Assembly: GCF_000378245.1 (NCBI RefSeq)
Contig: NZ_KB899494.1
Location: forward strand, 124,001-188,000
DNA: 64,000 bases
DNA from: Aromatoleum toluclasticum ATCC 700605
Lineage (GTDB): Bacteria; Pseudomonadota; Gammaproteobacteria; Burkholderiales; Rhodocyclaceae
Direction: 5' to 3'
In this document: in pieces, positions 1 through 64,000 of the stretch
Position numbering within the stretch: position 1 is the stretch's first letter
Layout: the number at the start of each line of letters is the position of its first letter
Notes under the pieces: model-generated
Database searches by the model: none
What the model was told of the DNA's origin: nothing
The model's input: only the letters and a program-made list of their open reading frames with translations
Translations under genes and position numbers: made by a program

Positions 1-177
1 GCGCGCGTCGGCGGCACGGGCGGCCTCGATCGCGCCGTCGCGGTCGACGGTGATGAAGGCGTTGAGCGTCGGGTTGTGCGCGGCGACGCGGTCGAGGAAG
101 AGCGTCGCGAGCTCGACGCTGGAGATCCGCTTCGCATCGAGCGCGGTGCGCAGTTCGGTGAGGCTGGCGTTGATCAT
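1..177 (-). CDS. gatA: Asp-tRNA(Asn)/Glu-tRNA(Gln) amidotransferase subunit A, N-terminal part
   Basis: Translating the minus strand from the ATG at 177 gives 59 residues that run off the left edge, starting MINASLTELRTALDAKRISS. This is the usual GatA N-terminus, ahead of the amidase-signature domain, which lies outside the window. GatA is the glutaminase/amidase subunit of the GatCAB complex, which converts misacylated Glu-tRNA(Gln) or Asp-tRNA(Asn) in the cytoplasm. It follows gatC with only 3 bases between stop and start, so the two are surely co-transcribed. The call rests on the N-terminal sequence plus the gatC neighbour; the catalytic Ser-Ser-Lys residues cannot be seen here. Confidence 0.9.
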   Translation of the reverse strand, partial: MINASLTELRTALDAKRISSVELATLFLDRVAAHNPTLNAFITVDRDGAIEAARAADAR

Positions 178-180
178 GGC

Positions 181-468
181 TTACTCGATGACCTTCGGGA
201 CGAGGTAGAGGCCCGCTTCGGTCTGCGGGGCGACGCGCTGGAAGGCCTCGCGGCGGTCCGCTTCGGTCGCGACATCGGTACGCAGGCGCTGTGCGAGGTC
301 CTGCGGATGGCTCATCGGTTCGACGCCGCGGGTATCGACCGCCTGCATCTGTTCGATCAGGCCGAAGATTCCGTTCAGTTTGGCGCGCGTGGCCTCGACG
401 TCGCCGTCGGCGAGTTCGATGCGCGCGAGTCCGGCGATGCGCAGGACCTGTTCAGTGGTAAGCGACAT
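181..468 (-). CDS. gatC: Asp-tRNA(Asn)/Glu-tRNA(Gln) amidotransferase subunit C
   Basis: The product is 95 residues, the normal length for GatC, and begins [19 protein letters not shown], the typical first helix. GatC is the small belt-like subunit that wraps around GatA and stabilises the GatCAB transamidosome. It carries no catalytic residues, so the identification is from overall sequence character and the immediately downstream gatA. It is the first gene of the gatCAB operon reading left out of the window. The 119-base gap to mreB must hold divergent promoters for both units. Confidence 0.93.
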
Positions 469-1631
<1,163 letters not shown>

Positions 1632-1688
1632 GTCGCGTTGCTGCGGTCGGCTTCCGGGCCTGCCGCGCTCCGCCGCACACGGCTCACG

Positions 1689-2585
1689 ATGTCCCTCGCC
1701 GGCCATCCGTCTCCACCCATCTTCAGGCAGGGACCCACGCCGCTCGTGCGGCTGCTGGTGCTCGTGTCGGTGTGCCTGGCGATGCTGGTCGCCGACCTGA
1801 AATTCCGCTACCTGGAAGTGGTGCGCCAGGCGCTGTCGGTGGCGACCTGGCCGCTGCAGATGGCGGCTGCGGCGCCGGCGGATCTGGTGCGCAATGCGGC
1901 GGTGTATTTCGGCACCCTCGTCGAGGTGCAGAAGGACAACTCGGCGCTGCGCGGCCGCGAACTGGAAGCGGCGCAGCGTCTGCTGCGCTTCGACCAGCTC
2001 GAGGAGGAGAACCGCAGACTGCGCGGGCTTCTCGGCATGGGGGCGTCGGTCGCGGCCAGGAGCGTCGCCGCGGAAATCCTTTACGACGCGCCGGACCCGT
2101 TCGACCGCAAGGTGATTCTCAACCGCGGCAGCCAGCAGGGCGTCGAGGCCGGCATGGCGGTCGTCAATGAGCAGGGCATGATCGGCCAGGTCACGCGCGT
2201 GTATCCGGTGCAGGCTGAGGTCACGCTGCTCACCGACAAGGATCAGGCCGTTCCGGTGCAGGTCGCGCGCAACGGGCTGCGCGGCGTGCTCGCCGGTGCG
2301 GGTCAGGGCCGGCTGGAACTGCGCTTCACGCTGTCGGGCGCCGACGTGCGCGTGGGGGACCGGCTCGTGACCTCGGGTCTCGACGGCCTGTTTCTCGCCG
2401 GGCTGCCGGTGGCCGACGTCGTCAGCGTCGACCGCGACGCGCAGACGTTCGCCGTGATCGTGTGCGAGCCGGTCGCGGGCGTCGAGCGCACGACCCAGGT
2501 GCTGTTGCTCGGACGCGCCGAACCGCCGCCCCCGCGTCCGGCTCCGGTGCCCGAACCGGAGCCGCGCAAGGGCCGCAAGGGTTAA
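1689..2585 (+). CDS. mreC: Rod shape-determining protein MreC
   Basis: From the ATG at 1689 the product is 298 residues, beginning MSLAGHPSPPIFRQGPTP. The frame stays open upstream to a TTG at 1638, but the ATG gives the usual short cytoplasmic tail, so I prefer it. A single N-terminal transmembrane segment (about residues 20-38) is followed by a coiled coil (about 70-105) and a periplasmic beta-barrel domain, then a Pro-rich tail (PPPPRPAPVPEPEP). MreC is a bitopic elongasome scaffold that activates PBP2 in the periplasm. It lies 57 bases after mreB and 11 before mreD. Confidence 0.95.
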   Translation: MSLAGHPSPPIFRQGPTPLVRLLVLVSVCLAMLVADLKFRYLEVVRQALSVATWPLQMAAAAPADLVRNAAVYFGTLVEVQKDNSALRGRELEAAQRLLRFDQLEEENRRLRGLLGMGASVAARSVAAEILYDAPDPFDRKVILNRGSQQGVEAGMAVVNEQGMIGQVTRVYPVQAEVTLLTDKDQAVPVQVARNGLRGVLAGAGQGRLELRFTLSGADVRVGDRLVTSGLDGLFLAGLPVADVVSVDRDAQTFAVIVCEPVAGVERTTQVLLLGRAEPPPPRPAPVPEPEPRKGRKG

Positions 2586-2596
2586 GGAAACCATTC

Positions 2597-3118
2597 ATGC
2601 AGCCGACCCACCGCTCGAGTCGCATCCTGCTACCGGCCAAAACCTGGTTCGCCTACCTGAGCCTGCTGGTTGCGCTCGCGCTGAGCTACATCCCGACCGG
2701 GCTGACGCCCGGCGTGCCGGACTGGGTCGCGCTGGTGTTGGCCTTCTGGTCGATCCGCGAGCCGCTGCGCGTCGGCATGGGCGCGGGCTTCCTGTTCGGT
2801 GTGCTGGTCGACATCGGCCACGGCGCCGCAATGGGGCAGTATGCCCTCGCCTACGTCGTGCTGTGCTACCTGGCGTCGGCGGTGTCGCGGCGCGTGCTGT
2901 GGTTCGGGCCGATGCAGCAGGCGCTGCAGATGTTCCCGCTGCTGCTGCTGACACAAGTGATCATGGTCATCGTGCGCGTCCTGGCAGGGGCCGAGTTCCC
3001 CGGGTGGTGGTACTTCCTGTCCAGCCTCACGAGCGCGGCGCTGTGGGTGCCGCTCAACTATCTGTTGCTGCTGCCGCAGTACCAGCCGGTGGACCGGGAC
3101 GATAACCGGCCGATCTGA
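2597..3118 (+). CDS. mreD: Rod shape-determining protein MreD
   Basis: The product from the ATG at 2597 is 173 residues and is almost wholly hydrophobic with about five membrane segments, as expected for MreD (about 160-175 residues). The frame is open further upstream inside mreC, but the ATG after AAGGAAACC is the natural start and gives MQPTHRSSRILLP. MreD is an integral membrane partner of MreC in the elongasome. It ends 4 bases before the mrdA start, so translation is probably coupled. Confidence 0.93.
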   Translation: MQPTHRSSRILLPAKTWFAYLSLLVALALSYIPTGLTPGVPDWVALVLAFWSIREPLRVGMGAGFLFGVLVDIGHGAAMGQYALAYVVLCYLASAVSRRVLWFGPMQQALQMFPLLLLTQVIMVIVRVLAGAEFPGWWYFLSSLTSAALWVPLNYLLLLPQYQPVDRDDNRPI

Positions 3119-3122
3119 ACCC

Positions 3123-5111
3123 ATGATGGAATTCCGTACCCCCGACGAGGAACTGGGGCGCTTTCGCCGCCGCGTCCTGATCGCGGGCATCTTCATCGCC
3201 GTGTGCTTCGGCCTGCTGGTCGCGCGCTTCTGGTTCCTGCAGGTCGTGCGCTACGACTACTACCACACTCGTGCCGAGGACAACCGCATCGCGCTGCTGC
3301 CCATCGTGCCGGGGCGCGGTTCGATCACGGACCGCAACGGCGTGCCGCTCGCGCGCAACTACGCGGCCTACACGCTGGAGATTACGCCCTCGCGCGCGCG
3401 CGATCTCGAGGCGACGATAGACGGGCTGGCGGAGATCATCGAGATCGATGCGCGCGACCGCCGCCGCTTCAAGAAGCTGCTCGACGAGAGCAAGAACTTC
3501 GAGAGCGTGCCGATCCGCACGCGCCTGACCGAGGAGGAGGTGGCGCGGGTGATCGCGCGACGCTACCAGTTCCCCGGGGTCGAGGTGCAGGCGCGCCTGT
3601 TCCGCGACTACCCGCAGGGCGAGCTCGCATCGCACGTGGTCGGCTACATCGGCCGCATCAACCAGCGCGACCGCGAACGCATCGAGGAGTCGGGCGACGA
3701 CGCGAACTACCGTGGTTCCGAATACATAGGCAAGAGCGGCCTGGAGTTGAGCTACGAGGCGGCGCTGCACGGCATCACCGGTGCCGAGCAGGTCGAGGTG
3801 AATGCGGGCGGCCGTGCGGTGCGTCAGCTCGCGCGTACGCCCGGCCTCGCCGGCAACGACCTGGAGCTTACGCTGGACATCGAGATGCAGAAGGTCGCCG
3901 AGGCCGCCTTCGGCAAGCGACGCGGCGCGCTCGTCGCGATCGAGCCGGCCACCGGTGGCGTGCTGGCGCTGGTATCCAAGCCCGGGTATGACCCCAACCT
4001 CTTCGTCGACGGTATCTCGACCGAGGACTGGAAGTCGCTCAACGAATCGCCCGACCACCCGCTCGTGAACCGTGCGATCTTCAGTGCCTACCCGCCCGGC
4101 TCGACCTTCAAGCCCTTCATGGCGATGGCGGGCCTGTCGGCGGGCAAGCGCACGATCACGCAGACGATCGCCGATCCGGGCTACTTCATGTTCGGTGGCC
4201 ACCGTTTCATGGACGACAAACCCGGCGGCCACGGCATGGTCGACCTGCCGAAATCCATCGTCGTGTCGTGCAACACCTACTATTACCAGCTCGCCAACGA
4301 TCTCGGCATCGACGGCATCGCGAACTTCATGCGCCCCTTCGGCTTCGGGTCGCGCTCCGGCATCGACGTGCCCGGCGAGGCCGAAGGCGTGCTGCCGACG
4401 CCGGAATGGAAGAAGAAGCGCTTCCGCAACAAGGAGCACCAGAAGTGGTTCGGCGGCGAGACGATCTCGGTCGGTATCGGCCAGGGCTACAACGCCTACA
4501 CGCCGCTGCAGATGGCCAATGCGGTCGCCGCGCTGGTCAATGACGGCAAGGTGTTCCGGCCGCACGTCGTGCGCAACGTGGTGAATCCGGTGAGCGGCGA
4601 GCGCCGCGCCGTCGAGCCCGAACCGATCCGCACCATCCCGTTCAAGCCCGAGCACGCTGCCGCGGTGCGTCAGGCGATGGTGGACGTGATCCGGGCCGGC
4701 ACGGGCGCGCGCGCCTTCGCGGGCGCGCCCTACCTGGCCGGCGGCAAGACCGGTACGGCGCAGGTGTTCTCGCTGCGCGGCCAGCGCTACGTCGAGGGGC
4801 GCGTGAGCGAGCGCCTGCGCGACCATTCGTGGTTCATCGCGTACGCACCGGCCGACAAGCCGACGATCGCACTGGCGGTGCTGGTCGAGAACGGCGGTTT
4901 CGGCGCGCAGTCGGCGGCGCCGATTGCACGCCAGGTGATCGACTTCCACCTGCTCGGCAAGCGCCGTGACCAGCCGGCCGGCGAGGATGTCGATGCCGGC
5001 GACGAGGGCGACGAGCATGCGGGCCACCCGCATGCGGGCGCGAATGCAGCGGCTGCGCAACCCGCACTGCCCGATGCGGGTGGACACGACGGCGAGGCTC
5101 GTTCCGAATGA
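3123..5111 (+). CDS. mrdA: Penicillin-binding protein 2 (elongasome transpeptidase)
   Basis: A 662-residue class B PBP. It has one N-terminal membrane anchor (about residues 18-38), a pedestal domain with the RGSITDRNG motif near residue 64, and a transpeptidase domain. The three catalytic motifs are visible: SxxK as STFK (about 327-330), SxN as SCN (about 383) and KTG as GGKTGTAQ (about 541). It cross-links peptidoglycan during cell elongation, paired with the glycosyltransferase RodA, whose gene overlaps it by 4 bases. The C-terminus after about residue 610 is an acidic, Ala/His/Gly-rich tail that looks disordered. The start may be the first or second of two adjacent ATG codons. Confidence 0.96.
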   Translation: MMEFRTPDEELGRFRRRVLIAGIFIAVCFGLLVARFWFLQVVRYDYYHTRAEDNRIALLPIVPGRGSITDRNGVPLARNYAAYTLEITPSRARDLEATIDGLAEIIEIDARDRRRFKKLLDESKNFESVPIRTRLTEEEVARVIARRYQFPGVEVQARLFRDYPQGELASHVVGYIGRINQRDRERIEESGDDANYRGSEYIGKSGLELSYEAALHGITGAEQVEVNAGGRAVRQLARTPGLAGNDLELTLDIEMQKVAEAAFGKRRGALVAIEPATGGVLALVSKPGYDPNLFVDGISTEDWKSLNESPDHPLVNRAIFSAYPPGSTFKPFMAMAGLSAGKRTITQTIADPGYFMFGGHRFMDDKPGGHGMVDLPKSIVVSCNTYYYQLANDLGIDGIANFMRPFGFGSRSGIDVPGEAEGVLPTPEWKKKRFRNKEHQKWFGGETISVGIGQGYNAYTPLQMANAVAALVNDGKVFRPHVVRNVVNPVSGERRAVEPEPIRTIPFKPEHAAAVRQAMVDVIRAGTGARAFAGAPYLAGGKTGTAQVFSLRGQRYVEGRVSERLRDHSWFIAYAPADKPTIALAVLVENGGFGAQSAAPIARQVIDFHLLGKRRDQPAGEDVDAGDEGDEHAGHPHAGANAAAAQPALPDAGGHDGEARSE

Positions 5112-6250
5112 CCGACACGCGATTCCACCCACGCGAACTGCTGCGCGGCTTCCTGCGCCCGATCGACCCGCCGTTGCTGCTGCTGCTCGGCCTGCTCCTC
5201 GCCTACGCCTTCGTCGTGATGATGAGCGCGTCGCCCGAGCGCGTCGCATCCTTGCAGGTGAATACTGCCGTCGCGCTCGCGGCGATGTGGGCGACGGCGC
5301 GCCTGCCCGCCCAGCGCCTGCTGAGCCTTGCGCTGCCGCTGTACGCCGTCGGCGTGCTGCTTCTGGTCGCGGTGGATCTCTTCGGCGAGACTTCGAAAGG
5401 GGCGACGCGCTGGCTCAACATCGGCGTGACGCGCATCCAGCCGTCGGAAATCATGAAGATCGCGATGCCGCTGATGCTCGCGTGGTACTTCCAGCAGCGC
5501 GAGGGCCAGATCGGCCTGCGCGAGTTCATCGTCGCGGGCCTGCTGCTAGTGATCCCGGTCGGCCTGATCATGGCGCAGCCCGATCTCGGTACGGCGGTGC
5601 TGGTGACCGCCGCGGGCGTCTACATAATCTATTTCGCCGGGCTGTCGTGGAAGCTGATCGTGCCGGTCGTCGCCGTCGGCGCGATCGGCATCGTCGCGAT
5701 CGTCGGCTTCGGCGACCACATCTGCCAGCCGGGCGTCGAATGGCCGGGTCTGCGCGAATACCAGAAGCACCGCGTATGCACGCTGCTCGACCCGACGCAG
5801 GATCCCCTCGGCAAGGGCTTCCACATCATCCAGTCGACGATCGCGATCGGCTCGGGCGGGGTGCTCGGCAAGGGCTGGATGGGCGGCACGCAGACCCACC
5901 TCGCCTTCCTGCCCGAGCGCCACACCGATTTCATCTTCTCGGTGCTCTCCGAGGAGTTCGGGCTGACAGGCATCGTCGTGCTGCTGACGATCTACGTGCT
6001 GCTGCTGCTGCGCGGCTTCTACATCGCGGCGATGGCGCCGACGCTTGCGACGCGCCTGCTCGGCGGAGCCATCACGATGATTTTCTTCACCTATGCTTTC
6101 GTTAATATGGGCATGGTCAGCGGTATCCTGCCGGTGGTGGGGGTGCCGCTGCCCTTCATCAGCTATGGCGGAACCGCGCTCGTCACGCTGTGTCTCGGGA
6201 TCGGGATACTGATGAGCATCCAGCGCAGCCGCGTGCTCGCGCAGGCGTGA
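5108..6250 (+). CDS. rodA: Peptidoglycan glycosyltransferase RodA (MrdB)
   Basis: A 380-residue SEDS-family polytopic membrane protein with about ten hydrophobic segments. SEDS hallmarks are visible: GATRWLNIGVTRIQPSEIMK around residues 97-116, MAQPDLGTAV near 155, the large periplasmic loop with LLDPTQDPLGKGFH near 232, and FISYGGTAL near the C-terminus. RodA polymerises lipid II into glycan strands and works with PBP2, encoded just upstream with an ATGA overlap. Order and overlap support one operon. Confidence 0.97.
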   Translation: MTDTRFHPRELLRGFLRPIDPPLLLLLGLLLAYAFVVMMSASPERVASLQVNTAVALAAMWATARLPAQRLLSLALPLYAVGVLLLVAVDLFGETSKGATRWLNIGVTRIQPSEIMKIAMPLMLAWYFQQREGQIGLREFIVAGLLLVIPVGLIMAQPDLGTAVLVTAAGVYIIYFAGLSWKLIVPVVAVGAIGIVAIVGFGDHICQPGVEWPGLREYQKHRVCTLLDPTQDPLGKGFHIIQSTIAIGSGGVLGKGWMGGTQTHLAFLPERHTDFIFSVLSEEFGLTGIVVLLTIYVLLLLRGFYIAAMAPTLATRLLGGAITMIFFTYAFVNMGMVSGILPVVGVPLPFISYGGTALVTLCLGIGILMSIQRSRVLAQA

Positions 6251-6266
6251 TTACGGAGACTGACCG

Positions 6267-7265
6267 ATGCCGACGCATACCCTGCAAGCCGGCCCGTCCG
6301 GGTACAAACTGCTGTTCGCGGGACTGATCGCGGCCGCGCTGGCACTGGCCGGCTGCAGCACGACGCCGCCGGTGGCGGGTACAGCCGCGACCCAGGCCCA
6401 GCCGGTGCCGGGCAAGAGTGCGGTCGTGCAGAAGCGTGGTGGTGCCTACTACAAGGACGACGGCCCGGGCGACAACCCGCCTGCGAACCTCGACGACATC
6501 CCCGACGCGCAGCCGCGCGCGGAGCCGCTGCACCGTTTTGCCAACCGCCCCTACAACGTGTTCGGCGCGGACTACGTGCCGGCGACGGCCGTGATGCCCT
6601 TCCGCCAGCTCGGCCGCGCGAGCTGGTACGGCAAGCGCTTCCACGGCCAGCCGACCTCCAGCGGTGAGCCCTACGACATGTACGCGATGACCGGTGCCCA
6701 CCCGACGCTGCCGATCCCGAGCTACGCACGCGTCACGCACCGCGCGAGCGGACGCTCGGTGGTCGTGCGCATCAACGACCGCGGGCCCTTCCACAAGGGC
6801 CGTATCATGGACCTCTCGTATGCCGCCGCGCATCGCCTGGGCTACGCGAACGTCGGCAGCGCCGAGGTCGAGGTCGAGGCCATCATCCCCGACGGCGTCG
6901 AGCTGATCGCGACCGAGAAGCCGATCCCGCCGCTGCCCGGGCGCAAGCCCGCTGCGCTCGTGCCGCCGTCCTCGCCCGTCGAGCCGCCCGTGCAGCTCGC
7001 GATGGCCGAGCCCACTACGCTCACGGACGCAACGCGCGGCATCTTCCTGCAGCTCGGCGCGTTTTCCTCCGCCGCGAGCGCGGAAGGTTTTCGCGGCATG
7101 GTGCGCGACGCCTTCGCGGAGCATGCCGACCGCCTTGAAGTCCTCGCCGATGGCAAGCGCTATCGCCTGCATCTCGGGCCTTTCGCGTCGGTGACGGAAG
7201 CGAAGGGCGAGGCCGAACGCATCGCGCGCGAACTGAAATTCCGCCCCTTCGTCGTTACGCGCTGA
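6267..7265 (+). CDS. rlpA: Septal-ring lytic transglycosylase-like lipoprotein RlpA
   Basis: A 332-residue lipoprotein. A signal peptide ends in a lipobox (LALAGC, Cys about 29). A double-psi beta-barrel domain (about residues 108-200) contains GRASWYGKRFHGQPTSSGE and VRINDRGPF, followed by a Pro-rich linker and a C-terminal SPOR domain (about 250-332, QLGAFSSAASAEGF). SPOR domains bind denuded septal glycans, and some RlpA proteins cleave them. The position after rodA and before dacA matches the E. coli order. Whether this copy has lytic activity cannot be told from sequence. Confidence 0.94.
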   Translation: MPTHTLQAGPSGYKLLFAGLIAAALALAGCSTTPPVAGTAATQAQPVPGKSAVVQKRGGAYYKDDGPGDNPPANLDDIPDAQPRAEPLHRFANRPYNVFGADYVPATAVMPFRQLGRASWYGKRFHGQPTSSGEPYDMYAMTGAHPTLPIPSYARVTHRASGRSVVVRINDRGPFHKGRIMDLSYAAAHRLGYANVGSAEVEVEAIIPDGVELIATEKPIPPLPGRKPAALVPPSSPVEPPVQLAMAEPTTLTDATRGIFLQLGAFSSAASAEGFRGMVRDAFAEHADRLEVLADGKRYRLHLGPFASVTEAKGEAERIARELKFRPFVVTR

Positions 7266-7323
7266 TGCAATCTGAACCAATTGCGGCATGCGCCGGTCTC
7301 CTGTCGGGGACCGGGCAAGGCTC

Positions 7324-7329
7324 TATAAT
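7324..7329 (+). promoter_or_regulatory. Candidate minus-10 box upstream of dacA
   Basis: A perfect TATAAT sits in the 134-base gap between rlpA and dacA, about 70 bases before the dacA ATG. No good minus-35 hexamer lies at 16-18 bases; weak candidates only. It suggests dacA has its own promoter in addition to read-through from rlpA. Confidence 0.45.
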
Positions 7330-7399
7330 CAACTCTTTTGCCCCGGCCCCGAGGCTCACCCGCCTCTGACTGCCCACCGTTACCCGCCAGCCGACCCTC

Positions 7400-8527
7400 A
7401 TGCGCTTCCTCGTTGCCCTGCTGTTTGCCGTCATTTCCTTCGCAGTTTCCGCCCAGAACATCCCGCCCCCCACGCTCGCCGCCCGTAGCTGGCTGTTGAT
7501 GGATCAGGCCTCCGGTCAGGTGCTCGCCTCGCGCGAGCCCGACACGCGCATCGAGCCCGCGTCGCTGACCAAGCTGATGACGGCCTACCTGACCTTCGCG
7601 GCGCTGAAGAGCGGCAGCATCAAGCTCGAACAGACCGTGCCGGTGTCGGAGAAGGCCTGGCGCATGGAAGGCTCGCGCATGTTCATCCAGCCCGACAAGC
7701 CGGTCACGGTCGGTGAGCTCGTTCAGGGCATGATCATCCAGTCGGGCAACGACGCCTGCGTCGCGCTTTCCGAGCTGATCGCCGGCAGCGAGGAATCCTT
7801 CGCGCACCTGATGAACCGCGAGGCGCAGCGCCTGGGCATGAAGAACACCAGTTTCATGAATTCGTCCGGCCTGCCCGACCCCAACCACTACACCACCGCG
7901 CGCGACCTGTCGCTGCTCGCGTCGGCGATTTCGCGCGACTTTCCCGAGTACTACCACTACTACTCGCAGAAGGAGTACACCTACAACAAGATCACCCAGC
8001 CGAACCGCAACCGTCTGCTGTGGCTCGATCCGACCGTCGACGGCCTGAAGACCGGCCACACGGCGAACGCCGGCTACTGCCTGATTGCGTCGGCCCTGCG
8101 CGGCCCGCGCCGCCTCGTGTCCGTCGTGCTGGGCACCGACTCGGACACCATCCGTGCGCAGGAATCGCTCAAGCTGCTGAACTACGGCTTCCAGTTCTTC
8201 GACACCGCCAAGCTGTATTCGGCGAACCAGGAACTGTCGCGTTTCCGCGTGTGGAAGGGCGAGAAGAACGATCTGCCGGTCGGTTTCCTCAACGATTTCG
8301 TGATCTCCCTGCCCAAGGGCCAGGCGGAGAAGGTCCAGAGCCAGCTCACCAGCCAGCAGCCGGTCGTCGCGCCGCTGCAGAAGGGCCAGCAGGTCGGCAC
8401 GCTGCACCTCACGCTCGACGGCCAGCCGATCGGCGAATACCCGGTCGTCGCGCTGCAGGACGTTCCCGTCGCCGGCTTCTTCGGCCGCCTGTGGGATACC
8501 ATCGTGATGTGGATCAAGAGCCTGTAA
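7400..8527 (+). CDS. dacA: D-alanyl-D-alanine carboxypeptidase (PBP5/6 family)
   Basis: A 375-residue class C penicillin-binding protein. A signal peptide (about residues 1-18, cleaved near VSA) leads into the peptidase domain with catalytic SLTK at 55-58, the SGN motif (about 115-117) and KTGHT (about 215-219). The last 15 residues form an amphipathic helix (GFFGRLWDTIVMWIKSL) that anchors such enzymes to the outer face of the inner membrane. It trims the terminal D-Ala from peptidoglycan pentapeptides. The upstream rlpA and downstream ybeD-lipBA match the E. coli dacA neighbourhood. Confidence 0.96.
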   Translation: MRFLVALLFAVISFAVSAQNIPPPTLAARSWLLMDQASGQVLASREPDTRIEPASLTKLMTAYLTFAALKSGSIKLEQTVPVSEKAWRMEGSRMFIQPDKPVTVGELVQGMIIQSGNDACVALSELIAGSEESFAHLMNREAQRLGMKNTSFMNSSGLPDPNHYTTARDLSLLASAISRDFPEYYHYYSQKEYTYNKITQPNRNRLLWLDPTVDGLKTGHTANAGYCLIASALRGPRRLVSVVLGTDSDTIRAQESLKLLNYGFQFFDTAKLYSANQELSRFRVWKGEKNDLPVGFLNDFVISLPKGQAEKVQSQLTSQQPVVAPLQKGQQVGTLHLTLDGQPIGEYPVVALQDVPVAGFFGRLWDTIVMWIKSL

Positions 8528-8543
8528 GACTTCCGAGGCGCTC

Positions 8544-9401
8544 ATGAGTATCTGTTATCTCGACGGCAGCTATCAGCCGCTGACCGATGCGCGCATCTCG
8601 CCGATGGACCGCGGCTTCCTCTTCGGCGATGGCGCCTACGAGGTGATTCCGGTGTATTCGCGCCGCCCCTTCCGCATCGCCGAACACATCGCGCGCCTCG
8701 GGCACACGCTGGATGCGGTGCGCATCCCGAATCCGCATACCGCCGCGGAATGGGACGCGATCGTGCGCGAGCTCGTCGCACGCAACGCCTGGGTGGACCA
8801 GTCGATCTACCTGCACGTGTCGCGCGGTCCGGACGAGCGGCGCAACCACGCCTTCCCGGCCGTGATGCGCCCGACGGTGTTCCTGATGAGCGAGGCCCTC
8901 GTGACGCCCTCGGCGGAAGTGCTGGCGGGCGGCGTCGCAGCCGTGAGCGCGGCCGATTTCCGCTGGGCGCGCTGCGACCTCAAGACGACCGCGCTGCTGG
9001 CGAACTGCCTGCTGCGCCAGGTCGCGGTCGACAAGGGCTGCGCCGAGACGGTGCTGTTCCGCGACGGCTTCCTCACCGAAGGCGCGGCCTCCAACATCTT
9101 CATCGTGCGCGACGGCGTGATGCTCGCGCCGCCCAAGAGCCACCTGATGCTGCCCGGCATCACCTACGACGTGGTGCTGGAACTGGCGGCCACGCACGGC
9201 CTCGAACATGGGGTGCGCGAGATCCTCGAGGACGAGGTGCGCACGGCCGACGAAGTGTGGCTCACCTCGTCCACGAAGGAAGTGCTCGCGATCACCAGCC
9301 TGGACGGACGTCCCGTCGGCGACGGCAGGCCCGGCCCGGTGGGGCGCGAGATGTATGCCTGGTACCAGGAATTCAAGAACACGGTGATGCGCGTTGGCTG
9401 A
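8544..9401 (+). CDS. dat: D-amino-acid aminotransferase (class IV PLP enzyme)
   Basis: A 285-residue fold-type IV PLP enzyme. The PLP-binding lysine is in RCDLKTTALL (Lys147), followed by the class IV signature E-G-A-A-S-N-I-F around residues 178-186. The family includes D-alanine transaminase, branched-chain aminotransferase and aminodeoxychorismate lyase. The RxDLK context and the gene's placement between a D,D-carboxypeptidase gene and ybeD favour D-alanine/D-amino-acid transamination, which would supply or recycle D-Ala or D-Glu for the wall. The specificity is inferred, the fold is clear. It starts 16 bases after dacA and overlaps ybeD by 8. Confidence 0.87.
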   Translation: MSICYLDGSYQPLTDARISPMDRGFLFGDGAYEVIPVYSRRPFRIAEHIARLGHTLDAVRIPNPHTAAEWDAIVRELVARNAWVDQSIYLHVSRGPDERRNHAFPAVMRPTVFLMSEALVTPSAEVLAGGVAAVSAADFRWARCDLKTTALLANCLLRQVAVDKGCAETVLFRDGFLTEGAASNIFIVRDGVMLAPPKSHLMLPGITYDVVLELAATHGLEHGVREILEDEVRTADEVWLTSSTKEVLAITSLDGRPVGDGRPGPVGREMYAWYQEFKNTVMRVG

Positions 9402-9666
9402 CCAGAACCCGGAAACCCTCCTCGAATTTCCCTGCGATTTCCCGATCAAGATCATGGGCGCGCGCGTGGATGAGTTCGCGCAGGTCGTCGTGGACGTCGT
9501 GCGCAGGCACGCGCCGGAGTTCGACCCCGCGACGGTGCAGATGCGCCCGTCGAGCAAGGGCAACTACATTTCCCTGACCTGCACCGTCCGCGCCGCGTCG
9601 AAGGCGCAGCTCGATGCGCTGTACCGCGAGCTGTCGGCCCATCCGCTGGTGAAGGTGGTCCTGTAG
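9394..9666 (+). CDS. ybeD: YbeD/DUF493 family small regulatory protein
   Basis: A 90-residue protein with an ACT-like fold family signature: [14 protein letters not shown] at residues 8-21 and the closing HPLVKVVL. The function of the family is not established; in many proteobacteria it sits immediately before lipB, as here. Translation appears to start at a TTG overlapping the end of dat by 8 bases, and the stop codon overlaps the GTG start of lipB by one base, so the three genes are translationally linked. Confidence 0.92.
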
Positions 9667-10313
9667 TGCAGGCGGTCGGGAGCCTGCCGCTGGTCGTGCG
9701 CCGGCTCGGCTTCGTCGAGTACGAGCCGGCCTGGGCGGCGATGCGGGCGTTTACCGACGCGCGCACCCCCGAGACGCCCGACGAGCTGTGGCTGCTGGAG
9801 CACCCGCCGGTGTTCACGCTCGGTCAGGCCGGCAAGCCCGAGCACCTGCTGCGCGAGACCGGCATCCCGCTCGTGAAGATCGACCGCGGCGGGCAGATCA
9901 CCTACCACGGCCCCGGCCAGATCGTCGTGTACCTGATGATCGACCTGCACCGCCGCCATCTCAAGGTGCGCGAGATGGTCACGCTGATGGAGCAGGCGCT
10001 GATCGACTGCCTCGCCGACTACGGGCTCGCGGCCGAGCGCAAGGACGGCGCGCCGGGCGTGTACATCGCCGGCGAGAAGATCGCGGCGCTGGGCCTGCGC
10101 GTCAGGAACGGCTGCAGCTACCACGGCCTCGCGCTCAACGTCGATGCCGACCTCGCGCCGTTCTCGGCGATCAACCCCTGCGGCTACGAGGGGCTGAAGA
10201 CGATCAGGATGAAGGATTTCGGCGTGACCGACGGCGTCGCGGAAGTGGGGGAGCGTCTGCTTGCCCACCTCGGGCGCCTGCTCGCACACCGCCCGGCCGC
10301 CGACAGGCCATAA
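9666..10313 (+). CDS. lipB: Octanoyl-[acyl-carrier-protein]:protein N-octanoyltransferase
   Basis: A 215-residue LipB. It has [15 protein letters not shown] (about residues 77-91), the catalytic lysine in [10 protein letters not shown] (about 140) and the catalytic cysteine in INPCGYEGL (about 173). LipB moves octanoate from ACP to the lipoyl domains of 2-oxoacid dehydrogenases and the glycine cleavage H protein; LipA then inserts sulfur. It begins with GTG and overlaps ybeD by one base, and lipA follows after 50 bases. Confidence 0.96.
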
Positions 10314-10363
10314 TGCAGCGGGCGCCACAAGCGCCCGTGACCCCGAAGAGACGAGAGAATCGA

Positions 10364-11311
10364 ATGAATACCGAGAACCGCAAGCAGCGTGGCGCCGACA
10401 AGACCGCGCGCATCCCGATCAAGATCGTGCCCGCCGAGCGCTTGAAGAAGCCCGAGTGGATCCGCATCAAGCTGGGCGCCGGCCAGGAAGCCGAGCGCTT
10501 CAACGAGATCAAGGCGACGCTGCGCGACCACAAGCTGCACACGGTGTGCGAGGAAGCCTCCTGTCCGAACATCCACGAATGCTTCGGCAAGGGCACGGCG
10601 ACCTTCATGATCATGGGCGACATCTGCACGCGCCGCTGCCCGTTCTGCGACGTCGGCCACGGTCGTCCCGAGCCGCTCAACGGCGACGAGCCGAAGGATC
10701 TCGCAGCGACGATCGCCGCGATGCGCCTCAACTACGTCGTGATCACCAGCGTCGACCGCGACGACCTGCGCGACGGCGGCGCCCAGCACTTCGTCGAATG
10801 CATCCGCGAGACGCGCGCCGCGTCGCCGAAGACCGCGATCGAGGTGCTGGTGCCGGACTTCCGCGGCCGCATGGAGATCGCGCTGGAGATCTTCGACCAG
10901 GCGCCGCCCGACGTGCTGAACCACAACCTCGAGACCGTGCCGCGCCTGTACAAGCAGGCCCGTCCGGGCGCGGATTACGCGTATTCGCTGAAGCTGCTGA
11001 AGGAGTTCAAGGCGCGCCACCCGGAGGTGCCGACGAAGTCCGGCCTGATGGTGGGCCTGGGCGAGACCGACGAGGAGATCCTCGAGGTGATGCGCGACCT
11101 GCGCGCGCACGACGTCGAGATGCTGACGATCGGGCAGTACCTGCAGCCCTCGACCGGCCACCTGCCGGTGCTGCGCTACGTGCACCCGGACACCTTCAAG
11201 ATGTTCGAGACCGAAGCGCTGAAGATGGGCTTCAAGAACGCCGCCTGCGGCCCGATGGTGCGTTCGAGCTACTGGGCGGACCAGCAGGCCCACGGCGCGG
11301 GCGTCGTCTGA
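10364..11311 (+). CDS. lipA: Lipoyl synthase
   Basis: From the ATG at 10364 the product is 315 residues. The frame is open far upstream within lipB, but [20 protein letters not shown] is the normal start. It has both LipA iron-sulfur clusters: the auxiliary cluster motif [12 protein letters not shown] (about residues 63-74) and the radical-SAM motif CTRRCPFC (about 89-96), plus the C-terminal RSSYWAD with its serine ligand. It inserts two sulfurs into protein-bound octanoyl groups. Last gene of the rightward cluster, followed by a palindromic repeat. Confidence 0.97.
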
Positions 11312-11342
11312 GCCCGGAACGCCGCCGGAACACAGGACATAG

Positions 11343-11406
11343 GGCGGGATGAAATCCCGCCGTCACGGTTGAGGACGGTGCCGATGCGGCGGGATTTCAT
11401 CCCGCC
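11343..11406. repeat. REP-like pair of mutually inverted palindromes after lipA
   Basis: Two 19-base hairpins, GGCGGGATGAAATCCCGCC at 11343-11361 and GGCGGGATTTCATCCCGCC at 11388-11406, are each self-complementary (8-bp stem, 3-base loop) and exact reverse complements of one another, 26 bases apart. This is the layout of a REP/BIME element. It lies between the convergent lipA and dksA genes and could end transcription from both sides or stabilise mRNA ends. No T-run follows, so it is not a standard intrinsic terminator. Confidence 0.8.
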
Positions 11407-11481
11407 CTGCGCGGCTTTATTGCCGGCTGTCGGTGCGACGGGGCGCGAGCGGGAGGAAGGCCGCCAGCCACGCCCTTCCCT

Positions 11482-11913
11482 TCAGCGGAAGAGGCGCTCC
11501 TCGCGCTCGTGGCGCTCCTGCTCCTCGATGCTCAGCGTCGCGGTCGGGCGCGCGAGCAGGCGGCCGACGCCGATCGGTTCGCCGCTGACCTCGCAGTAGC
11601 CGTAGCTGCCGTCCTCGACGCGGCGCAACGCGGCCTCCACCTTGTGCAGCAGCTTCAGTTCGCGGTCGCGGATGCGCTGTTCCAGCACCTGTTCCTCTTC
11701 CTGCGTCGCGCGGTCGGCCTCGTCCGGGGTGGCCACGGTCTCGCGCAGGTGCGAGCGGGTTTCCTCGCTGTTTTCGCGCAGCTCGGCCTGCAGGTGGAGC
11801 AGGCGCTGGCGGAAGAATTCGAGCTGCGCGGCGTTCATGTAGTCGTCCGCCGGCATAGCCAGCAGTTCGGCTTCCGAGAGTGTGCCGTTGCGTGTGGCAG
11901 TCGCCGTCATCAT
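11482..11913 (-). CDS. dksA: RNA polymerase-binding transcription factor DksA
   Basis: From the ATG at 11913, preceded by GGAG, the product is 143 residues; a longer open frame reaching 12024 lacks such a site. It has the N-terminal coiled-coil region (about residues 30-100, with the acidic tip stretch TPDEADRATQEEE) and the C-terminal finger region GYCEVSGEPIGVGRLLARPT. Only one cysteine of the classical four-Cys zinc finger remains, a variant known in alpha- and betaproteobacteria. DksA enters the RNA polymerase secondary channel and works with ppGpp in stringent control. It is convergent with lipA. Confidence 0.88.
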   Translation of the reverse strand: MMTATATRNGTLSEAELLAMPADDYMNAAQLEFFRQRLLHLQAELRENSEETRSHLRETVATPDEADRATQEEEQVLEQRIRDRELKLLHKVEAALRRVEDGSYGYCEVSGEPIGVGRLLARPTATLSIEEQERHEREERLFR

Positions 11914-12060
11914 GAGTTCTCCGTGTTGCCACCCCTTGCACCACAGTGCCTCGGGGTCATGTCCATTAATGAAAAAAGGGTAACTCCGGCACGCGCACGA
12001 TACCCGTCGCGGGGGTATGCTCACGGGCGCCTCGAGTGAAACCCGTCCCTGGAGACCATC

Positions 12061-12744
12061 ATGCGTTGCATTCTGCGAGCTTTCGCCCTGCTTGTCATCT
12101 GTGTGCCGGCTTGGGCGGCCGGACTGGGGAACATCACCGACTCCGAGGCCTCAGGCGGCCTGCGCGAGGCGCTGACGCAGGGTGCCGGGCGCGCGGTGGA
12201 GATGCTGGGCCGCAAGGACGGCTTCCTCGCCAACAAGAAGGTGAAGATCCCGCTGCCCGACGGGCTCGCGCAGGTCGAGCCGGTGATGCGCATGGCCGGG
12301 CGCGGCAAGGACTTCGACAAGCTCGTGACGACGATGAACCGCGCGGCCGAGGCGGCGGTCCCCGAGGCGAAGACGCTGCTGGTCGACGCGGTCAAGCAGA
12401 TGTCGGTCGAGGATGCACGCGGAATCCTGACCGGTGGCGATGACTCGGCAACGCGCTATTTCAAGTCGAAGACGCAGTCGCGCCTCGCGGAGAAGTTCCT
12501 GCCCATCGTCAAGGAGAGCACCGACCGCCTCGCGCTGGCCGGGCAGTACAACAAGCTCGCGGGCCAGGCGGCGGGCTTCGGCCTGGTGAAGAACGAGGAC
12601 GCGCAGATCGAGAACTACGTGACGCGCAAGGCGCTCGACGGGCTGTACCTGATGATCGCCGAGGAGGAGAAGGCGATCCGCAGGAACCCGGTGCAGGCGG
12701 CGGGTTCGCTGGCGCAGAAGGTGTTCGGGCTGCTGGGGCAGTAG
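12061..12744 (+). CDS. DUF4197 family secreted protein
   Basis: A 227-residue protein with a clear Sec signal peptide (about 1-20, cleaved after AWA). The mature part matches the DUF4197 family by its all-helical pattern and phrases such as GLREALTQGAGRAVEMLGRKDGF, and a C-terminal stretch (about 180-210) EDAQIENYVTRKALDGLY. Predicted periplasmic. The family's function is unknown to me. It stands alone, with a REP-like element after it and the divergent dksA before it. Confidence 0.8.
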   Translation: MRCILRAFALLVICVPAWAAGLGNITDSEASGGLREALTQGAGRAVEMLGRKDGFLANKKVKIPLPDGLAQVEPVMRMAGRGKDFDKLVTTMNRAAEAAVPEAKTLLVDAVKQMSVEDARGILTGGDDSATRYFKSKTQSRLAEKFLPIVKESTDRLALAGQYNKLAGQAAGFGLVKNEDAQIENYVTRKALDGLYLMIAEEEKAIRRNPVQAAGSLAQKVFGLLGQ

Positions 12745-12755
12745 GGAGACCCTTG

Positions 12756-12829
12756 GTGGGAGCGGCTTCAGCCGCGAATCGGCGCATGAGCAGCCCTGCG
12801 GGCTGATTCGCGGCTGAAGCCGCTCCCAC
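12756..12829. repeat. REP-like 25-base inverted repeat between DUF4197 gene and rep
   Basis: Left arm 12756-12780 and right arm 12805-12829 are perfect 25-base reverse complements; the right arm ends GGCTGAAGCCGCTCCCAC. The spacer holds a second small hairpin (CAGCCC...GGGCTG, 12791-12804). The sequence strongly resembles the widespread REP family (GTGGGAGCGGCTT...) of pseudomonads and relatives. It probably acts as an mRNA-end or terminator structure. A 16-base half-copy occurs at 58126-58141. Confidence 0.85.
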
Positions 12830-12963
12830 AAGAGCCCCCTTGCGACCGGGGCGGCGTGTTGTAACCGGGCCGAAGCTCGGGAAGCCTTGCGGTAAAATCC
12901 GGGTTCGCGCCGCCTGCGGGCGGCGCTGCCATTTCCGTTCCGCCCGTTTCTCCGGCAAGGCCC

Positions 12964-14946
12964 ATGTCCGCTCTCCTCAACGCCCCGCAACGCGAAGCGA
13001 TCCGCTATCTCGACGGTCCCAGCCTGGTGCTGGCGGGCGCGGGCAGCGGCAAGACGCGGGTGATCACGCACAAGATCGCGCACCTGATCAACGAGTGCGG
13101 GCTAAACCCGGCCAACATCGCCGCGATCACCTTCACGAACAAGGCGGCGAAGGAGATGCAGGAGCGCGTCGCGGGCCTGATGGGCGGGCGCGTGCCGGGC
13201 GGGCTCACGGTGTGCACCTTCCACGCGCTGGGGGTCAGGATGATCCGCCAGGAGGCGGTGCACTGCGGGCTGAAGCCGCAGTTCTCGATCCTCGATGCGT
13301 CCGACACGGTGCAGATCGTGTCGGACATCTCGCGCGACTCGGACAAGGCGCGCTCCAAGGCGATGCAGTGGCAGCTCTCGGGCTGGAAGAACGCGATGAT
13401 CACGCCCGAGCAGGCGGCGCAGCTCGCCGACGACGAGATCTCGTCGGCCGCGGCGATGCTGTACGCGGAGTACGAGCGCACGCTACGCGCCTATCAGGCG
13501 GTGGATTTCGACGACCTGATCTCGCTGCCGGTGCGGCTCCTCGAAGAGAATCCGGACGTGCGCGAGCGCTGGCAGAACAAGCTGCGCTACCTGCTCGTCG
13601 ATGAGTACCAGGACACGAACAAGGCGCAGTACCGCCTGCTGCGCCAGCTCTCGGGCGTGCGCGGGGCCTTTACCGCGGTGGGCGACGACGATCAGGCGAT
13701 CTACGCGTGGCGTGGCGCGGACGTCGAGAACCTGAAGCTCTTGCAACAGGATTACCCGAAGCTGAAGGTCATCAAGCTGGAGCAGAATTACCGCTCGTCG
13801 CGGCGCATCCTCACCGCGGCGAACACGGTGATCGCGAACAACGAGAAGCTCTTCGAGAAGCAGCTGTGGTCCGAACACGGCGACGGCGAGCAGGTCGCGG
13901 TGACGGCCTGCCGCGATGCGGACCACGAGGCGGAATGGGTCGCGTCGAAGATCAGCGCGCACAAGTTCGAGCACCGCACGAAGTTCTCGGACTACGCGGT
14001 GCTGTACCGCGGCAACCATCAGGCGCGCGTGATCGAGCAGCAGCTGCGCAACCAGAAGATCCCCTACGTGATGTCGGGCGGGCAGTCCTTCTTCGACAAG
14101 GCGGAGATCCGCGACCTTATTTCGTGGCTGCGCCTGCTGATGAACGAGGACGACGATCTCGCCTTCATCCGCGCGATCACGACGCCGCGGCGCGGCGTGG
14201 GTGCGGCGACGATAGAGGCGCTGGGCCAGTATGCGGGGCGGCGCCACGTGAGCTTCTTTGCCGCGGTGTTCGAGGAGGGCGCGGCGCATGCGCTGAATGC
14301 GCGCCAGATGGAGCAGCTGCAGGAGTTCGGCAACTTCATCAACCGCATGCAGTACCGCGCCCACCGCGAGCCGGCGGCGCGCGTGCTGGAAGACCTGCTC
14401 GGGGCGATCCGCTACGAGGCCTGGCTGTTCGAGCACCTCGACACGCGCGAGGCGGAGTCGAAGTGGAGCAACGTGCGCGATTTCGTGAACTGGCTGAGCC
14501 GCAAGGGCGAGGCGGACGGCAAGAACCTGATCGAGCTGACGCAGACGATCGCGCTGATCTCGATGCTGGACAAGGACGACGCCGAGTTCGACGGCGTGCA
14601 GCTCGCGACGCTGCACGCGTCGAAAGGTCTGGAGTTCAAGCACGTGTTCCTCGTCGGCGTCGAGGAAGGCCTGCTGCCGCACCAGTCCTCGATCGACGAG
14701 GACAAGGTGGAGGAGGAGCGGCGCCTGATGTACGTCGGCATCACGCGCGCGCAGCGCACGCTCAACATCACGTGGTGCGAGCGGCGCAAGGCGGGCAAGG
14801 AGACGCGCACCTGCGAGCCGTCGCGCTTCATCGCCGAGATGGGCGGCGACATCAGGATGAGCGACCGCAAGACCAACGCGCCGGTGTCGAAGGAAGAGGG
14901 GCGCGCGCGCATCGCGAACCTGATGGCGATGCTGGAAGGGCGCTGA
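12964..14946 (+). CDS. rep: ATP-dependent DNA helicase Rep (UvrD family SF1A)
   Basis: A 660-residue SF1A helicase, close to E. coli Rep (673). Motif I is LAGAGSGKT (about residues 22-30), motif II LLVDEYQDTN (about 212-221), motif III GDDDQAIYAWRGA (about 240-252), motif IV LEQNYRSS, motif V TLHASKGLEFKHV and motif VI RRLMYVGITRAQRTL. Rep removes proteins ahead of replication forks and helps restart stalled forks. Rep and UvrD are similar; the short overall length and the LLPHQSSID segment favour Rep. Single gene between a REP-like repeat and the ttr locus. Confidence 0.92.
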   Translation: MSALLNAPQREAIRYLDGPSLVLAGAGSGKTRVITHKIAHLINECGLNPANIAAITFTNKAAKEMQERVAGLMGGRVPGGLTVCTFHALGVRMIRQEAVHCGLKPQFSILDASDTVQIVSDISRDSDKARSKAMQWQLSGWKNAMITPEQAAQLADDEISSAAAMLYAEYERTLRAYQAVDFDDLISLPVRLLEENPDVRERWQNKLRYLLVDEYQDTNKAQYRLLRQLSGVRGAFTAVGDDDQAIYAWRGADVENLKLLQQDYPKLKVIKLEQNYRSSRRILTAANTVIANNEKLFEKQLWSEHGDGEQVAVTACRDADHEAEWVASKISAHKFEHRTKFSDYAVLYRGNHQARVIEQQLRNQKIPYVMSGGQSFFDKAEIRDLISWLRLLMNEDDDLAFIRAITTPRRGVGAATIEALGQYAGRRHVSFFAAVFEEGAAHALNARQMEQLQEFGNFINRMQYRAHREPAARVLEDLLGAIRYEAWLFEHLDTREAESKWSNVRDFVNWLSRKGEADGKNLIELTQTIALISMLDKDDAEFDGVQLATLHASKGLEFKHVFLVGVEEGLLPHQSSIDEDKVEEERRLMYVGITRAQRTLNITWCERRKAGKETRTCEPSRFIAEMGGDIRMSDRKTNAPVSKEEGRARIANLMAMLEGR

Positions 14947-15103
14947 GGGCTGGTCTGCGCCCCGTCGAGTGAGGTGCTGCGATGTCGGCTCGGGCATCGC
15001 ATTCCTCCCCCTTGAAGGGGAGCGAGCTGCCGCATGGTACCCAAGCGGGCATCAGGTAATCGTCTGCCGCGTTGATTGCCCTTGCGGGTTACGGGCCGGG
15101 GAA

Positions 15104-15126
15104 TTTACCTCAACGCAATAGGTAAA
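15104..15126. promoter_or_regulatory. Candidate TtrR operator upstream of ttrB
   Basis: TTTACCT at 15104-15110 and AGGTAAA at 15120-15126 form a perfect 7-bp inverted repeat with a 9-base spacer, the only notable dyad in the 271-base gap between rep and ttrB. It lies about 92 bases before the ttrB start, a suitable activator position. The locus encodes a FixJ/NarL-type regulator, which normally binds such dyads as a dimer. The link to TtrR is inferred. Confidence 0.5.
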
Positions 15127-15217
15127 AGCGTCTAGCGCACTTCTTCATCCCTCCAATTTCGGCCCCTGGCGCGCGCGCCTAAAGTGACAGCGACTCCCCA
15201 AACCATGGAGCGTTGTC

Positions 15218-15958
15218 ATGAAAGACGAAGAACCGCGTGAAGTGTCGGCCTCACGCCGCGCCTTCCTGCGCGGCATCCCGGTGCTCACCGCTGCCGCGGC
15301 GGCATTGCCTGCACCGGCGCTGGCGGCGGACAGCAAGCACCACTGGGCGATGCTCGTCGATGTCAGGAAGTGCATCGGCTGCCAGGCCTGCACGGTCGCG
15401 TGCATCCAGGAAAACGCAGTGCCGGAAGGCAGCTTCCGCACCATCGTGTCGACCTACAGCGTGAAGCTTGCCGACGCCGAGCAACCTGCCGGCACCTACA
15501 TGTTGCCGCGCCTGTGCAACCACTGCGAGGCGCCGCCGTGCATCCCGGTGTGCCCGGTCGGTGCGACCTTCAAGCGCGACGACGGCATCGTCGTCGTCGA
15601 TGGCGATCGCTGCGTCGGCTGTGCGTACTGCGTGCAGGCCTGCCCCTACGACGCGCGCTTCATCAACCACGCGACCAACAAGGCCGACAAATGCACCTTC
15701 TGCGCGCATCGCGTGGATGCGGGCCTGCTGCCGGCCTGCGTCGAGACCTGCGTGGGCGGGGCGCGCATCTTCGGCGACCTGAACGACCCGCAGGGCGAAC
15801 TGCGCCGCCGCCTCGATGCCGCCAAGGCCGAGGTGAAGGTGCTCAAGCCCGAACAGGGCACCGAGCCGCGCGTGTTCTACATCGGCCTCGACGAGCGCTT
15901 CCAGGGCAAGGTCGAAGGCCAGGGCACGCTGTGGCAACCGCGCAAGGCGCACGGCTGA
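15218..15958 (+). CDS. ttrB: Tetrathionate reductase-like iron-sulfur subunit B
   Basis: A 246-residue periplasmic ferredoxin-like subunit. The N-terminus carries a twin-arginine signal (SRRAFLRGIPVLTAAAA, about 11-27). Four cysteine clusters follow, enough for four [4Fe-4S] centres: CIGCQACTVAC (about 52-62), CNHCEAPPCIPVC (about 98-110), CVGCAYCVQAC (about 131-141) and CTFCAHR with CVETC (about 159-180). It would pass electrons from the membrane subunit TtrC to the molybdenum subunit TtrA. First gene of ttrBCA. Related DMSO-reductase-type Fe-S subunits look similar; the neighbours and adjacent TtrRS homologues decide the call. Confidence 0.87.
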   Translation: MKDEEPREVSASRRAFLRGIPVLTAAAAALPAPALAADSKHHWAMLVDVRKCIGCQACTVACIQENAVPEGSFRTIVSTYSVKLADAEQPAGTYMLPRLCNHCEAPPCIPVCPVGATFKRDDGIVVVDGDRCVGCAYCVQACPYDARFINHATNKADKCTFCAHRVDAGLLPACVETCVGGARIFGDLNDPQGELRRRLDAAKAEVKVLKPEQGTEPRVFYIGLDERFQGKVEGQGTLWQPRKAHG

Positions 15959-15977
15959 CGCGAACAGGAGATCGATC

Positions 15978-17075
15978 ATGACCCCGGATATCGTCGAAAC
16001 CGTCAATGTCGCGCGCGAAATCGCGTGGCTGCCGTGGGCGGTGCAGTACTTCTTCCTCATCGGCCTGTCGTATGGCGCGTGGCTCGTGTCGCTGCCGGGA
16101 CTGGTGTTCCGCCGCCGCGGCTGGGAAGGCATTTCGCGCCTGGCGCTGCTCGCGGCGCTGGTGTGCGGGCTGACCGCGCCGGTCGCGCTGCTCGCCGACC
16201 TGCATCAGCCGGGACGCTTCTGGCACTTCTACGCCTACTTCACACCGACATCGTGGATGTCGTGGGGGGCGTTCTTCATTCCGGTGTACCTGACCGGGCT
16301 GATCCTCTACGCATGGCTCGCCTTCCGTCCCGCGCTGGCGCGCCACGCTGAAGAGGGCGGCAAGCTCGCCGGCCTCGCGCGGGCGCTCGCCTACGGCGGG
16401 CACGAGAGCCGCAAGGCGCTGATTGCCGCGGCGCTGCTCACCTTCGTCGGCGCGGCGCTGGTCGCGCTGTACACCGGCGTCGAAGTGATGCTGGTGCGTG
16501 CCCGCCCGCTGTGGCACACACCGCTGCTGCCGGTGCAGTTCTTCGTCACTGCGCTGGCGGGCGGGCTGGGCCTCGCGCTGGTGTTCAACCGCGCGCTGCC
16601 CGGCGGCGGCGACCCGGCGGCGACGCGGCGCATGGCGGTCGCGCTGGCGCTTACGCAGCTGGTGGCGCTGCTCGTCGGGGCGGTGTGGCTCGTGCTCGGC
16701 CTGAGCGGGATGTCGCCGGTGCACGCGCAGGCGCTGGCCGAAGTCGCGCCGTCGGCGAACTGGAAAGTGAGCGCGGTGTGGGCCGTGGTCGCGACGGTCG
16801 TGACGCTCGCGCTGGCGGTGCGGCGCCCCGGCTCCGGCCTGCTGATCGGGCTCCTGGCGCTGCACTCCGCGTGGATGATGCGCTGGACGATCTTCATCGG
16901 CGGGCAGGAGGTGCCCAAGACCGGCGCGGGCTACTACAGCTACCAGCTGCCGCTCGGTCCCGAGGGCCTGATGGGCATCGTCGGCACCGCCGGGCTGTGG
17001 ATCTTCCTCTTCGTCGTGCTGACGACGCTGCTGCCGCTGGACCGCATCGGCCAAGCCGAACGTGTCGGCGCGTGA
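15978..17075 (+). CDS. ttrC: Tetrathionate reductase-like membrane subunit C (NrfD family)
   Basis: A 365-residue polytopic protein with eight to nine hydrophobic segments and the NrfD/PsrC character (WLPWAVQYFFLIGLSYGAW at residues 15-33; HQPGRFWHFY near 76-85). It should oxidise quinol and hand electrons to TtrB. It starts 19 bases after ttrB, preceded by AGGAG. A conserved segment near the C-terminus (RWTIFIGGQEVPKTGAGYY, about 302-320) is typical of TtrC/PsrC proteins. Confidence 0.87.
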   Translation: MTPDIVETVNVAREIAWLPWAVQYFFLIGLSYGAWLVSLPGLVFRRRGWEGISRLALLAALVCGLTAPVALLADLHQPGRFWHFYAYFTPTSWMSWGAFFIPVYLTGLILYAWLAFRPALARHAEEGGKLAGLARALAYGGHESRKALIAAALLTFVGAALVALYTGVEVMLVRARPLWHTPLLPVQFFVTALAGGLGLALVFNRALPGGGDPAATRRMAVALALTQLVALLVGAVWLVLGLSGMSPVHAQALAEVAPSANWKVSAVWAVVATVVTLALAVRRPGSGLLIGLLALHSAWMMRWTIFIGGQEVPKTGAGYYSYQLPLGPEGLMGIVGTAGLWIFLFVVLTTLLPLDRIGQAERVGA

Positions 17076-17097
17076 ATCGAATCAAGGGAAACCGATC

Positions 17098-20000
17098 ATG
17101 AAAATCGAACGTCGCGAACTGATCGCCGCCGGGGGCCTCGCCGCCTTCGCTGCGGGCTTCTCCCAGACCCTGGGCCGCATGGTGTCGGGCCTCGTCGGGG
17201 ACGAACCGAAGGGGCACAACATCCACGGCCGCTCGGCCGAGCCGGAATTCAGCGTGGATCCCGCGACCGGCGAGCCGCGCATCAACCCGAACCAGCAGGT
17301 GAGCTATACCGCCTGTCTCGGGTGCACGACGCAGTGCGGTGTGCGCGTGCGGGTGGACAAGGCGAGCGGCAATGTCCTGCGTGTCGCGGGCAACCCGTAC
17401 AGCCCGCTGTCGACGGAGCCGCATCTGCCGATGAAGGCCTCGGTGAAGGAGAGCTTCGTCGCGCTGTCGCGCTTCCAGGACAAGGGGCTGGCGGGGCGCT
17501 CGACGGCCTGCGGGCGGGGCAACGCGGCGATGGACCAGATGAACTCGCCCTTCCGCGTGTTGACGCCGCTGAAGCGGGTCGGTCCGCGCAACGGCGGCGA
17601 GTGGCAGCCGATCTCGTTCGAGCAGCTGGTGAAGGAGCTGGTCGAGGGCGGCAACCTGTTCGGCGAAGGGCACATCGATGGCTTCGCGGCGCTGCGTGAT
17701 CTCGCGACGCCGATCGACCGGGCCGCGCCCGAGCTGGGGCCGAAGGTGAATCAGGTCGCGCTGATCTCCAGTGTCAATGACGGACGCGAGCCCTTTGCGC
17801 GGCGCTTCTGGAACCAGGCCTACGGCACGCTGAACTTCGTCGGCCACGGCTCCTACTGCGGCGGCGCCTACCGCTCCGGTTCGGGCGCGCTGTTCGGCGA
17901 CATGAAGAAGATGCCGCATGCGAAGCCCGATCTGGCGAACGCCGAGTTCGTGATCTTCATCGGTACCGCGCCGGGCAACGCCGGCAACCCCTTCAAGCGC
18001 ACCGGCACGCTGCTCGCCAAGGGGCGCAGCGAAGGGCGGCTGGAGTACGTCGTCGTCGATCCGGTGCTGACCAACGCCGACAACCGCGCCGCGGGCGAGC
18101 GCGGGCGCTGGGTGCCGATCCGCCCCGCCACCGACGGCGCGCTGGTGATGGGCATGATGCGCTGGATGTTCGACAACGGGCGCGTGAATACCGCCTATCT
18201 CGCGTATCCGAACCTCGCGGCGGCGGAGGCCGCGGGCGAGCCGTCCTTCACCAACGCGAGCTGGCTCGTGGTTGCCGAGAAAGGCCATCCGCGCGAAGGA
18301 CGCTTCCTGCGCGGCTCCGACATCGGCATGACGGTGGCCGAGGAGGAGAAGTACAAGGAGGCCGACCCCTATCTCGTGCTCGGCGCGGACGGCAAGCCGA
18401 TGCCGGCGGGGCTCGCGACGGGCCCTGCGCCGTTGGAGGCTGCGGGTACCGTGACGGTCGGGGATAAGGCGCTCGCCGTGAAGACCTCGTACGAACTGCT
18501 GCGCGAATCGGCGCTGAAGCTGAGCGTCGCCGAATGCGCGGCGATCTGCGGCGTGCCGGAAGCCGTCATCACCGGGCTGGCGGACGAGTTCAGCCGCCAC
18601 GGCCGCAAGGCCTGCGCGATCGCGCACGGCGGCATGATGGCGGGCAACGGTTTCTACAACGCCTATTCGGTCGTGACGCTTAATGCGCTCATCGGCAACC
18701 TCAACTGGAAGGGCGGCTTCGTCGTGAACGGCGGCGGCTTCAAGGACGCCGGCGCCGGGCCGCGCTACGACCTGGAGACCTTCCCCGGGATGGTGAAGCC
18801 CAAGGGCACGCCGCTCGGGCGCAACGTGCCGTACGAGAAGTCCGCCGAGTTCGCGCGCCGCAAGGCCGAAGGCAAGCCCTATCCGGCTCGCGACGCATGG
18901 TTCCCGAACGCGCCGGGGTTGGTCACGGAGTGGTTCCCGGCGATGCTGCGCGGCTATCCCTACGGCCTCAAGGCGCTGGTGCTGTGGAGCTCGAACCCGG
19001 TGTACGGCCTGCCCGGGGTGCGTCCGCTGATCGAGAAGGAGCTCGCGGATCCGAAGAAGATTCCGTTGATCGTGTCGGTCGACCCGCTGATCAACGAGAG
19101 CAACGCCTACGCCGACTACATCGTCCCGGATTCGCTGATGTACGAAAGCTGGGGCTGGACGGCGCCGTGGAACGGCGTGCCGACGAAGGCGACGACGGCA
19201 CGCTGGCCGGTGGTCGAGCCCAAGGCCGCCAAGACCCCCGATGGCCAGGCGATCGGCATGGAGACCTTCTTCATGGCGTTGGCGAAGGCGATGAACCTGC
19301 CCGGCTTCGGCCCGGAAGGGCTCGCCGACATGGAGGGCAGGCGGCTGCCGCTGGAACGGCCCGAGCACTGGTACCTGCGCGGCGGCGCGAACGTCGCCTT
19401 CCTCGGCAAGGCGCCGGTGGGGGATGCGAGTGACGAGGATCTCGCGCTGTCGGGCGTCGCGCGCCTGCGCCCGCAGCTCGAAGCGTCGCTGAAGGAGGAC
19501 GAGTGGCGCAAGGTCGCCTTCCTGTACACGCGCGGCGGCCGTTACCAGCCGCCGAAGGAGGCGCAGGACGAAGCGAACCCCGAGTGGCAGACCAACCGCT
19601 TCAGGAACGCGCTGTGGCTGTGGAACGACAACGTCGGCGGGGCGAAGAACAGCCTCACCGGCAAGCGCTTCGCCGGCTGCGCGACGTGGCAGCCGCCCGC
19701 CTTCGCCGACGGCACGCCGATGCGCGAGCTGCACAAGGAGGCCGACTGGCCGCTGCTCGCGGTGAGTTACAAGTCGGCGCTGCAGAACTCCTACAGCATC
19801 GCCACGCGTATCACTTCGCTGCATCCGGACAACCCGGTGATCGTGCATCCGGAGGACGCCGCGCGGCTCGGCCTCGCCACCGGTGATATCGCCCGCATGC
19901 AGACGCCCGGTGGCCAAGCGACCTGTCGCGTGATCGTGCATGAGGGCGTGATGCGCGGGGTGCTGGCGGTCGAGCACGGTTACGGTCACCGCGAACTGGG

Positions 20001-20181
20001 GGCGCGCGCCCATCGGCTCGGCGAGGCGCGTCAGCCGCAGCGCAAGGATCTCGCGGCGGGGGTCTGTCTCAACGATCTGGGACTGGTCGATCCGACCCGC
20101 GGCGGAGAGGCGCTCTGGGTCGATGGGGTGTCCGGCACAGCGGTGCGCAATGGCTTGCCGGCGCGGCTGGTGAAGCTGTGA
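17098..20181 (+). CDS. ttrA: Tetrathionate reductase-like molybdopterin subunit A
   Basis: From the ATG at 17098 the product is 1027 residues, the usual TtrA size; an earlier in-frame start at 17062 overlaps ttrC and adds nothing useful. The N-terminus is Tat-like (MKIERRELIAAGGLAAFAAG). A [4Fe-4S] motif CLGCTTQCGV (about 67-76) with a fourth cysteine in STACGRGN precedes the bis-MGD-binding domains. HGSYCGGAY (about residues 250-258) is a likely site for the molybdenum-ligating cysteine. This DMSO-reductase-superfamily enzyme would reduce tetrathionate (or another sulfur or oxyanion acceptor) in the periplasm. A substrate other than tetrathionate cannot be excluded from sequence. Confidence 0.87.
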   Translation: MKIERRELIAAGGLAAFAAGFSQTLGRMVSGLVGDEPKGHNIHGRSAEPEFSVDPATGEPRINPNQQVSYTACLGCTTQCGVRVRVDKASGNVLRVAGNPYSPLSTEPHLPMKASVKESFVALSRFQDKGLAGRSTACGRGNAAMDQMNSPFRVLTPLKRVGPRNGGEWQPISFEQLVKELVEGGNLFGEGHIDGFAALRDLATPIDRAAPELGPKVNQVALISSVNDGREPFARRFWNQAYGTLNFVGHGSYCGGAYRSGSGALFGDMKKMPHAKPDLANAEFVIFIGTAPGNAGNPFKRTGTLLAKGRSEGRLEYVVVDPVLTNADNRAAGERGRWVPIRPATDGALVMGMMRWMFDNGRVNTAYLAYPNLAAAEAAGEPSFTNASWLVVAEKGHPREGRFLRGSDIGMTVAEEEKYKEADPYLVLGADGKPMPAGLATGPAPLEAAGTVTVGDKALAVKTSYELLRESALKLSVAECAAICGVPEAVITGLADEFSRHGRKACAIAHGGMMAGNGFYNAYSVVTLNALIGNLNWKGGFVVNGGGFKDAGAGPRYDLETFPGMVKPKGTPLGRNVPYEKSAEFARRKAEGKPYPARDAWFPNAPGLVTEWFPAMLRGYPYGLKALVLWSSNPVYGLPGVRPLIEKELADPKKIPLIVSVDPLINESNAYADYIVPDSLMYESWGWTAPWNGVPTKATTARWPVVEPKAAKTPDGQAIGMETFFMALAKAMNLPGFGPEGLADMEGRRLPLERPEHWYLRGGANVAFLGKAPVGDASDEDLALSGVARLRPQLEASLKEDEWRKVAFLYTRGGRYQPPKEAQDEANPEWQTNRFRNALWLWNDNVGGAKNSLTGKRFAGCATWQPPAFADGTPMRELHKEADWPLLAVSYKSALQNSYSIATRITSLHPDNPVIVHPEDAARLGLATGDIARMQTPGGQATCRVIVHEGVMRGVLAVEHGYGHRELGARAHRLGEARQPQRKDLAAGVCLNDLGLVDPTRGGEALWVDGVSGTAVRNGLPARLVKL

Positions 20182-20195
20182 GCTTCAGATAGGCG

Positions 20196-20828
20196 TCAGT
20201 CCAGCGCCGCGGGGTCCGCGCGCAGCATCAGGCGCGCCAGTTCCGCGGCGCTGCCGGTGTCTGTCTTTTCCATCACGTGCTGGCGGTGCACATGCACCGT
20301 CTTTTCGCTGATGTCGAGCTCGCGCGCGACGAGCTTGTTGGGCAGCCCCTGTGCGACCAGACGGGCGACTTCCAGTTCGCGCGGCGACAGGCGGGCAAGC
20401 CGAGTCTTCGCCTCGTCGCGCTGTGCGTACTGCGAGCGGTCCTCGGCGCCGCGCCGCACGGCGGCCGCGACCGCGTCGAGCAGCGCCTGATCCTTGAACG
20501 GTTTCTGCAGGAAGTCGCAGGCGCCGTGCTTCATCGCCTGCACCGCGAGTTCGACGTCGCCGTGGCCGGTGATGAAGACGATGGGCGGCAGGGCCCCACC
20601 GGCGCGCAGGCGCTCCTGCAGCTCCAGTCCGCTCATCGTCGGCATGCGGATGTCGAGCACGAGGCAGGCGGGCGCGTCGGGCGAGCTGCCCCGTGTCGCG
20701 AGGAAGTCCTCGGCCGAGGCGTGGCTCGCGACGCGCCAGCCGACCGATTCGAGCAGGAAGACGAGCGAACGGCGGAAGGCCGCGTCGTCGTCCACGACAT
20801 GGATTACGGCGTCATCGGTCGGCAGCAT
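20196..20828 (-). CDS. ttrR: Response regulator TtrR (FixJ/NarL type)
   Basis: A 210-residue regulator. The receiver domain (about 8-120) has the acidic pocket VVDDD, phospho-acceptor Asp59 in LVLDIRMP, and the FLQKPF lysine. The C-terminal LuxR-type HTH (about 143-205) reads LSPRELEVARLVAQGLPNK and ISEKTVHVHRQHVMEK. It is the partner of the sensor gene upstream (17-base overlap) and is convergent with ttrA, 14 bases away. It should activate ttrBCA, perhaps through the dyad at 15104-15126. Confidence 0.88.
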   Translation of the reverse strand: MLPTDDAVIHVVDDDAAFRRSLVFLLESVGWRVASHASAEDFLATRGSSPDAPACLVLDIRMPTMSGLELQERLRAGGALPPIVFITGHGDVELAVQAMKHGACDFLQKPFKDQALLDAVAAAVRRGAEDRSQYAQRDEAKTRLARLSPRELEVARLVAQGLPNKLVARELDISEKTVHVHRQHVMEKTDTGSAAELARLMLRADPAALD

Positions 20829-22665
20829 GGTCGGTTCGGTGCTCCGGTGGTTCGCTGGTGGACGGCCCCAGCGGCAGGCTCAGGATGAATTCGCAGCCCG
20901 GTCCGCCGCCCGCATCGTCGACGGTCAGGCGACCGCGGTGGGCTTCGGCGATCGTGCGGCAGATCGACAGGCCCAGGCCGAGGCCGTCCGACTTGGTCGT
21001 GAAGAAGGGCTCGAACAGGCGCTCGCGCGCGGCGGCGTCGAGGCCGCTGCCGTGGTCGCGCACGGCGATGCGGGCGTGGCCGGCGCTTTCGCCCGTGCCC
21101 TCGTCGATGCGCACGGCCAGGCGCTGGCGTCCGGGAGGCAGGCCGCGCGCCGCATCGTACCCGTTCTTGAGCAGGTTCAGCAGCACCTGCTGGATCTGCA
21201 GCGGATCGACCTCGACGAAGGCGCTGGCGGGCAGCGCGTCCTCGATGGACACTTCCGGCGCATGCGCCAGCATGCCGCGGAACAAGGCGACCGCTTCGGT
21301 GGCGAGCGCCCCGGGGGCGACGCGTTCGCGCACCGCCGCGCGCTTCTTCGCGAAGCCGCGGATGCGCCCGAGGATGCCGGCGGCGCGTTCGGCCTGGCCG
21401 GCGATTTCGCCCGAAGCCTCGCGCACCGCGTCGTCGGTGAGGCGGCCGTTGTCGCTGCGGCGGATGAGGCTGTGCGCGTAGTTCGCGATCGTCGCGAGCG
21501 GCTGGTTGAGTTCGTGCGCGAGTGTGCCCGACAGTTCGCCCAGCACCGACAGGCGGGCGAGATGGTCGGCCTGTTCCTGGTTGGCGCGGATGCGGGCCTC
21601 GAGGGCCTCGCGCGCCGCGAGCGCCGCGCGCAGCTCCGCGGTGCGCACGTGCACGAGGTGTTCGACGCGCACCGTGTACAGGATCCACGCGGCCAGCAGC
21701 AGCGCGAAGGCTGCGATCCAGGGCCAGTAGCGCTCGGCCAGCACCATCAGCGTCGGTTCGCGCAGGTAGGCGTAGGGGCCGATCTGCAGTTCGCGGAACA
21801 TCTCATGCACGGCCTGGTAGTCGGCCGGCACCGCCCATTCCATGCCGTCGCGCGCGGCCGACATCGCCAGCAGCGCGAGCGTCACCTCCTTCGCCAGTGC
21901 GGGCGGGGTCTGGCGCAGGGTCGCGAGCGGCCAGTCGGGGTACAGCCGCGTCGAGGTCGCGCAGGGGAAGTCCGGCTCGCTGCGCGCGTCCAGTACGGTG
22001 AAGTTGTTGCGCCATTCCGCCCGGCTTTCGAGCAGGCAGCTGCGCACGATGCCGGCGTCGGCGTCGCCGCGCGCGACCGCTTCGAAGACGCCCGTCATCG
22101 GCAGGCCGACGACCTTCAGTTCGGCGAAGTCGCGCTGCGGGTCGATGCCCTGTCGGGCAAGTTCGCGCCAGGCGGTCTGGAAACCGCCGAAGACTTCGGG
22201 CGAGACGACCGCGACGCGCCGCCCGCGCAGGTCGGCGAGGGTGCGCAGTCCGCTGCCAGCCTTGACGATCACCGCGGAGCCGATCGAGCGCTCGGGCGCG
22301 CGCGGCGGGCCGGGGTCGAGCGTGAGGATGCGGCTCGCGCCGAGTTCTGCTTCGAGTTCGACGTAATGGCCGGGGTTGGTGATGAGGAAGTCGATCTCGC
22401 CCGCGGCGGCGGCGTCGTGCAGGCCGTGGTGGTCGAGTTGCACCAGGCTGACGGTGCGTCCGGGCAGCGCGGCCTGCAGGCGGCGCTGCACCGGCGACCA
22501 CTCCCCGATGGCGGCGTCGGCGCCGAGGAAGGCGAGCACACCGATGCGCACCGTTTCGGCAGTGTCGGCCGGGGCTGCGCGGGCAGGTGCGGAGGCCGGT
22601 GCGAGGGCGGCGAGAAGGAACAGCACGGCGCCGAGCAGGCGCCGCACGCCGGTGTATGCAGGCAT
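20812..22665 (-). CDS. ttrS: Sensor histidine kinase TtrS with PhnD-like periplasmic domain
   Basis: A 617-residue sensor. A signal peptide or first membrane segment (about 8-32) precedes a periplasmic domain (about 38-300) resembling phosphonate/phosphate-type solute-binding proteins (VRIGVLAFLGADAAIGEWSP; VVSPEVFGGFQTAW). A membrane segment follows (about 312-332), then a short coiled coil and the kinase core: H-box LAHELNQPLATIANYAHS near residue 385, N-box LLKNGYDAA near 497, and G-boxes DHGSGL and GLGLGLSICR. This is the TtrS architecture: a soluble-binding-protein fold used as a sensor for tetrathionate. It overlaps ttrR. Confidence 0.87.
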   Translation of the reverse strand: MPAYTGVRRLLGAVLFLLAALAPASAPARAAPADTAETVRIGVLAFLGADAAIGEWSPVQRRLQAALPGRTVSLVQLDHHGLHDAAAAGEIDFLITNPGHYVELEAELGASRILTLDPGPPRAPERSIGSAVIVKAGSGLRTLADLRGRRVAVVSPEVFGGFQTAWRELARQGIDPQRDFAELKVVGLPMTGVFEAVARGDADAGIVRSCLLESRAEWRNNFTVLDARSEPDFPCATSTRLYPDWPLATLRQTPPALAKEVTLALLAMSAARDGMEWAVPADYQAVHEMFRELQIGPYAYLREPTLMVLAERYWPWIAAFALLLAAWILYTVRVEHLVHVRTAELRAALAAREALEARIRANQEQADHLARLSVLGELSGTLAHELNQPLATIANYAHSLIRRSDNGRLTDDAVREASGEIAGQAERAAGILGRIRGFAKKRAAVRERVAPGALATEAVALFRGMLAHAPEVSIEDALPASAFVEVDPLQIQQVLLNLLKNGYDAARGLPPGRQRLAVRIDEGTGESAGHARIAVRDHGSGLDAAARERLFEPFFTTKSDGLGLGLSICRTIAEAHRGRLTVDDAGGGPGCEFILSLPLGPSTSEPPEHRTDHAADR

Positions 22666-22918
22666 CGGGCAAGCATCCCGCGTTCGCTGCGGCCGGTCAA
22701 GCGGTCGTCATGCAGGCCGGCCTCTGCGGGCTGCCGTGCAGGGGCTGCAGCGGGCGCAGCGTGACGGTTTGCGCGGGGCGGCGGCGCATGGTCTGCGCAT
22801 TTTCACCCACCCGCGACGCATCTCCGTACAATCCTTCGCGGGATTTTTCCTGCCCGGCTGCCATCGTCCGGACGACCGCTGCGGGCCTTCAAAACAATAT
22901 TCCGGTGGAGCAGAACTG

Positions 22919-23476
22919 ATGAACAAAGAGAATCCAGCTGTGATGAATTCCCTGGTTCGGGGTGCGGCGGCGGTCGCCGTTGCCGCGCTGGCCCTGGTGT
23001 CGGGCGCTGCAAGCGCCGATGTGCGTGTCTGCGAGGGCCGGCTCGCCCCGATCAGCGGGAAGATCACGACGAACGCCATCGGGCCCGGTGAGACGCTCGG
23101 CGTCCTGGCCGGCACGGTCGATGAGCAGCTCAAGCTCAAGTGCGGCATCCAGGGCAAGGCCTTCTTCAACCCGGACGGTACTTTCGGCGGCTTCACGCAC
23201 ACGCTGGTGTGCGGCGACGCGATCTCGGTGTTCGGCCAGACCGTGCATTCCCAGGTCGTCGCGATCAGCCGCTACGACGGCATGCCGGACTTCACCAGCT
23301 GCGGCATTCCGGGCATGGACCTGCAGTACGGCAGCTTCCGCGAGATCACCGAGCCGCAAAGCGGACGCGGCATCTTCTCGCCGACCGGCGGGGGGCGCCT
23401 CGAGGTCGAGGGCACGGTCAATTGCGTCGGTGCCGTCGACATGAAGATCTCCGGTCAGGTCTGCCTCGCCTACTGA
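22919..23476 (+). CDS. Small secreted Cys-rich protein of unknown function
   Basis: From the ATG at 22919 (preceded by GGTGGAG) the product is 185 residues. Residues 1-33 form a signal peptide (VRGAAAVAVAALALVSG, cleavage after ASA). The mature chain of about 150 residues has six cysteines, could form three disulfides, and alternates short hydrophobic strands with Gly/Thr turns, suggesting a beta fold. I do not recognise a family. A second possible start lies at 22943. It is divergent from ttrS and convergent with the cytochrome gene, so it is its own transcription unit. Confidence 0.72.
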   Translation: MNKENPAVMNSLVRGAAAVAVAALALVSGAASADVRVCEGRLAPISGKITTNAIGPGETLGVLAGTVDEQLKLKCGIQGKAFFNPDGTFGGFTHTLVCGDAISVFGQTVHSQVVAISRYDGMPDFTSCGIPGMDLQYGSFREITEPQSGRGIFSPTGGGRLEVEGTVNCVGAVDMKISGQVCLAY

Positions 23477-23491
23477 GGCAGCGGAGAGGGC

Positions 23492-23520
23492 GCGGGGAAC
23501 CGGCAAGCGCCGTTCCCCGC
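23492..23520. terminator. Hairpin between convergent genes (possible bidirectional terminator)
   Basis: GCGGGGAAC (23492-23500) and GTTCCCCGC (23512-23520) form a perfect 9-bp stem with an 11-base loop, lying between the stop of the secreted-protein gene and the stop of the cytochrome gene. No T-run is present on either side, so efficiency is uncertain. Confidence 0.5.
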
Positions 23521-23533
23521 TGTGCTCGCCGTC

Positions 23534-24001
23534 TTACTTCGCGACCGGCGGCTCGGTGAACTTCGCGCCGCCGGAATTGGCCAGGTAGGCGACGGCACGC
23601 TGTACCTCGGTATCGGTGAGGTCGGCGGCGCCGCCGCGCGGCGGCATCTGGCGGATGCCTTCGGTCGCGTGTTTCGTCAACGTGTCGAAGCCCTGCGCGA
23701 TGCGCGGCGCCCACGCTGCGGCGTCGCCCGTCTTCGGCGCGTTGAGCGCGCCTGCGGCGTGGCAGCCGGCGCAGGTGCCCTGGTAGATCTGTTCGCCGGT
23801 GCGGCTGCCCGGCGCGACCTTCTGCACTTTCAGCGAGATTTTCGCGACCGGTTCGATGCGGCTGGCGCGGGCTTCCGGGTCGCCCTGCTGTGGTTGGCTG
23901 CAGGCGCCCAGCAGGGCGGCGATCAGCGCGAGGGCGGGTAGCGCGGCGCGGCGCGGGAGGCTGTCGGGGGAAGCAGTGGGCCGGTTGCGCAGGGCGGACA
24001 T
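23534..24001 (-). CDS. Monoheme c-type cytochrome lipoprotein
   Basis: From the ATG at 24001, with GGAG just upstream, the product is 155 residues; the frame is open further upstream without a good start. It has a lipobox LLGAC (Cys34), a heme-binding CAGCH (Cys77, Cys80, His81) and a likely axial Met119 in RQMPPRGG, followed by the closing helix QRAVAYLA. This is the cytochrome c5/c555 class, an electron carrier probably anchored at the periplasmic face of a membrane. It is not co-directional with the ttr genes, so a role there is only possible. Confidence 0.88.
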   Translation of the reverse strand: MSALRNRPTASPDSLPRRAALPALALIAALLGACSQPQQGDPEARASRIEPVAKISLKVQKVAPGSRTGEQIYQGTCAGCHAAGALNAPKTGDAAAWAPRIAQGFDTLTKHATEGIRQMPPRGGAADLTDTEVQRAVAYLANSGGAKFTEPPVAK

Positions 24002-24080
24002 GCGGGCTCCTTGTCTGTTTTGTTCGTGGAAGCCGGAAGTATAGCCGCCACGCGGGCTGCGGGCCGGGTGCCGGATGCGC

Positions 24081-24110
24081 AAACAAAAAAGCCGGGGCGT
24101 CCCCGGCTGA
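24081..24110 (-). terminator. Intrinsic terminator after the OmpA-like gene
   Basis: On the minus strand AGCCGGGG/CCCCGGCT (8-bp stem, 3-base loop, 24090-24108) is followed by TTTTTTG. This is a good intrinsic terminator, 28 bases after the stop of the 24138-24629 gene, and it separates that gene from the downstream cytochrome gene. Confidence 0.85.
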
Positions 24111-24137
24111 TTCGTGTGCTGCGGAGAACGTGCGCCC

Positions 24138-24629
24138 TTACTGCACGCGCACCTCGACGCGACGCGCTTCGGCCGCATCGCCACCCCCCAGCGTCACCGC
24201 CGGACGGCGCAGCAGCACACGTTCGGCCGGCACGCCGGCCTCGACCAGCGCCTCGCGCACGGCCAGCGCGCGGTTCTTCGACACCTCGGCATTCACCGCG
24301 GCGCCGCCGGTCTCGTCGTGGAAGCCCGACAGCAGCACCTGCTTCTCCGGCGCGCCTTCCAGCGCGACGACGATCGTCGCGATGTCGGGGGACGCATCCG
24401 GCGGCAGCGTCGCCTCGCCGACTGCGAAATAGAACTTCACCAGCGCTTCGCCCACCTCCGCCACGTCGGCGAACTCGCCCGCGGCAGCGGCAGCGGCAGC
24501 CGGCGCCGGCACGTCGGCCGCACGCAGCTTCCAGGTCCCGAGGCCGACCACCAGCGCGATCACCAGCGCGATGACACCGAAGAGCACACCGATGACGACG
24601 TTGAGTTCTCCGTCTTCCTGATCGAACAT
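24138..24629 (-). CDS. OmpA/MotB-domain inner-membrane protein
   Basis: A 163-residue protein with one N-terminal membrane helix (about residues 11-33, VVIGVLFGVIALVIALVVG), an Ala-rich linker, and an OmpA-like peptidoglycan-binding domain (about 60-163) containing GFHDETGGAAVNAEVSKNRA and a final RRVEVRVQ. It probably tethers the inner membrane to the wall or acts as a small envelope-stress factor. It is a single gene with its own terminator, divergent from the HD-GYP regulator gene. Confidence 0.83.
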   Translation of the reverse strand: MFDQEDGELNVVIGVLFGVIALVIALVVGLGTWKLRAADVPAPAAAAAAAGEFADVAEVGEALVKFYFAVGEATLPPDASPDIATIVVALEGAPEKQVLLSGFHDETGGAAVNAEVSKNRALAVREALVEAGVPAERVLLRRPAVTLGGGDAAEARRVEVRVQ

Positions 24630-24889
24630 GTTCTACGCTCCAAACACAGGGTTATCCCGCCTACGCAGGGTCGCCGGGCAGTTTAGCCCAAACGTTGCGA
24701 AATCGTATCGAATCATTTCACGGACGATCGCTGCCACGCCGCGGAATTCGCCACACGGAGCGATAATCGAGGCGGCGAGCCGGTTGCCTCGGATGCGCCG
24801 TGGCGTTTGAATATGCAAAGTTCAAATGGCTGCGCCGGGACGGGAGCGGAGTGGGCGCCCCCGGCCCGGGTGCAGCGGCAAGGAGAGAA

Positions 24890-25987
24890 ATGGACGTACC
24901 GACACTCATCGAGAAGCCCACGATCCTGGTGGTCGACGACACCCCGGACAACCTGGCGCTCATGTCCGGCCTGCTCAGGGACCGCTACAAGGTCAAGGTT
25001 GCCAACAACGGCGACAAGGCGCTGCGCATCGCCCGCGCCGAGCCCGCGCCCGACCTGATCCTGCTCGACATCATGATGCCCGGCCTCTCCGGCTACGACG
25101 TGTGCGAGGCGCTCAAGGGCGATGCCGCCACGCGCGACATCCCCATCATCTTCCTCACCGCGATGACCGCGACCGAGGACGAGACGAAGGGGCTCGCGAT
25201 GGGCGCGGCCGACTTCATCACCAAGCCGGTCAATCCGCCGGTGGTGCTGGCGCGCGTCGCCACCCACCTGCAGATCAAGGCCGCCGCGGACTTCCTGCGC
25301 GACAAGAACGCCTACCTCGAAGCCGAGGTCGCGCGGCGCACGCGCGAGCTCGCCGCGATCCAGGACGTCGCGATACTCGCCATGGCCTCGCTCGCGGAAA
25401 CGCGCGACAACGACACCGGCAACCACATCCGCCGCACCCAGTTCTACGTCAAGGCGCTGGCGATTCACCTGCAGCCGCACCCGCGCTTCCGCGATTTCCT
25501 CGACGACAACACGATAGATTTGCTGTTCAAGTCGGCCCCGCTGCACGACATCGGCAAGGTCGGCATCCCCGACCGCATCCTGCTCAAGCCCGGGCGTTTC
25601 GACGCCGCCGAGTTCGAGACGATGAAGGCGCACACGACGCTCGGCCGCGACGCGATCATCCACGCCGAGCGGAAACTCGGCATGGACGTCGACTTCCTGC
25701 GCCTCGCCAAGGAGATCGCCTACTATCACCAGGAGAAGTGGGACGGTTCGGGCTACCCGGAAGGCATCGCCGGCGACGCGATCCCGATCTCCGCGCGGCT
25801 GATGGCGCTGGCCGACGTCTATGACGCGCTGATCAGCCGGCGCGTCTATAAGGAGGGCATGTCGCACGAGGAGGCGGCGAAGATCATCCGCGAGGGCCGC
25901 GGCTCGCACTTCGACCCCGACATCGTCGATGCCTTCATCGAACTGCAGGACGAATTCCGCGTCATCGCCGCACGCTTTTCCGACTAG
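24890..25987 (+). CDS. Response regulator with HD-GYP cyclic-di-GMP phosphodiesterase domain
   Basis: The start at 24890 follows AGGAG and gives 365 residues ([20 protein letters not shown]). The receiver domain (about 10-125) has phospho-acceptor Asp60 in LLDIMMPG. After a short coiled coil comes an HD-GYP domain (about 170-345) with [16 protein letters not shown] (His218-Asp219), [21 protein letters not shown] and ALADVYDAL, so all metal ligands and the GYP motif look intact. It should hydrolyse cyclic-di-GMP when phosphorylated. The hybrid kinase gene 34 bases downstream is the obvious partner. Confidence 0.9.
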
Positions 25988-26021
25988 CCGGGCATCGCCG
26001 CGTCCTACTGGAGCCGCAAGG

Positions 26022-29000
26022 ATGAACCTCTCGATCACCGCACTGGAGCGTCGCTCGCTCGCGGCGAAACTGATGCTGGGCTTCGCCGGCGTGCTGCTGG
26101 TCGTCGGCGGCATCAGCCTGCATTCGCTGTACAACCAGAACCAGCTGAACGACGAACTGCAGGCCTTGTACGAAAAGGAGCTGATGGGCGTCTCGCACGT
26201 CAAGGAGGCGCGCATCCAGTTCGCGCAGATGGGCCACGCGCTGCGCCAGGCCATCCTGCCGCAGACGCCGGGCGAGCGCGACCAGGCCATCCGCCAGATC
26301 GCCGAGTCCGAGAGCCGCCTGCGCAGCGAGCTCGACGCCGCCGCCAAGCTCTTCCACCGCGAGGACAACCGCGAGCGCCTCACGCGCTTCGACGAGCGCT
26401 TCGCGCAGTACAAGGCCGGCGTCGCCCGTATCGTGGACCTGCAGAAGAAGGGCGATCTCATGGACGCACTCGCTGCGGTCGCCTCGCCCGAATTCCAGCT
26501 CACCGGCCAGGCCGCCGGCGACACCCTGGTGGACATCGCGCGGATCATGGAGGAGGAAGCCTACGGCGCCGCGCGGCGCGCCGATCGGCGCATGATCGAG
26601 ATCAAGCGCACCACCTACGCCCTGATCGTCGGCGGCGGCGTGCTCGCGCTGCTGCTGGGCGCCCTCGTCGCGCTATCCATCCGCCGGCCGACCGAGCGGC
26701 TGCGCTCCGTCGTCGAGCAGATCGCCGCCGGCCATTTCGATCAGCCGGTCCCGCACACCGAATACCCCAACGAGGTCGGCGATCTAGCGCGTGCGATCGA
26801 AGTGCTGCGCGTCGAAGCGCGCAAGGTGGAGACGCAGCGCTGGCTCAAGACCCATCTCGCGGCGATCTCGGGCGACCTGCAGACCGCCGCCAGCGCGGCC
26901 GAACTCGCGCAGAAGTTCCTCTCCAACCTCGCGCCGGTCCTCAAGCTCGGCCATGCCGCCTTCTACCGTCACGACGAAACCGCGCAGCGGCTCGTCCTGC
27001 TGGCGGGCTACGCCCTGCACGGGCCGACCCGGCCCGTCCCCCAGTTCGCGCCCGGCGAAGGCCTGGTCGGGCAATGTGCGCTGGAGCGCGCGCCGATCAT
27101 CTTCACCAACCCCCCCACGGACTACATCCACATCGGCTCCGGGCTGGGCGAGGCCGCGCCGCGCGCGATCGGGGTATTCCCGGTGCTGCGCACCGAACGC
27201 CTGCTGGCGGTGGTCGAGCTCGCCACCTTCGACGCTTTTGGCGCCCCCCAGCAGGCCCTGCTAGACGGCGTGATGCCCATCCTCGCGCTGAGCCTCGAAA
27301 TCCTCGAACGCAACGCGCGCACGCAGACGCTGCTCGAGGAAACGCAGCGTCAGGCCGAGAACATGGAACAACAGGCGCGCCTGCTCGAGGAGCAGACCGT
27401 CGAACTCGAAGCCCAGCAAGGCTCGCTGCGTGAAACCTCCGCTAACCTCGCGATCCTCGAAGAGCGCAGCCGCCTGATCCTCGGCTCGGTCAAGGACGGC
27501 ATCATCGGCCTCGATCAGGACGGCGTGATCACCTTCGCCAATCCCGCCGCGCCCGCCCTGCTCGGGTACGCGGAGGCGGAACTGGTCGGCCGGCACGCGC
27601 ATGCCCTGATCCACCACAGCTACCCGGACGGGCGCGAATTCCCGCGTGACGAATGCCCGATGTACCAGACAGGCCGGGACGGCCACGCGCGCGTGATCGA
27701 CAGCGAAGTCCTGTGGTGCAAGGACGGCACGCCGCTCCCGGTCGAATACTCGACCACCCCCATCCACAAGGACGGCGCCATCGTCGGCAGCGTCGTCGTG
27801 TTCCGCGACATCACCGAGCGCAAGGCGACCGAAAAGGCCCTCGCCGACCAGCGCGCCTCGCTGCAGTACATCCTCGACCACAGCCCGGTCGGCACCGCCT
27901 TCACCACGGATGGCGTGTTCCGCTACACCAACCCCGAATTCACGCGCATGTTCGACAGCCGCCCGGGCGACCCCGCGCTGCACATCTATGCATCACCCGA
28001 AGACCGCCTGCGCATGATCGAGGACCTGCGCCGCGACGGCTACATCCGCGACCGCGAAATGCGCCTGGTGGCCACCGGCGGCGAGCTGCGCGACTTCCTC
28101 GTCACCTTCATGCCCTTCGCCCACGAGGGCGAGAAGGGCGTCATGGGCTGGCTGCTCGACATCACCGACCGCAAGCGCGCCGAGGCCGAGATCCTGCGCG
28201 CCAAGGAAATCGCCGAAGAGGCCACGCGCGCCAAGAGCGACTTCCTCGCCAACATGAGCCACGAGATCCGCACGCCGATGAACGCCATCATCGGCATGTC
28301 GCACCTCGCCCTGCAGGGCACGCTCGACCGCAAGCAGCGCAACTACATCGAGAAGGTGCACCGCGCCGGCGAAAACCTGCTCGGCATCATCAACGACATC
28401 CTCGACTTCTCGAAGATCGAAGCCGGCAAGATGTCGATGGAAAAGGTCGAATTCCGGCTCGAAGACGTCATGGACCACCTCGCCAACCTGGTCGGCCTCA
28501 AGACCGAGGACAAGAGCCTGGAACTGCTGTTCAACGCCGCCCCGGACCTCCCCACCGCCCTCGTCGGCGACCCCCTGCGCCTCGGCCAGGTCCTGGTCAA
28601 CCTCGGCAATAATGCAGTCAAGTTCACCGAAACCGGCGAGATCGTCGTCGGCATCGAAAACGTCTCGCAGACCGCCGACGAGGTCGAACTGCACTTCTGG
28701 GTGCGCGACACCGGCATCGGCATGAGCGCCGAACAGTGCGAATCGCTGTTCCGCAGCTTCAGCCAGGCCGACGCCTCCACCACGCGCAAATACGGCGGCA
28801 CCGGGCTCGGCCTCGCGATCTCGAAAAATCTCGTCGAAATGATGAAGGGCCGCATCTGGGTCGAAAGCGCCGTCGGCCGCGGCTCCACCTTCCACTTCAC
28901 CGCCCGTTTCGGCCTGCAGGCCGAACCCATGGCGCGGCGCATGTTCCGCGCCGACGAACTGCAGGGCGTGCGCGTCCTCGTCGTCGACGACAACGCCTCC

Positions 29001-30467
29001 GCACGCGAGATCCTCTCCGCGATGGTGCGGCACTTCGGCCTCGCGGTCGATGTCGCTTGGGACGGCAGCCAGGCGCTCGACATGATCGCTGCCGCCGACG
29101 CCCGCCACACCCCCTACGACCTCGTGCTGATGGACTGGAAGATGCCCGTCATCGACGGCGTCGAGGCCGTGCGCCGCCTGCAGGCCGGCCACCCGACGCG
29201 GCTGCCCGCCGTCATCATGATCACCGCTTACGGCCGCGAAGAGGCGCTCGGCTCGGCCGAACTGCGCGGCGTCACCGTCAAGTCCGCCCTCACCAAGCCG
29301 GTCACCGCATCGCGCCTGCTCGAAGCCATCGGCGAGGCCCTCGACAAGCGCGGCCTCGTCGATACCCGCGCGCACGAGAGCATCGACGGCTCCAGCGCCG
29401 CCATGGCAACCCTCGCCGGCGCCCGCGTGCTCCTCGTCGAAGACAACGAAATGAACCAGGAACTCGCCACCGACCTGTTGCGCCAGGCCGGCATCGACGT
29501 CGTCGTCGCCGCCAACGGCCGGGAAGCGCTCGACATCCTCGCCCGCGACGCCCGCTTCGACGGCATCCTCATGGACTGCCAGATGCCCGTCATGGACGGC
29601 TACACCGCCACGCGCGAAATCCGCAGCAACCCCGCGTGGGCCAAGCTCCCCGTGCTCGCGATGACCGCCAACACCATGGCCGGCGACCGCGACAAGGCCA
29701 TCGCCGCCGGCATGGACGACCACATCGCCAAACCGCTCGACGTCGTCGGCATGTTCGTCACCCTCGCGAAATGGATCCGCCCTGCAGCGGCCGCCTCCGC
29801 TACCGCCGCAGCCCTTCCTGCCGTGCTTGCGGCGCCGGCGACGTCGGAGAAGGGCGCTCCCGCCCTGCCTCCGCTGCCCGGCATCGACGTCGGCGCCGGC
29901 CTTGCCACGACGATGGACAACCACAAGCTCTACCTGCGCATGCTGATGCGCTTCCGCGACACCCAGAGCCGCTTCGCCGAACAGTTCGCCGCCGCGCAGG
30001 CCGACCCCGACCCGGCCGCAGCCGTGCGCGCCGCCCACACCCTCAAGGGCAACGCCGGCAACATTGGCGCGCGTGACGTCCAGACCGCGGCGGAAGCCCT
30101 CGAGCACGCCTGCCGCGACAAGCTGCCGACTGCCCAGCTCACCCCGCTGCTCGACTGGACGCTCGCCGAACTTGCCCCCGTCATCGACGGTCTGCAGCAG
30201 CTCGGGCCGACCGAACCGGCGCCGCTTCCCGCAGGGCAGATCGCGACGACCATCGACGCCGTGAGCCTGCAACAAGACATCGAGCGACTCCGCTCCCTGC
30301 TCGAAGACAACGACCCCGACGCCGCCGACGCCGCCACCACCCTGACCGAACGCACCGCCGGCACCCCGCTCGCGCCCGCCCTCAAACAGGTCGCAACCAG
30401 CGTCGCCGCCTACGACTTCGACAAGGCGCTGGAGAGCCTCGCGGTCGTGAGCCCGAAGGTCTCGTGA
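26022..30467 (+). CDS. Large hybrid sensor histidine kinase (HAMP-GAF-PAS-PAS-HisKA-HATPase-REC-REC-Hpt)
   Basis: From the ATG at 26022 the product is 1481 residues. Membrane segment 1 (about 15-36), a periplasmic helical sensor (about 37-195), membrane segment 2 (about 203-225), HAMP (about 226-275), a GAF-like domain (about 290-430), a coiled coil (about 430-480), two PAS domains (about 485-715), HisKA with [16 protein letters not shown] (about 745-760), HATPase (about 855-965), two receivers (LVVDDNAS near 986 and LVEDNEMN near 1138) and a C-terminal Hpt domain with [14 protein letters not shown] (His about 1339). This is a BarA/phosphorelay-type kinase. It most likely phosphorylates the neighbouring HD-GYP regulator; the signal is unknown. 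Confidence 0.9.
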
Positions 30468-30500
30468 CGTGGCCTCCGGCGGCTACGGCTGCAGGGAATC

Positions 30501-30523
30501 CTGCCCTCAGAAGGCAGGGGTCG
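30501..30523 (+). repeat. Partial copy of the tRNA-Arg anticodon arm
   Basis: Positions 30501-30523 match the tRNA positions covering the anticodon stem-loop and variable region (from CTGCC through GGCAGGGGTCG) with a single change in the anticodon itself (A for C). Both copies are on the plus strand about 100 bases apart. It can fold as a CCTGCC/GGCAGG hairpin and might serve as a processing or terminator hairpin for the kinase gene, or it may be a leftover of a past duplication or integration at the tRNA. Confidence 0.6.
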
Positions 30524-30542
30524 TCATGCGTCGTTGTTCAGG

Positions 30543-30548
30543 TATAAT
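30543..30548 (+). promoter_or_regulatory. Candidate minus-10 box of tRNA-Arg
   Basis: A perfect TATAAT lies 34 bases before the mature 5' end of tRNA-Arg. The minus-35 region is poorly matched at 17-base spacing. The position fits a short leader ending at the tRNA. Confidence 0.55.
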
Positions 30549-30581
30549 GCCGCGTTCCGTTGCCACGCAAAGTGGCACAAG

Positions 30582-30658
30582 GCGCCCGTAGCTCAGCTGG
30601 ATAGAGTACTGCCCTCCGAAGGCAGGGGTCGGACGTTCGAATCGTCTCGGGCGCGCCA
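30582..30658 (+). tRNA. tRNA-Arg (anticodon CCG)
   Basis: A 77-base tRNA that folds normally: acceptor GCGCCCG/CGGGCGC, D arm GCTC...GAGT, anticodon stem CTGCC/GGCAG with loop CTCCGAA giving anticodon CCG, T arm GGACG/CGTCT (one G-T pair) with TTCGAAT loop, and an encoded CCA end. It reads CGG arginine codons. It stands alone with its own promoter box and terminator. Downstream DNA is accessory in character, and tRNA genes are common integration sites. Confidence 0.97.
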
Positions 30659-30664
30659 GATACC

Positions 30665-30702
30665 AAAAAGCCCTGATTTCATTATGAAATCGGGGCTTTT
30701 TT
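30665..30702 (+). terminator. Intrinsic terminator after tRNA-Arg
   Basis: AAAAAGCCCTGATTTCAT...ATGAAATCGGGGCTTTTTT: a 12-bp or longer stem with a tiny loop and a six-T tail, ending 44 bases after the tRNA. The matching A-run on the 5' side means it could also act on the opposite strand. Confidence 0.93.
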
Positions 30703-30751
30703 GATATCGCCGGGCCGGACGAATCTGGGCACTTGCCGTTTCGTCCCGGTC

Positions 30752-30853
30752 TTATCCTTCAAGGGCGCTCAGCACTGCCGGGTGGTGTTCGCCTCTTGCG
30801 TGGGCGATAGCTTCGGACAGCCCCTGCTTGATGCTATCGAAAGCCTTGCTCAT
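30752..30853 (-). pseudogene. Truncated HigA/NadS-type antitoxin N-terminus (remnant)
   Basis: A 33-residue frame beginning MSKAFDSIKQGLSEAIAHAR, which resembles the N-terminal helix of XRE-family antitoxins of the HigA/NadS group. Those proteins continue for another 60-70 residues with a helix-turn-helix; here the frame diverges after residue 21 and stops. It lies 4 bases after the toxin-like frame, the toxin-then-antitoxin order of higBA. The family call is by eye and tentative. Confidence 0.4.
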
Positions 30854-30857
30854 CGAT

Positions 30858-30977
30858 TTACTCCTTCCGCCTGGTCGACATCAGCAGGTCGACAAGTTCA
30901 GTCAGCATGTTTCTCTCGGCCTTGTTGAGATTCGCACGCTCGTTCTGGGTGATCAGGGTCAGCTGACAGAGTGGCAT
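30858..30977 (-). pseudogene. C-terminal fragment of a RelE/HigB-like toxin (remnant)
   Basis: A 39-residue frame whose central part, ITQNERANLNKAERNMLTEL, resembles the conserved tail of RelE/HigB-family mRNA interferases (KNExxNLTxAE...). The upstream half, which would hold the catalytic core, is missing: the same frame meets a stop within a few codons before the ATG at 30977. A GAGGAG precedes the ATG, so a short peptide could still be made. Best read as a decayed toxin gene. Confidence 0.4.
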
Positions 30978-31107
30978 GGTCTCCTCGTGGGAAGAACATC
31001 ACCGCCTGAGGATGTCGATTGGTCAGGGCCGGCCGGGTGATCCCGTACCCGACTGGCCCGCTTCCCAGTGTTTGTCTGCTCCGCGCGGTCTGCATTACCC
31101 GAAACCG

Positions 31108-31443
31108 TCACGCGGCGGCAATACTCCTTTCAATTGCATCAGTAACCCAAGCGTTCAGGCTCTTGCCTTTCGTCTCCGCCACCATCGCGGCGCGGGCGTG
31201 CAACTCCGGCGACAGCCGCAAGCGAAACTGCCCGGAATACGGATGGTTCGGTTCCTGGTTCAGCTTTTTGCAGGTTTCGAGGTAGTCATCGACGGCTTCC
31301 TCGAACGCGGCCCGTAGCTCTGCAACGCTTTCGCCGTGAAAGCCGATCACGTCCCGGATGCCGGCGATGTGTCCGACGAAGCAGCCGTCTTCCTCGCTGT
31401 ATTCCACGCGGGCCGCATAACCCTTATGCGTCATCGTGTTCAT
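31108..31443 (-). CDS. hicB: HicB-family antitoxin
   Basis: A 111-residue protein. Its N-terminal partial RNase-H-like fold (about 1-60; GYAARVEYSEEDGCFVGHI and GESVAELRAAFEEAVDDYLE) is typical of HicB, and the C-terminus (about 70-108; FRLRLSPELHARAAMVAETK) is a ribbon-helix-helix DNA-binding segment. HicB neutralises HicA and represses the operon. The start codon overlaps the hicA stop by 4 bases (ATGA), giving the order toxin first, antitoxin second. Confidence 0.88.
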   Translation of the reverse strand: MNTMTHKGYAARVEYSEEDGCFVGHIAGIRDVIGFHGESVAELRAAFEEAVDDYLETCKKLNQEPNHPYSGQFRLRLSPELHARAAMVAETKGKSLNAWVTDAIERSIAAA

Positions 31444-31694
31444 GGTTTCACCCCAAGATTCTCCAGAAATTGGCGCGCATCGCGCACCTGATAGGGCTTC
31501 GCCTCCTTCACCGGGTGGGGGCGGTGGAAGGTTCCGATGATGCCGTCCTTCTCGAACCGTACCCGCGAGCCGTTACCCTCGATTACCTGACAGCCAATCG
31601 CCACCAGCAACGCCTCAATGCGCCGCCACTCCAGCGACTTGGAAACCGGGTCCATGAAGATCGCGATCAGGGTTCTGCGATGCGTGGTGTTCAT
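31440..31694 (-). CDS. hicA: HicA-family mRNA interferase toxin
   Basis: An 84-residue protein with a HicA double-stranded-RNA-binding-like fold: SLEWRRIEALLVAIGCQVIE (about 20-39), the GNGSRVRF strand and the TFHRPHP segment carrying the likely catalytic histidine (about 56-62), then a terminal helix. HicA toxins cleave mRNA when not bound by HicB. The usual start of such proteins is near KSLEWRR, so the first 19 residues are an extension or the true start is downstream. It is upstream of, and overlaps, hicB. Confidence 0.82.
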   Translation of the reverse strand: MNTTHRRTLIAIFMDPVSKSLEWRRIEALLVAIGCQVIEGNGSRVRFEKDGIIGTFHRPHPVKEAKPYQVRDARQFLENLGVKP

Positions 31695-31700
31695 GGATTT

Positions 31701-31723
31701 ATGGTATCAAAAAATGGAACCAT
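31701..31723. promoter_or_regulatory. Candidate hicAB autoregulatory operator
   Basis: ATGGTATCA (31701-31709) and TGGAACCAT (31715-31723) form an imperfect inverted repeat (7 of 9 positions) immediately upstream of the hicA start, in an A+T-rich patch. RHH-type HicB proteins bind such dyads over their promoters. Assignment is by position and symmetry. Confidence 0.4.
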
Positions 31724-31740
31724 GACAAGCCGGAGCCGGC

Positions 31741-34700
31741 TTAAGTCCGCAACACGCTATATCGCCTGAACAAGGCGATCGGCAAGGCCCGCTGCAATCG
31801 CCACGTGATCGACAAAGGCCGATCTCCCTCCCAGCGCTCCAATTCCACTGGTCCCAAGGCACGGTACGCCTGCCCTCGCGCTTCCCGTACGAAAAGCTGG
31901 AACCGCCAGCCATTGTCCGGTGATTCGCAGTAGCGGCGCCCGGCCGTGGTGTCCGGGCCGGCGGCGTTTTGCGATTGCCAGTGGAAGAGCTCGGGGCTGA
32001 TCGCGTAGTCGTGGTAAGCGATGCGTTCGTTAAAACCGTCGCGCTTGTCCAGGGTAACGAAGAGGAGTTCCGTCTTGTGTTGGGGGAGTGCGAGGACGCC
32101 CGCCTGGAACGGGGCGCGGCGTTCCGGCGTGAGCCAGCCGACGGCGGTGAGGATTTCGCGGATCTGGTAGGCGGCATGCAGGGTCAGCGGCCAGGCCGCA
32201 AGGGCGCCGGGGAGAGGCTCCGGGTCGAGCTCGGCGCGCTCGTCCAGGCAGGTGGCGAGCTCACCCAGTTCGCCGGACATGGTGGGGTTGGCCACCATGC
32301 GGGCGAGAAAACTGCGGCCGTCCATCAGCGCGCTGCGATCGCTGAAGAGTTGGTAGGTGAGCATTTGCACGCGGCGCTGCTCGGCGGGTGTGAAGTGCGC
32401 GAGTCGGTCGCTCAGGGATGCGGGGTCTTCGGCGACGAGGCGCAGGATTCTCAGATGCTCGGGGTCGTCGACGTGCAGGAGCGCCCCGAGGTGTTTGCCG
32501 AGGTAAGTCTCGTCGGGATCGGACGGGGACTGTTCGAGGCCGGCGGCGCGGCGTAGTGCGGTCCAGCCCGGCTTGCCGTCGTAGAGGTCTTCGAGGTCCA
32601 GGCACTGGTCGCGCACGAAATCGGCGAGCGTCAGCGGCTGGTCGCGACGGGTGGTGGCGTAGTAGCGCAGTTCGGCGGTGAGGCGGCGCCAGGTCTGCTT
32701 GCTGATCTGGCGCAGGCCGCGGAGCACCTGATCGCGCGCGACGCGGTCGAACTGGATGTGGCAGCCGGGCGGCAGCGTCGTGAAACCCTGTTCGACGGCC
32801 TCGATGAGCTGCTGGCGGTTGAGGCCGGTGATCGATCGGTAAAGGATATCGAAGCGAAAGTCGTCCTGCAGCCGCCCGACGAAGTCCAGCACGAGGCAGC
32901 TTTCCTTGCCGTCAGCCAGCCGCAGGCCACGGCCGAGCTGCTGCTGGAAGACGACCGGGCTCTGGGTGGGGCGCAGCAGCAGCAGGGTGTTGGCTTCCGG
33001 GATGTCGACGCCTTCGTTGTAGAGGTCGACAGTACACAACACCTTCAGCGTGCCGGCCGCGAGGTCGCGCGGGGCGCGCTCGCGTACGTCGCGCGGCGTT
33101 GTGCTGGTGATGGCGAGCGCGGGAAGGCCGGCTCGGGTGAGCCGTTCGGCGGTGAAATTCGCGTGGGCGATATCGACGCAGAATGCGATCGCGCGCATGG
33201 CCACGATGTCGGCGACGTATTGCTCGATGGCGTGGATCACCAGCCGGGCCCGCGCGTCGTTGCCGCTGATGACGTTGGCGAGCTGCGCGAGTTCGCCGGG
33301 CAGGTTCCAGCGGACGCCGGTGAGATCGGTGCTGTCCGTGGTGGCGTAGTACTCGAAAGGGGCGAGCAGTTGCTGGTCCAGCGCGTCCCACAGGCGTAGT
33401 TCCACCGCCGGACTCCCGTCGGGGCGCGCGTCGAAGTACTGCAGCACGGAGCGTCCGTCGGCGCGCTCGGGTGTGGCGGTGAGGCCGAGCAGGAAGCGCG
33501 GGCGGATCCGGCTCGCGAAAGCGTCGAACTGGCTCGCCGGCAGATGGTGGCACTCGTCGATGACAACGGTGTTCCAGTAGTCGGCGCCGTGGCTCGCAAG
33601 CAGGTCGCGAGCGGTGACCGACATGATGGTCGCGAAGAGGTGCTCGCTGCTGTCGGGCCGGCGGCCGTCGGCAAGGAGCTCGCCGAAGGCCGGCGCGCGC
33701 AGCACCTGCCGATAGGTCTCTACGGCCTGCCGCAGCAGCTCGACGCGATGCGCGACGAACAGCAGACGCGGCTTTCCGCCCTGCTGCTCGCACAAGCGCT
33801 TGTAATCGAACGCGGCAACGACGGTCTTGCCGGTGCCGGTGGCGGCGACGACGAGGTTGCGGGTGCGGCCGTGGCGCCGTTCGGCTGCGAGGCGGTCGAG
33901 CATCGCCTGCTGGTAGGTCTTGGGCTGCAGGTCGAACCAGGTGGGTGTGGCGATCTGTTCGGTGCTCGTGCCTTTGGCCTGCTGCAACGCCCGGCGCAGT
34001 TCCCCGCGATGCAGGTCGTCTTGCGGATCGAAGCGTTGGAATTCGGGATCGTTCCACAGCGTTTCGAAATGCGCCTCGGCCGTGGCGAATAGGTTTGCCT
34101 GCCCGGCCTGGGTGAATTTGACGGTCCATTCGACGCCGCCCAGCAGCGCCGCAGCGGAGAGATTGGCGCTGCCGACGAAAGCGGTGCCGAAGCCGGTCGC
34201 GCGGTGAAACAGCCAGGCCTTCGCATGCAGGCGGCTGCGTCGTCCGTCGAGCGAGATGCGTAATTCCACGCCCGGCAGGGCCGCCAGCGTCTCGACTGCA
34301 CGGGCCTCGGTCGCGCCGGTATAGGTGGTCGTGATGACGCGCAGCCGGGTGCGGGGCTCGCCATCGGCGCCGATGGCGGTGACCGATTCGAGTACGTCCA
34401 GGAGTTTTCTGAGCCCGCTCCAGGTGATGAAGCTGATGACGATGTCGACGCGGTCGGCCGACCCGAGCTCGGCGCGCAGTTCAGCGAAAAGGGACGGGTC
34501 GGCGCGGCCGGCGGTGAAGAGCCACGGCGCGAGCACGCCGGTGGGCGGTTGCGTCGGGCGGGGATTACCGCGGTAGATCGAGCGCAGGGCCAACACCGGG
34601 GCGGTCCAGGGCTCGGTCGGTGCATCGCTGCGTCGCCGGTAAGCGCGCAGGTGAGTCATCAGGCCGTTGATAAGGGCGAGTTCGCGCTCTTCGCGTGTCG

Positions 34701-34896
34701 CGTCGTCCTCGGCGTCAGCCGCCTCTTCGAGCAGTTCGGGGAGCAGCCGTGCGAGCACGTCGGTGAGCCGTCGGCGGCGTGCGGCGCCGGTGAGGTGCTC
34801 GACATCGGCCTGACCGGCCTCACTCAGCTGCTGCGCGAGCTCACGGATGCGCTCGTCGACGAGCAGGTCGTAGAGGCCATCGGGAAGGGGGGTCAT
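31741..34896 (-). CDS. PLD-domain / SF2 helicase / DUF3427 protein
   Basis: A 1051-residue protein. An N-terminal helical region (about 1-95) precedes a phospholipase-D-like domain (about 110-285) with one HxK half-motif HAKAWLF (224-230) and GSANL (242-246). Then comes an SF2 helicase: Walker A ATGTGKT (352-358), DECHHL (447-452), LTATPERADG (472-481) and QQLGRGLR (about 673-680). The C-terminal third (about 720-1051) is DUF3427-like. The family is sporadic in bacteria and its function is not established; a nuclease-plus-translocase make-up suits DNA defence or repair. It is followed by hicAB on the same strand and divergent from the EEP gene. Confidence 0.85.
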   Translation of the reverse strand: MTPLPDGLYDLLVDERIRELAQQLSEAGQADVEHLTGAARRRRLTDVLARLLPELLEEAADAEDDATREERELALINGLMTHLRAYRRRSDAPTEPWTAPVLALRSIYRGNPRPTQPPTGVLAPWLFTAGRADPSLFAELRAELGSADRVDIVISFITWSGLRKLLDVLESVTAIGADGEPRTRLRVITTTYTGATEARAVETLAALPGVELRISLDGRRSRLHAKAWLFHRATGFGTAFVGSANLSAAALLGGVEWTVKFTQAGQANLFATAEAHFETLWNDPEFQRFDPQDDLHRGELRRALQQAKGTSTEQIATPTWFDLQPKTYQQAMLDRLAAERRHGRTRNLVVAATGTGKTVVAAFDYKRLCEQQGGKPRLLFVAHRVELLRQAVETYRQVLRAPAFGELLADGRRPDSSEHLFATIMSVTARDLLASHGADYWNTVVIDECHHLPASQFDAFASRIRPRFLLGLTATPERADGRSVLQYFDARPDGSPAVELRLWDALDQQLLAPFEYYATTDSTDLTGVRWNLPGELAQLANVISGNDARARLVIHAIEQYVADIVAMRAIAFCVDIAHANFTAERLTRAGLPALAITSTTPRDVRERAPRDLAAGTLKVLCTVDLYNEGVDIPEANTLLLLRPTQSPVVFQQQLGRGLRLADGKESCLVLDFVGRLQDDFRFDILYRSITGLNRQQLIEAVEQGFTTLPPGCHIQFDRVARDQVLRGLRQISKQTWRRLTAELRYYATTRRDQPLTLADFVRDQCLDLEDLYDGKPGWTALRRAAGLEQSPSDPDETYLGKHLGALLHVDDPEHLRILRLVAEDPASLSDRLAHFTPAEQRRVQMLTYQLFSDRSALMDGRSFLARMVANPTMSGELGELATCLDERAELDPEPLPGALAAWPLTLHAAYQIREILTAVGWLTPERRAPFQAGVLALPQHKTELLFVTLDKRDGFNERIAYHDYAISPELFHWQSQNAAGPDTTAGRRYCESPDNGWRFQLFVREARGQAYRALGPVELERWEGDRPLSITWRLQRALPIALFRRYSVLRT

Positions 34897-35008
34897 GGGC
34901 GCGGGGTTTCTTCAGTAGAACCGATGCATCAGGGTACCTTTAAAGCATACCCACGAGGTGGTGATGCGACCGTGGTTCCCGCCAACGATTCAACGAGCGC
35001 CCCGCCGT

Positions 35009-35037
35009 CACTGGATCGAAATCACCACGATCCAGTG
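35009..35037. repeat. Perfect 10-bp inverted repeat between the helicase and EEP genes
   Basis: CACTGGATCG and CGATCCAGTG flank a 9-base loop in the 261-base divergent spacer (34897-35157). It could be an operator or a stable RNA hairpin. Nothing else notable was seen in the spacer. Confidence 0.55.
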
Positions 35038-35157
35038 CTCTGAAGCATCCTCCCGACCGCGCCATCTTTTCAGCCCGTGTAGCCTATCCTTGGCGGCCTC
35101 GCGGCTCCTCCGCGGCGACAGCAGGAACTCGATTCACCTTTCCGACCTGAGCGGCAC

Positions 35158-36117
35158 ATGCACGCCAACTTTTCACTCCTTCGTCACCCGGGGCTGCAAC
35201 GTCGCGCGAAAGCGATTGCGGTGCTGTGCTCTGGTGGCCTGCTTCTTCCGCTCGTCTCCCCCTTCGAGGCCTCGTTGCCCGACTCGATGGCCTGGGGGCT
35301 GGATCTGGCCGTGCACTGGCAGTGGTTCTTCCTTGCCGGGCTGGCTTTGGCCTTGCCGGTTCTGGTCTGCGCCCGGCGGCGATGGTTCATGCTGGCAGCC
35401 CTGCTGCCGCTGCCCTGGTTTACCGCGATGCCGGACGCCGTGCGCGGCGCCGATGGGGGTGACGCGCTGGTGGTTGCCGCCGCCAACGTGCATGTCGATA
35501 ACGAGGCCCCCGATCGGCTGGTGCAGTGGGTCGGGGCGACGAAACCCGACGTGCTCGCGATCCTCGAAATCTCGGACACGTTCGCGCAGCGCCTGGGGCT
35601 CGATGACATCTATCCGTATCGCGTGGTCCGCCCGCGCGGGGATCCCTTCGGCGTCGCGCTGCTGTCGCGTCATCCCGTTCTGCGCCATGTGGTGGTGGAA
35701 GAGGACGGCGCCACGCCCCGGATCGAAGCCGTGCTCGACTGGCACGGCACCGAGGTCACCGTCGTCGCCTTTCATCCGATGCCGCCGATCAGTGCGGCCG
35801 ACCATGGGCAGCGCAACCGGGTGCTGGCGGACATCGCCGCGCGCTATGCAGACCGGCCGACGATCGTCGCAGGCGACTTCAACGCAACGCCCTGGTCGTC
35901 GGCGTTTCGGGCGCCCCGACGCAAGGGCTTTACGGTTGCCAGCGGATTGCAGGCGACGTGGCCGGCGCCGTTACGCGGACTGATCGGCCTTCCGATCGAC
36001 CACGTGATGCTCTCGCGCCACTGGTCCGTCATCGATCGCGCCGTCGGCCCCGATCTCGGTTCGGATCACCTGCCGATCCAGGCCTCCGTTGCGACATCAC
36101 GGAATGTTGGCCGGTGA
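35158..36117 (+). CDS. Membrane-anchored endonuclease/exonuclease/phosphatase (EEP) family protein
   Basis: A 319-residue protein with two to three N-terminal membrane segments (about 17-35, 52-70, 75-92) and a C-terminal EEP catalytic domain (about 103-315). Catalytic positions are visible: AAANVH (Asn110), ILEISD (Glu137), HPMPP, AGDFNATPW (Asp-Asn pair, about 240) and the terminal SDHLPI histidine. The family hydrolyses phosphodiesters in nucleic acids, lipids or nucleotides; the layout resembles E. coli YafD. Substrate is unknown. It lies between two helicase genes, with a 232-base gap to the next, so co-regulation is possible but not shown. Confidence 0.83.
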   Translation: MHANFSLLRHPGLQRRAKAIAVLCSGGLLLPLVSPFEASLPDSMAWGLDLAVHWQWFFLAGLALALPVLVCARRRWFMLAALLPLPWFTAMPDAVRGADGGDALVVAAANVHVDNEAPDRLVQWVGATKPDVLAILEISDTFAQRLGLDDIYPYRVVRPRGDPFGVALLSRHPVLRHVVVEEDGATPRIEAVLDWHGTEVTVVAFHPMPPISAADHGQRNRVLADIAARYADRPTIVAGDFNATPWSSAFRAPRRKGFTVASGLQATWPAPLRGLIGLPIDHVMLSRHWSVIDRAVGPDLGSDHLPIQASVATSRNVGR

Positions 36118-36349
36118 TGTTGCTTACGGTGCGGTTTCGCAGTGCGCTCCGCGCGACGCCCTCGATCGATTGCCGATTGTCTTCGGGCATGGGAGAAGGT
36201 CTGCCGGGCCGGTGAAGGCACCGGTGGAACGGCGCTCGGCAATCCATCAGGCGAGCCGATCCCGTGCCGCATGCATGTCATATGCGGACGTCGACGTGCT
36301 TGCATCCGGATAGAATTGTTCGAATCTATTTCCGCCAAACCATTTGCTC

Positions 36350-39300
36350 ATGGCCGCTCCGCCCGCCGCGCCCCGCGCGCGGTGCCTGTGTCTCGACATC
36401 GAAACCGCTCGCCAGGACCGCATGGCCCTGCGCGAGCTGGGCGTGTTCCGGCCCGATCTGGATGCGCGGCTGAAGATTTCCGGCAAGGATCCAGAACTCG
36501 TTCCCCGGCTCGATGCGCTCACCGCAGGCGCCGCCTTCGTGCTCGGTCACAACGTCGTCGCCTTCGACCAGCCCGCGCTCGCGGCGCTGCATCCGCAACT
36601 CGCGCTGCACCGCCTGCCGCTCATCGACACGCTTGAGCTGTCGCCCGTCGCCTTCCCGCAGAATCCGTATCACCGGCTGGTGAAGGACTACAAGCTGTGC
36701 ACGACGACGCGCAACGACCCGGTGCGGGATGCGGAGCTCGCGTACGAACTCTTCGTCGACCAGAGCGAGGCGCTGCAGCGGCGTGTCGCCGAGAATCCGG
36801 ACGAGGCGCTGTGCCTGCATTTCCTGCTCGCACCGGAGAACGGCAAGGGGGTGGCGAACTTCTTCGCGACGCTGCGCCGGGCGCTCAAGCCCTCGCTCGC
36901 CGAGGCCGCCGTCGCATGGCAGCAGGCGACTGCCGGCAAGGTGTGCATCACCGGGGAGCGCTGGATCGTCGAGCACTGCCTGCCCGATCCGGACTGGCAC
37001 AAGCCGCTGGCGTACGCGCTGGCGTGGCTGCGCGTCGCGGGCGGCAACTCGGTGTTGCCGCCCTGGGTGAGCCTGAGCTTCCCCAGGGCGCGCGAGGCGA
37101 TAGCGATGCTGCGCGATGTTCCCTGCCCGGATCCGGCCTGCGCATGGTGTCGCGAGCAGCACGACATCGAAGCCCTGCTGCCGCGCTACTTCCCCGGCAT
37201 CACGCGCTTTCGCAGCACGCCGACGACCGATGACGGGCGCTCGCTGCAGCAGGCGATCGTCGAGAATGGCTTCGCGGGGCGGCCGACGCTCGCGATCCTG
37301 CCCACCGGCGGCGGCAAGTCGCTGTGCTTCCAGTTGCCGGCGCTCGCGCGCTACTACCGCAACGGCAGCCTGACGGTGGTGATCTCGCCGCTGCAGTCGT
37401 TGATGAAGGACCAGGTCGACAACCTGGAGGCGCGCGGCATCACCTGCGCGGGCTACCTCAACAGCCTGCTCAACCCGATGGAACGGCGCGTGATGCTCGA
37501 CAAGCTGCGCCTGGGCGACCTCGGGCTGATCTTCGTCGCGCCCGAGCAGTTCCGCAGCGTCGCCTTCGCCAACGCGCTGATGCATCGCGAGATCGGCGCC
37601 TGGGTGTTCGACGAGGCGCATTGCCTGTCGAAATGGGGGCACGACTTCCGCCCCGACTATTTGTACGTGTCGCGTTTCATCAAGTCGCGCCAGAAGGACA
37701 AACCCTCGCCAGTGTTCGGCTTCACCGCGACGGCGAAACCGGATGTCGTGGACGACATCTGCCAGCATTTCGAGAAACGCCTCGGCGTCACTCTCGATCG
37801 CCTCGAAGGCGGCGTGAGCCGCGACAACCTCGCCTACGAGGTGCGCGCGGTGCCGGCCGCGACGAAATACGCCGAGACCCTGCACCTGCTGCAGGACGCG
37901 CTGCGCGAGGAAGGCGGCGCGATCGTGTTCTGCGCGCGGCAGAAGACGGTCGAGGAAGTCGCGGATTTCCTCAGGAGCGCCGGCCTCGATTGCGGCTTCT
38001 TCCACGGCGGCATGCTGCCCGCGAGCAAGCGCGACGTGCAGGAAGCCTTCCTCGCCGGCACGCTGCGCGTGATCGCCGCGACCAACGCCTTCGGCATGGG
38101 CGTGGACAAGCCCGACGTGCGCCTCGTGATCCACCTCGACACGCCCGGCTCGCTGGAGAACTACCTGCAGGAAGCGGGCCGCGCCGGGCGCGACCAGTCG
38201 CCGGCGCGCTGCGTCCTGCTCTACGACGACGCCGACCTCGACGTGCAGTTCCGTCTGCTGCGCAACTCGCGCCTCACGCAGCACGACATCGGCGCGATCC
38301 TGAAGGCGCTGCGCGCGATCGAGCGCCGTGACCGCAGCGAAGGCGAGGTGGTCGTCACGAGCGGCGAGATCCTGCTCGAGATCCCTGACGCGCACCGCAT
38401 CGACCCGGACGCGAGCGACGCCGACACCAAGGTGCGCATCGCCGTCGCGTGGCTGGAGGAGGCGCGCCTGCTCGAACGCCACGAGAACCACACGCGCGTC
38501 TTCCCCGGCAGCCTGCTCGTCGCGACCGAGGACGAGGCGCGCGCGATGCTGCGCAACAAGCTCGGGGCGGACGCCGACATCGAGCCCTACGTGCGCATCC
38601 TCGGCATCCTGATCCGCGCCGCCGACGACGAGGGGCTCTCCACCGACGAGCTGATGCTCGCGACCGGCAAGGACTCGCGCACGCTGCAGCACATGCTGCG
38701 CGAGCTCGACCGCTGGAAGCTGCTGTCGAACGACACCGAGATCGGCGTGACCTTCTACCGCGATCCGGACACCGCGCAGCGCCTCGTCGAGCTCGCGCGT
38801 ATCGAGGACGCGCTGCTGAAAAACCTGCGCGAGGCCGCTCCCGACGCGGATGACGAGAGCTGGCAGATCCTCGACGTGCGCCGCCTGTGCGACACGCTGC
38901 GGCGCGACGCCGAGGTCGATTTCGGCCCCGACAGGCTCACGCGCCTGCTGAAATCCTTCGCCGAACCCTTCGGCGAGGGGGCGACGCACCGCGGCTTCTT
39001 CGCGTTGCGCCCGCTCGCCGCGGACCGGCGCTACCTCAGGCTGCTGCGCCCGTGGCAGGACATCGAGACGATCCGCGAACGGCGCATGCGCGTCGCCCGC
39101 GCGCTGGTGCAGGAATTCCAGCGCCGTCGCCAGGGCAACACGCTGCTCGTCACGGCCAAGCAGGGCGAGCTCGAAGCCGCGCTGCAGGCCGACACCACGC
39201 TCGCCGACATCGGCAGCGAAAAATGGGATACCGCCTTGTCCGCGGCGCTGCTCTACCTCGACGCCAACGAGGTGCTGCATCTGGCGCGCGGCAAGGCCGT

Positions 39301-41506
39301 GTTCCGCTCCGCGATGAGCATAGAACTCAACGCCGAGGCGCGCCGCCGCCAGTTCAAGAAGTCCGACTACGCCGAGCTCGCGCTGCACTACAAGGACAAG
39401 ATCGTCCAGGTGCACGTGATGGCCGAGTACGCCAAGCTCTCCCTCCGCAAGATCCAGGCGGCGATGGCCTTCATCGTCGACTACTTCAGCCTCGACCGCG
39501 CCGAGTTCGTGCGCCGCTACTTCGCCGGGCGCAAGGACGTGCTGGAGATGGCGACCACCGAGGCCGCGCACCGCCGCATCCTCACTGACCTCGCCGACCC
39601 CGTTCAGCAGTCCATCGTCGCTACCTCCCTGGAAGGCAACCACCTCGTGCTCGCCGGCCCCGGCGCGGGCAAGACCAGGGTCATCGTGCATCGCGTCGCG
39701 TGGCTGCTGCGCGAATGCATGGTGCTGCCCGAGGCGATCATGGTGCTCGCCTACAACCGCTCCGCCGCCAACGAGATCCGCCGCCGCCTGTGGGCGCTGG
39801 TCGGCGCGGACGCCGCCGGTGTCGCGGTGCAGACGCTGCACGGGCTCGCGATGCGCATCACCGGCACCAGCTACGCCGTCGCCATCGAGCGCGGCGAGGC
39901 GGTCGATTTCGGCGAAGTCATCCGCGAGGCGACCCGCTGCCTGCGCGCCGCCGAGCAGGACCAGAATGTCGGCGACGGCGTCGGCCCCTCCATCGTCCGC
40001 GACCGCCTGCTCGCCGGCCTGCGCTTCCTTCTCGTCGACGAATACCAGGACATCAACGGCGACCATTACGAACTCGTCAGCGCCGTCGCCGGCCGCACGC
40101 TGCAGACCGAGGAAGACCGCGTCTCGCTGATGGTGGTCGGCGACGACGACCAGAACATCTACGCCTTCGACGGCGCCAGCGTGCGCTACATCCGCCAGTT
40201 CGAAACCGACTACGCCGCGCGCCGCTACGCGCTGGTCGAGAACTACCGCTCGACGAAACACATCATCCACGCCGCTAACCGCGTGATCGAACGCGCCCGC
40301 GAGCGCATGAAGGCCGGACAGGCGATCCGCGTGAACCACGCGCGGCGCGATCAACCGGATGGCGGCGAGCAGGCGGCGCTCGATCCCCTCGCCGAAGGCC
40401 GCGTGCACGTGCTCGAAGTGCCGCGCAACCCGCATCAGGAAGTGCAGGTCGCGCTCGACGAACTGCAGCGCCTGCACGCCCTGATCGCGCAGGACGGCGA
40501 CGCGGGGCAATGGGGCCACTTCGCCGTCATCGCCCGCCGCTGGGAAGACCTCGAACCGATGGCCGCGCTATGCCGCCTGCGCGGCATCCCCGTGCGCCTG
40601 CTGCGCGACGGCGCCAGCGTCGGCCTGCACCAGACGCGCGAAGGCGACGCCCTTGCGACCCTGCTGCGTGGCCTGCGACGCAGCGCCCGGCGCCGCCGCG
40701 TGCTGCTCCGCTCGGGCGTCCTGTCGCGCTGGTTCCGCCGCCGCTTCCACGCCTCGCCCGACGGCCTCATCGCCCACCCCCAGCGCGCCGCGCTCGCGCA
40801 GTTCATCGCCGATGCCGAATCCGCTGCGCCGGGCCGCCAGCTAGTCATCGACGACCTCCTCGAAGCCCTCTACGACTTCGGCGCCATCGGCAAGCCCGCC
40901 GCCGACGCCCGCCCCAATGCCCCGTTGGTGCTGATGACCGCCCACCGCGCCAAGGGCCAGGAATTCGACCACGTGCTGGTCCTAGATGGCGGCGGCTGGC
41001 AGGGACGCGGCGACGACGAGCGGCGGCTCTTCTACGTCGCGATGACGCGGGCGCGCAAGTCCCTGACGTTGTGCGAGGCGGTGGGCGGGACGCAGCCCTT
41101 CGTGCGCGATCTCGACGGGCTGGCGTTGCGTTCGCGGCCGGATGCGCTGCCGTCCGAGCCGGGTGTTGCCCATCGGATCTGGTGCGCGGACCTGGAGAAG
41201 ATCGTGCTGTCGTGGCCGGGGCATTTCGCGCCCTCGGCGCCGATTCACCGCGCGCTGACGGCGCTCGACGTCGGCGATCCGCTGGTGCTGCGGCCGCGCA
41301 GTGATGATGGCGCAAAGTGGGAGATCGTCGATGCCTCGGGCGTGACAGTGGGCCGGATGTCGTCGAAATTTCACCCGTCACCGGGCGCGACCGTTGCCGT
41401 ACGAGTCGCGGCGGTGCTGGTGCGTCATGCCAGGGACGACGAACAGGGCGTGCGCTGTCGAGCATGGGAACTGGTGCTGCCGGAAATCGAGTACGCGCCG
41501 GCATAG
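36350..41506 (+). CDS. DnaQ-like exonuclease / RecQ helicase / UvrD helicase triple fusion
   Basis: A 1718-residue protein from the ATG at 36350 (a TTG 6 bases upstream is possible). Residues 10-135 look like a DEDD 3'-5' exonuclease: CLDIET (Asp16, Glu18), GHNVVAFD (Asp73), VRDAELAYEL (Asp127). A small cysteine cluster CPDPACAWC (259-267) follows. Residues about 285-640 form a RecQ-type SF2 helicase: LPTGGGKSLCFQ, FDEAHCLSKWGHDFRP, FTATA, QEAGRAGRD. After a long linker (about 640-1085) comes a UvrD-type SF1 helicase: GPGAGKT (about 1105), LLVDEYQD (about 1226), GDDDQNIYAFDGA, ENYRST, TAHRAKGQEFDHV and FYVAMTRARKSL. Two translocases plus an exonuclease in one chain suggest a DNA-unwinding/degrading or repair machine. 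Confidence 0.9.
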   Translation: MAAPPAAPRARCLCLDIETARQDRMALRELGVFRPDLDARLKISGKDPELVPRLDALTAGAAFVLGHNVVAFDQPALAALHPQLALHRLPLIDTLELSPVAFPQNPYHRLVKDYKLCTTTRNDPVRDAELAYELFVDQSEALQRRVAENPDEALCLHFLLAPENGKGVANFFATLRRALKPSLAEAAVAWQQATAGKVCITGERWIVEHCLPDPDWHKPLAYALAWLRVAGGNSVLPPWVSLSFPRAREAIAMLRDVPCPDPACAWCREQHDIEALLPRYFPGITRFRSTPTTDDGRSLQQAIVENGFAGRPTLAILPTGGGKSLCFQLPALARYYRNGSLTVVISPLQSLMKDQVDNLEARGITCAGYLNSLLNPMERRVMLDKLRLGDLGLIFVAPEQFRSVAFANALMHREIGAWVFDEAHCLSKWGHDFRPDYLYVSRFIKSRQKDKPSPVFGFTATAKPDVVDDICQHFEKRLGVTLDRLEGGVSRDNLAYEVRAVPAATKYAETLHLLQDALREEGGAIVFCARQKTVEEVADFLRSAGLDCGFFHGGMLPASKRDVQEAFLAGTLRVIAATNAFGMGVDKPDVRLVIHLDTPGSLENYLQEAGRAGRDQSPARCVLLYDDADLDVQFRLLRNSRLTQHDIGAILKALRAIERRDRSEGEVVVTSGEILLEIPDAHRIDPDASDADTKVRIAVAWLEEARLLERHENHTRVFPGSLLVATEDEARAMLRNKLGADADIEPYVRILGILIRAADDEGLSTDELMLATGKDSRTLQHMLRELDRWKLLSNDTEIGVTFYRDPDTAQRLVELARIEDALLKNLREAAPDADDESWQILDVRRLCDTLRRDAEVDFGPDRLTRLLKSFAEPFGEGATHRGFFALRPLAADRRYLRLLRPWQDIETIRERRMRVARALVQEFQRRRQGNTLLVTAKQGELEAALQADTTLADIGSEKWDTALSAALLYLDANEVLHLARGKAVFRSAMSIELNAEARRRQFKKSDYAELALHYKDKIVQVHVMAEYAKLSLRKIQAAMAFIVDYFSLDRAEFVRRYFAGRKDVLEMATTEAAHRRILTDLADPVQQSIVATSLEGNHLVLAGPGAGKTRVIVHRVAWLLRECMVLPEAIMVLAYNRSAANEIRRRLWALVGADAAGVAVQTLHGLAMRITGTSYAVAIERGEAVDFGEVIREATRCLRAAEQDQNVGDGVGPSIVRDRLLAGLRFLLVDEYQDINGDHYELVSAVAGRTLQTEEDRVSLMVVGDDDQNIYAFDGASVRYIRQFETDYAARRYALVENYRSTKHIIHAANRVIERARERMKAGQAIRVNHARRDQPDGGEQAALDPLAEGRVHVLEVPRNPHQEVQVALDELQRLHALIAQDGDAGQWGHFAVIARRWEDLEPMAALCRLRGIPVRLLRDGASVGLHQTREGDALATLLRGLRRSARRRRVLLRSGVLSRWFRRRFHASPDGLIAHPQRAALAQFIADAESAAPGRQLVIDDLLEALYDFGAIGKPAADARPNAPLVLMTAHRAKGQEFDHVLVLDGGGWQGRGDDERRLFYVAMTRARKSLTLCEAVGGTQPFVRDLDGLALRSRPDALPSEPGVAHRIWCADLEKIVLSWPGHFAPSAPIHRALTALDVGDPLVLRPRSDDGAKWEIVDASGVTVGRMSSKFHPSPGATVAVRVAAVLVRHARDDEQGVRCRAWELVLPEIEYAPA

Positions 41507-41873
41507 CTGCTCCGCCCGGACTGCTTCATGCGGGGCGGGGGGACACACTCGGGCCCGCCTTACGCGAGCTGAACGATCTGGTTCAGCACCGCGCACGCCT
41601 CACGGAACAGCTCGTCGGGCAGTCGCTTCATAGGATGCGCGGCGGCCTCGCGCCAGGGCATGACAAGGCGGGCTGCGACGTCGAGTCGCGGCCAGTTGGC
41701 GGATGCCGTCTTTCAGCGCTTCATCGAGCTTGACGGAGCTTGACGGAGCTTGCCGTTGCCATCGCGGAGTCGGAGTGAAAGGTAAGACCTGTTAACACAA
41801 TCGACCGGGCGAGGCAGGGTATCGATCGGCAAGGCCGTCCGGGCGAGCGCAGGCAGACCGGCTGCCGCTCCGC
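41507..41873. other. Gene-poor spacer with tandem 10-mers and a decayed-looking minus-strand frame
   Basis: No full gene is seen in these 367 bases. A 10-base unit, GAGCTTGACG, is repeated three times in tandem at 41726-41755 (third copy with one change). On the minus strand a frame ending at 41560 reads MPWREAAAHPMKRLPDELFR and onward and has codon character, but a stop lies a few codons before; the neighbouring frame upstream also looks coding (DEALKDGIRQLAA), suggesting an old frameshifted gene end. I cannot name it. Confidence 0.4.
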
Positions 41874-42776
41874 TCAGCGGTTCAGCTCCACCGCCAGCGT
41901 CCGCACCATCCGCTCCGCCTGCCCCAGGTAGCCGCGGCCGAAGAGATTGAGGTGGTTGAGGATGTGGTACAGGTTGTACAGCGTCTTGCGCAGCTCGTAG
42001 CCTTCGGCGGGCGGCCAGGTGCTGCGGTAGGTGGCGTAGAAGGACGCGGGGAGGCCGCCGAAGAGTTCGCTCATCGCGAGATCCGCGTCGCGGTCGCCGC
42101 GGTAGACGGCGGGGTCGAAGAGGACGGGTGTCCCGTCCGCGGCGATGGCGGCATTGCCGTTCCACAGGTCGCCGTGCAGCAGGCTCGCACGGGGGCGGTA
42201 GTCGAGGAACAGGGCGGGGATGCGTTCGAGGAGCTTGTCGGCGTCGCGGCCGAGGGCACCGGCGTAACCCTTCGCGCGCGCCATCTGCAGTTGCGGCACG
42301 AGGCGGCATTCGACGAGGAAGCGGGCCCAGCCGTCGTGCGGCGCGTTGTGCTGCGGTGTGGCGCCGATGTAGTTGTTGCGCGTCCAGCCGAAGTGCTCGC
42401 CGGTGTCGCGGTGCAATTCGACGAGCGCCGCGGCGAAGCGCCGGCCGTCTTCGGCGCTCGCGAGCGGGCGCAGTTGCAGGTGCTCGAGCAGCAGGAAGGC
42501 CTCGTCGTCGGTCGCGCCGCAGGCGAGCGGGCGCGGCACGCGGAAGGCGTCGCAGGCGGCGAGCGCGGTGAGGCCGTCGACTTCGGCCTCGAACATCGGC
42601 AGCGCGGCGGCGTCGTTGAGCTTGAGGAAGTAGGTCCGGCCGCCCGCGGCCACTTCGAGCGTGCGATTGATGCAGCCGCCGCCGACCGGGTTCAGCCGTG
42701 CGCCGGCGAAAGCGATGCCGCTGGCGGCCTCGAGGGCGCGGGCCAGTCGCTCGCCCGGAGTGTGCGGATGCGTCAT
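41874..42776 (-). CDS. Fructosamine kinase family protein
   Basis: From the ATG at 42776 the product is 300 residues; the open frame extends upstream without merit. It shows the fructosamine-3-kinase/YniA pattern: GGCINRTLEVAAGGRTYFLKL (Lys about 50), FLLLEHL, WTRNNYIGATPQHN, the catalytic loop LLHGDLWNGNAA (about 199-210) and the metal-binding LFDPAVYRGDRDADLAM. Such kinases phosphorylate ketosamines on glycated proteins, allowing deglycation; some bacterial members act on other small substrates. It lies 31 bases after the hemerythrin gene in the same direction. Confidence 0.9.
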   Translation of the reverse strand: MTHPHTPGERLARALEAASGIAFAGARLNPVGGGCINRTLEVAAGGRTYFLKLNDAAALPMFEAEVDGLTALAACDAFRVPRPLACGATDDEAFLLLEHLQLRPLASAEDGRRFAAALVELHRDTGEHFGWTRNNYIGATPQHNAPHDGWARFLVECRLVPQLQMARAKGYAGALGRDADKLLERIPALFLDYRPRASLLHGDLWNGNAAIAADGTPVLFDPAVYRGDRDADLAMSELFGGLPASFYATYRSTWPPAEGYELRKTLYNLYHILNHLNLFGRGYLGQAERMVRTLAVELNR

Positions 42777-42807
42777 CTGCGGAGGCTCCGATCGAGGCCG
42801 GCGCGCG

Positions 42808-43221
42808 TCAGGGCGTGGGGGTGGCGTTGTGTGCGGCGATGCTGTCGACGAGCTTCTTGTCGGCCACGGTCGTGTGCATCGCGAACCAGTCGAACATGAA
42901 GTGCGCGAGTTCGGCGAGGGGGGCGCTGTCGGTGTAGTAGAGGTTGGTCTCGTGCTCCAGCCGGCGCAGCAGCCACGCGTGTTCATCGCGGTGCTCCTCG
43001 TAGCCCGCGTAGCCGACGTCGAGCATGATGTTCTCTTCGCTGACGAAGTGGAATTCCGCGTACTTGCGCACCTCGAGCAGCAGGCGCATGGCCTTTTCCT
43101 TCGGGCAGTTGCGGTCTGCTTCCACGGATACCGCGCGGATCAGGTCGATGAAGGCGCGGTGTTCGGCGTCGATGCGCGGATGCCCAACCTCGAATTTGCT
43201 GTCCCACTTGATGTCGATCAC
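42808..43221 (-). CDS. Bacteriohemerythrin
   Basis: With the GTG start at 43221 (GGAG 7 bases upstream) the product is 137 residues, the standard single-domain size; a longer reading from an ATG at 43305 adds an unusual 28-residue leader. The di-iron ligands are visible in order: HPRIDAEHRAF, EFHFVSEENIM, HRDEHAWL and AMHTTVADKKL. Bacteriohemerythrins bind O2 (or NO) reversibly and are linked to oxygen supply or sensing in microaerobic bacteria. It lies between the MFS transporter and kinase genes on the same strand. Confidence 0.93.
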   Translation of the reverse strand: MIDIKWDSKFEVGHPRIDAEHRAFIDLIRAVSVEADRNCPKEKAMRLLLEVRKYAEFHFVSEENIMLDVGYAGYEEHRDEHAWLLRRLEHETNLYYTDSAPLAELAHFMFDWFAMHTTVADKKLVDSIAAHNATPTP

Positions 43222-43356
43222 GTCCGTCTCCGTCTGGCGAGTCGGAGTGCTGCTTCGCGCTGCGGCGGGATCCGCGCGCGGGGAGCACCCTACCCATATT
43301 TTCATATCCTAATCGAATATGGGCGCGGGCGCAGCCGGGCGCGTCGCGAAGGGGCT

Positions 43357-44775
43357 TCAGGCTCCCGTGCGCGGAGCGCTCACCGCGAGGGCCGGCGTGG
43401 GTGCGACCGGTTCGTGCCCGGACTGGGCGCGGACTTGCGTGGGCAGCCCCGGGATGTGGCGCTTGACGACGGCGAGCGCGAGGAAGGTGAGCACCATGGC
43501 GCTGCCGAGCAGCGACAGGTAGCTGTCCGCCCCACCGGACGTGATGACGGCGGCGCCGGCGAAGGAACTCAGGATCGCGCCGAGGCGGCCGAAGGACAGG
43601 GCCGAGGCGGTGCCGGTGGCGCGCATCATGGTCGGGTAGGCATAGGCGCACAGCGCGTACATGGTCGCCTGGACGGCGATCACGAACATGCCGTGCAGGC
43701 CGAGTCCGAGCATCAGCCAGGTGGTGTTCGCCGCGAAGTCGATGCCTTGCAGCACGAAGGCGCTGGCCGCGGCGCCGATGCTGCACAGGATCAGCGGCCA
43801 GCGCGAGCCGTAGCGCGTGATGGCCACTGCGCAGCCGAGCGAGCCGATCACGCCGCCGAGGTTGTAGGCGGTGAGGCCGGAGCCGGCGAGGGCGGCGGGC
43901 AGGCCTTCCGCGGCGAGCATCGTCGGCAGCCAGCTGAAGGCGGTGTAGGTGGCGAGCATGACGAGGAAGAAGCCGACCCAGATCGCCAGGGTGTCGCGCG
44001 CGCGGCCGCTCTGGAACAGGGCGGCGAAGCCGGCGCGCTGCTCGGTGCCGGTTTCCGCGACGTCGACGAAGGCCGTGCCGGGGTCGGTGGGGCGGTCCAT
44101 GCGCGCGAGCAGGCGGCGCAGTTCGGGCCAGCGGGCGGTCTTGCGCGCGAGGTAGCGTGCGGATTCGGGCAGCAGTGCGAGCAGCACGAGGCTGTAGACG
44201 ACGGGCAGCGCACCGCCGATCCAGAACAGGCCGCGCCAGCCGAGCACGGGCAGGATGGTGCCGGCGAAGAGGCCCGCGAGCATGCCGCCGAGCGGGTAGC
44301 ACACGATGGTCGCGGTGACCGCGAGGGTGCGGCGGCGGGCCGGCGTGAATTCGGCGGTCATCGTCGAGGCGCTCGGCAGCGCGCCGCCGATGCCCAGGCC
44401 GGCGAGGAAACGCAGCGCGGCGATGGCCGTGACGCCGGGGGCGAAACCGATCGCGATCGTCGCGGCACCGAACAGGAACACGCTGGCGACCAGCACCAGC
44501 CGCCGGCCGATGCGGTCCGCGACGATGCCGGCACAGGCGCTGCCGACGGCCATGCCGACCAGGCCCGCGGCGACCGCGGGCGCGAAGGCGGCCTTGGTGA
44601 TGCCCCATTCCTTGATCAGCGCCGGGATCGCGAAGCCGATGAGCTGTCCGTCGAAGCCGTCCATGACGATTGCGAGGGCGGCGAGCATCACGACGAGCCG
44701 TTGCATCGACGTGAACGGGCCGTAATCGAGTATCCCGCCGATATCGACGGGGGCGGACGAGGACTTCTGCTGCAT
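43357..44775 (-). CDS. MFS transporter, aromatic acid:H+ symporter (AAHS) type
   Basis: A 472-residue protein with 12 membrane segments. AAHS traits: IVMDGFDGQLIGFAIPAL in segment 1 (the DGFD motif conserved in PcaK/BenK-type carriers), GIVADRIGRRLVL in loop 2-3, FLAGLGIGGALPSAS in segment 4 and LPESARYLARK before the central loop. The substrate is probably an aromatic acid such as benzoate or a hydroxybenzoate, in keeping with the aromatic metabolism of this bacterial group, but no catabolic genes are adjacent, so the specificity is open. Confidence 0.87.
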   Translation of the reverse strand: MQQKSSSAPVDIGGILDYGPFTSMQRLVVMLAALAIVMDGFDGQLIGFAIPALIKEWGITKAAFAPAVAAGLVGMAVGSACAGIVADRIGRRLVLVASVFLFGAATIAIGFAPGVTAIAALRFLAGLGIGGALPSASTMTAEFTPARRRTLAVTATIVCYPLGGMLAGLFAGTILPVLGWRGLFWIGGALPVVYSLVLLALLPESARYLARKTARWPELRRLLARMDRPTDPGTAFVDVAETGTEQRAGFAALFQSGRARDTLAIWVGFFLVMLATYTAFSWLPTMLAAEGLPAALAGSGLTAYNLGGVIGSLGCAVAITRYGSRWPLILCSIGAAASAFVLQGIDFAANTTWLMLGLGLHGMFVIAVQATMYALCAYAYPTMMRATGTASALSFGRLGAILSSFAGAAVITSGGADSYLSLLGSAMVLTFLALAVVKRHIPGLPTQVRAQSGHEPVAPTPALAVSAPRTGA

Positions 44776-45046
44776 CGGTGTGTCTCCGGTGAAAGGCGGG
44801 TTCGCTCCGGGGGCGGGCGATCCTCTTGGGCAAAACGATACTATTTAGAATGGTGGACGGCAAGCAATTTGTATCACATCAGTAACGCGAGTTTCGGTGG
44901 GGCGTGAAATCCGTGGGGCACGCACGAATTGCAGGCGAATGAAAAAATACGTCACACACGGACGGGAATTCCTCGCCTCGGATGTGGTCTTTCTGGTGAC
45001 TTCGTGCGTTATATAAACGTGTAATCCTCTTGACAGGGAGGCCACC
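44776..45046. promoter_or_regulatory. Divergent promoter region between the MFS gene and a secreted-protein gene
   Basis: This 271-base spacer is locally A+T-rich (44835-44960 and 45000-45030). It must hold promoters for both flanking genes. GTTATATAA (45008-45016) is a candidate minus-10 area for the rightward gene, about 30 bases before its ATG; GACAGGGAGG just ahead of the ATG is a strong ribosome-binding site. No operator was recognised. Confidence 0.4.
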
Positions 45047-45460
45047 ATGAAATGGCTGAGACTTGCATTCGCAGCAGTCCTGGTCTTGGGCGCCGCGTTG
45101 CCGGATGTCGCGTCTGCCGATCGCGGACGGATCAGTCGGCACAGCCACTCGAGTGTGGGCGTCCACATCGGGATCCCGCTGTTCTGGGGCTGGCCGGGCC
45201 CGTATTACGGCTATTCGCCCTACCGTTATTACGAGCCCTACCCCTACTATGCCTACCCGCCGTATTACGCCTATCCGCCGGCCGTCGCCGTGCCGTCGTC
45301 GCCGCCCACCTATATTGAACGTGACGATGACGACGCGAACAGGGACAGGAAATCGGGCGGCAACTATTGGTACTACTGCCACCGCCCCGAGGGCTATTAC
45401 CCCTACGTCAAGGAATGCCCCGGAGGGTGGGAACGCGTCGCGCCGCGGCCGTCGCGCTGA
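45047..45460 (+). CDS. Secreted Tyr/Pro-rich small protein
   Basis: A 137-residue protein with a Sec signal peptide (1-24, cleavage after ASA). The mature part has a short His-containing start (HSHSSVGVHIGIPLF), then a low-complexity stretch (about 48-85) built from Tyr-Pro-Tyr and Pro-Tyr-Tyr units, an acidic segment, and a C-terminal motif YWYYCHRPEGYYPYVKECPGG with two cysteines. This C-terminal motif recurs in short proteobacterial envelope proteins of unknown function. It lies 12 bases before a glycine-zipper lipoprotein gene, so the two are an operon. Confidence 0.8.
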   Translation: MKWLRLAFAAVLVLGAALPDVASADRGRISRHSHSSVGVHIGIPLFWGWPGPYYGYSPYRYYEPYPYYAYPPYYAYPPAVAVPSSPPTYIERDDDDANRDRKSGGNYWYYCHRPEGYYPYVKECPGGWERVAPRPSR

Positions 45461-45472
45461 GGGAGGATCAAC

Positions 45473-45991
45473 ATGAACATCCGTTTTCGCTTTGTTCCGC
45501 TCGCGGCGGCCGTCGTGACTGCGGGCTGCGTATCGATGCCGTCCGGGCCGAACGTGCTCGTGCTGCCCGGCACCGGTGCGAGCTTCAATGAGTTCCGCGC
45601 CGACGACTCGAGCTGCCGCCAATACGCGTACGAGTACATCGGCGGCCGCTCGGCCGGGCAGGCTGCGGCCGACGCCGGCGTACGCAGCGCGGTGGTCGGC
45701 ACGGCGATCGGTGCGGCAGTCGGTGCCGCGGTCGATGGCGGGCGTGGCGCGGGCGTGGGTGCCGGCACCGGCCTGTTGATCGGCAGCGCCGCCGGCAGCG
45801 GTGCCGCCGAGGTGTCCGGCTACGATGCGCAGCGCCGCTACGATCACGCGTACGTGCAGTGCATGTACGCGAACGGCCACCGCGTGCCGGTGTCGGGCCG
45901 TTATTCCCCTGACCGCTCCGATCGCTACCGCAGCACTCCGCCGCCCCCGCCCGCCGGCATGCCCCCTCCGCCGCCGCCCGGCGCACGCTGA
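45473..45991 (+). CDS. Glycine-zipper lipoprotein
   Basis: A 172-residue lipoprotein: signal peptide with lipobox VTAGC (Cys19), then FNEFRADDSSCRQYAYEYIG, a glycine-zipper membrane-like segment (about 72-120, repeated GxxxG with AIGAAVGAAVDGG and GAGTGLLIGSAAG), a YDHAYVQCMYANGHRVP motif, and a Pro-rich tail. Such proteins are generally outer-membrane associated; the family resembles YMGG/Gly-zipper_YMGG proteins. Function unknown. It is co-directional with the Tyr/Pro-rich protein gene just upstream. Confidence 0.82.
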   Translation: MNIRFRFVPLAAAVVTAGCVSMPSGPNVLVLPGTGASFNEFRADDSSCRQYAYEYIGGRSAGQAAADAGVRSAVVGTAIGAAVGAAVDGGRGAGVGAGTGLLIGSAAGSGAAEVSGYDAQRRYDHAYVQCMYANGHRVPVSGRYSPDRSDRYRSTPPPPPAGMPPPPPPGAR

Positions 45992-46271
45992 GCAGCCGTC
46001 TTCTGCGGGCAGGTCCCGACCCCATCAACCGTCGCAGGCGTCCTGCATGGACGTCGCGACGGTGATCGTCTCGCCTGCGTTCAATACTTCACGCTAGTAC
46101 GGTACGGTGGCTCGCTATGCTGGAGTCTCCCGACGCCGCTCCGTGCGTCGCCGGGGCGAGCATCGCTGTTCGGGCGGCCACCCCGGGCGCCGCCGCGCCG
46201 ATGGGACGCGGGCCAGCCGATCGGTGATTCCGTCCCGGAACCCTGCGGCGCGACCGTAGCGGAGGACCGCC

Positions 46272-48395
46272 ATGTCAGAAGAGTCGATTTCCCGCACCGT
46301 CGAGCCGGCCAGCCCTTGGCTGAAGCTGAGGAAGTCCGCCAGCCGGCTCCAGGACTGGTTCGTGATCCAGAGCTCGCTGGTGAAATTCCTGATCGTGGCG
46401 ACCGTCGTGCTGATCCCGCTGATGGGCATCCATTCGATGATGCTGTCCCAGAAGCGCGCCGCGCTGGCCGAGGAGGTGAAGGCGATGGCGGTCGCCGGCG
46501 GGCCGGGGGCGGGCGTGTGGACCTTCGACGAGAGCGTGCCGGTGGTGCTGGGCAGCGGCTCGGTGCTGGGCTTCCTCGACGCGAACCCCGTCGATCGTGT
46601 CACGGTGATCTACGAGCCGCTGATGTGGAATCTTTCGGAACGCATCATCCTCGTGCAGTCGCACGGGCAGCAGCACGCCTATTACCCGAGCGACCTGGAA
46701 ACCAAGATCTTTGCCGACAAGGCCGTCTCCGCACCATGGTCCGGCCGGCTCGCCTTCATTCCCCGCGCCGAACTTGGCGAGGACGCGCTCAAGGTGTTCG
46801 AGCGCCTCGACCAGCGCTTCGCGAACGGGCGTCCGCGTTCGGCCGACGACGGCTGGCGCGCCGCGCTCAGCGGCGTGTTGTCGACGGCGCTGATGCTGGG
46901 CCTGCTGAGCTTTTTCTTCATGCAGTTGCGCGGGCAGTTCAAGTCGCTGAAGTTCATCGAGCCCGGGCAGGTGCGCGGCTCCATCGACGAGCTCGTCGGC
47001 ATGGACGACATCAAGGCCGAGGTGTCGCAGATCAAGGACCAGTACGAGCGGCGCGCCCTGTACGCCGAATACGGCATCCGCAAGCCGTTCAACGTGATGT
47101 TCAGCGGCCCGGCCGGCACCGGCAAGACCAAGCTCGCGAGCTATCTCGCCAAGGAGCTGAACCTGCCCATCCTGTTCCACTCCGCCGCCAACCTGGAAAC
47201 GGGCTACGTCGCCGGCGGTGCGAACACGCTCAACCGCATCGTATCGATGGCGAAGCGGCGCAAACGCTGCATCGTGTTCCTCGACGAGGCGCAGGATCTC
47301 TTCATGAAGCGCGGCGGACGGCGCAAGTTCGACGACGATACCGCCAACACCCTGCTCGCCGTGCTCGACGGCGTGCGCAGCAAGGACGAGGCCGAGATCA
47401 TCTGGATCGTCGCGAGCAACTTCAACAGCCAGACGATGGAGATGGACGAGGCCATGTTGCGCCGCTTCCAGATGAAAGTGGATTTCCGCCTGCCCAACCG
47501 CGAGGAGCGGCTTGCGATCATCCGGTACTACCTCGCGCAGCGCGCCGACAAGGTGCTGCCCGGCCTCGACCTGAGCCACCTCGTCGGCGTCACCGAAGGG
47601 CGTAGCCCCGCCGACCTCGAGACCATCGTGAACCAGGCCGGCATCACCGCGGTGCAGGCGGGCGAGATGATAGGCGCCGACACCCTGATGCAGGCCGCCG
47701 AGCGGGTGCTGGTCGGCAACGTCAATTCCAGCACCACCGACGAACGCGAGCGCGACCGCCGCATCATCGCCGTGCACGAATGGGGCCACTTCCTCGTCGA
47801 CCTGCAGCGCGAGCGCGAGCTCACCAACGACGACTGGGACCGCATCCTCGCCGACATGAAGACGATCAAGATCTCGCTCAAGGCCATCCCGCGCAGCAAC
47901 GCGCTGGGCTTCGTCTTCCACAAGCAGGGCACCGACCTGCTCAAGACCAAGGGCGACATCGAACACGACGTGCGCGTGCTGCTCGGCGGCATGGCCAACG
48001 AGGAGCTTTTCTTCGGCGAGGACGGCACCACCAACGGCGCCCACAACGACATCACCCGCGTCACGCAGCTCCTGCACCACGCCGTCGGCGAGATGGGCAT
48101 GTACCGCAAGACGCGCCTCAACTTCGGCGCGCTGACGAACGACGGCCAGGGACCGAGTCGCGTACTCGACGAGGAGACGCGCGGCATCATGGAAGCGCAG
48201 AGCGAACGCCTGTATGGCGAGACCAAGGCCGTGCTGGCGGGGCTCAAGCCGCTCACGGAGCATCTGGCCGGCAAGCTGCTCGAGGCCGGCGAGATGGGCC
48301 TGGACGACGCGTTGACGGAGATCCGGCGCTTCGAGGCGGCGAGTGCGGCATCGGACCGCGGCGTGGGCCTGAGCGCAATGAAGGCAGCGGGTTGA
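46272..48395 (+). CDS. Divergent FtsH-like AAA+ protease with HEWGH active site
   Basis: A 707-residue protein starting after GGAGGA. Two membrane segments (about 37-56 and 198-218) enclose a 140-residue extracytoplasmic domain. The AAA+ domain has Walker A GPAGTGKT (279-286), Walker B IVFLDEAQDLF (334-344) and a modified second region MDEAMLRRFQ (391-400) in place of FtsH's LDPALLRPGRFDR. The M41-like peptidase domain has HEWGH (502-506) and the third metal ligand in GAHND (Asp593), so zinc binding looks possible. It is clearly related to FtsH but not the housekeeping copy. Substrate unknown. Confidence 0.85.
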   Translation: MSEESISRTVEPASPWLKLRKSASRLQDWFVIQSSLVKFLIVATVVLIPLMGIHSMMLSQKRAALAEEVKAMAVAGGPGAGVWTFDESVPVVLGSGSVLGFLDANPVDRVTVIYEPLMWNLSERIILVQSHGQQHAYYPSDLETKIFADKAVSAPWSGRLAFIPRAELGEDALKVFERLDQRFANGRPRSADDGWRAALSGVLSTALMLGLLSFFFMQLRGQFKSLKFIEPGQVRGSIDELVGMDDIKAEVSQIKDQYERRALYAEYGIRKPFNVMFSGPAGTGKTKLASYLAKELNLPILFHSAANLETGYVAGGANTLNRIVSMAKRRKRCIVFLDEAQDLFMKRGGRRKFDDDTANTLLAVLDGVRSKDEAEIIWIVASNFNSQTMEMDEAMLRRFQMKVDFRLPNREERLAIIRYYLAQRADKVLPGLDLSHLVGVTEGRSPADLETIVNQAGITAVQAGEMIGADTLMQAAERVLVGNVNSSTTDERERDRRIIAVHEWGHFLVDLQRERELTNDDWDRILADMKTIKISLKAIPRSNALGFVFHKQGTDLLKTKGDIEHDVRVLLGGMANEELFFGEDGTTNGAHNDITRVTQLLHHAVGEMGMYRKTRLNFGALTNDGQGPSRVLDEETRGIMEAQSERLYGETKAVLAGLKPLTEHLAGKLLEAGEMGLDDALTEIRRFEAASAASDRGVGLSAMKAAG

Positions 48396-48431
48396 AGCCG
48401 TCGGGCATGTCGCCCGGTCCGAGCCGCGTGT

Positions 48432-49007
48432 TCAGGGTGCCAGCCGCAGCTCCCAGATCCCCGCCGGCGGCGTGTTGCGCCAGATCACTGCCGTGCGCTT
48501 CCAGCGCAGGTGGCGCGGCGCAGCGAACGGCGCACGCGGATGGTACGTGAACTGCACGAGCTTGCGTTCCGGGCTATGCGCGAGGAAGCGGCACAGGCTG
48601 TGCGCCGTCTCGGATGCGACAGCTGCGGGAAGCGAACGGAAAGGCAGGCTGGAAACGAGGACGATACGGCCGGGCTGGTCGAACAGCGAGTCGACCACCT
48701 GCCGTGCCGTCGCCTCGCGCACGTCCATGGACGGGTAACGATGGCGCAGGCGTTGTGCGAGGGCAGTCTGCAGTTCGACCGCGATCAGCGGCACGTCGGG
48801 CAGCTTCGTCAGCAATGCGTCGGTGACCGGGCCGGTGCCCGCCCCGAGCTCTACGACGAGGTCCGCGCCTTCCGCGGCACTCGCCAGTGCGTTCGCGAGC
48901 GCGCGCGACGACGGCAACAGCGTGCCGGTCGAGCCCGGATCGCGCAGCATCGCGACCAGCAGTTGCAGGTGTGCGGAGGGGGGGGCGAGACGGAACATGT
49001 CCGCCAT
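48432..49007 (-). CDS. Class I SAM-dependent methyltransferase (PmtA/KsgA-like)
   Basis: A 191-residue protein with SAM-binding motif I VVELGAGTGPVTDALL (about 51-66), an acidic motif II end (IAVELQT) and motif IV-like SSLPFRSLP (about 118-126). The arrangement resembles rRNA-dimethylase-like and phospholipid N-methyltransferases such as PmtA of proteobacteria. A role in phosphatidylethanolamine methylation is plausible but unproven. MADMF is taken as start; MFRLAPP three codons later is an alternative. Single gene, convergent with the FtsH-like gene. Confidence 0.75.
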   Translation of the reverse strand: MADMFRLAPPSAHLQLLVAMLRDPGSTGTLLPSSRALANALASAAEGADLVVELGAGTGPVTDALLTKLPDVPLIAVELQTALAQRLRHRYPSMDVREATARQVVDSLFDQPGRIVLVSSLPFRSLPAAVASETAHSLCRFLAHSPERKLVQFTYHPRAPFAAPRHLRWKRTAVIWRNTPPAGIWELRLAP

Positions 49008-49130
49008 CTTAGTCAGGCCTCCTGTTCATGGGGCGGATGCTTGCGTGTGGATATGTAACGGTGGTCGGCGGCGACGGCCCGCGGCAGGCATTTCCGCGGG
49101 CTCGCCCCGGGTGTCGCCACTCCTCGCTCC

Positions 49131-49460
49131 TCATTTCGGCGGCAGCGAAGTATTGAAGCGCAAGGCTCGCTTGACCCAGCGCGACAGGTCGGCGTCCGAC
49201 TCGAAGCCGGGCGGTTCGACCATCACGAATCCGGTCAGCGGGCGCCCCGTGAAGTCCATCGGACGTGCGTGGGCTGTGCGCAGGGCGTCCTCGTAGCGTT
49301 CGGCGCCGACGCGCACGACCAGCGTGTCGTCGAGGATGCCGACGCACATGTGGCCGTGCAGCATGAAGGCGAGGCCGCCGAACATGCGCCTTTCGGCGAT
49401 GTCGTGGTGCGCCCTGAGTTCGTCCCGCAGCCGCTCGGCGAGTCCTTCGTCGAAAGCCAT
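49131..49460 (-). CDS. TfoX N-terminal domain protein
   Basis: With the ATG at 49460 the product is 109 residues and is almost exactly a TfoX_N domain: LAERLRDELRAHHDIAERRMFGGLAFMLHGHMCVGI (spread over about residues 6-42) and the closing WVKRALRF. Full TfoX/Sxy competence regulators have a second helical domain, which is absent here. Stand-alone TfoX_N proteins are common and of unknown function. An upstream ATG in frame (49496) would add 12 residues. Confidence 0.85.
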   Translation of the reverse strand: MAFDEGLAERLRDELRAHHDIAERRMFGGLAFMLHGHMCVGILDDTLVVRVGAERYEDALRTAHARPMDFTGRPLTGFVMVEPPGFESDADLSRWVKRALRFNTSLPPK

Positions 49461-49582
49461 CCTGCGCGTCTCCCGCCAATCGGGGGTGACCCCCATGCTG
49501 CAGTGTAGTACCGCAGGAAGGTCGGGGCGGGCGAATGTTCGCGGCGCTGCCCGCAGGAGGGGCGTCCTGCCCCCCGGTCGAG

Positions 49583-49798
49583 TCAGCGGCTCGCCGGCTC
49601 CGCGGGCTTCTTCGGATCTTCCGTCACATCCAGCCCCCAGTCGCCGTATTCGTACCAGTCTTCGCCGAGCATCTCGGCAGGGTGCAGCGTGCGGCCGGAG
49701 CCGTTGCCGCAGGCGAGGGAATCGGCCGGGCAGTATTTGTCGCAGCCCCAGCAGATGCGTTCGGGGTGCTTGGGATGCAGGGGAAACTTCTTGGCCAT
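49583..49798 (-). CDS. DUF3079 family small Cys-rich protein
   Basis: A 71-residue protein that begins MAKKFPLHPKHPERICWGCD and continues with KYCPADSLACGNG, then HPAEMLGEDWYEYGDWGLD. This is the DUF3079 pattern. Four cysteines in CxxC-x3-C-x6-C spacing (residues 16-30) could bind zinc or an iron-sulfur centre. Function is unknown. Upstream lies a 25-base imperfect palindrome that resembles Rrf2/IscR-type operators (see 49841-49865), which would fit an iron-sulfur or redox link. Confidence 0.87.
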   Translation of the reverse strand: MAKKFPLHPKHPERICWGCDKYCPADSLACGNGSGRTLHPAEMLGEDWYEYGDWGLDVTEDPKKPAEPASR

Positions 49799-49840
49799 GT
49801 CGGGGAGCCTCGTGACCGCTTGGATTGCGGATTCTGGGAA

Positions 49841-49865
49841 TATCCGAGTAGTTTACTCGGTCATG
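49841..49865. promoter_or_regulatory. Candidate Rrf2/IscR-type operator upstream of the DUF3079 gene
   Basis: CCGAGTA (49844-49850) and TACTCGG (49854-49860) are perfect 7-bp arms around a 3-base centre, and the outer bases (ATAT... to ...TCAT read over 25 positions) extend the partial symmetry. Compared by eye with the known IscR type-1 consensus, about 19 of 25 positions agree. It sits about 45-65 bases before the DUF3079 start on the minus strand, where it would overlap the promoter. Functional assignment is inferred. Confidence 0.45.
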
Positions 49866-50050
49866 ACCGGCGGGCTTTGATGCCCGTCAAGACAGCCCGC
49901 AACCGGGGCGGCTGCATCGCAGGCTCGGGCGGCGTATAGTCGCGTCTCCGCAGATTGCCCGCTCTACCGTCCCCTCTTTCGCCCCACCTCCGTCACCGCT
50001 CGCCGCCCGTTTCCATCCGCGACGCGGGGCGCCACCGCCGCCGAATCACG

Positions 50051-51154
50051 ATGTCACTGCCCCGCTTCGATCCCGCCGAATACTCCGCCCAGCTCGCCGA
50101 GAAGGTCGCCCGCTTTGCGGCCGATTTCGCCCCGTTGGGCGTGCCCGCACCCGAAGTGTTCGCGTCCGAGCCGCTGAACTACCGCCTGCGCGCCGAGTTC
50201 CGCATGTGGCACCACGGCGACGGTCTCGTCGACTACGCGATGTTCGCCCAGCACGACCCGAAGACGCCGGTGCTGATCGACGATTTTCCCGCCGCGGCAG
50301 CGCCGATCTGCGCACTGATGCCGCGCCTGCGCGACGCGCTGCGGACGAACGAGGTGCTGCGGAAGAAGATCTTCCAGGTCGAGTTCCTCGCGACTTTGAG
50401 CGGCGAGCTGATGGTGAGTCTGGTCTACCACCGCGCGCTCGACGCGGACTGGGAAGCGGCCGCGCGTGCGCTCGCGGCCGAACTGGGGGTACAGGTCATC
50501 GGCCGCAGCCGCAAGCAGAAGATCGTGCTCGGCCGCGACTGGCTGCTCGAGGAGTTCGAGGTGGACGGACGGCGCCTGCGCTACCAGCAGATCGAGGGCA
50601 GCTTCACGCAGCCCAACGGCGGCGTGAACCGCCAGATGCTGGGCTGGGCGCGGCGCCAGGTCGCGGCCGTGGGCGGCGACCTGCTGGAGCTCTACTGCGG
50701 CAACGGCAACTTCACGATGGTGCTGGCGCCGCTCTTCGAGCGCGTGCTCGCGACCGAGGTCAGCAAATCCTCGGTGCGCGCCGCGCACTACAACATCGAG
50801 GCGAACGGCGTCGACAACATCACGATGGTGCGCATGTCGAGCGACGAGATCAGCGACGCCTTTGCGGGCGGGCGCGAATACCGCCGCATGAAGGACGTCG
50901 ACCTCGCCGGCTACCGCTTCTCGACGCTGTTCGTCGACCCGCCGCGCAGCGGCCTCGACGACGCGACCGTCAAGCTCGCCCGCGGCTTCGACCGCATCCT
51001 GTACATCTCCTGCAACCCGAACACCCTGCGCGACAACGTCGCCGCGCTCGCCGACACCCACGACATTTCCGCCGCGGCGGTGTTCGACCAATTTCCCTAC
51101 ACCCATCACCTCGAGGCCGGCCTGCTGCTGACGCGGCGCGGCCTGCAAGCCTGA
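50051..51154 (+). CDS. trmA: tRNA (uracil-5-)-methyltransferase
   Basis: From the ATG at 50051 the product is 367 residues, matching E. coli TrmA (366). It has the FRMWHHGDG substrate-recognition segment (about 54-62), SAM motif LLELYCGNGNFTM (about 214-226), FVDPPRSGLDD (about 296-306), the catalytic cysteine in YISCNPNTL (about 320-328) and the general-base glutamate in THHLEAGLLLTRR. It makes m5U54 in the T loop of tRNAs. The open frame before 50051 has no typical start. Confidence 0.96.
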   Translation: MSLPRFDPAEYSAQLAEKVARFAADFAPLGVPAPEVFASEPLNYRLRAEFRMWHHGDGLVDYAMFAQHDPKTPVLIDDFPAAAAPICALMPRLRDALRTNEVLRKKIFQVEFLATLSGELMVSLVYHRALDADWEAAARALAAELGVQVIGRSRKQKIVLGRDWLLEEFEVDGRRLRYQQIEGSFTQPNGGVNRQMLGWARRQVAAVGGDLLELYCGNGNFTMVLAPLFERVLATEVSKSSVRAAHYNIEANGVDNITMVRMSSDEISDAFAGGREYRRMKDVDLAGYRFSTLFVDPPRSGLDDATVKLARGFDRILYISCNPNTLRDNVAALADTHDISAAAVFDQFPYTHHLEAGLLLTRRGLQA

Positions 51155-51158
51155 GCGT

Positions 51159-51521
51159 TCAGCGGCCGCGCGTGCTCGCCCGCGCCTGAGACGGCGGATC
51201 GGGGCGATCCGCGTCCTGCAGCGGGTAGGAATCGGCGAAATAGGCCGGTCCCTTCATGATCAGCACGATCACCGCGCCGATCGCGAGCACAGTAACGGAG
51301 CTGAAGGTCAGGCCCAGGATGCTGAGGCCGATGATGTCGGCGGTGGTGATGCTCGCGGCGGGATCCGGGCCGATGCCGGCCCACGCCATGACGCGGGCGA
51401 GTGCGGGCGCGAGGGCGGCCATCAGCGTACCGCCTGCCAGCACGAAGGGAAGCCGTACAAGCAAGCTGCGTTCGAACGCCGTCGAGACGGTGTTCCTGTC
51501 GGGGGACGCGGGGGAGTTCAT
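51159..51521 (-). CDS. Small inner-membrane protein of unknown function
   Basis: From the ATG at 51521, preceded by GGAG, the product is 120 residues. Two hydrophobic segments are clear (about 24-47 and 62-90, the second LSILGLTFSSVTVLAIGAVIVLIM), separated by a Pro/Gly loop, with a polar C-terminal tail. I do not recognise the family. It is convergent with trmA, only 4 bases between stops, and shares the direction of the type VI cargo genes further right but lies outside their low-G+C block. Confidence 0.68.
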   Translation of the reverse strand: MNSPASPDRNTVSTAFERSLLVRLPFVLAGGTLMAALAPALARVMAWAGIGPDPAASITTADIIGLSILGLTFSSVTVLAIGAVIVLIMKGPAYFADSYPLQDADRPDPPSQARASTRGR

Positions 51522-51625
51522 GACGACTCCTTTCGTTCTGGTCGGGGTTTGACGCTGAGGGGCGCGGATGATTCCGTTTTCACGCGATAACATATTCCGC
51601 CGCTGTGGCATTGCGGCAAATTACG

Positions 51626-52510
51626 TTAGTCAACGTACACATTGGTCGACACATCCATCACGCACGGATCGTCGGGCGCAATAGCGCATTCGTCCTCAAC
51701 CCACTTAGGCCACCGCGGGATCTTGCTGGTACGCATCGCTACCCAGCGGAACAGACTTTGCGGGAAAAACCCCACTTGGAGCAGAAGCTGGAAGAGCGGC
51801 AGGCCGTTGAGCTGCAAAGTGATGCGCTCCCAGCCGAAACGCCAGGTTTCACGTTTGAGATCGAGCCGAGGCAAGCAGATGAGAGGTTTCTCCAGGGCCG
51901 ACAATACGGCCTGAGGCCCCTCTTCCATATAGCGACGGTAGAACTCCCACAGGGTATGGAGCTGATCCTTCTCTCCACTGGCCCCCAATGCAAAGGTCTC
52001 GCGCACCGTCTTCCCGTCTGCATCCATCACATGGCCGGCGACATACAGGTCTTTCCATGTTGTCTCGCTGCCGCCGATTGTGAAATAGATGTCATCCCAA
52101 CCAACCTTGAGCACGGTTCCATTGCGTCGCCAGACGTAGACCTGGCGGTTCTTGCGATTCAGGCGGATGGGGAAGTGGGTGTAGGTGAAGGTGTCACGAA
52201 ATACAAGCCAACTGCATCCAGTTGCAACTGCAAGGTTCAAAAACATCAAAATGGCTGGTCGAGTAATGCCATCGTAGGCAAACACAAGCCATAGAAGCAC
52301 AGCAAGTGGAATTCCGGCCATCGCAACAAAACCGCGAGAATAATAAAATTTATCGGCCCCTTCCAAGAAGGTGCCGTTTATGCGAATCACTGAGAGGTTG
52401 TAATGCGGTACGACACCCAATCGTTTCGTAGGCGTAAGGTGTTCTTCTCTCTCGAAATCTAGTAGTTGGCGGTTGATCCTGTAAGGCTGCACAAATCCGT
52501 AAAAATCCAT
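51626..52510 (-). CDS. DUF6708-like membrane protein of the type VI cargo cluster
   Basis: A 294-residue protein with two adjacent membrane helices (about 62-79 and 85-104) and a cytoplasmic domain whose start PIRLNRKNRQVYVWRRNGTV (about 114-133) and GWDDIYFTIGG are typical of the DUF6708 family, which in my knowledge often occurs beside VgrG-effector genes. It could be an immunity protein or effector accessory. It is the last of four minus-strand genes after vgrG, and its DNA has markedly lower G+C than the neighbouring core genes, suggesting transfer. Confidence 0.7.
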   Translation of the reverse strand: MDFYGFVQPYRINRQLLDFEREEHLTPTKRLGVVPHYNLSVIRINGTFLEGADKFYYSRGFVAMAGIPLAVLLWLVFAYDGITRPAILMFLNLAVATGCSWLVFRDTFTYTHFPIRLNRKNRQVYVWRRNGTVLKVGWDDIYFTIGGSETTWKDLYVAGHVMDADGKTVRETFALGASGEKDQLHTLWEFYRRYMEEGPQAVLSALEKPLICLPRLDLKRETWRFGWERITLQLNGLPLFQLLLQVGFFPQSLFRWVAMRTSKIPRWPKWVEDECAIAPDDPCVMDVSTNVYVD

Positions 52511-52519
52511 GTTTGCTCC

Positions 52520-52822
52520 TTACTGGAAAGCACGGTCAAGCTGAATTTGTTCAAACTCAGCAGTGGCGTACTTGTCCGAATTGAAGCCGAAGAGACAGCG
52601 CGCCAGCCATTCATGGATTCTGTTTTCCTTTTTGTCTTCAATCAGGACGGTAACAACGATAAAGGTTATGCAAACACAAGCCGCGACTACCCAGCCGATC
52701 GGCACAAGAAGATTCATGCAGAGAAGCAAAATACCAAGTAGTGCCCCCAGGGCTGCCGCAGCTACGCAGATCGCATAGTCGACACGTCCGGAGACAGCCC
52801 AGGGTGACCGCGGGTTGCACAA
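52520..52822 (-). CDS. Small two-helix membrane protein, possible immunity protein
   Basis: A 100-residue protein with two strong membrane segments (about 16-35 and 40-62; AICVAAAALGALLGILLLCM and VVAACVCITFIVVTVLI) and a charged C-terminus. No ATG fits: the best start is TTG at 52822, lying inside a 21-base palindrome. It ends 9 bases before the DUF6708-like gene. Small membrane proteins in this position beside membrane-active type VI effectors are frequently immunity proteins; this is inference. The start is uncertain. Confidence 0.58.
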   Translation of the reverse strand: MCNPRSPWAVSGRVDYAICVAAAALGALLGILLLCMNLLVPIGWVVAACVCITFIVVTVLIEDKKENRIHEWLARCLFGFNSDKYATAEFEQIQLDRAFQ

Positions 52823-52834
52823 ATTTTGTGCAAC
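52814..52834. repeat. Perfect palindrome over the start of the 52520-52822 gene
   Basis: GTTGCACAAA (52814-52823) and TTTGTGCAAC (52825-52834) are exact 10-bp arms around one base. It covers the TTG start codon of the small membrane protein gene, so it could be an operator or, in RNA, a structure restricting initiation. The remaining spacer to 52950 shows nothing else. Confidence 0.65.
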
Positions 52835-52950
52835 TTGGTACCGTTTTGGTTGGGGAGGCAGCTTCTGTCGCCCACCTCACTGACAGTCTCAACATGCATA
52901 ATGGGTAGCTGCGGCTGCCCTGTGGGATAGGCCAGAAATCTTCGATCCCT

Positions 52951-53748
52951 CTACGATGATCCCTCGGGAATAAGATCGAAAAGCACAGGCTTGCCAGTCT
53001 TGCGCTCAACCTGCCAGACGAGATAGATATTAAGGTAGATGCCAGAAACGAGCTTCGAAATTCCCCACAAGGAAATCGGCAACCCGAGAAAAGTCAATAA
53101 CAGCAGGACCGCCTCCGCGCCACCGGCTGCGTCAGCAATCCGGGAAATTGCATAACCTGCGCTGGCCAGCGGGGCCAATGCCATAACTATTTTGGCTCCG
53201 TGACTGTTCCATAGGCGGCCGAGCATTGTGTTGCTGCTAATCGAAGGTGTTTCGAGATCCGTTTTTCGTTCCCACCGCAACGTAACGTGATCGGTGGATT
53301 CAGCGAATTCCCGTTCTATGTAATGTTTCTTTGTGACTCGTCGGCGTGTTCCGTTGAGGTCGATCCAACTCCACAGTCCCCCCGCAAAGAAAATTGCAGT
53401 CCATTGCAGCAGTCGGACTTCGAACGGTTGCGGAATTAGGATGAAGTAGGCAAAACCCATAAACCCAAAGAGGACGAGAACTGGCGTCGCACTTGCAAAG
53501 CCAATAGCAATCGCCCACGTGAGCGCTCGACGAATTCTTAATTTAACGTGGCTAAGGGCGAGAAAGGAGATTCCGCCTGCAATTCCAGATCCGGCGAAAA
53601 TGGTCGGAGCGTCGCTTGCGATTCCGAGGCTATCATGAATTGCCCAAGCGCCAAACGCGGAAAATAGGCCAAGAAATATCCAGCTCCATGCGAAAATTTT
53701 GCACCGATCGGCATCGAACGCTGGTCGGCGATGAGATACGTTACTCAT
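52951..53748 (-). CDS. Multi-pass membrane protein, probable effector immunity or accessory protein
   Basis: A 265-residue protein with about six hydrophobic segments: two near the N-terminus (about 19-38, 47-62), a pair (about 74-105), one near 112-128, and two near the C-terminus (about 188-235). A central cytoplasmic stretch (about 130-185) is charged. I do not recognise a family. Its ATG overlaps the effector gene stop by 4 bases, the tight coupling expected of an effector-immunity pair. The DNA is low in G+C relative to flanks. The role is inferred from position. Confidence 0.65.
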   Translation of the reverse strand: MSNVSHRRPAFDADRCKIFAWSWIFLGLFSAFGAWAIHDSLGIASDAPTIFAGSGIAGGISFLALSHVKLRIRRALTWAIAIGFASATPVLVLFGFMGFAYFILIPQPFEVRLLQWTAIFFAGGLWSWIDLNGTRRRVTKKHYIEREFAESTDHVTLRWERKTDLETPSISSNTMLGRLWNSHGAKIVMALAPLASAGYAISRIADAAGGAEAVLLLLTFLGLPISLWGISKLVSGIYLNIYLVWQVERKTGKPVLFDLIPEGSS

Positions 53749-55103
53749 TGCGCCCCCTGCGACAGCATCTCATGGACCGATGACTGGTAATTTGCGTAAT
53801 CGTTAGGAAATTTTTGGTCGAGATGTGCAGCTGAATTCCGAGCCGTTTCGGCGATGGTTGCTGTGATTCCAAATTTGGAGTCGAGCCATGCGAGTCCGTA
53901 GCCTACAAGAACTGCTGCGGCAATTGCTCCAACCACCACGACGGCACCTAAAATAGCCCCACCCGTCAGGGTCAATATAACCGACGTCGCCACCGATCCA
54001 ATCCACGCGCCCAGCGCCGCCCAAGCAACATCGGTAAAAATTTTTGCACCAAGATCGAAAAAATCCCGTTTAGGCCGGCCGGTCCTGGGATTGCGCGCTT
54101 CATAATCGGAAAGCCATTCAGCTACATCTAGGCTGATGGTGAAGACCACGGCCCAACCGGCTGTGCCTTTGAAACTGCCTTTGGATGCGTCCCATGCGGC
54201 ATTGTGTGCCCCTTTCAACGTACCTGCGCCGGCACTGATGGCAACAACCTTGCTGTTGTCCGAAAGGTAGCGAGTGCCTTTCAAATACTCGCGCAGCTCG
54301 TGGTTTCCCTTGAAAATGATGTACGCCTTGTCCTTGACCTTGGTAATCAGGAACTTTTGAGTCCACAGTTCACGTATCCATGCCTTGTTGCTGTCGAGAT
54401 ACGCGATGGTCCCCGTGATCTGCGCCCACAGCCAGTTGCGGGTCATCAGTTTGCTTGTGTCGATGGCAGTTTCCTCGCCACCTTTCTTGAAGAAATCGGC
54501 GAGATCTTCCGGTAACGATCCAAGGCCCCGCCTGACCTCCAATACATGCATGGTCTCTGTCGATTCGGGGGCTCTGCGGATTGTTCCCGAATTGGGGGTG
54601 GCGGAATCGACTACCACAATCATAGGTGCCGGCTTCGCTTTCGGGTCCGATCCATAGCGGAAGGCATCGAATGCGTTCGGTTCAAACCGGCCCACGACCT
54701 CGTCGCCTCGCTTCACAAGCAACACACCGTTGAATTCGCGTCCGACCCAGAGATGTAGTTGCTCACCATCCTGGAACTGGATTTTCTGTTTCAGTCGGGC
54801 TTCAATCAGTTTCTTGTCCCGGGCATTATAGAAGTCGCGTTGGGAAAGGATCGATTCGTGCGGACGTCCGGCCGATGCCGCTCTCAAGACCGGGTTCGGC
54901 TCGCTCTCAACGGTATACGTCGAGCCCGCCTTCATCTTGAACTGCAGGATGATGTCTCTGTGTTTTCGCAGGATCACCTCGACCTTATCGTTTGACCGCC
55001 AGCAGCGAACGGCCTCGCCGGGCAGGTCAATACAGACGCGCTGGTACGCAGTTTCAGGTGCCGCTTGACGTTTGGATGGTTCCGCAAGCATCTTCATCTT
55101 CAT
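53745..55103 (-). CDS. Putative VgrG-linked type VI effector with C-terminal membrane segments
   Basis: A 452-residue protein encoded 3 bases after vgrG. The first 340 residues are soluble with no motif I can name (no PAAR, no MIX pattern, no lipase GxSxG in context). Residues 356-406 hold two long Ala/Gly/Val-rich hydrophobic segments (TDVAWAALGAWIGSVATSVI; GGAILGAVVVVGAIAAAVL), a pattern seen in colicin-like or other membrane-inserting toxins. No signal peptide. Its place between vgrG and multi-pass membrane proteins suggests a cargo effector acting on target membranes. Function is inferred. Confidence 0.65.
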   Translation of the reverse strand: MKMKMLAEPSKRQAAPETAYQRVCIDLPGEAVRCWRSNDKVEVILRKHRDIILQFKMKAGSTYTVESEPNPVLRAASAGRPHESILSQRDFYNARDKKLIEARLKQKIQFQDGEQLHLWVGREFNGVLLVKRGDEVVGRFEPNAFDAFRYGSDPKAKPAPMIVVVDSATPNSGTIRRAPESTETMHVLEVRRGLGSLPEDLADFFKKGGEETAIDTSKLMTRNWLWAQITGTIAYLDSNKAWIRELWTQKFLITKVKDKAYIIFKGNHELREYLKGTRYLSDNSKVVAISAGAGTLKGAHNAAWDASKGSFKGTAGWAVVFTISLDVAEWLSDYEARNPRTGRPKRDFFDLGAKIFTDVAWAALGAWIGSVATSVILTLTGGAILGAVVVVGAIAAAVLVGYGLAWLDSKFGITATIAETARNSAAHLDQKFPNDYANYQSSVHEMLSQGAQ

Positions 55104-55106
55104 TCC

Positions 55107-58019
55107 TTACGTGCGACGACGCGGTTGGCGTCCAATAACAGGCCCTAGCGGCACGTTCCTAAGAATTGTCTTGCCGGTGGCGTCCAAAGTCGCTGCTTTG
55201 CTAGACCCGTCGTTGAAGGACAAGGCAATGTGTTCTCCTGCGGCGGGCTGGCCATCAGCATCGAGATAACGAATCTCCATGTCGCGCTTGAGGCGCAGTT
55301 CGTCGACCTTGGCAGCATGTTCGGCGGTTTCAATGCTCGCTGGTCCGGTAAAAACTTTCTGCGAGGCTTTGAGCTTGACTGCGCTGGGCGCATGCAACTG
55401 GATGTTGCCGCCCTCGATCCTGAGATACGCCCCCTGCGCGGTGGCGAGAATGTGCTTCTTCGCGCTGGCGGACAGCGCGGCGGTGGTGCTTGCGATGGTC
55501 ATCTTCTTGTCGGCGGCGGCGCTGAGCTTGCCGCTCTGGCTTTGCACGCTGACCTGCCCGCTGGCAGCATGCAGGTGGATGCCGGTTTCGGTGTTGGGTT
55601 TCTGCCCGCCTGGGGCCTTGCCGATGGTGAAGAGGGCGAGGCCATGCGCGATCGCCATGGCGTGATTGCCCTGGCTGACGAGCTGGGTGTCGCCCGACGC
55701 GGTGACGAGGTTCTGCCCGGTGGCGAGGATGAGGTCTTGCGGGGTGAGCTGGGCGATGCCGGCGGGGGCGCTGTACTGGATGCGGGGGGCGGACCACGCG
55801 GGGACGGTGCCGGTGCCGCCGCCGGCGGCGAGGAAGCTGCCGCGGCTCGCAGCGGCGTCGGTGCCTTGACGTTCGGTGGTGCTGCGCAGGACCTCGAGGG
55901 CGTGGTCGAGTGACGTGGTGGCGGGCAGGCTGTCCGGGGCGTCGTCGGCGCTCAGGCCCGCGTGGTGTTTGTGGGCGGTCGCGGCGAGGCCGTGGACGAG
56001 GTCGCGGGCTTCGTCCGTGCCATCGATCGCCTCGCGGCTGTCGAGATGCGGGCCGCGTGCGTCGAGGCGGGCGTCGGCGCTGACGAGCAGTCCGCTGCCG
56101 GCGCGGGTGGCGAGCGCGGCGCGGGTGGCGAGTTCGGCGCCGTGTCCGCGGTTGGCCTCGCGCGCGTTGCCGGTTTGCTGCTTGAGGTGGCCCAGTTGCA
56201 GGCGGGTGTCGTGGGCCGTGGTGGAGAGTTCGATGCGTGCTTCGTTCGCGGTGTCGTCGAACACCAGCTGGTTGTAGCCGCCTTGGCCGCTGCGGCTGGC
56301 GGCGAGTTCCTGCGTCTTGATGCCGGAGAGGCTGGCGCGGTGGGTGTGGGCGGGGTCCGACTGGCCGGCGAACCAGGCCGGTGCGTTGGCGGTGGCGCGC
56401 TGGGTGCCGCCGGCGAGGCGGTTGCCCGCGGCGTCGGGGTTGCCCTCGCCGTTGTAGAGGGTGCCGATGACGACGGGGCGGTCGATGTTGCCGTGCTGGA
56501 AGGCGACCAGCACTTCCTGGCCGGGACGCGGGACGAAGTGGCCGCCCCAGTCGGCCCCGGCCATCGGCGAGAGCACACGCAGCCACACGCCGCGGCTCGA
56601 GTCGGCGGGGGCGTTGTCGCTGCCGCTCGGGTGCGTCTGGCGGCCGGCCGAGCGTTCGCCGCGCTGCCAGTGGAATTGCACACGCACGCGCTGGTCGCGG
56701 TCGGTGTGGGTCGGGGCGGGCTCGCCGGCGCCGGCGCAGTCGCCGACGACGATGGCGGTGGTGGGGCCGTGGGCGGTGGGGCGCGGGTGGATGGCGCGGC
56801 CGTGGCCGTCGCGCAGCATCGGACGCCAGGGGACGGCGGCGGGGATGCAGCGGATGTGGCTGCGGTAGAAGTCGGCTGTGCCGCCTTCCGGCGAGGTGCC
56901 CGCTGCGCTTGCCGGCAGCGTCGCGAGGTTGTTGCGCGCGCGGTGGGTGACGGCGGTGATCAGGAAGCGGCGCTGCACGCTGTCCGTGCCGGCATGGCGC
57001 GGGTGGTCGGCGAGTTCGAAGATGGTGCCGGGGGCGGCGCTGCGTGCGGTACCTTCGCCGCTCATCTGCCGCATGCGTGCGTCGATGGCTTCGCGCTGGC
57101 CGCGGATCATGCGTTCGCCGTCCGCCGCGGTCTGCCAGGCGTAGGGGCCGGGGTCGTCGGTGGCGACGGTCGTGGCCGCTGCGTCGCGATGGGCGCTGTC
57201 GGCAGCCTGGGGGCGCGTGGCGAGGCTGCGGTAGTCCCAGCTCGCGGCCCGGGTGGAGGCGGTGTCGACGCGGGCGGTGGCGGTCCAGCGGTCGATGCTG
57301 TCTTCGGCGAGCGTCGCGCCGGCCTGGGTGAAACGGATGCGCGGCTGCGGGGTGTCGCGGAAGGCAGCGTTGTGGTCGGCGATGACGAGCGTGTGGGCGC
57401 CGAGCGCGGGGCCGCTGTCGGACTGGTGTTCGAACCAGCAGAAGAGGCCTTCCTCGGCGAGCAGGCGTCGGAGGAAGGCGAGATCGCTCTCGCGGTACTG
57501 GGCGGTCATGCCACGGCGTGGGTAGACGGCGGGATCGGCGAGTTGCCAGCGCCAGGCGGGGGCGAGCCGGCCCTTGCCCTGCCAGTCGCCCAGCAACTCG
57601 TCGACGATTTCGACGACGCTCATGTCCTGGAAGAGGTAGCTGTCGCGCGTGTGGCCGAGGAAGCTCAGCCACGGTTCGATGGTCAGCCGGTAGCGCGCGA
57701 AGCCTCCGTCGGCGCCGAGCCGGTCGGCATGGGTGACGTGGCCGTGGAAGGGGCGGAGCACGGTGCGCGAGGCCGCGGTGACGAGATCGACGCGGGCGGG
57801 CTGCCCGAGCAGGGCGGCGAGCGGCAGGTGGGCGTCTGCGCTCAGGGCGGTGAGCTCGATGCGGAAGCCGGCATGTTCGGCGAGCGGGCCGAGCGCCTCG
57901 TCGATGGTGGCGGTTTCGGCGAGCAGCACGTCGGGGCCGAGCGGCGTCGTCAGGGTGAGCAGGCGTGCGCTCTGACGCCAGCCGGCGCTGCCGGCGATGA
58001 AGTCGGGAATGCTGTGCAT
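55107..58019 (-). CDS. vgrG: Type VI secretion tip protein VgrG with C-terminal extension
   Basis: From the ATG at 58019 the product is 970 residues; an open frame upstream to 58274 has no VgrG character. The gp27-like region (about 1-350; LFQDMSVVEIVDELLGDW; YRESDLAFLRRLLAEEGLFCWFEH) is followed by the gp5-like OB/needle region (about 430-540; VGDCAGAGEPAPTHTDRDQRV, WLRVLSPMAGADWGG, FVPRPGQEVLVAF), a DUF2345 beta-helix region (about 700-890), and a final 60-residue domain (MEIRYLDADGQPAAGEHIALS) resembling transthyretin-like adaptor folds. It forms the puncturing tip of the type VI apparatus and carries the effector encoded next. No structural tss genes are in the window. Confidence 0.93.
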   Translation of the reverse strand: MHSIPDFIAGSAGWRQSARLLTLTTPLGPDVLLAETATIDEALGPLAEHAGFRIELTALSADAHLPLAALLGQPARVDLVTAASRTVLRPFHGHVTHADRLGADGGFARYRLTIEPWLSFLGHTRDSYLFQDMSVVEIVDELLGDWQGKGRLAPAWRWQLADPAVYPRRGMTAQYRESDLAFLRRLLAEEGLFCWFEHQSDSGPALGAHTLVIADHNAAFRDTPQPRIRFTQAGATLAEDSIDRWTATARVDTASTRAASWDYRSLATRPQAADSAHRDAAATTVATDDPGPYAWQTAADGERMIRGQREAIDARMRQMSGEGTARSAAPGTIFELADHPRHAGTDSVQRRFLITAVTHRARNNLATLPASAAGTSPEGGTADFYRSHIRCIPAAVPWRPMLRDGHGRAIHPRPTAHGPTTAIVVGDCAGAGEPAPTHTDRDQRVRVQFHWQRGERSAGRQTHPSGSDNAPADSSRGVWLRVLSPMAGADWGGHFVPRPGQEVLVAFQHGNIDRPVVIGTLYNGEGNPDAAGNRLAGGTQRATANAPAWFAGQSDPAHTHRASLSGIKTQELAASRSGQGGYNQLVFDDTANEARIELSTTAHDTRLQLGHLKQQTGNAREANRGHGAELATRAALATRAGSGLLVSADARLDARGPHLDSREAIDGTDEARDLVHGLAATAHKHHAGLSADDAPDSLPATTSLDHALEVLRSTTERQGTDAAASRGSFLAAGGGTGTVPAWSAPRIQYSAPAGIAQLTPQDLILATGQNLVTASGDTQLVSQGNHAMAIAHGLALFTIGKAPGGQKPNTETGIHLHAASGQVSVQSQSGKLSAAADKKMTIASTTAALSASAKKHILATAQGAYLRIEGGNIQLHAPSAVKLKASQKVFTGPASIETAEHAAKVDELRLKRDMEIRYLDADGQPAAGEHIALSFNDGSSKAATLDATGKTILRNVPLGPVIGRQPRRRT

Positions 58020-58125
58020 ATGGAGGTCGGGACGCGCGCCCCCGTGAACAGGGCAGCGTCGCCGCTTGCGCTTGATTGCCGGAAAGCCCGTCAGCATATC
58101 CGAAAAACATGGCAACGGGATTTTC

Positions 58126-58141
58126 CTGAAGCCGCTCCCAC
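58126..58141. repeat. Solo REP-like half-copy between vgrG and potF
   Basis: CTGAAGCCGCTCCCAC repeats 16 bases of the right arm of the element at 12805-12829. Only one arm is present. It lies in the 290-base divergent gap (58020-58309) between vgrG and potF, which also holds promoters for both; TTGCGT (58246) and TATGCA (58268) are a weak candidate pair for potF. Confidence 0.7.
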
Positions 58142-58309
58142 GGGTTCGCACGGACCGCGCAATACGGGGTCGAAGTTCATGGCGTTTGCCTGCTGCGCAC
58201 GCACGCGGCAGTCGGGCGCGGGACGGTGGCGCGCTGCGCAAAATGTTGCGTACATTTTTCCGGCGCCTATGCACAATGGCGGCAGGTGAGACGTGGTGCG
58301 AGGAATGCG

Positions 58310-59413
58310 ATGCGACTGCACGGGTTTCTGGCGGTGGTACTCGGCCTTTTGGGGATTGGTTTCGATGTGTCCGGGGCGGGCGCGGCGGATACGAATGCGC
58401 TCAACGTCTATAACTGGAACGACTACATCGCGCGCGACACGATCCCGGCCTTCGAGAAGGCGACCGGCATCGCGGTGAAGTACGACCTGTACGACAGCAA
58501 CGCGACGCTGCAGGGCAAGCTGCTGACCGGTGCGAGCGGTTATGACGTCGTCTATCCGAGCGTCGAGTATGCGGGGCGGCAGATCCAGGCGGGCATCTTC
58601 CAGCCGCTCGACAAGGCGCGCCTGTCGAATCTCGCCAACCTCGATCCGGTGATCCTCAAGGCGGTCGAGCGTGCGGACCCGGGCAACCGTTTCGTCGTGC
58701 CCTACATGTGGTTCACGACGGGGGTCGCGATCAACGTCGATAAGGTCGAAAAGGCGCTGGACGGCAAGCTGCCGGACAACGCGTGGGATCTGCTCTTCGA
58801 CCCCGCCGTGACCGCGCGCCTGAAGGGCTGCGGCATCGCGCTGATGGATGAGGCGAGCGACGTGATTCCGGCGGCGATGCTCTACGCGGGCGCCGACACC
58901 GCGAAGATGGATCCCGCCGACATCCGCGCCGCGGTCGAGCGCATCCGCCCGGTACGGGGCGACATCCGCGTGTTCAACTCGTCGCCGATCGACCAGATGG
59001 CCAAGGGCAGCCTGTGCGTGGCGATGATGTTCTCGGGCGATGCGCTGATCGCCGCGCGGCGGGCGGCCGAATCGCACACGGGCGCGAACGTGCGCTACCT
59101 GATCCCGAAAGTGGGGGCGATGATGTCGGTGGACGTGATGGCGATTCCGCGCGATGCGCCGCACGTCGCCAACGCGCACGCCTGGATCAACGCGATGCTC
59201 GATCCGCGGGTCGTCGCGCGGATCTCCAACGAAACCTACTACCTCAGCGCGAACAAGGCGGCGCTGCCGCTCACTGCGGCGGAAATCACCGGCAATCCGG
59301 CGATCAACGTGCCCGAGGCGCTGAAGCTGCGCCTGCACGCGAAGCCGGTGCTGACGAAGGAGGTTCAGCGCGAGCTCACGCAGGCGCTGAACCGTTTCAA
59401 GACGGCAAAGTAG
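58310..59413 (+). CDS. potF: Putrescine/polyamine ABC transporter substrate-binding protein
   Basis: From the ATG at 58310 (AGGAA upstream) the product is 367 residues, as in E. coli PotF (370). A signal peptide (about 1-26) precedes the binding-protein fold with LNVYNWNDYIARDTIPAFEK (about 31-50), YDVVYPSVEYAGRQI, VPYMWFTTGVAINVDKV and a terminal ALNRFKTAK. The tryptophan and acidic residues lining polyamine sites in PotF/PotD are plausibly in place. It delivers polyamines to the PotGHI permease, whose genes follow in one operon. Confidence 0.93.
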   Translation: MRLHGFLAVVLGLLGIGFDVSGAGAADTNALNVYNWNDYIARDTIPAFEKATGIAVKYDLYDSNATLQGKLLTGASGYDVVYPSVEYAGRQIQAGIFQPLDKARLSNLANLDPVILKAVERADPGNRFVVPYMWFTTGVAINVDKVEKALDGKLPDNAWDLLFDPAVTARLKGCGIALMDEASDVIPAAMLYAGADTAKMDPADIRAAVERIRPVRGDIRVFNSSPIDQMAKGSLCVAMMFSGDALIAARRAAESHTGANVRYLIPKVGAMMSVDVMAIPRDAPHVANAHAWINAMLDPRVVARISNETYYLSANKAALPLTAAEITGNPAINVPEALKLRLHAKPVLTKEVQRELTQALNRFKTAK

Positions 59414-59436
59414 CGCGGCCGGGCCGGGAGGCGGTC

Positions 59437-60570
59437 GTGGATCAGGCAGGCGAAAAGGGGGCGGCAAACCGGCGGGCCTACCTGCGCATCGAGGGCGTGA
59501 CGAAGCGCTTCGACGACACGCTGGCGGTGGATGAGGTGTCGCTGGAGATCGGCGAGCGCGAGATCTTCGCGCTGCTGGGCAGCTCGGGCTGCGGCAAGAC
59601 CACGCTGCTGCGCATGCTGGCGGGGTTGGAGACGCCTGATGCGGGGCGCATCGTGCTTGACGGCGAAAACCTCGCCGAGGTGCCCGCGCACCGGCGCCCG
59701 ACCAACATGATGTTCCAGTCCTACGCGCTCTTCCCGCACATGACGGTCGAGGCCAACGTCGCGTTCGGGCTGTGGCAGGAGCGGCCGCGGCTGACGCGCG
59801 CCGAGGTCGAGGCGCGTGTCGCCGAGATGCTGGATCTGGTGCAGATGCAACGCTATGCGCGGCGCAAGCCGCACGAGCTCTCGGGCGGGCAGCAGCAGCG
59901 CGTCGCGCTCGCGCGCAGCCTCGCGAAGGAGCCCAAGCTGCTGCTGCTCGACGAACCGCTCGCCGCGCTGGACAAGAAGATCCGCCAGCGCACGCAGCTG
60001 GAACTGGTGAACCTGATCGAGCGCGTCGGCGTCACCTGCATCCTCGTCACGCACGATCAGGAAGAGGCGATGACGATGGCCGGGCGCATCGGTGTAATGA
60101 ACGAGGGGCGGTTGCTGCAGGTCGGCACGCCGGGCGAGATCTACGAGACCCCCGACTGCCGCTTTACGGCCGAATTCATCGGCGAAGCGAACCTGTTCCA
60201 CGGGCGCGTCGCCGACGGGGCGCTCGCGGGCGCGGACTTTCCCGCGGCAATCGTGCTGCCGCCGGAGGCGGGATTGGCCGAGGGGGACGAGGCCTGGGTG
60301 TCGGTGCGCCCCGAGCGCGTGAGCCTGAGCCGCGCCGGTGCCGCATCCGCTGGCGTATCCGAGCCTGCCGACTGCAACGCCGCGACCGGCGAGGTCGCCG
60401 ACATTGCCTACCTCGGCAGCCATTCCGTGTATCACGTGCGGCTTGCGAACGGCCGCATCGTGATCGCGAGCGTGCCCTCCGTGCATTGGGGCGATGCGCC
60501 GCCGCCGACCTGGGGCGACGTGTTGCGGGTCGCGTGGTTCGCGCCCGACGGCGTGGTGCTGACGCGATGA
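59437..60570 (+). CDS. potG: Polyamine ABC transporter ATPase
   Basis: The start is GTG at 59437, 6 bases after GGGAGG, giving 377 residues as in PotG. Walker A is GSSGCGKT (48-55), the signature LSGGQQQRVALARSLAKEP (about 148-166), Walker B LLLLDEPLAALD and the switch histidine in LVTHDQEEAMTM, followed by a C-terminal TOBE domain (about 290-377). It powers import through PotH and PotI. The 3' end overlaps potH by 4 bases. Confidence 0.94.
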   Translation: MDQAGEKGAANRRAYLRIEGVTKRFDDTLAVDEVSLEIGEREIFALLGSSGCGKTTLLRMLAGLETPDAGRIVLDGENLAEVPAHRRPTNMMFQSYALFPHMTVEANVAFGLWQERPRLTRAEVEARVAEMLDLVQMQRYARRKPHELSGGQQQRVALARSLAKEPKLLLLDEPLAALDKKIRQRTQLELVNLIERVGVTCILVTHDQEEAMTMAGRIGVMNEGRLLQVGTPGEIYETPDCRFTAEFIGEANLFHGRVADGALAGADFPAAIVLPPEAGLAEGDEAWVSVRPERVSLSRAGAASAGVSEPADCNAATGEVADIAYLGSHSVYHVRLANGRIVIASVPSVHWGDAPPPTWGDVLRVAWFAPDGVVLTR

Positions 60571-61529
60571 GACGGCAGCACTTCTTCCTCGCACGCGGCC
60601 GCTTCTGGGTGGGGATGCTGCCCTGGGCGTGGATGCTGCTGTTCTTCGCGCTGCCTTTCGCGCTGATCCTCAAGGTCAGCCTGTCCACGCCCGAACTCGC
60701 GATCCCGCCCTACCTGCCGCCCTTCGTCATGGAGCCGGGCGACGTGTTGCCCCATCTGCGCCCGGATTTCGCGAGCTACCGCCGCCTGCACGACGAGCTG
60801 CTCGCGCTCGGCACGCCGGGCGCGGACCTGCAGTACCTCGCCGCATGGGGCAATTCCCTGCTGCTCGCGGCGCTCACGACGCTGCTGTGCCTGCTGATCG
60901 GCTATCCCTTCGCCTACCACATCGCCCGCTCACGCGAGGCCGCGCGCAACACGCTGCTGATGCTGGTGATGCTGCCGTTCTGGACCTCGTTCCTGCTGCG
61001 CGTGTATGCGTGGATGGTGCTGCTCGACAGCAGCGAGCTCGGACTCATCAACCGGGTGCTGCTCGCGGCGGGCCTCGTCGATGCGCCGCTGCAGCTCCTC
61101 TACAACCAGGGCGCGGTGCTGGTCGGCATGGTCTACAGCTATCTGCCCTTCATGGTACTGCCGCTCTACGCGAACCTCGTGAAGCTGGACCCGCAGCTGC
61201 TCGAGGCGGCGGCGGACCTCGGTGCGCGGCCGTGGACGACCTTCCTGCGCGTGACCCTGCCGCTGTCGCGGCGCGGCATCGTCGCCGGGTCGATGCTGGT
61301 GTTCATCCCGGCGGTGGGTGAGTTCGTGATCCCGGATCTGCTCGGGGGCGGCGACGTGCTGATGATAGGGCGCAAGATCTGGGAGGATTTCGGCCCCAAC
61401 CAGGACTGGCCGATGGCGGCGGCGGTCGCCGTGACGATGGTGCTGGTGCTGATCGCGCCCATCGTGCTGCTGCACCGGCATGGCCGCGCCGATGGTCGCA
61501 CCGATGGCCGCAGCGGGGAGGCCGGATGA
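60567..61529 (+). CDS. potH: Polyamine ABC transporter permease PotH
   Basis: A 320-residue permease from the ATG overlapping the potG stop. Six membrane segments and the EAA loop motif (EAAADLGARPWTTFLRVTLP, about 214-233) are present, along with the large first periplasmic loop (about 40-90) usual in PotH. The C-terminus is a short Arg/Asp/Gly-rich tail (RADGRTDGRSGEAG). It pairs with PotI to form the channel. Overlaps potI by 4 bases. Confidence 0.93.
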   Translation: MRRQHFFLARGRFWVGMLPWAWMLLFFALPFALILKVSLSTPELAIPPYLPPFVMEPGDVLPHLRPDFASYRRLHDELLALGTPGADLQYLAAWGNSLLLAALTTLLCLLIGYPFAYHIARSREAARNTLLMLVMLPFWTSFLLRVYAWMVLLDSSELGLINRVLLAAGLVDAPLQLLYNQGAVLVGMVYSYLPFMVLPLYANLVKLDPQLLEAAADLGARPWTTFLRVTLPLSRRGIVAGSMLVFIPAVGEFVIPDLLGGGDVLMIGRKIWEDFGPNQDWPMAAAVAVTMVLVLIAPIVLLHRHGRADGRTDGRSGEAG

Positions 61530-62410
61530 TGAGCGCGCGCGTCCGTCCCGGCGCGACAGTCTGGCTGCTGGCGGTGTACGCCTTCCTGTACGTGCCCATC
61601 CTGTGCCTGATTGCGTTCTCCTTCACCGCGGGCGAGATCACGACGCAGTTCGACGGCTTCTCGCTGCGCTGGTATGGAGAGCTGCTGCGCGACGACGAAT
61701 TGGTCGACGCGGTGCTGCTGTCGCTGCGCGTCGGCGCGTTCGCGGCGACCGCGGCGGTCGTCGTCGGCAGCGCGGCGGCCTTCGTGCTCGCTCGCTTCGG
61801 GCGCTACCCGGGCAGCGCCGCCTTCGCCGGCATGACGACGGCACCGATGGTGATGCCCGAGGTCGTGATCGGGCTGTCGCTGGTGCTGCTGTTCACGCAT
61901 CCGCTATTCACCTTCCTCGGCGGGCGCGGCGTCGCGGCGATCTGGGCCGCGCACACGACCTTGTGCACGGCCTACGTGACGGTGCTCGTGCAGTCGCGCC
62001 TGCGCGAAATGGACCGTTCGCTGGAGGAGGCCGCGCTCGATCTCGGCTGCCCGCCGTTCAAGGTCTTCTTCGTGATTACCGTGCCGGTGATTGCGCCGGC
62101 GCTGGTGGCCGGGTGGCTGCTCGCCTTCACGCTGTCGATGGACGACTTCGTGCTCGCGGCGATGCTGTCCGATCCGGGCAGCACGACCCTGCCCGTGCTC
62201 GTGTTCGCGCGCCTGCACCACGGTCTCAAGCCCGAGATCAACGCGCTCGCGACGGTCATCGTCGCGCTCGTATCGCTGGCGGTCGTCGTCGCCAACCGCG
62301 CGATGCTGTCGGCGCAGCGGAAACGTGCGGCGGCGCTGCGTCATGCGGCGGGAATTTCACCGACGGGCGTGCCAAACGTTACACTTGGGAGTCCCGACAT
62401 TCGGAGGTGA
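61526..62410 (+). CDS. potI: Polyamine ABC transporter permease PotI
   Basis: A 294-residue permease with six membrane segments and the EAA motif EEAALDLGCPPFKVFFVITV (about 171-190). Family phrases FSLRWYGELLRDDELVDA near 45-62, MTTAPMVMPEVVIGLSLVLLF near 103-123 and FTLSMDDFVLAAMLS near 207-221 are typical of PotI/PotC. It starts with ATGATG overlapping the potH stop. Last gene of potFGHI; the following ABC exporter gene begins within a few bases. Confidence 0.94.
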   Translation: MMSARVRPGATVWLLAVYAFLYVPILCLIAFSFTAGEITTQFDGFSLRWYGELLRDDELVDAVLLSLRVGAFAATAAVVVGSAAAFVLARFGRYPGSAAFAGMTTAPMVMPEVVIGLSLVLLFTHPLFTFLGGRGVAAIWAAHTTLCTAYVTVLVQSRLREMDRSLEEAALDLGCPPFKVFFVITVPVIAPALVAGWLLAFTLSMDDFVLAAMLSDPGSTTLPVLVFARLHHGLKPEINALATVIVALVSLAVVVANRAMLSAQRKRAAALRHAAGISPTGVPNVTLGSPDIRR

Positions 62411-62415
62411 GAGGA

Positions 62416-64000
62416 TTGCGCGTTCCCGAAACCGTCGAAGTCATCGACGAGCAGGATGACGAGAAGGCAGTCCAGGCGGCGGTCGCCGTTCAGGCGGCGG
62501 TCGCCGTTGACGAGCATGCCGCCCATGAGCGCCCGGCCAGCCTGCCGGCGATGTACCGCGCGCTGTGGCAGCACGCGGACGGCGTGCGCCACCTGATCTT
62601 CGGCGCCTTCGGCCTGCTGCTCGCGTCCCAGCTCTTCAAGCTCGGCGTGCCGTGGTTCGCCGGCAATGCGATCAATGCGATCCAGAAGGGAGGGCTTGAG
62701 GCGCTGTCCGACGCCGGGCGCTGGCTGATCCTCGTGTTCACGGCCATCGTCGCGACCTGGCTGCTGCATGGCCCGGGCCGCATCCTCGAGCGCAACGTCG
62801 CGCTGCGCGTGCGCGAACGCCTGTCGGCGCTGCTCGTCGGGCGCCTGATGCGCGCGCCGCTGGCATGGCACGAGCGCCACCACTCCGGTGAGATCACGCA
62901 CCGCGTGCAGCAGAGCACCGGTGCGCTGTACGACTTCGCGCAGAGCCAGTTCATCTACCTGCAGAACACCGTGCAGCTGATCGGCCCGATCGTCGCGCTG
63001 TGGCTGATCTCGTCGCTCGTCGGCAGCGTGGCCGTGATCGGCTACGGCCTCATCGCGCTGATGATCACCCGCTTCGACCGCGTGATGATGACGATCGCCG
63101 TCGATACCAACCGCGCCGAGCGCGCGTGGTCCGCGACCATGGTCGATGTGCTCGGCAACGTGCTGTCGGTGCTCGCGCTGCGCCGTGCCGACGGTGTCGC
63201 GCGCCTGATCGCGGCGCGGCTGGAGGCGATGGCCGGGCCGCTCAAGCGCAGCATCGTCATCAACGAGGCGAAGTGGGCCGCGGTCGATCTCCTCGCGAGC
63301 CTGCTGTGGTGCGTCCTCGTTGCTGTGTATGCCGCGCAGGCGGCCGGCCTGATCGGCGCGGAGGTGACGGGAGGGGCGGCTGCGGGCGTCGCGACCGGCA
63401 TCGCGCTGGGCAAGGTCTTCATGGTGTACGAATACTCGCAGCAGGCCGGCGGCGTGATCACGGCGATCGCCTCGCACTTCCAGTCGTTGTCGCGCCAGCG
63501 CGCGGACTTCGCCTCGGCGCAGCCGGTGTTCGCGGCGCGCGAGTCCGCCGAGCCCGCGCGCTGCACCGCCGACGGCGAGCCCTGGCGCCGCATGACCGTC
63601 GCGGACCTGCGCTTCGCCCACGCCGGCAGCGACCGCGCCGGCGCGGCGATCGACATCCCGCACCTCGAGCTCGAACGCGGCCGCCGCTACGCGCTGGTCG
63701 GCCCCAGCGGCGCGGGCAAGAGCACGCTGCTGCGCCTGCTCGCCGGGCTGGATACCCCGGCCGACGCCGTCGTCAGCTTCGACGCGATTCCCGCGCCCGA
63801 GACGGCCTCCATCCTGCGCGGCATCGCGACGCTGATCCCGCAGCAGGCCGAGATGTTCGACGGCACCGTGGCCGAGAACCTGCTGCTCGGCGGCACCGCC
63901 AATCCGGAGGCGATCAGCGCCGCGCTGCGCGCCACCTGCGCGGACACTTTCGTCGAAAGCCTGCACGGCGGGCTCGCCGCGCGCGTCGTCGAAGGCGGCG
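62416..64000 (+). CDS. ABC exporter (fused permease-ATPase), partial at right edge
   Basis: The frame is open from 62416 to the window edge (528 residues). The start is taken as TTG at 62416, 8 bases after GGAGG; a GTG at 62407 overlaps the potI stop. An acidic N-terminus contains two copies of QAAVAV from an 18-base tandem duplication. A six-helix exporter domain (about 60-330) follows, then an ATPase domain with Walker A GPSGAGKST (about 430) and the Q-loop region TLIPQQAEMFDGTVAENLLLGG. The signature and Walker B lie outside. A type IV exporter of lipid, peptide or drug; the substrate is unknown, and its link with the pot genes may be only transcriptional. Confidence 0.85.
   Translation, partial: MRVPETVEVIDEQDDEKAVQAAVAVQAAVAVDEHAAHERPASLPAMYRALWQHADGVRHLIFGAFGLLLASQLFKLGVPWFAGNAINAIQKGGLEALSDAGRWLILVFTAIVATWLLHGPGRILERNVALRVRERLSALLVGRLMRAPLAWHERHHSGEITHRVQQSTGALYDFAQSQFIYLQNTVQLIGPIVALWLISSLVGSVAVIGYGLIALMITRFDRVMMTIAVDTNRAERAWSATMVDVLGNVLSVLALRRADGVARLIAARLEAMAGPLKRSIVINEAKWAAVDLLASLLWCVLVAVYAAQAAGLIGAEVTGGAAAGVATGIALGKVFMVYEYSQQAGGVITAIASHFQSLSRQRADFASAQPVFAARESAEPARCTADGEPWRRMTVADLRFAHAGSDRAGAAIDIPHLELERGRRYALVGPSGAGKSTLLRLLAGLDTPADAVVSFDAIPAPETASILRGIATLIPQQAEMFDGTVAENLLLGGTANPEAISAALRATCADTFVESLHGGLAARVVEGG

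What the first reader, a model, noticed from the sequence alone, without database searches (positions are those of the whole stretch)
36350..41506. Triple fusion of DnaQ-like exonuclease, RecQ helicase and UvrD helicase in one 1718-residue chain
One protein joins an SF2 3'-5' helicase of the RecQ type, an SF1 UvrD/Rep-type helicase and an apparent DEDD exonuclease, with all core motifs visible in each part, plus a small Cys cluster between the exonuclease and RecQ parts. In well-known systems these activities are separate polypeptides (RecQ, UvrD, RecJ/ExoX). The fusion suggests a self-contained DNA unwinding/degrading or fork-processing machine. The genome already has an ordinary rep gene at 12964, so this is not a housekeeping substitute.
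Basis: partly seen in the sequence, partly recalled or inferred. Interest (0 to 1): 0.75.

Follow-up and report, generated by a model that had tools for sequence, protein, structure and literature searches.

The report
Mobile exonuclease–RecQ–UvrD triple-fusion protein
A single very large bacterial protein joins a DNA-chewing enzyme to two different DNA-unwinding motors; it is scattered across many bacteria, often near known anti-virus genes, so it may be an uncharacterised one-gene system that attacks foreign or damaged DNA, although this has not been tested.

Summary
Window 36350-41506 (+) is one 1718-residue ORF: DEDD/DnaQ-type exonuclease (~10-135), linker with a Cys cluster (259-267), RecQ-type SF2 core (298-640), a winged-helix-like middle (641-1075), UvrD/Rep-type SF1 helicase (1076-1580) and a small C-terminal domain. 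It is no local accident: relatives with the same architecture occur in several proteobacterial classes, Campylobacterota, Bacteroidota, Cyanobacteriota, Deinococcota and a Riflebacteria MAG, at 26-90% identity. The helicase residues checked and the four exonuclease acids are kept in 56-59 of 59 sequences. The usual fifth exonuclease residue (His/Tyr) is Asn in 55 of 59 and never His or Tyr. The exonuclease is under as strong purifying selection as the RecQ core.
Distribution is patchy (6 intact copies in 17 genomes of the genus; strong hits, fragments included, in 19 of 121 of the family and 16 of 398 of the phylum), fits repeated transfer, and several copies are broken. It often lies near restriction-modification, toxin or candidate defence genes, in the window near a type IV-restriction-like PLD helicase and a tRNA-Arg. 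Best reading: a single-gene helicase-nuclease, probably defensive, working like Hna or exonuclease-DinG but a member of neither. Function is untested.

The parts
36350..41506 (+). whole gene, exonuclease-RecQ-winged-helix-UvrD fusion, 1718 aa
36377..36754 (+). DEDD/DnaQ-type exonuclease domain, residues ~10-135; D16, E18, D73, D127; invariant D93 and K112; N122 at the His position
36755..37240 (+). helical linker, residues 136-297, with a conserved stretch around W226-V240
37124..37162 (+). Cys cluster C259-x4-C264-x2-C267 followed by H271 (His in 33 of 59); possible metal site
37241..38269 (+). RecQ-type SF2 helicase core, residues 298-640 (K323, D421/E422, R611/R614)
38270..39574 (+). middle region, residues 641-1075, predicted row of winged-helix-like units; no RecQ Zn, RQC or HRDC match in Pfam
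   Evidence: moderate-confidence model
39575..41089 (+). UvrD/Rep-type SF1 helicase, residues 1076-1580 (K1108, D1230/E1231, R1300, R1567)
41090..41503 (+). C-terminal domain, residues 1581-1718, no Pfam match, the least constrained part
31741..34896 (-). neighbour: 1051-aa PLD + ResIII helicase + DUF3427 protein, PADLOC mREase_IV E 4e-213; context, not a proven partner
35158..36117 (+). neighbour: endonuclease/exonuclease/phosphatase family protein; context
30582..30658 (+). tRNA-Arg(CCG) at the left edge of the variable block that holds the fusion

Best explanation
It is a stand-alone, horizontally spreading helicase-nuclease whose likely job is attacking foreign (phage or plasmid) replicating or recombining DNA. 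Inferred mechanism: the winged-helix-like middle and Cys-cluster linker hold a fork, gap or 3'-tailed structure; the RecQ and UvrD motors, both of 3'-5' families, open the duplex, possibly on opposite strands so that both sides of a gap or fork are pulled apart; the DEDD domain digests the exposed 3' ends. Destroying 3' ends would remove primers and recombination tails. Shown here: domain content, conservation, purifying selection on every part, the three-part architecture across phyla, a patchy distribution that fits transfer, and defence or mobile context at many loci. Inferred: enzyme activities, polarity, substrate, trigger and the defence role.
For: Architecture and active sites kept in 59 proteins (near-duplicates left out): K323, D421, E422, R611, R614, K1108, D1230, E1231, R1300 in 59 of 59; R1567 58; D16 58, E18 56, D73 59, D127 58. 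Of 34 genomes with strong exonuclease-profile hits, 29 have it in a frame of at least 1600 aa (in one, G502, the first part is displaced), 3 are cut by contig ends and 2 are decayed fragments; the RecQ and UvrD parts were checked by BLAST in 22 of the 34. Patchy: in 17 genomes of the genus 6 intact, 1 interrupted, 1 internally deleted, 9 without; 19 of 121 in the family; 16 of 398 in the phylum. The tree forces at least 4 label changes for 14 family rows. Context: type III RM ending about 50 bases before the fusion's frame (L252), type II RM and serine recombinases (L251), type I RM genes within 1 kb (L101, L207), CRISPR I-D 4.3 kb away (L102), PDC-M21B/C (L144), C5-methylase-HNH 2.1 kb upstream (L141), PDC-S05 2 kb away (L206), HipA, BrnT or VapC genes 1-8 kb away (L104, L105, L106, L153). 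PADLOC at E <= 1e-20: 143 models hit by 109 neighbour proteins against 10 by 110 control proteins from the same 14 genomes (caveat below). Analogy: Hna and DinG join a helicase and a 3'-5' exonuclease in one chain (PMC13381803, PMC12525004; abstracts and passages).
Against: No activity or phage-resistance data. The PADLOC model count overstates the effect: one protein can hit tens of models (31 at E <= 1e-15 for one L206 protein), and a BLAST check with 24 query proteins confirmed only 4 of 109 neighbours against 0 of 110 controls, two of the four being queries themselves. Controls were arbitrary positions, not matched accessory regions. No partner family is conserved. Several loci have no plain defence gene nearby (L103, L107, L108). 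The structure match is weak by E-value and TM-score. The canonical His/Tyr is missing, and L040 and L044 have Gly for E18, so the exonuclease may be weak or non-catalytic in some. A 199-aa plasmid ORF (L155) matches the exonuclease domain alone. GC of the gene equals its surroundings. Repair genes can also move horizontally.
Confidence: 0.5

Rival explanations
1. An accessory DNA-repair or replication-restart enzyme (WRN-, DinG- or MrfAB-like) that spreads horizontally because it helps under DNA damage; the exonuclease trims 3' flaps or stalled ends while RecQ and UvrD clear the fork.
For: The parts resemble repair enzymes; B. subtilis DinG is implicated in overcoming replication stress (PMC12525004, abstract and passages); MrfA/MrfB is a helicase/exonuclease pair in nucleotide excision repair (PMC12458937, passages), in a helicase family that also serves defence systems. 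Strong purifying selection. Some loci lack defence neighbours.
Against: Patchy even between two genomes of one genus, several copies broken, and often near restriction-modification, toxin or recombinase genes.
Confidence: 0.27
2. A maintenance or competition gene of mobile elements themselves (plasmids, integrative elements) that processes the element's own replication or conjugation intermediates or blocks rivals.
For: 22 and 25 of 72,556 plasmid records match the exonuclease domain in two searches; next to ParA/ParB and replication genes in Aliarcobacter and 2.5-6 kb from SSB and ParA genes in Bacteroides; near serine recombinases in IMG/VR contigs.
Against: Many copies lie on multi-megabase chromosomes (for example G002, G012, G123, G537), though I did not examine whether those sit inside integrated elements; no partner family is conserved; no full-length copy found in 50,697 phage records.
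Confidence: 0.13
3. The exonuclease domain is a non-catalytic nucleic-acid-binding module; the protein is a double helicase only.
For: His/Tyr missing in all 59, E18 lost in 2 (L040, L044), D127 read as Cys in one alignment row (L254).
Against: Four metal-binding acids otherwise kept in 56-59 of 59; D93 and K112 invariant; dN/dS 0.066-0.116, equal to the RecQ core.
Confidence: 0.1

Closest known systems
WRN (Werner syndrome helicase-exonuclease)
   Same: 3'-5' exonuclease and RecQ helicase in one chain (WRN chains are among the hits to the RecQ part)
   Different: eukaryotic; RQC and HRDC domains, a Tyr-type exonuclease and no UvrD part (recalled)
Exonuclease-DinG (S. aureus, B. subtilis)
   Same: DEDD exonuclease with an SF2 helicase; first Foldseek hit of the exonuclease model
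   Different: XPD-like rather than RecQ helicase (PMC12525004, abstract), no UvrD part
Hna anti-phage protein
   Same: single gene, SF2 helicase plus 3'-5' ssDNA exonuclease, broadly distributed (PMC13381803, abstract and passages)
   Different: 845 aa, DinG-like helicase, C-terminal PD-(D/E)XK nuclease
DpdF of the Dpd system
   Same: RecQ-like helicase core; best PADLOC match of the RecQ part (E 1e-107)
   Different: far below the NCBIfam cut-off (171.6 of 550 bits); part of a multi-gene system (recalled); matches only the RecQ part
MrfAB
   Same: helicase and 3'-5' exonuclease acting together (PMC12458937, passages)
   Different: two genes; YprA-type helicase; repair role

Membership tests
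RecQ helicase family | RecQ-type SF2 helicase core | tested here: met
   TIGR00614 294 bits against cut-off 219.8
RecQ helicase family | RecQ zinc-binding, RQC and HRDC domains of bacterial RecQ | tested here: not met
   no such Pfam match at E <= 0.001; TIGR01389 332 of 640 bits, match ends at profile position 347 of 591
UvrD/Rep SF1 helicases | UvrD N and C core domains with SF1 motifs | tested here: met
   PF00580 133.5 bits and PF13361 55.4 bits, both above cut-off; residues 58-59 of 59
UvrD/Rep SF1 helicases | score of a named equivalog (UvrD, Rep, PcrA) | tested here: not met
   110-159 bits against cut-offs of 911-1168
DEDD (DnaQ-like) exonucleases | four acidic metal-binding residues | tested here: met
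   58, 56, 59 and 58 of 59
DEDD (DnaQ-like) exonucleases | RNase H-like exonuclease fold | tested here: met
   model pLDDT 87; Foldseek ranks 1-29 are DEDD-exonuclease-bearing chains, best E 2.5e-3 and low TM-scores; profile hits in PDB. Met, but by weak scores
DEDD (DnaQ-like) exonucleases | fifth residue His (DEDDh) or Tyr (DEDDy) | tested here: not met
   position 122: N 55, S 2, A 1, K 1 of 59; the alignment puts N122 on a His of the nuclease
DEDD (DnaQ-like) exonucleases | 3'-5' exonuclease activity | not testable with these tools
   no experiment
Hna | C-terminal PD-(D/E)XK nuclease on a DinG-like helicase | tested here: not met
   no Pfam match in the C-terminal 141 aa; helicases are RecQ and UvrD; Hna anatomy from PMC13381803 passages
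DpdF | NCBIfam DpdF equivalog score | tested here: not met
   171.6 bits against 550
exonuclease-DinG | XPD/DinG-type SF2 helicase | tested here: not met
   RecQ-type core; no DinG model among the families shown (25 of 45 NCBIfam families were printed)
anti-phage defence systems | protects a host against phage | not testable with these tools
   context only

The most novel reading that the evidence does not exclude
A previously unnamed, cross-phylum family of one-gene immunity proteins in which a DEDD-fold nuclease with a non-canonical active site (Asn for His/Tyr, with an invariant Lys112 and near-invariant His108 as possible replacements) is fused to two 3'-5' motors of different superfamilies, opening foreign replication forks in both directions and destroying their 3' ends.
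Probability: 0.3. Interest if true: 0.8.

Novelty: new variant of a known kind. Interest (0 to 1): 0.56.

Why it matters
Where annotated, these proteins are named only after one helicase part ('RecQ family ATP-dependent DNA helicase', less often RecQ, DEAD/DEAH or UvrD helicase), hiding a distinct architecture spread over many phyla. If defensive, it adds a single-gene helicase-nuclease with two motors to the anti-phage repertoire; if a repair factor, it is a bacterial counterpart of the WRN exonuclease-RecQ arrangement. Either way it makes testable how a DEDD fold without its His/Tyr works, and why two motors of the same expected polarity are kept in one chain.

Tried and rejected
Rejected: chance or frameshift artefact (same architecture in distant relatives, dN/dS 0.106-0.183 over the whole protein against seven relatives). 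Rejected: the PLD helicase as an obligate partner. It lies within 1.2-3.2 kb in G006, G012, G015, G016 and the window, but upstream of the fusion in the window and downstream in the others; it was not seen in the 34 kb fetched around the G002 copy; and among the loci searched (L021-L048, L101-L109, L111-L124, L137-L152) the only hits apart from this close group (L028, L029, L144, L145, L151, L152) were 26% (L030) and 37% (A. evansii, L031/L146). Rejected: membership of DpdF, Hna or DinG (see Membership tests).

Led nowhere: Pfam on residues 1-297 (none for the window; 7 families, each matched by 1 or 2 of 19 members, the best at E 0.0045, among them DNA_pol_B_exo1 in 2 and RNase_H_2 in 1); Foldseek on the middle region (RPC62, OCCM; no hit at E <= 0.001), whose model has pTM 0.54; neighbour clustering, where no family covered more than 8 locus groups and the largest clusters look like chains of multi-domain proteins (genes were called by a greedy longest-ORF script that can include spurious ORFs). 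Empty site: in G005 and G009 the two flanks lie far apart on one contig, in G007 and G014 on different large contigs; for the other five of nine genomes it cannot be told. The genus search gives an open frame of 2227 aa for the interrupted G006 copy, but direct reading shows two frames separated by stops; I follow the direct reading. A whole-genome survey of other phyla was not possible. Literature: searches listed no paper that I recognised as describing this fusion; the library lacks most subscription journals and bioRxiv, supplements could not be read, and apart from the papers named here I saw only listings, so this is not proof of absence. PMC13092281 was searched for RecQ, UvrD, helicase, exonuclease and DnaQ, PMC10799925 for RecQ, UvrD and DnaQ, with no occurrence in the main text.
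Full report
What is there. The window (genus Aromatoleum by inference: the same-genus genomes G003, G015 and G016 have contigs with exactly the lengths of A. evansii, A. toluvorans and A. tolulyticum records) holds one uninterrupted gene at 36350-41506 on the + strand, 1718 residues. Pfam assigns a DEAD/Helicase_C pair at 298-615 and UvrD domains within 1086-1574. NCBIfam places the first helicase in the RecQ family (TIGR00614, 294 bits over a cut-off of 219.8) but far below the bacterial RecQ equivalog, and the second far below the UvrD, Rep and PcrA equivalogs. The genome has a separate full-length rep-like gene at 12964-14946 (894 bits, cut-off 951) and a separate RecQ-like gene.

The N-terminal domain. 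Pfam sees nothing in residues 1-297. A profile of 19 diverse relatives finds solved nucleases in the PDB (9mrc, labelled exodeoxyribonuclease III, E 1.2e-5; DinG 8zef 6.5e-4; T7 polymerase 0.011). In whole genomes its weak hits (E 1e-7 to 6e-4) lie in frames of 84-760 aa; the two I read look, by eye, like a DnaQ-type domain behind a sensor protein (L135) and a DNA polymerase with an exonuclease (L126). AlphaFold2 gives a confident model (pLDDT 87.1, pTM 0.81; low around 110-117). Foldseek ranks 1-29 are DEDD-exonuclease-bearing chains: S. aureus DinG first (probability 1.00, E 2.5e-3), then T7 polymerase, PolC and QIP; later ranks mix such enzymes with unrelated proteins. No hit reaches E 0.001 and TM-scores by query are at most 0.36 in the rows shown. 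In 59 proteins D16 is kept in 58 (one gap), E18 in 56 (Gly in two, one gap), D73 in 59 and D127 in 58. The residue aligned with a His of the nuclease is Asn122 in 55, Ser in 2, Ala in 1, Lys in 1, never His or Tyr. D93 and K112 are invariant and H108 is kept in 56. I propose H108 or K112 as possible replacements; this is inference, and that loop is the least certain part of the model.

Is the exonuclease still used? Pairwise dN/dS against seven relatives is 0.066-0.116 for the exonuclease, 0.066-0.152 for the RecQ core, 0.129-0.208 for UvrD and 0.169-0.377 for the C-terminal domain. The exonuclease is therefore about as constrained as the RecQ core, which argues against simple decay.

The middle and the Cys cluster. 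Residues 641-1075 have no significant Pfam match. The model (pLDDT 77, pTM 0.54) shows repeated helix-strand units that I read as winged-helix-like; Foldseek (RPC62, OCCM) and a profile search (SloR and other metal-dependent regulators, E 0.002-0.009) point the same way but weakly. The RecQ zinc, RQC and HRDC domains were not found. C259, C264 and C267 are kept in 55, 55 and 56 of 59; the Nostoc, Pseudanabaena and Deinococcus rows lack all three, and the Aliarcobacter row lacks two.

Distribution. Plasmids add Allochromatium, Thiothrix, Paracoccus, Croceicoccus, Rhizobium, Microvirga, Cereibacter, Sulfitobacter, several cyanobacteria, Bacteroides, Phocaeicola and Deinococcus and Aliarcobacter (26% identity). 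The exonuclease-domain query hits 22 of 72,556 plasmid records and, with a Bacteroides query, 25. It hits 0 of 50,697 phage records; the whole protein hits 45, none over 80% of its length, and in the 10 rows listed over the RecQ part. Ten IMG/VR contigs carry the gene, eight with frames of at least 1581 aa and two cut by contig ends. With the exonuclease profile, 25 of 398 phylum genomes match at E <= 0.001, of which 16 strongly (E < 1e-30; 15 in frames of at least 1487 aa, one decayed); in the family 82 of 121 match, of which 19 strongly. I take the weak matches to be other DEDD enzymes; I read two. Over the 34 distinct genomes with strong hits, 29 have frames of at least 1600 aa, 3 (G195, G465, G470) are cut by contig ends and 2 (G145, G454) are fragments; G502, among the 29, has its first part displaced. 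In 22 of the 34 BLAST confirms the helicase parts. One exception to the fusion: a 199-aa ORF on a Sulfurospirillum plasmid (L155) matches the exonuclease domain alone, a fragment or a separate gene. In the window's genus, 17 genomes: 6 intact, 1 (G006) interrupted by about 1.4 kb, 1 (G003) with an internal deletion, 9 without. Two genomes of one genus often differ: G533/G484, G537/G490, G534/G485 and G532/G483.

Transfer. A tree of 51 proteins puts 14 rows labelled as the window's family (my label, including Thauera and Zoogloea, which the tree tool lists as Zoogloeaceae) in several places; it needs 6 label changes and starred branches force at least 4. The window's protein is 69-72% identical to those of Methylomonas and Allochromatium (Gammaproteobacteria) but 42-48% to 11 of 12 family loci outside its genus (G537 is 84%). 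Support is SH-aLRT only, and long branches (Deinococcus, Aliarcobacter, Riflebacteria) are unsure. GC content is that of the surroundings, so composition gives no sign of recent arrival.

Context. In the window the gene lies in a block (about 30.7-41.9 kb) that differs between same-genus genomes and begins just after a tRNA-Arg gene. The block also holds a PLD-ResIII-DUF3427 protein matching PADLOC mREase_IV at E 4e-213, found near the fusion in four other genomes. In G012 the fusion is followed by PDC-M21B and PDC-M21C candidates, and G015 has the same three-gene order; in G002 a C5-methylase-HNH protein lies 2.1 kb upstream. Elsewhere: type I restriction-modification (Allochromatium L101; L207), type I-D CRISPR 4.3 kb away (Thiothrix L102), type III restriction-modification ending about 50 bases before the fusion's frame (L252) and type II plus serine recombinases (L251), HipA, BrnT and VapC genes 1-12 kb away (L104, L105, L106, L153, L154, L158), viperin 4 kb away (Nostoc ATCC 53789, whose copy is split by an IS1634 transposase gene). 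Not every locus fits: Microvirga, Nostoc C052 and Bacteroides show no plain defence neighbour, and L159 and L160 have no annotation.

Controlled test. I used 14 genomes with both a case locus and a 20-kb control stretch. I had asked for 20 controls: 3 did not exist and 3 were too short and were dropped, with their case loci; G471 and G525 are of one genus. Of 109 neighbour proteins within 5 kb, members hit 143 PADLOC models at E <= 1e-20; of 110 control proteins, 10 models. This exaggerates the effect because one protein can hit many models, and the output gives no count of distinct proteins. A BLAST check with 24 query proteins found 4 of 109 against 0 of 110, two of the four being queries themselves. 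The direction is consistent; the size is uncertain. Control positions were arbitrary, so the test shows location in defence-rich variable DNA rather than function.

Mechanism. RecQ and UvrD motors move 3'-5' on single strands and DEDD exonucleases digest 3' ends (established knowledge, recalled). Two motors of the same polarity on opposite strands would pull a fork or gap apart in both directions; on one strand they would work in series. The winged-helix-like middle is a plausible DNA clamp. The nearest working comparisons are Hna, a single-gene 3'-5' ssDNA exonuclease held inactive by ATP and stimulated by a phage SSB (PMC13381803, abstract and passages), and B. subtilis DinG, a DEDD exonuclease-helicase whose D10A E12A mutant loses nuclease activity (PMC12525004, abstract and passages). 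D16/E18 here correspond to D10/E12 by motif.

Verdict. The fusion is real, widespread, conserved and patchily distributed. I favour a defensive helicase-nuclease at 0.5, a mobile repair enzyme at 0.27, an element-maintenance gene at 0.13 and a non-catalytic exonuclease at 0.1. It is a new variant of a known kind (helicase-nuclease proteins) and is filed under no named system. Checking this report changed several counts and wordings but not these odds.

Noticed in passing
window 31741-34896 (-): PLD + ResIII helicase + DUF3427 protein matching PADLOC type IV restriction (mREase_IV); lies upstream of the fusion here but downstream in G006, G012, G015, G016
   Followed up: partly
L044 and L040 (Comamonas badia and a proteobacterial MAG): The ExoI motif DxE reads DxG, so one metal-binding residue is lost while the rest of the protein is kept
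   Followed up: partly
L145 7719-14312 (G006), L146 7924-10578 (G003), L209 (G502), L157 11971-18716 (Nostoc ATCC 53789): Copies broken by an insertion, an internal deletion, a displaced first part and an IS1634 transposase gene: this gene decays often
   Followed up: partly
L144 1373-3485 (G012) and L151 6863-8975 (G015): Three-gene set between fusion and PLD helicase; in G012 two genes match PADLOC candidates PDC-M21B (AbiEii-like) and PDC-M21C (PP2C-like)
   Followed up: partly
L252 1697-7932: Type III restriction-modification pair ending about 50 bases before the fusion's frame in an IMG/VR contig
   Followed up: yes
L155 13968-14567 (Sulfurospirillum plasmid): 199-aa ORF matching the exonuclease domain alone, beside AbiEii, restriction and toxin-antitoxin genes; fragment or separate gene
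   Followed up: no
L048 7082-14244 (Phormidium): Related RecQ and UvrD parts over two overlapping frames, with about 950 residues of unassigned sequence in front of the RecQ part
   Followed up: no
L253, L108 and L160: Bacteroides, Phocaeicola and an IMG/VR contig carry the fusion near some of the same genes, suggesting one Bacteroidales mobile element
   Followed up: no
L135 1321-3192 (G000:C10): Sensor-like protein with a C-terminal DnaQ-like exonuclease domain (by eye), a weak profile hit in the window's genome
   Followed up: no
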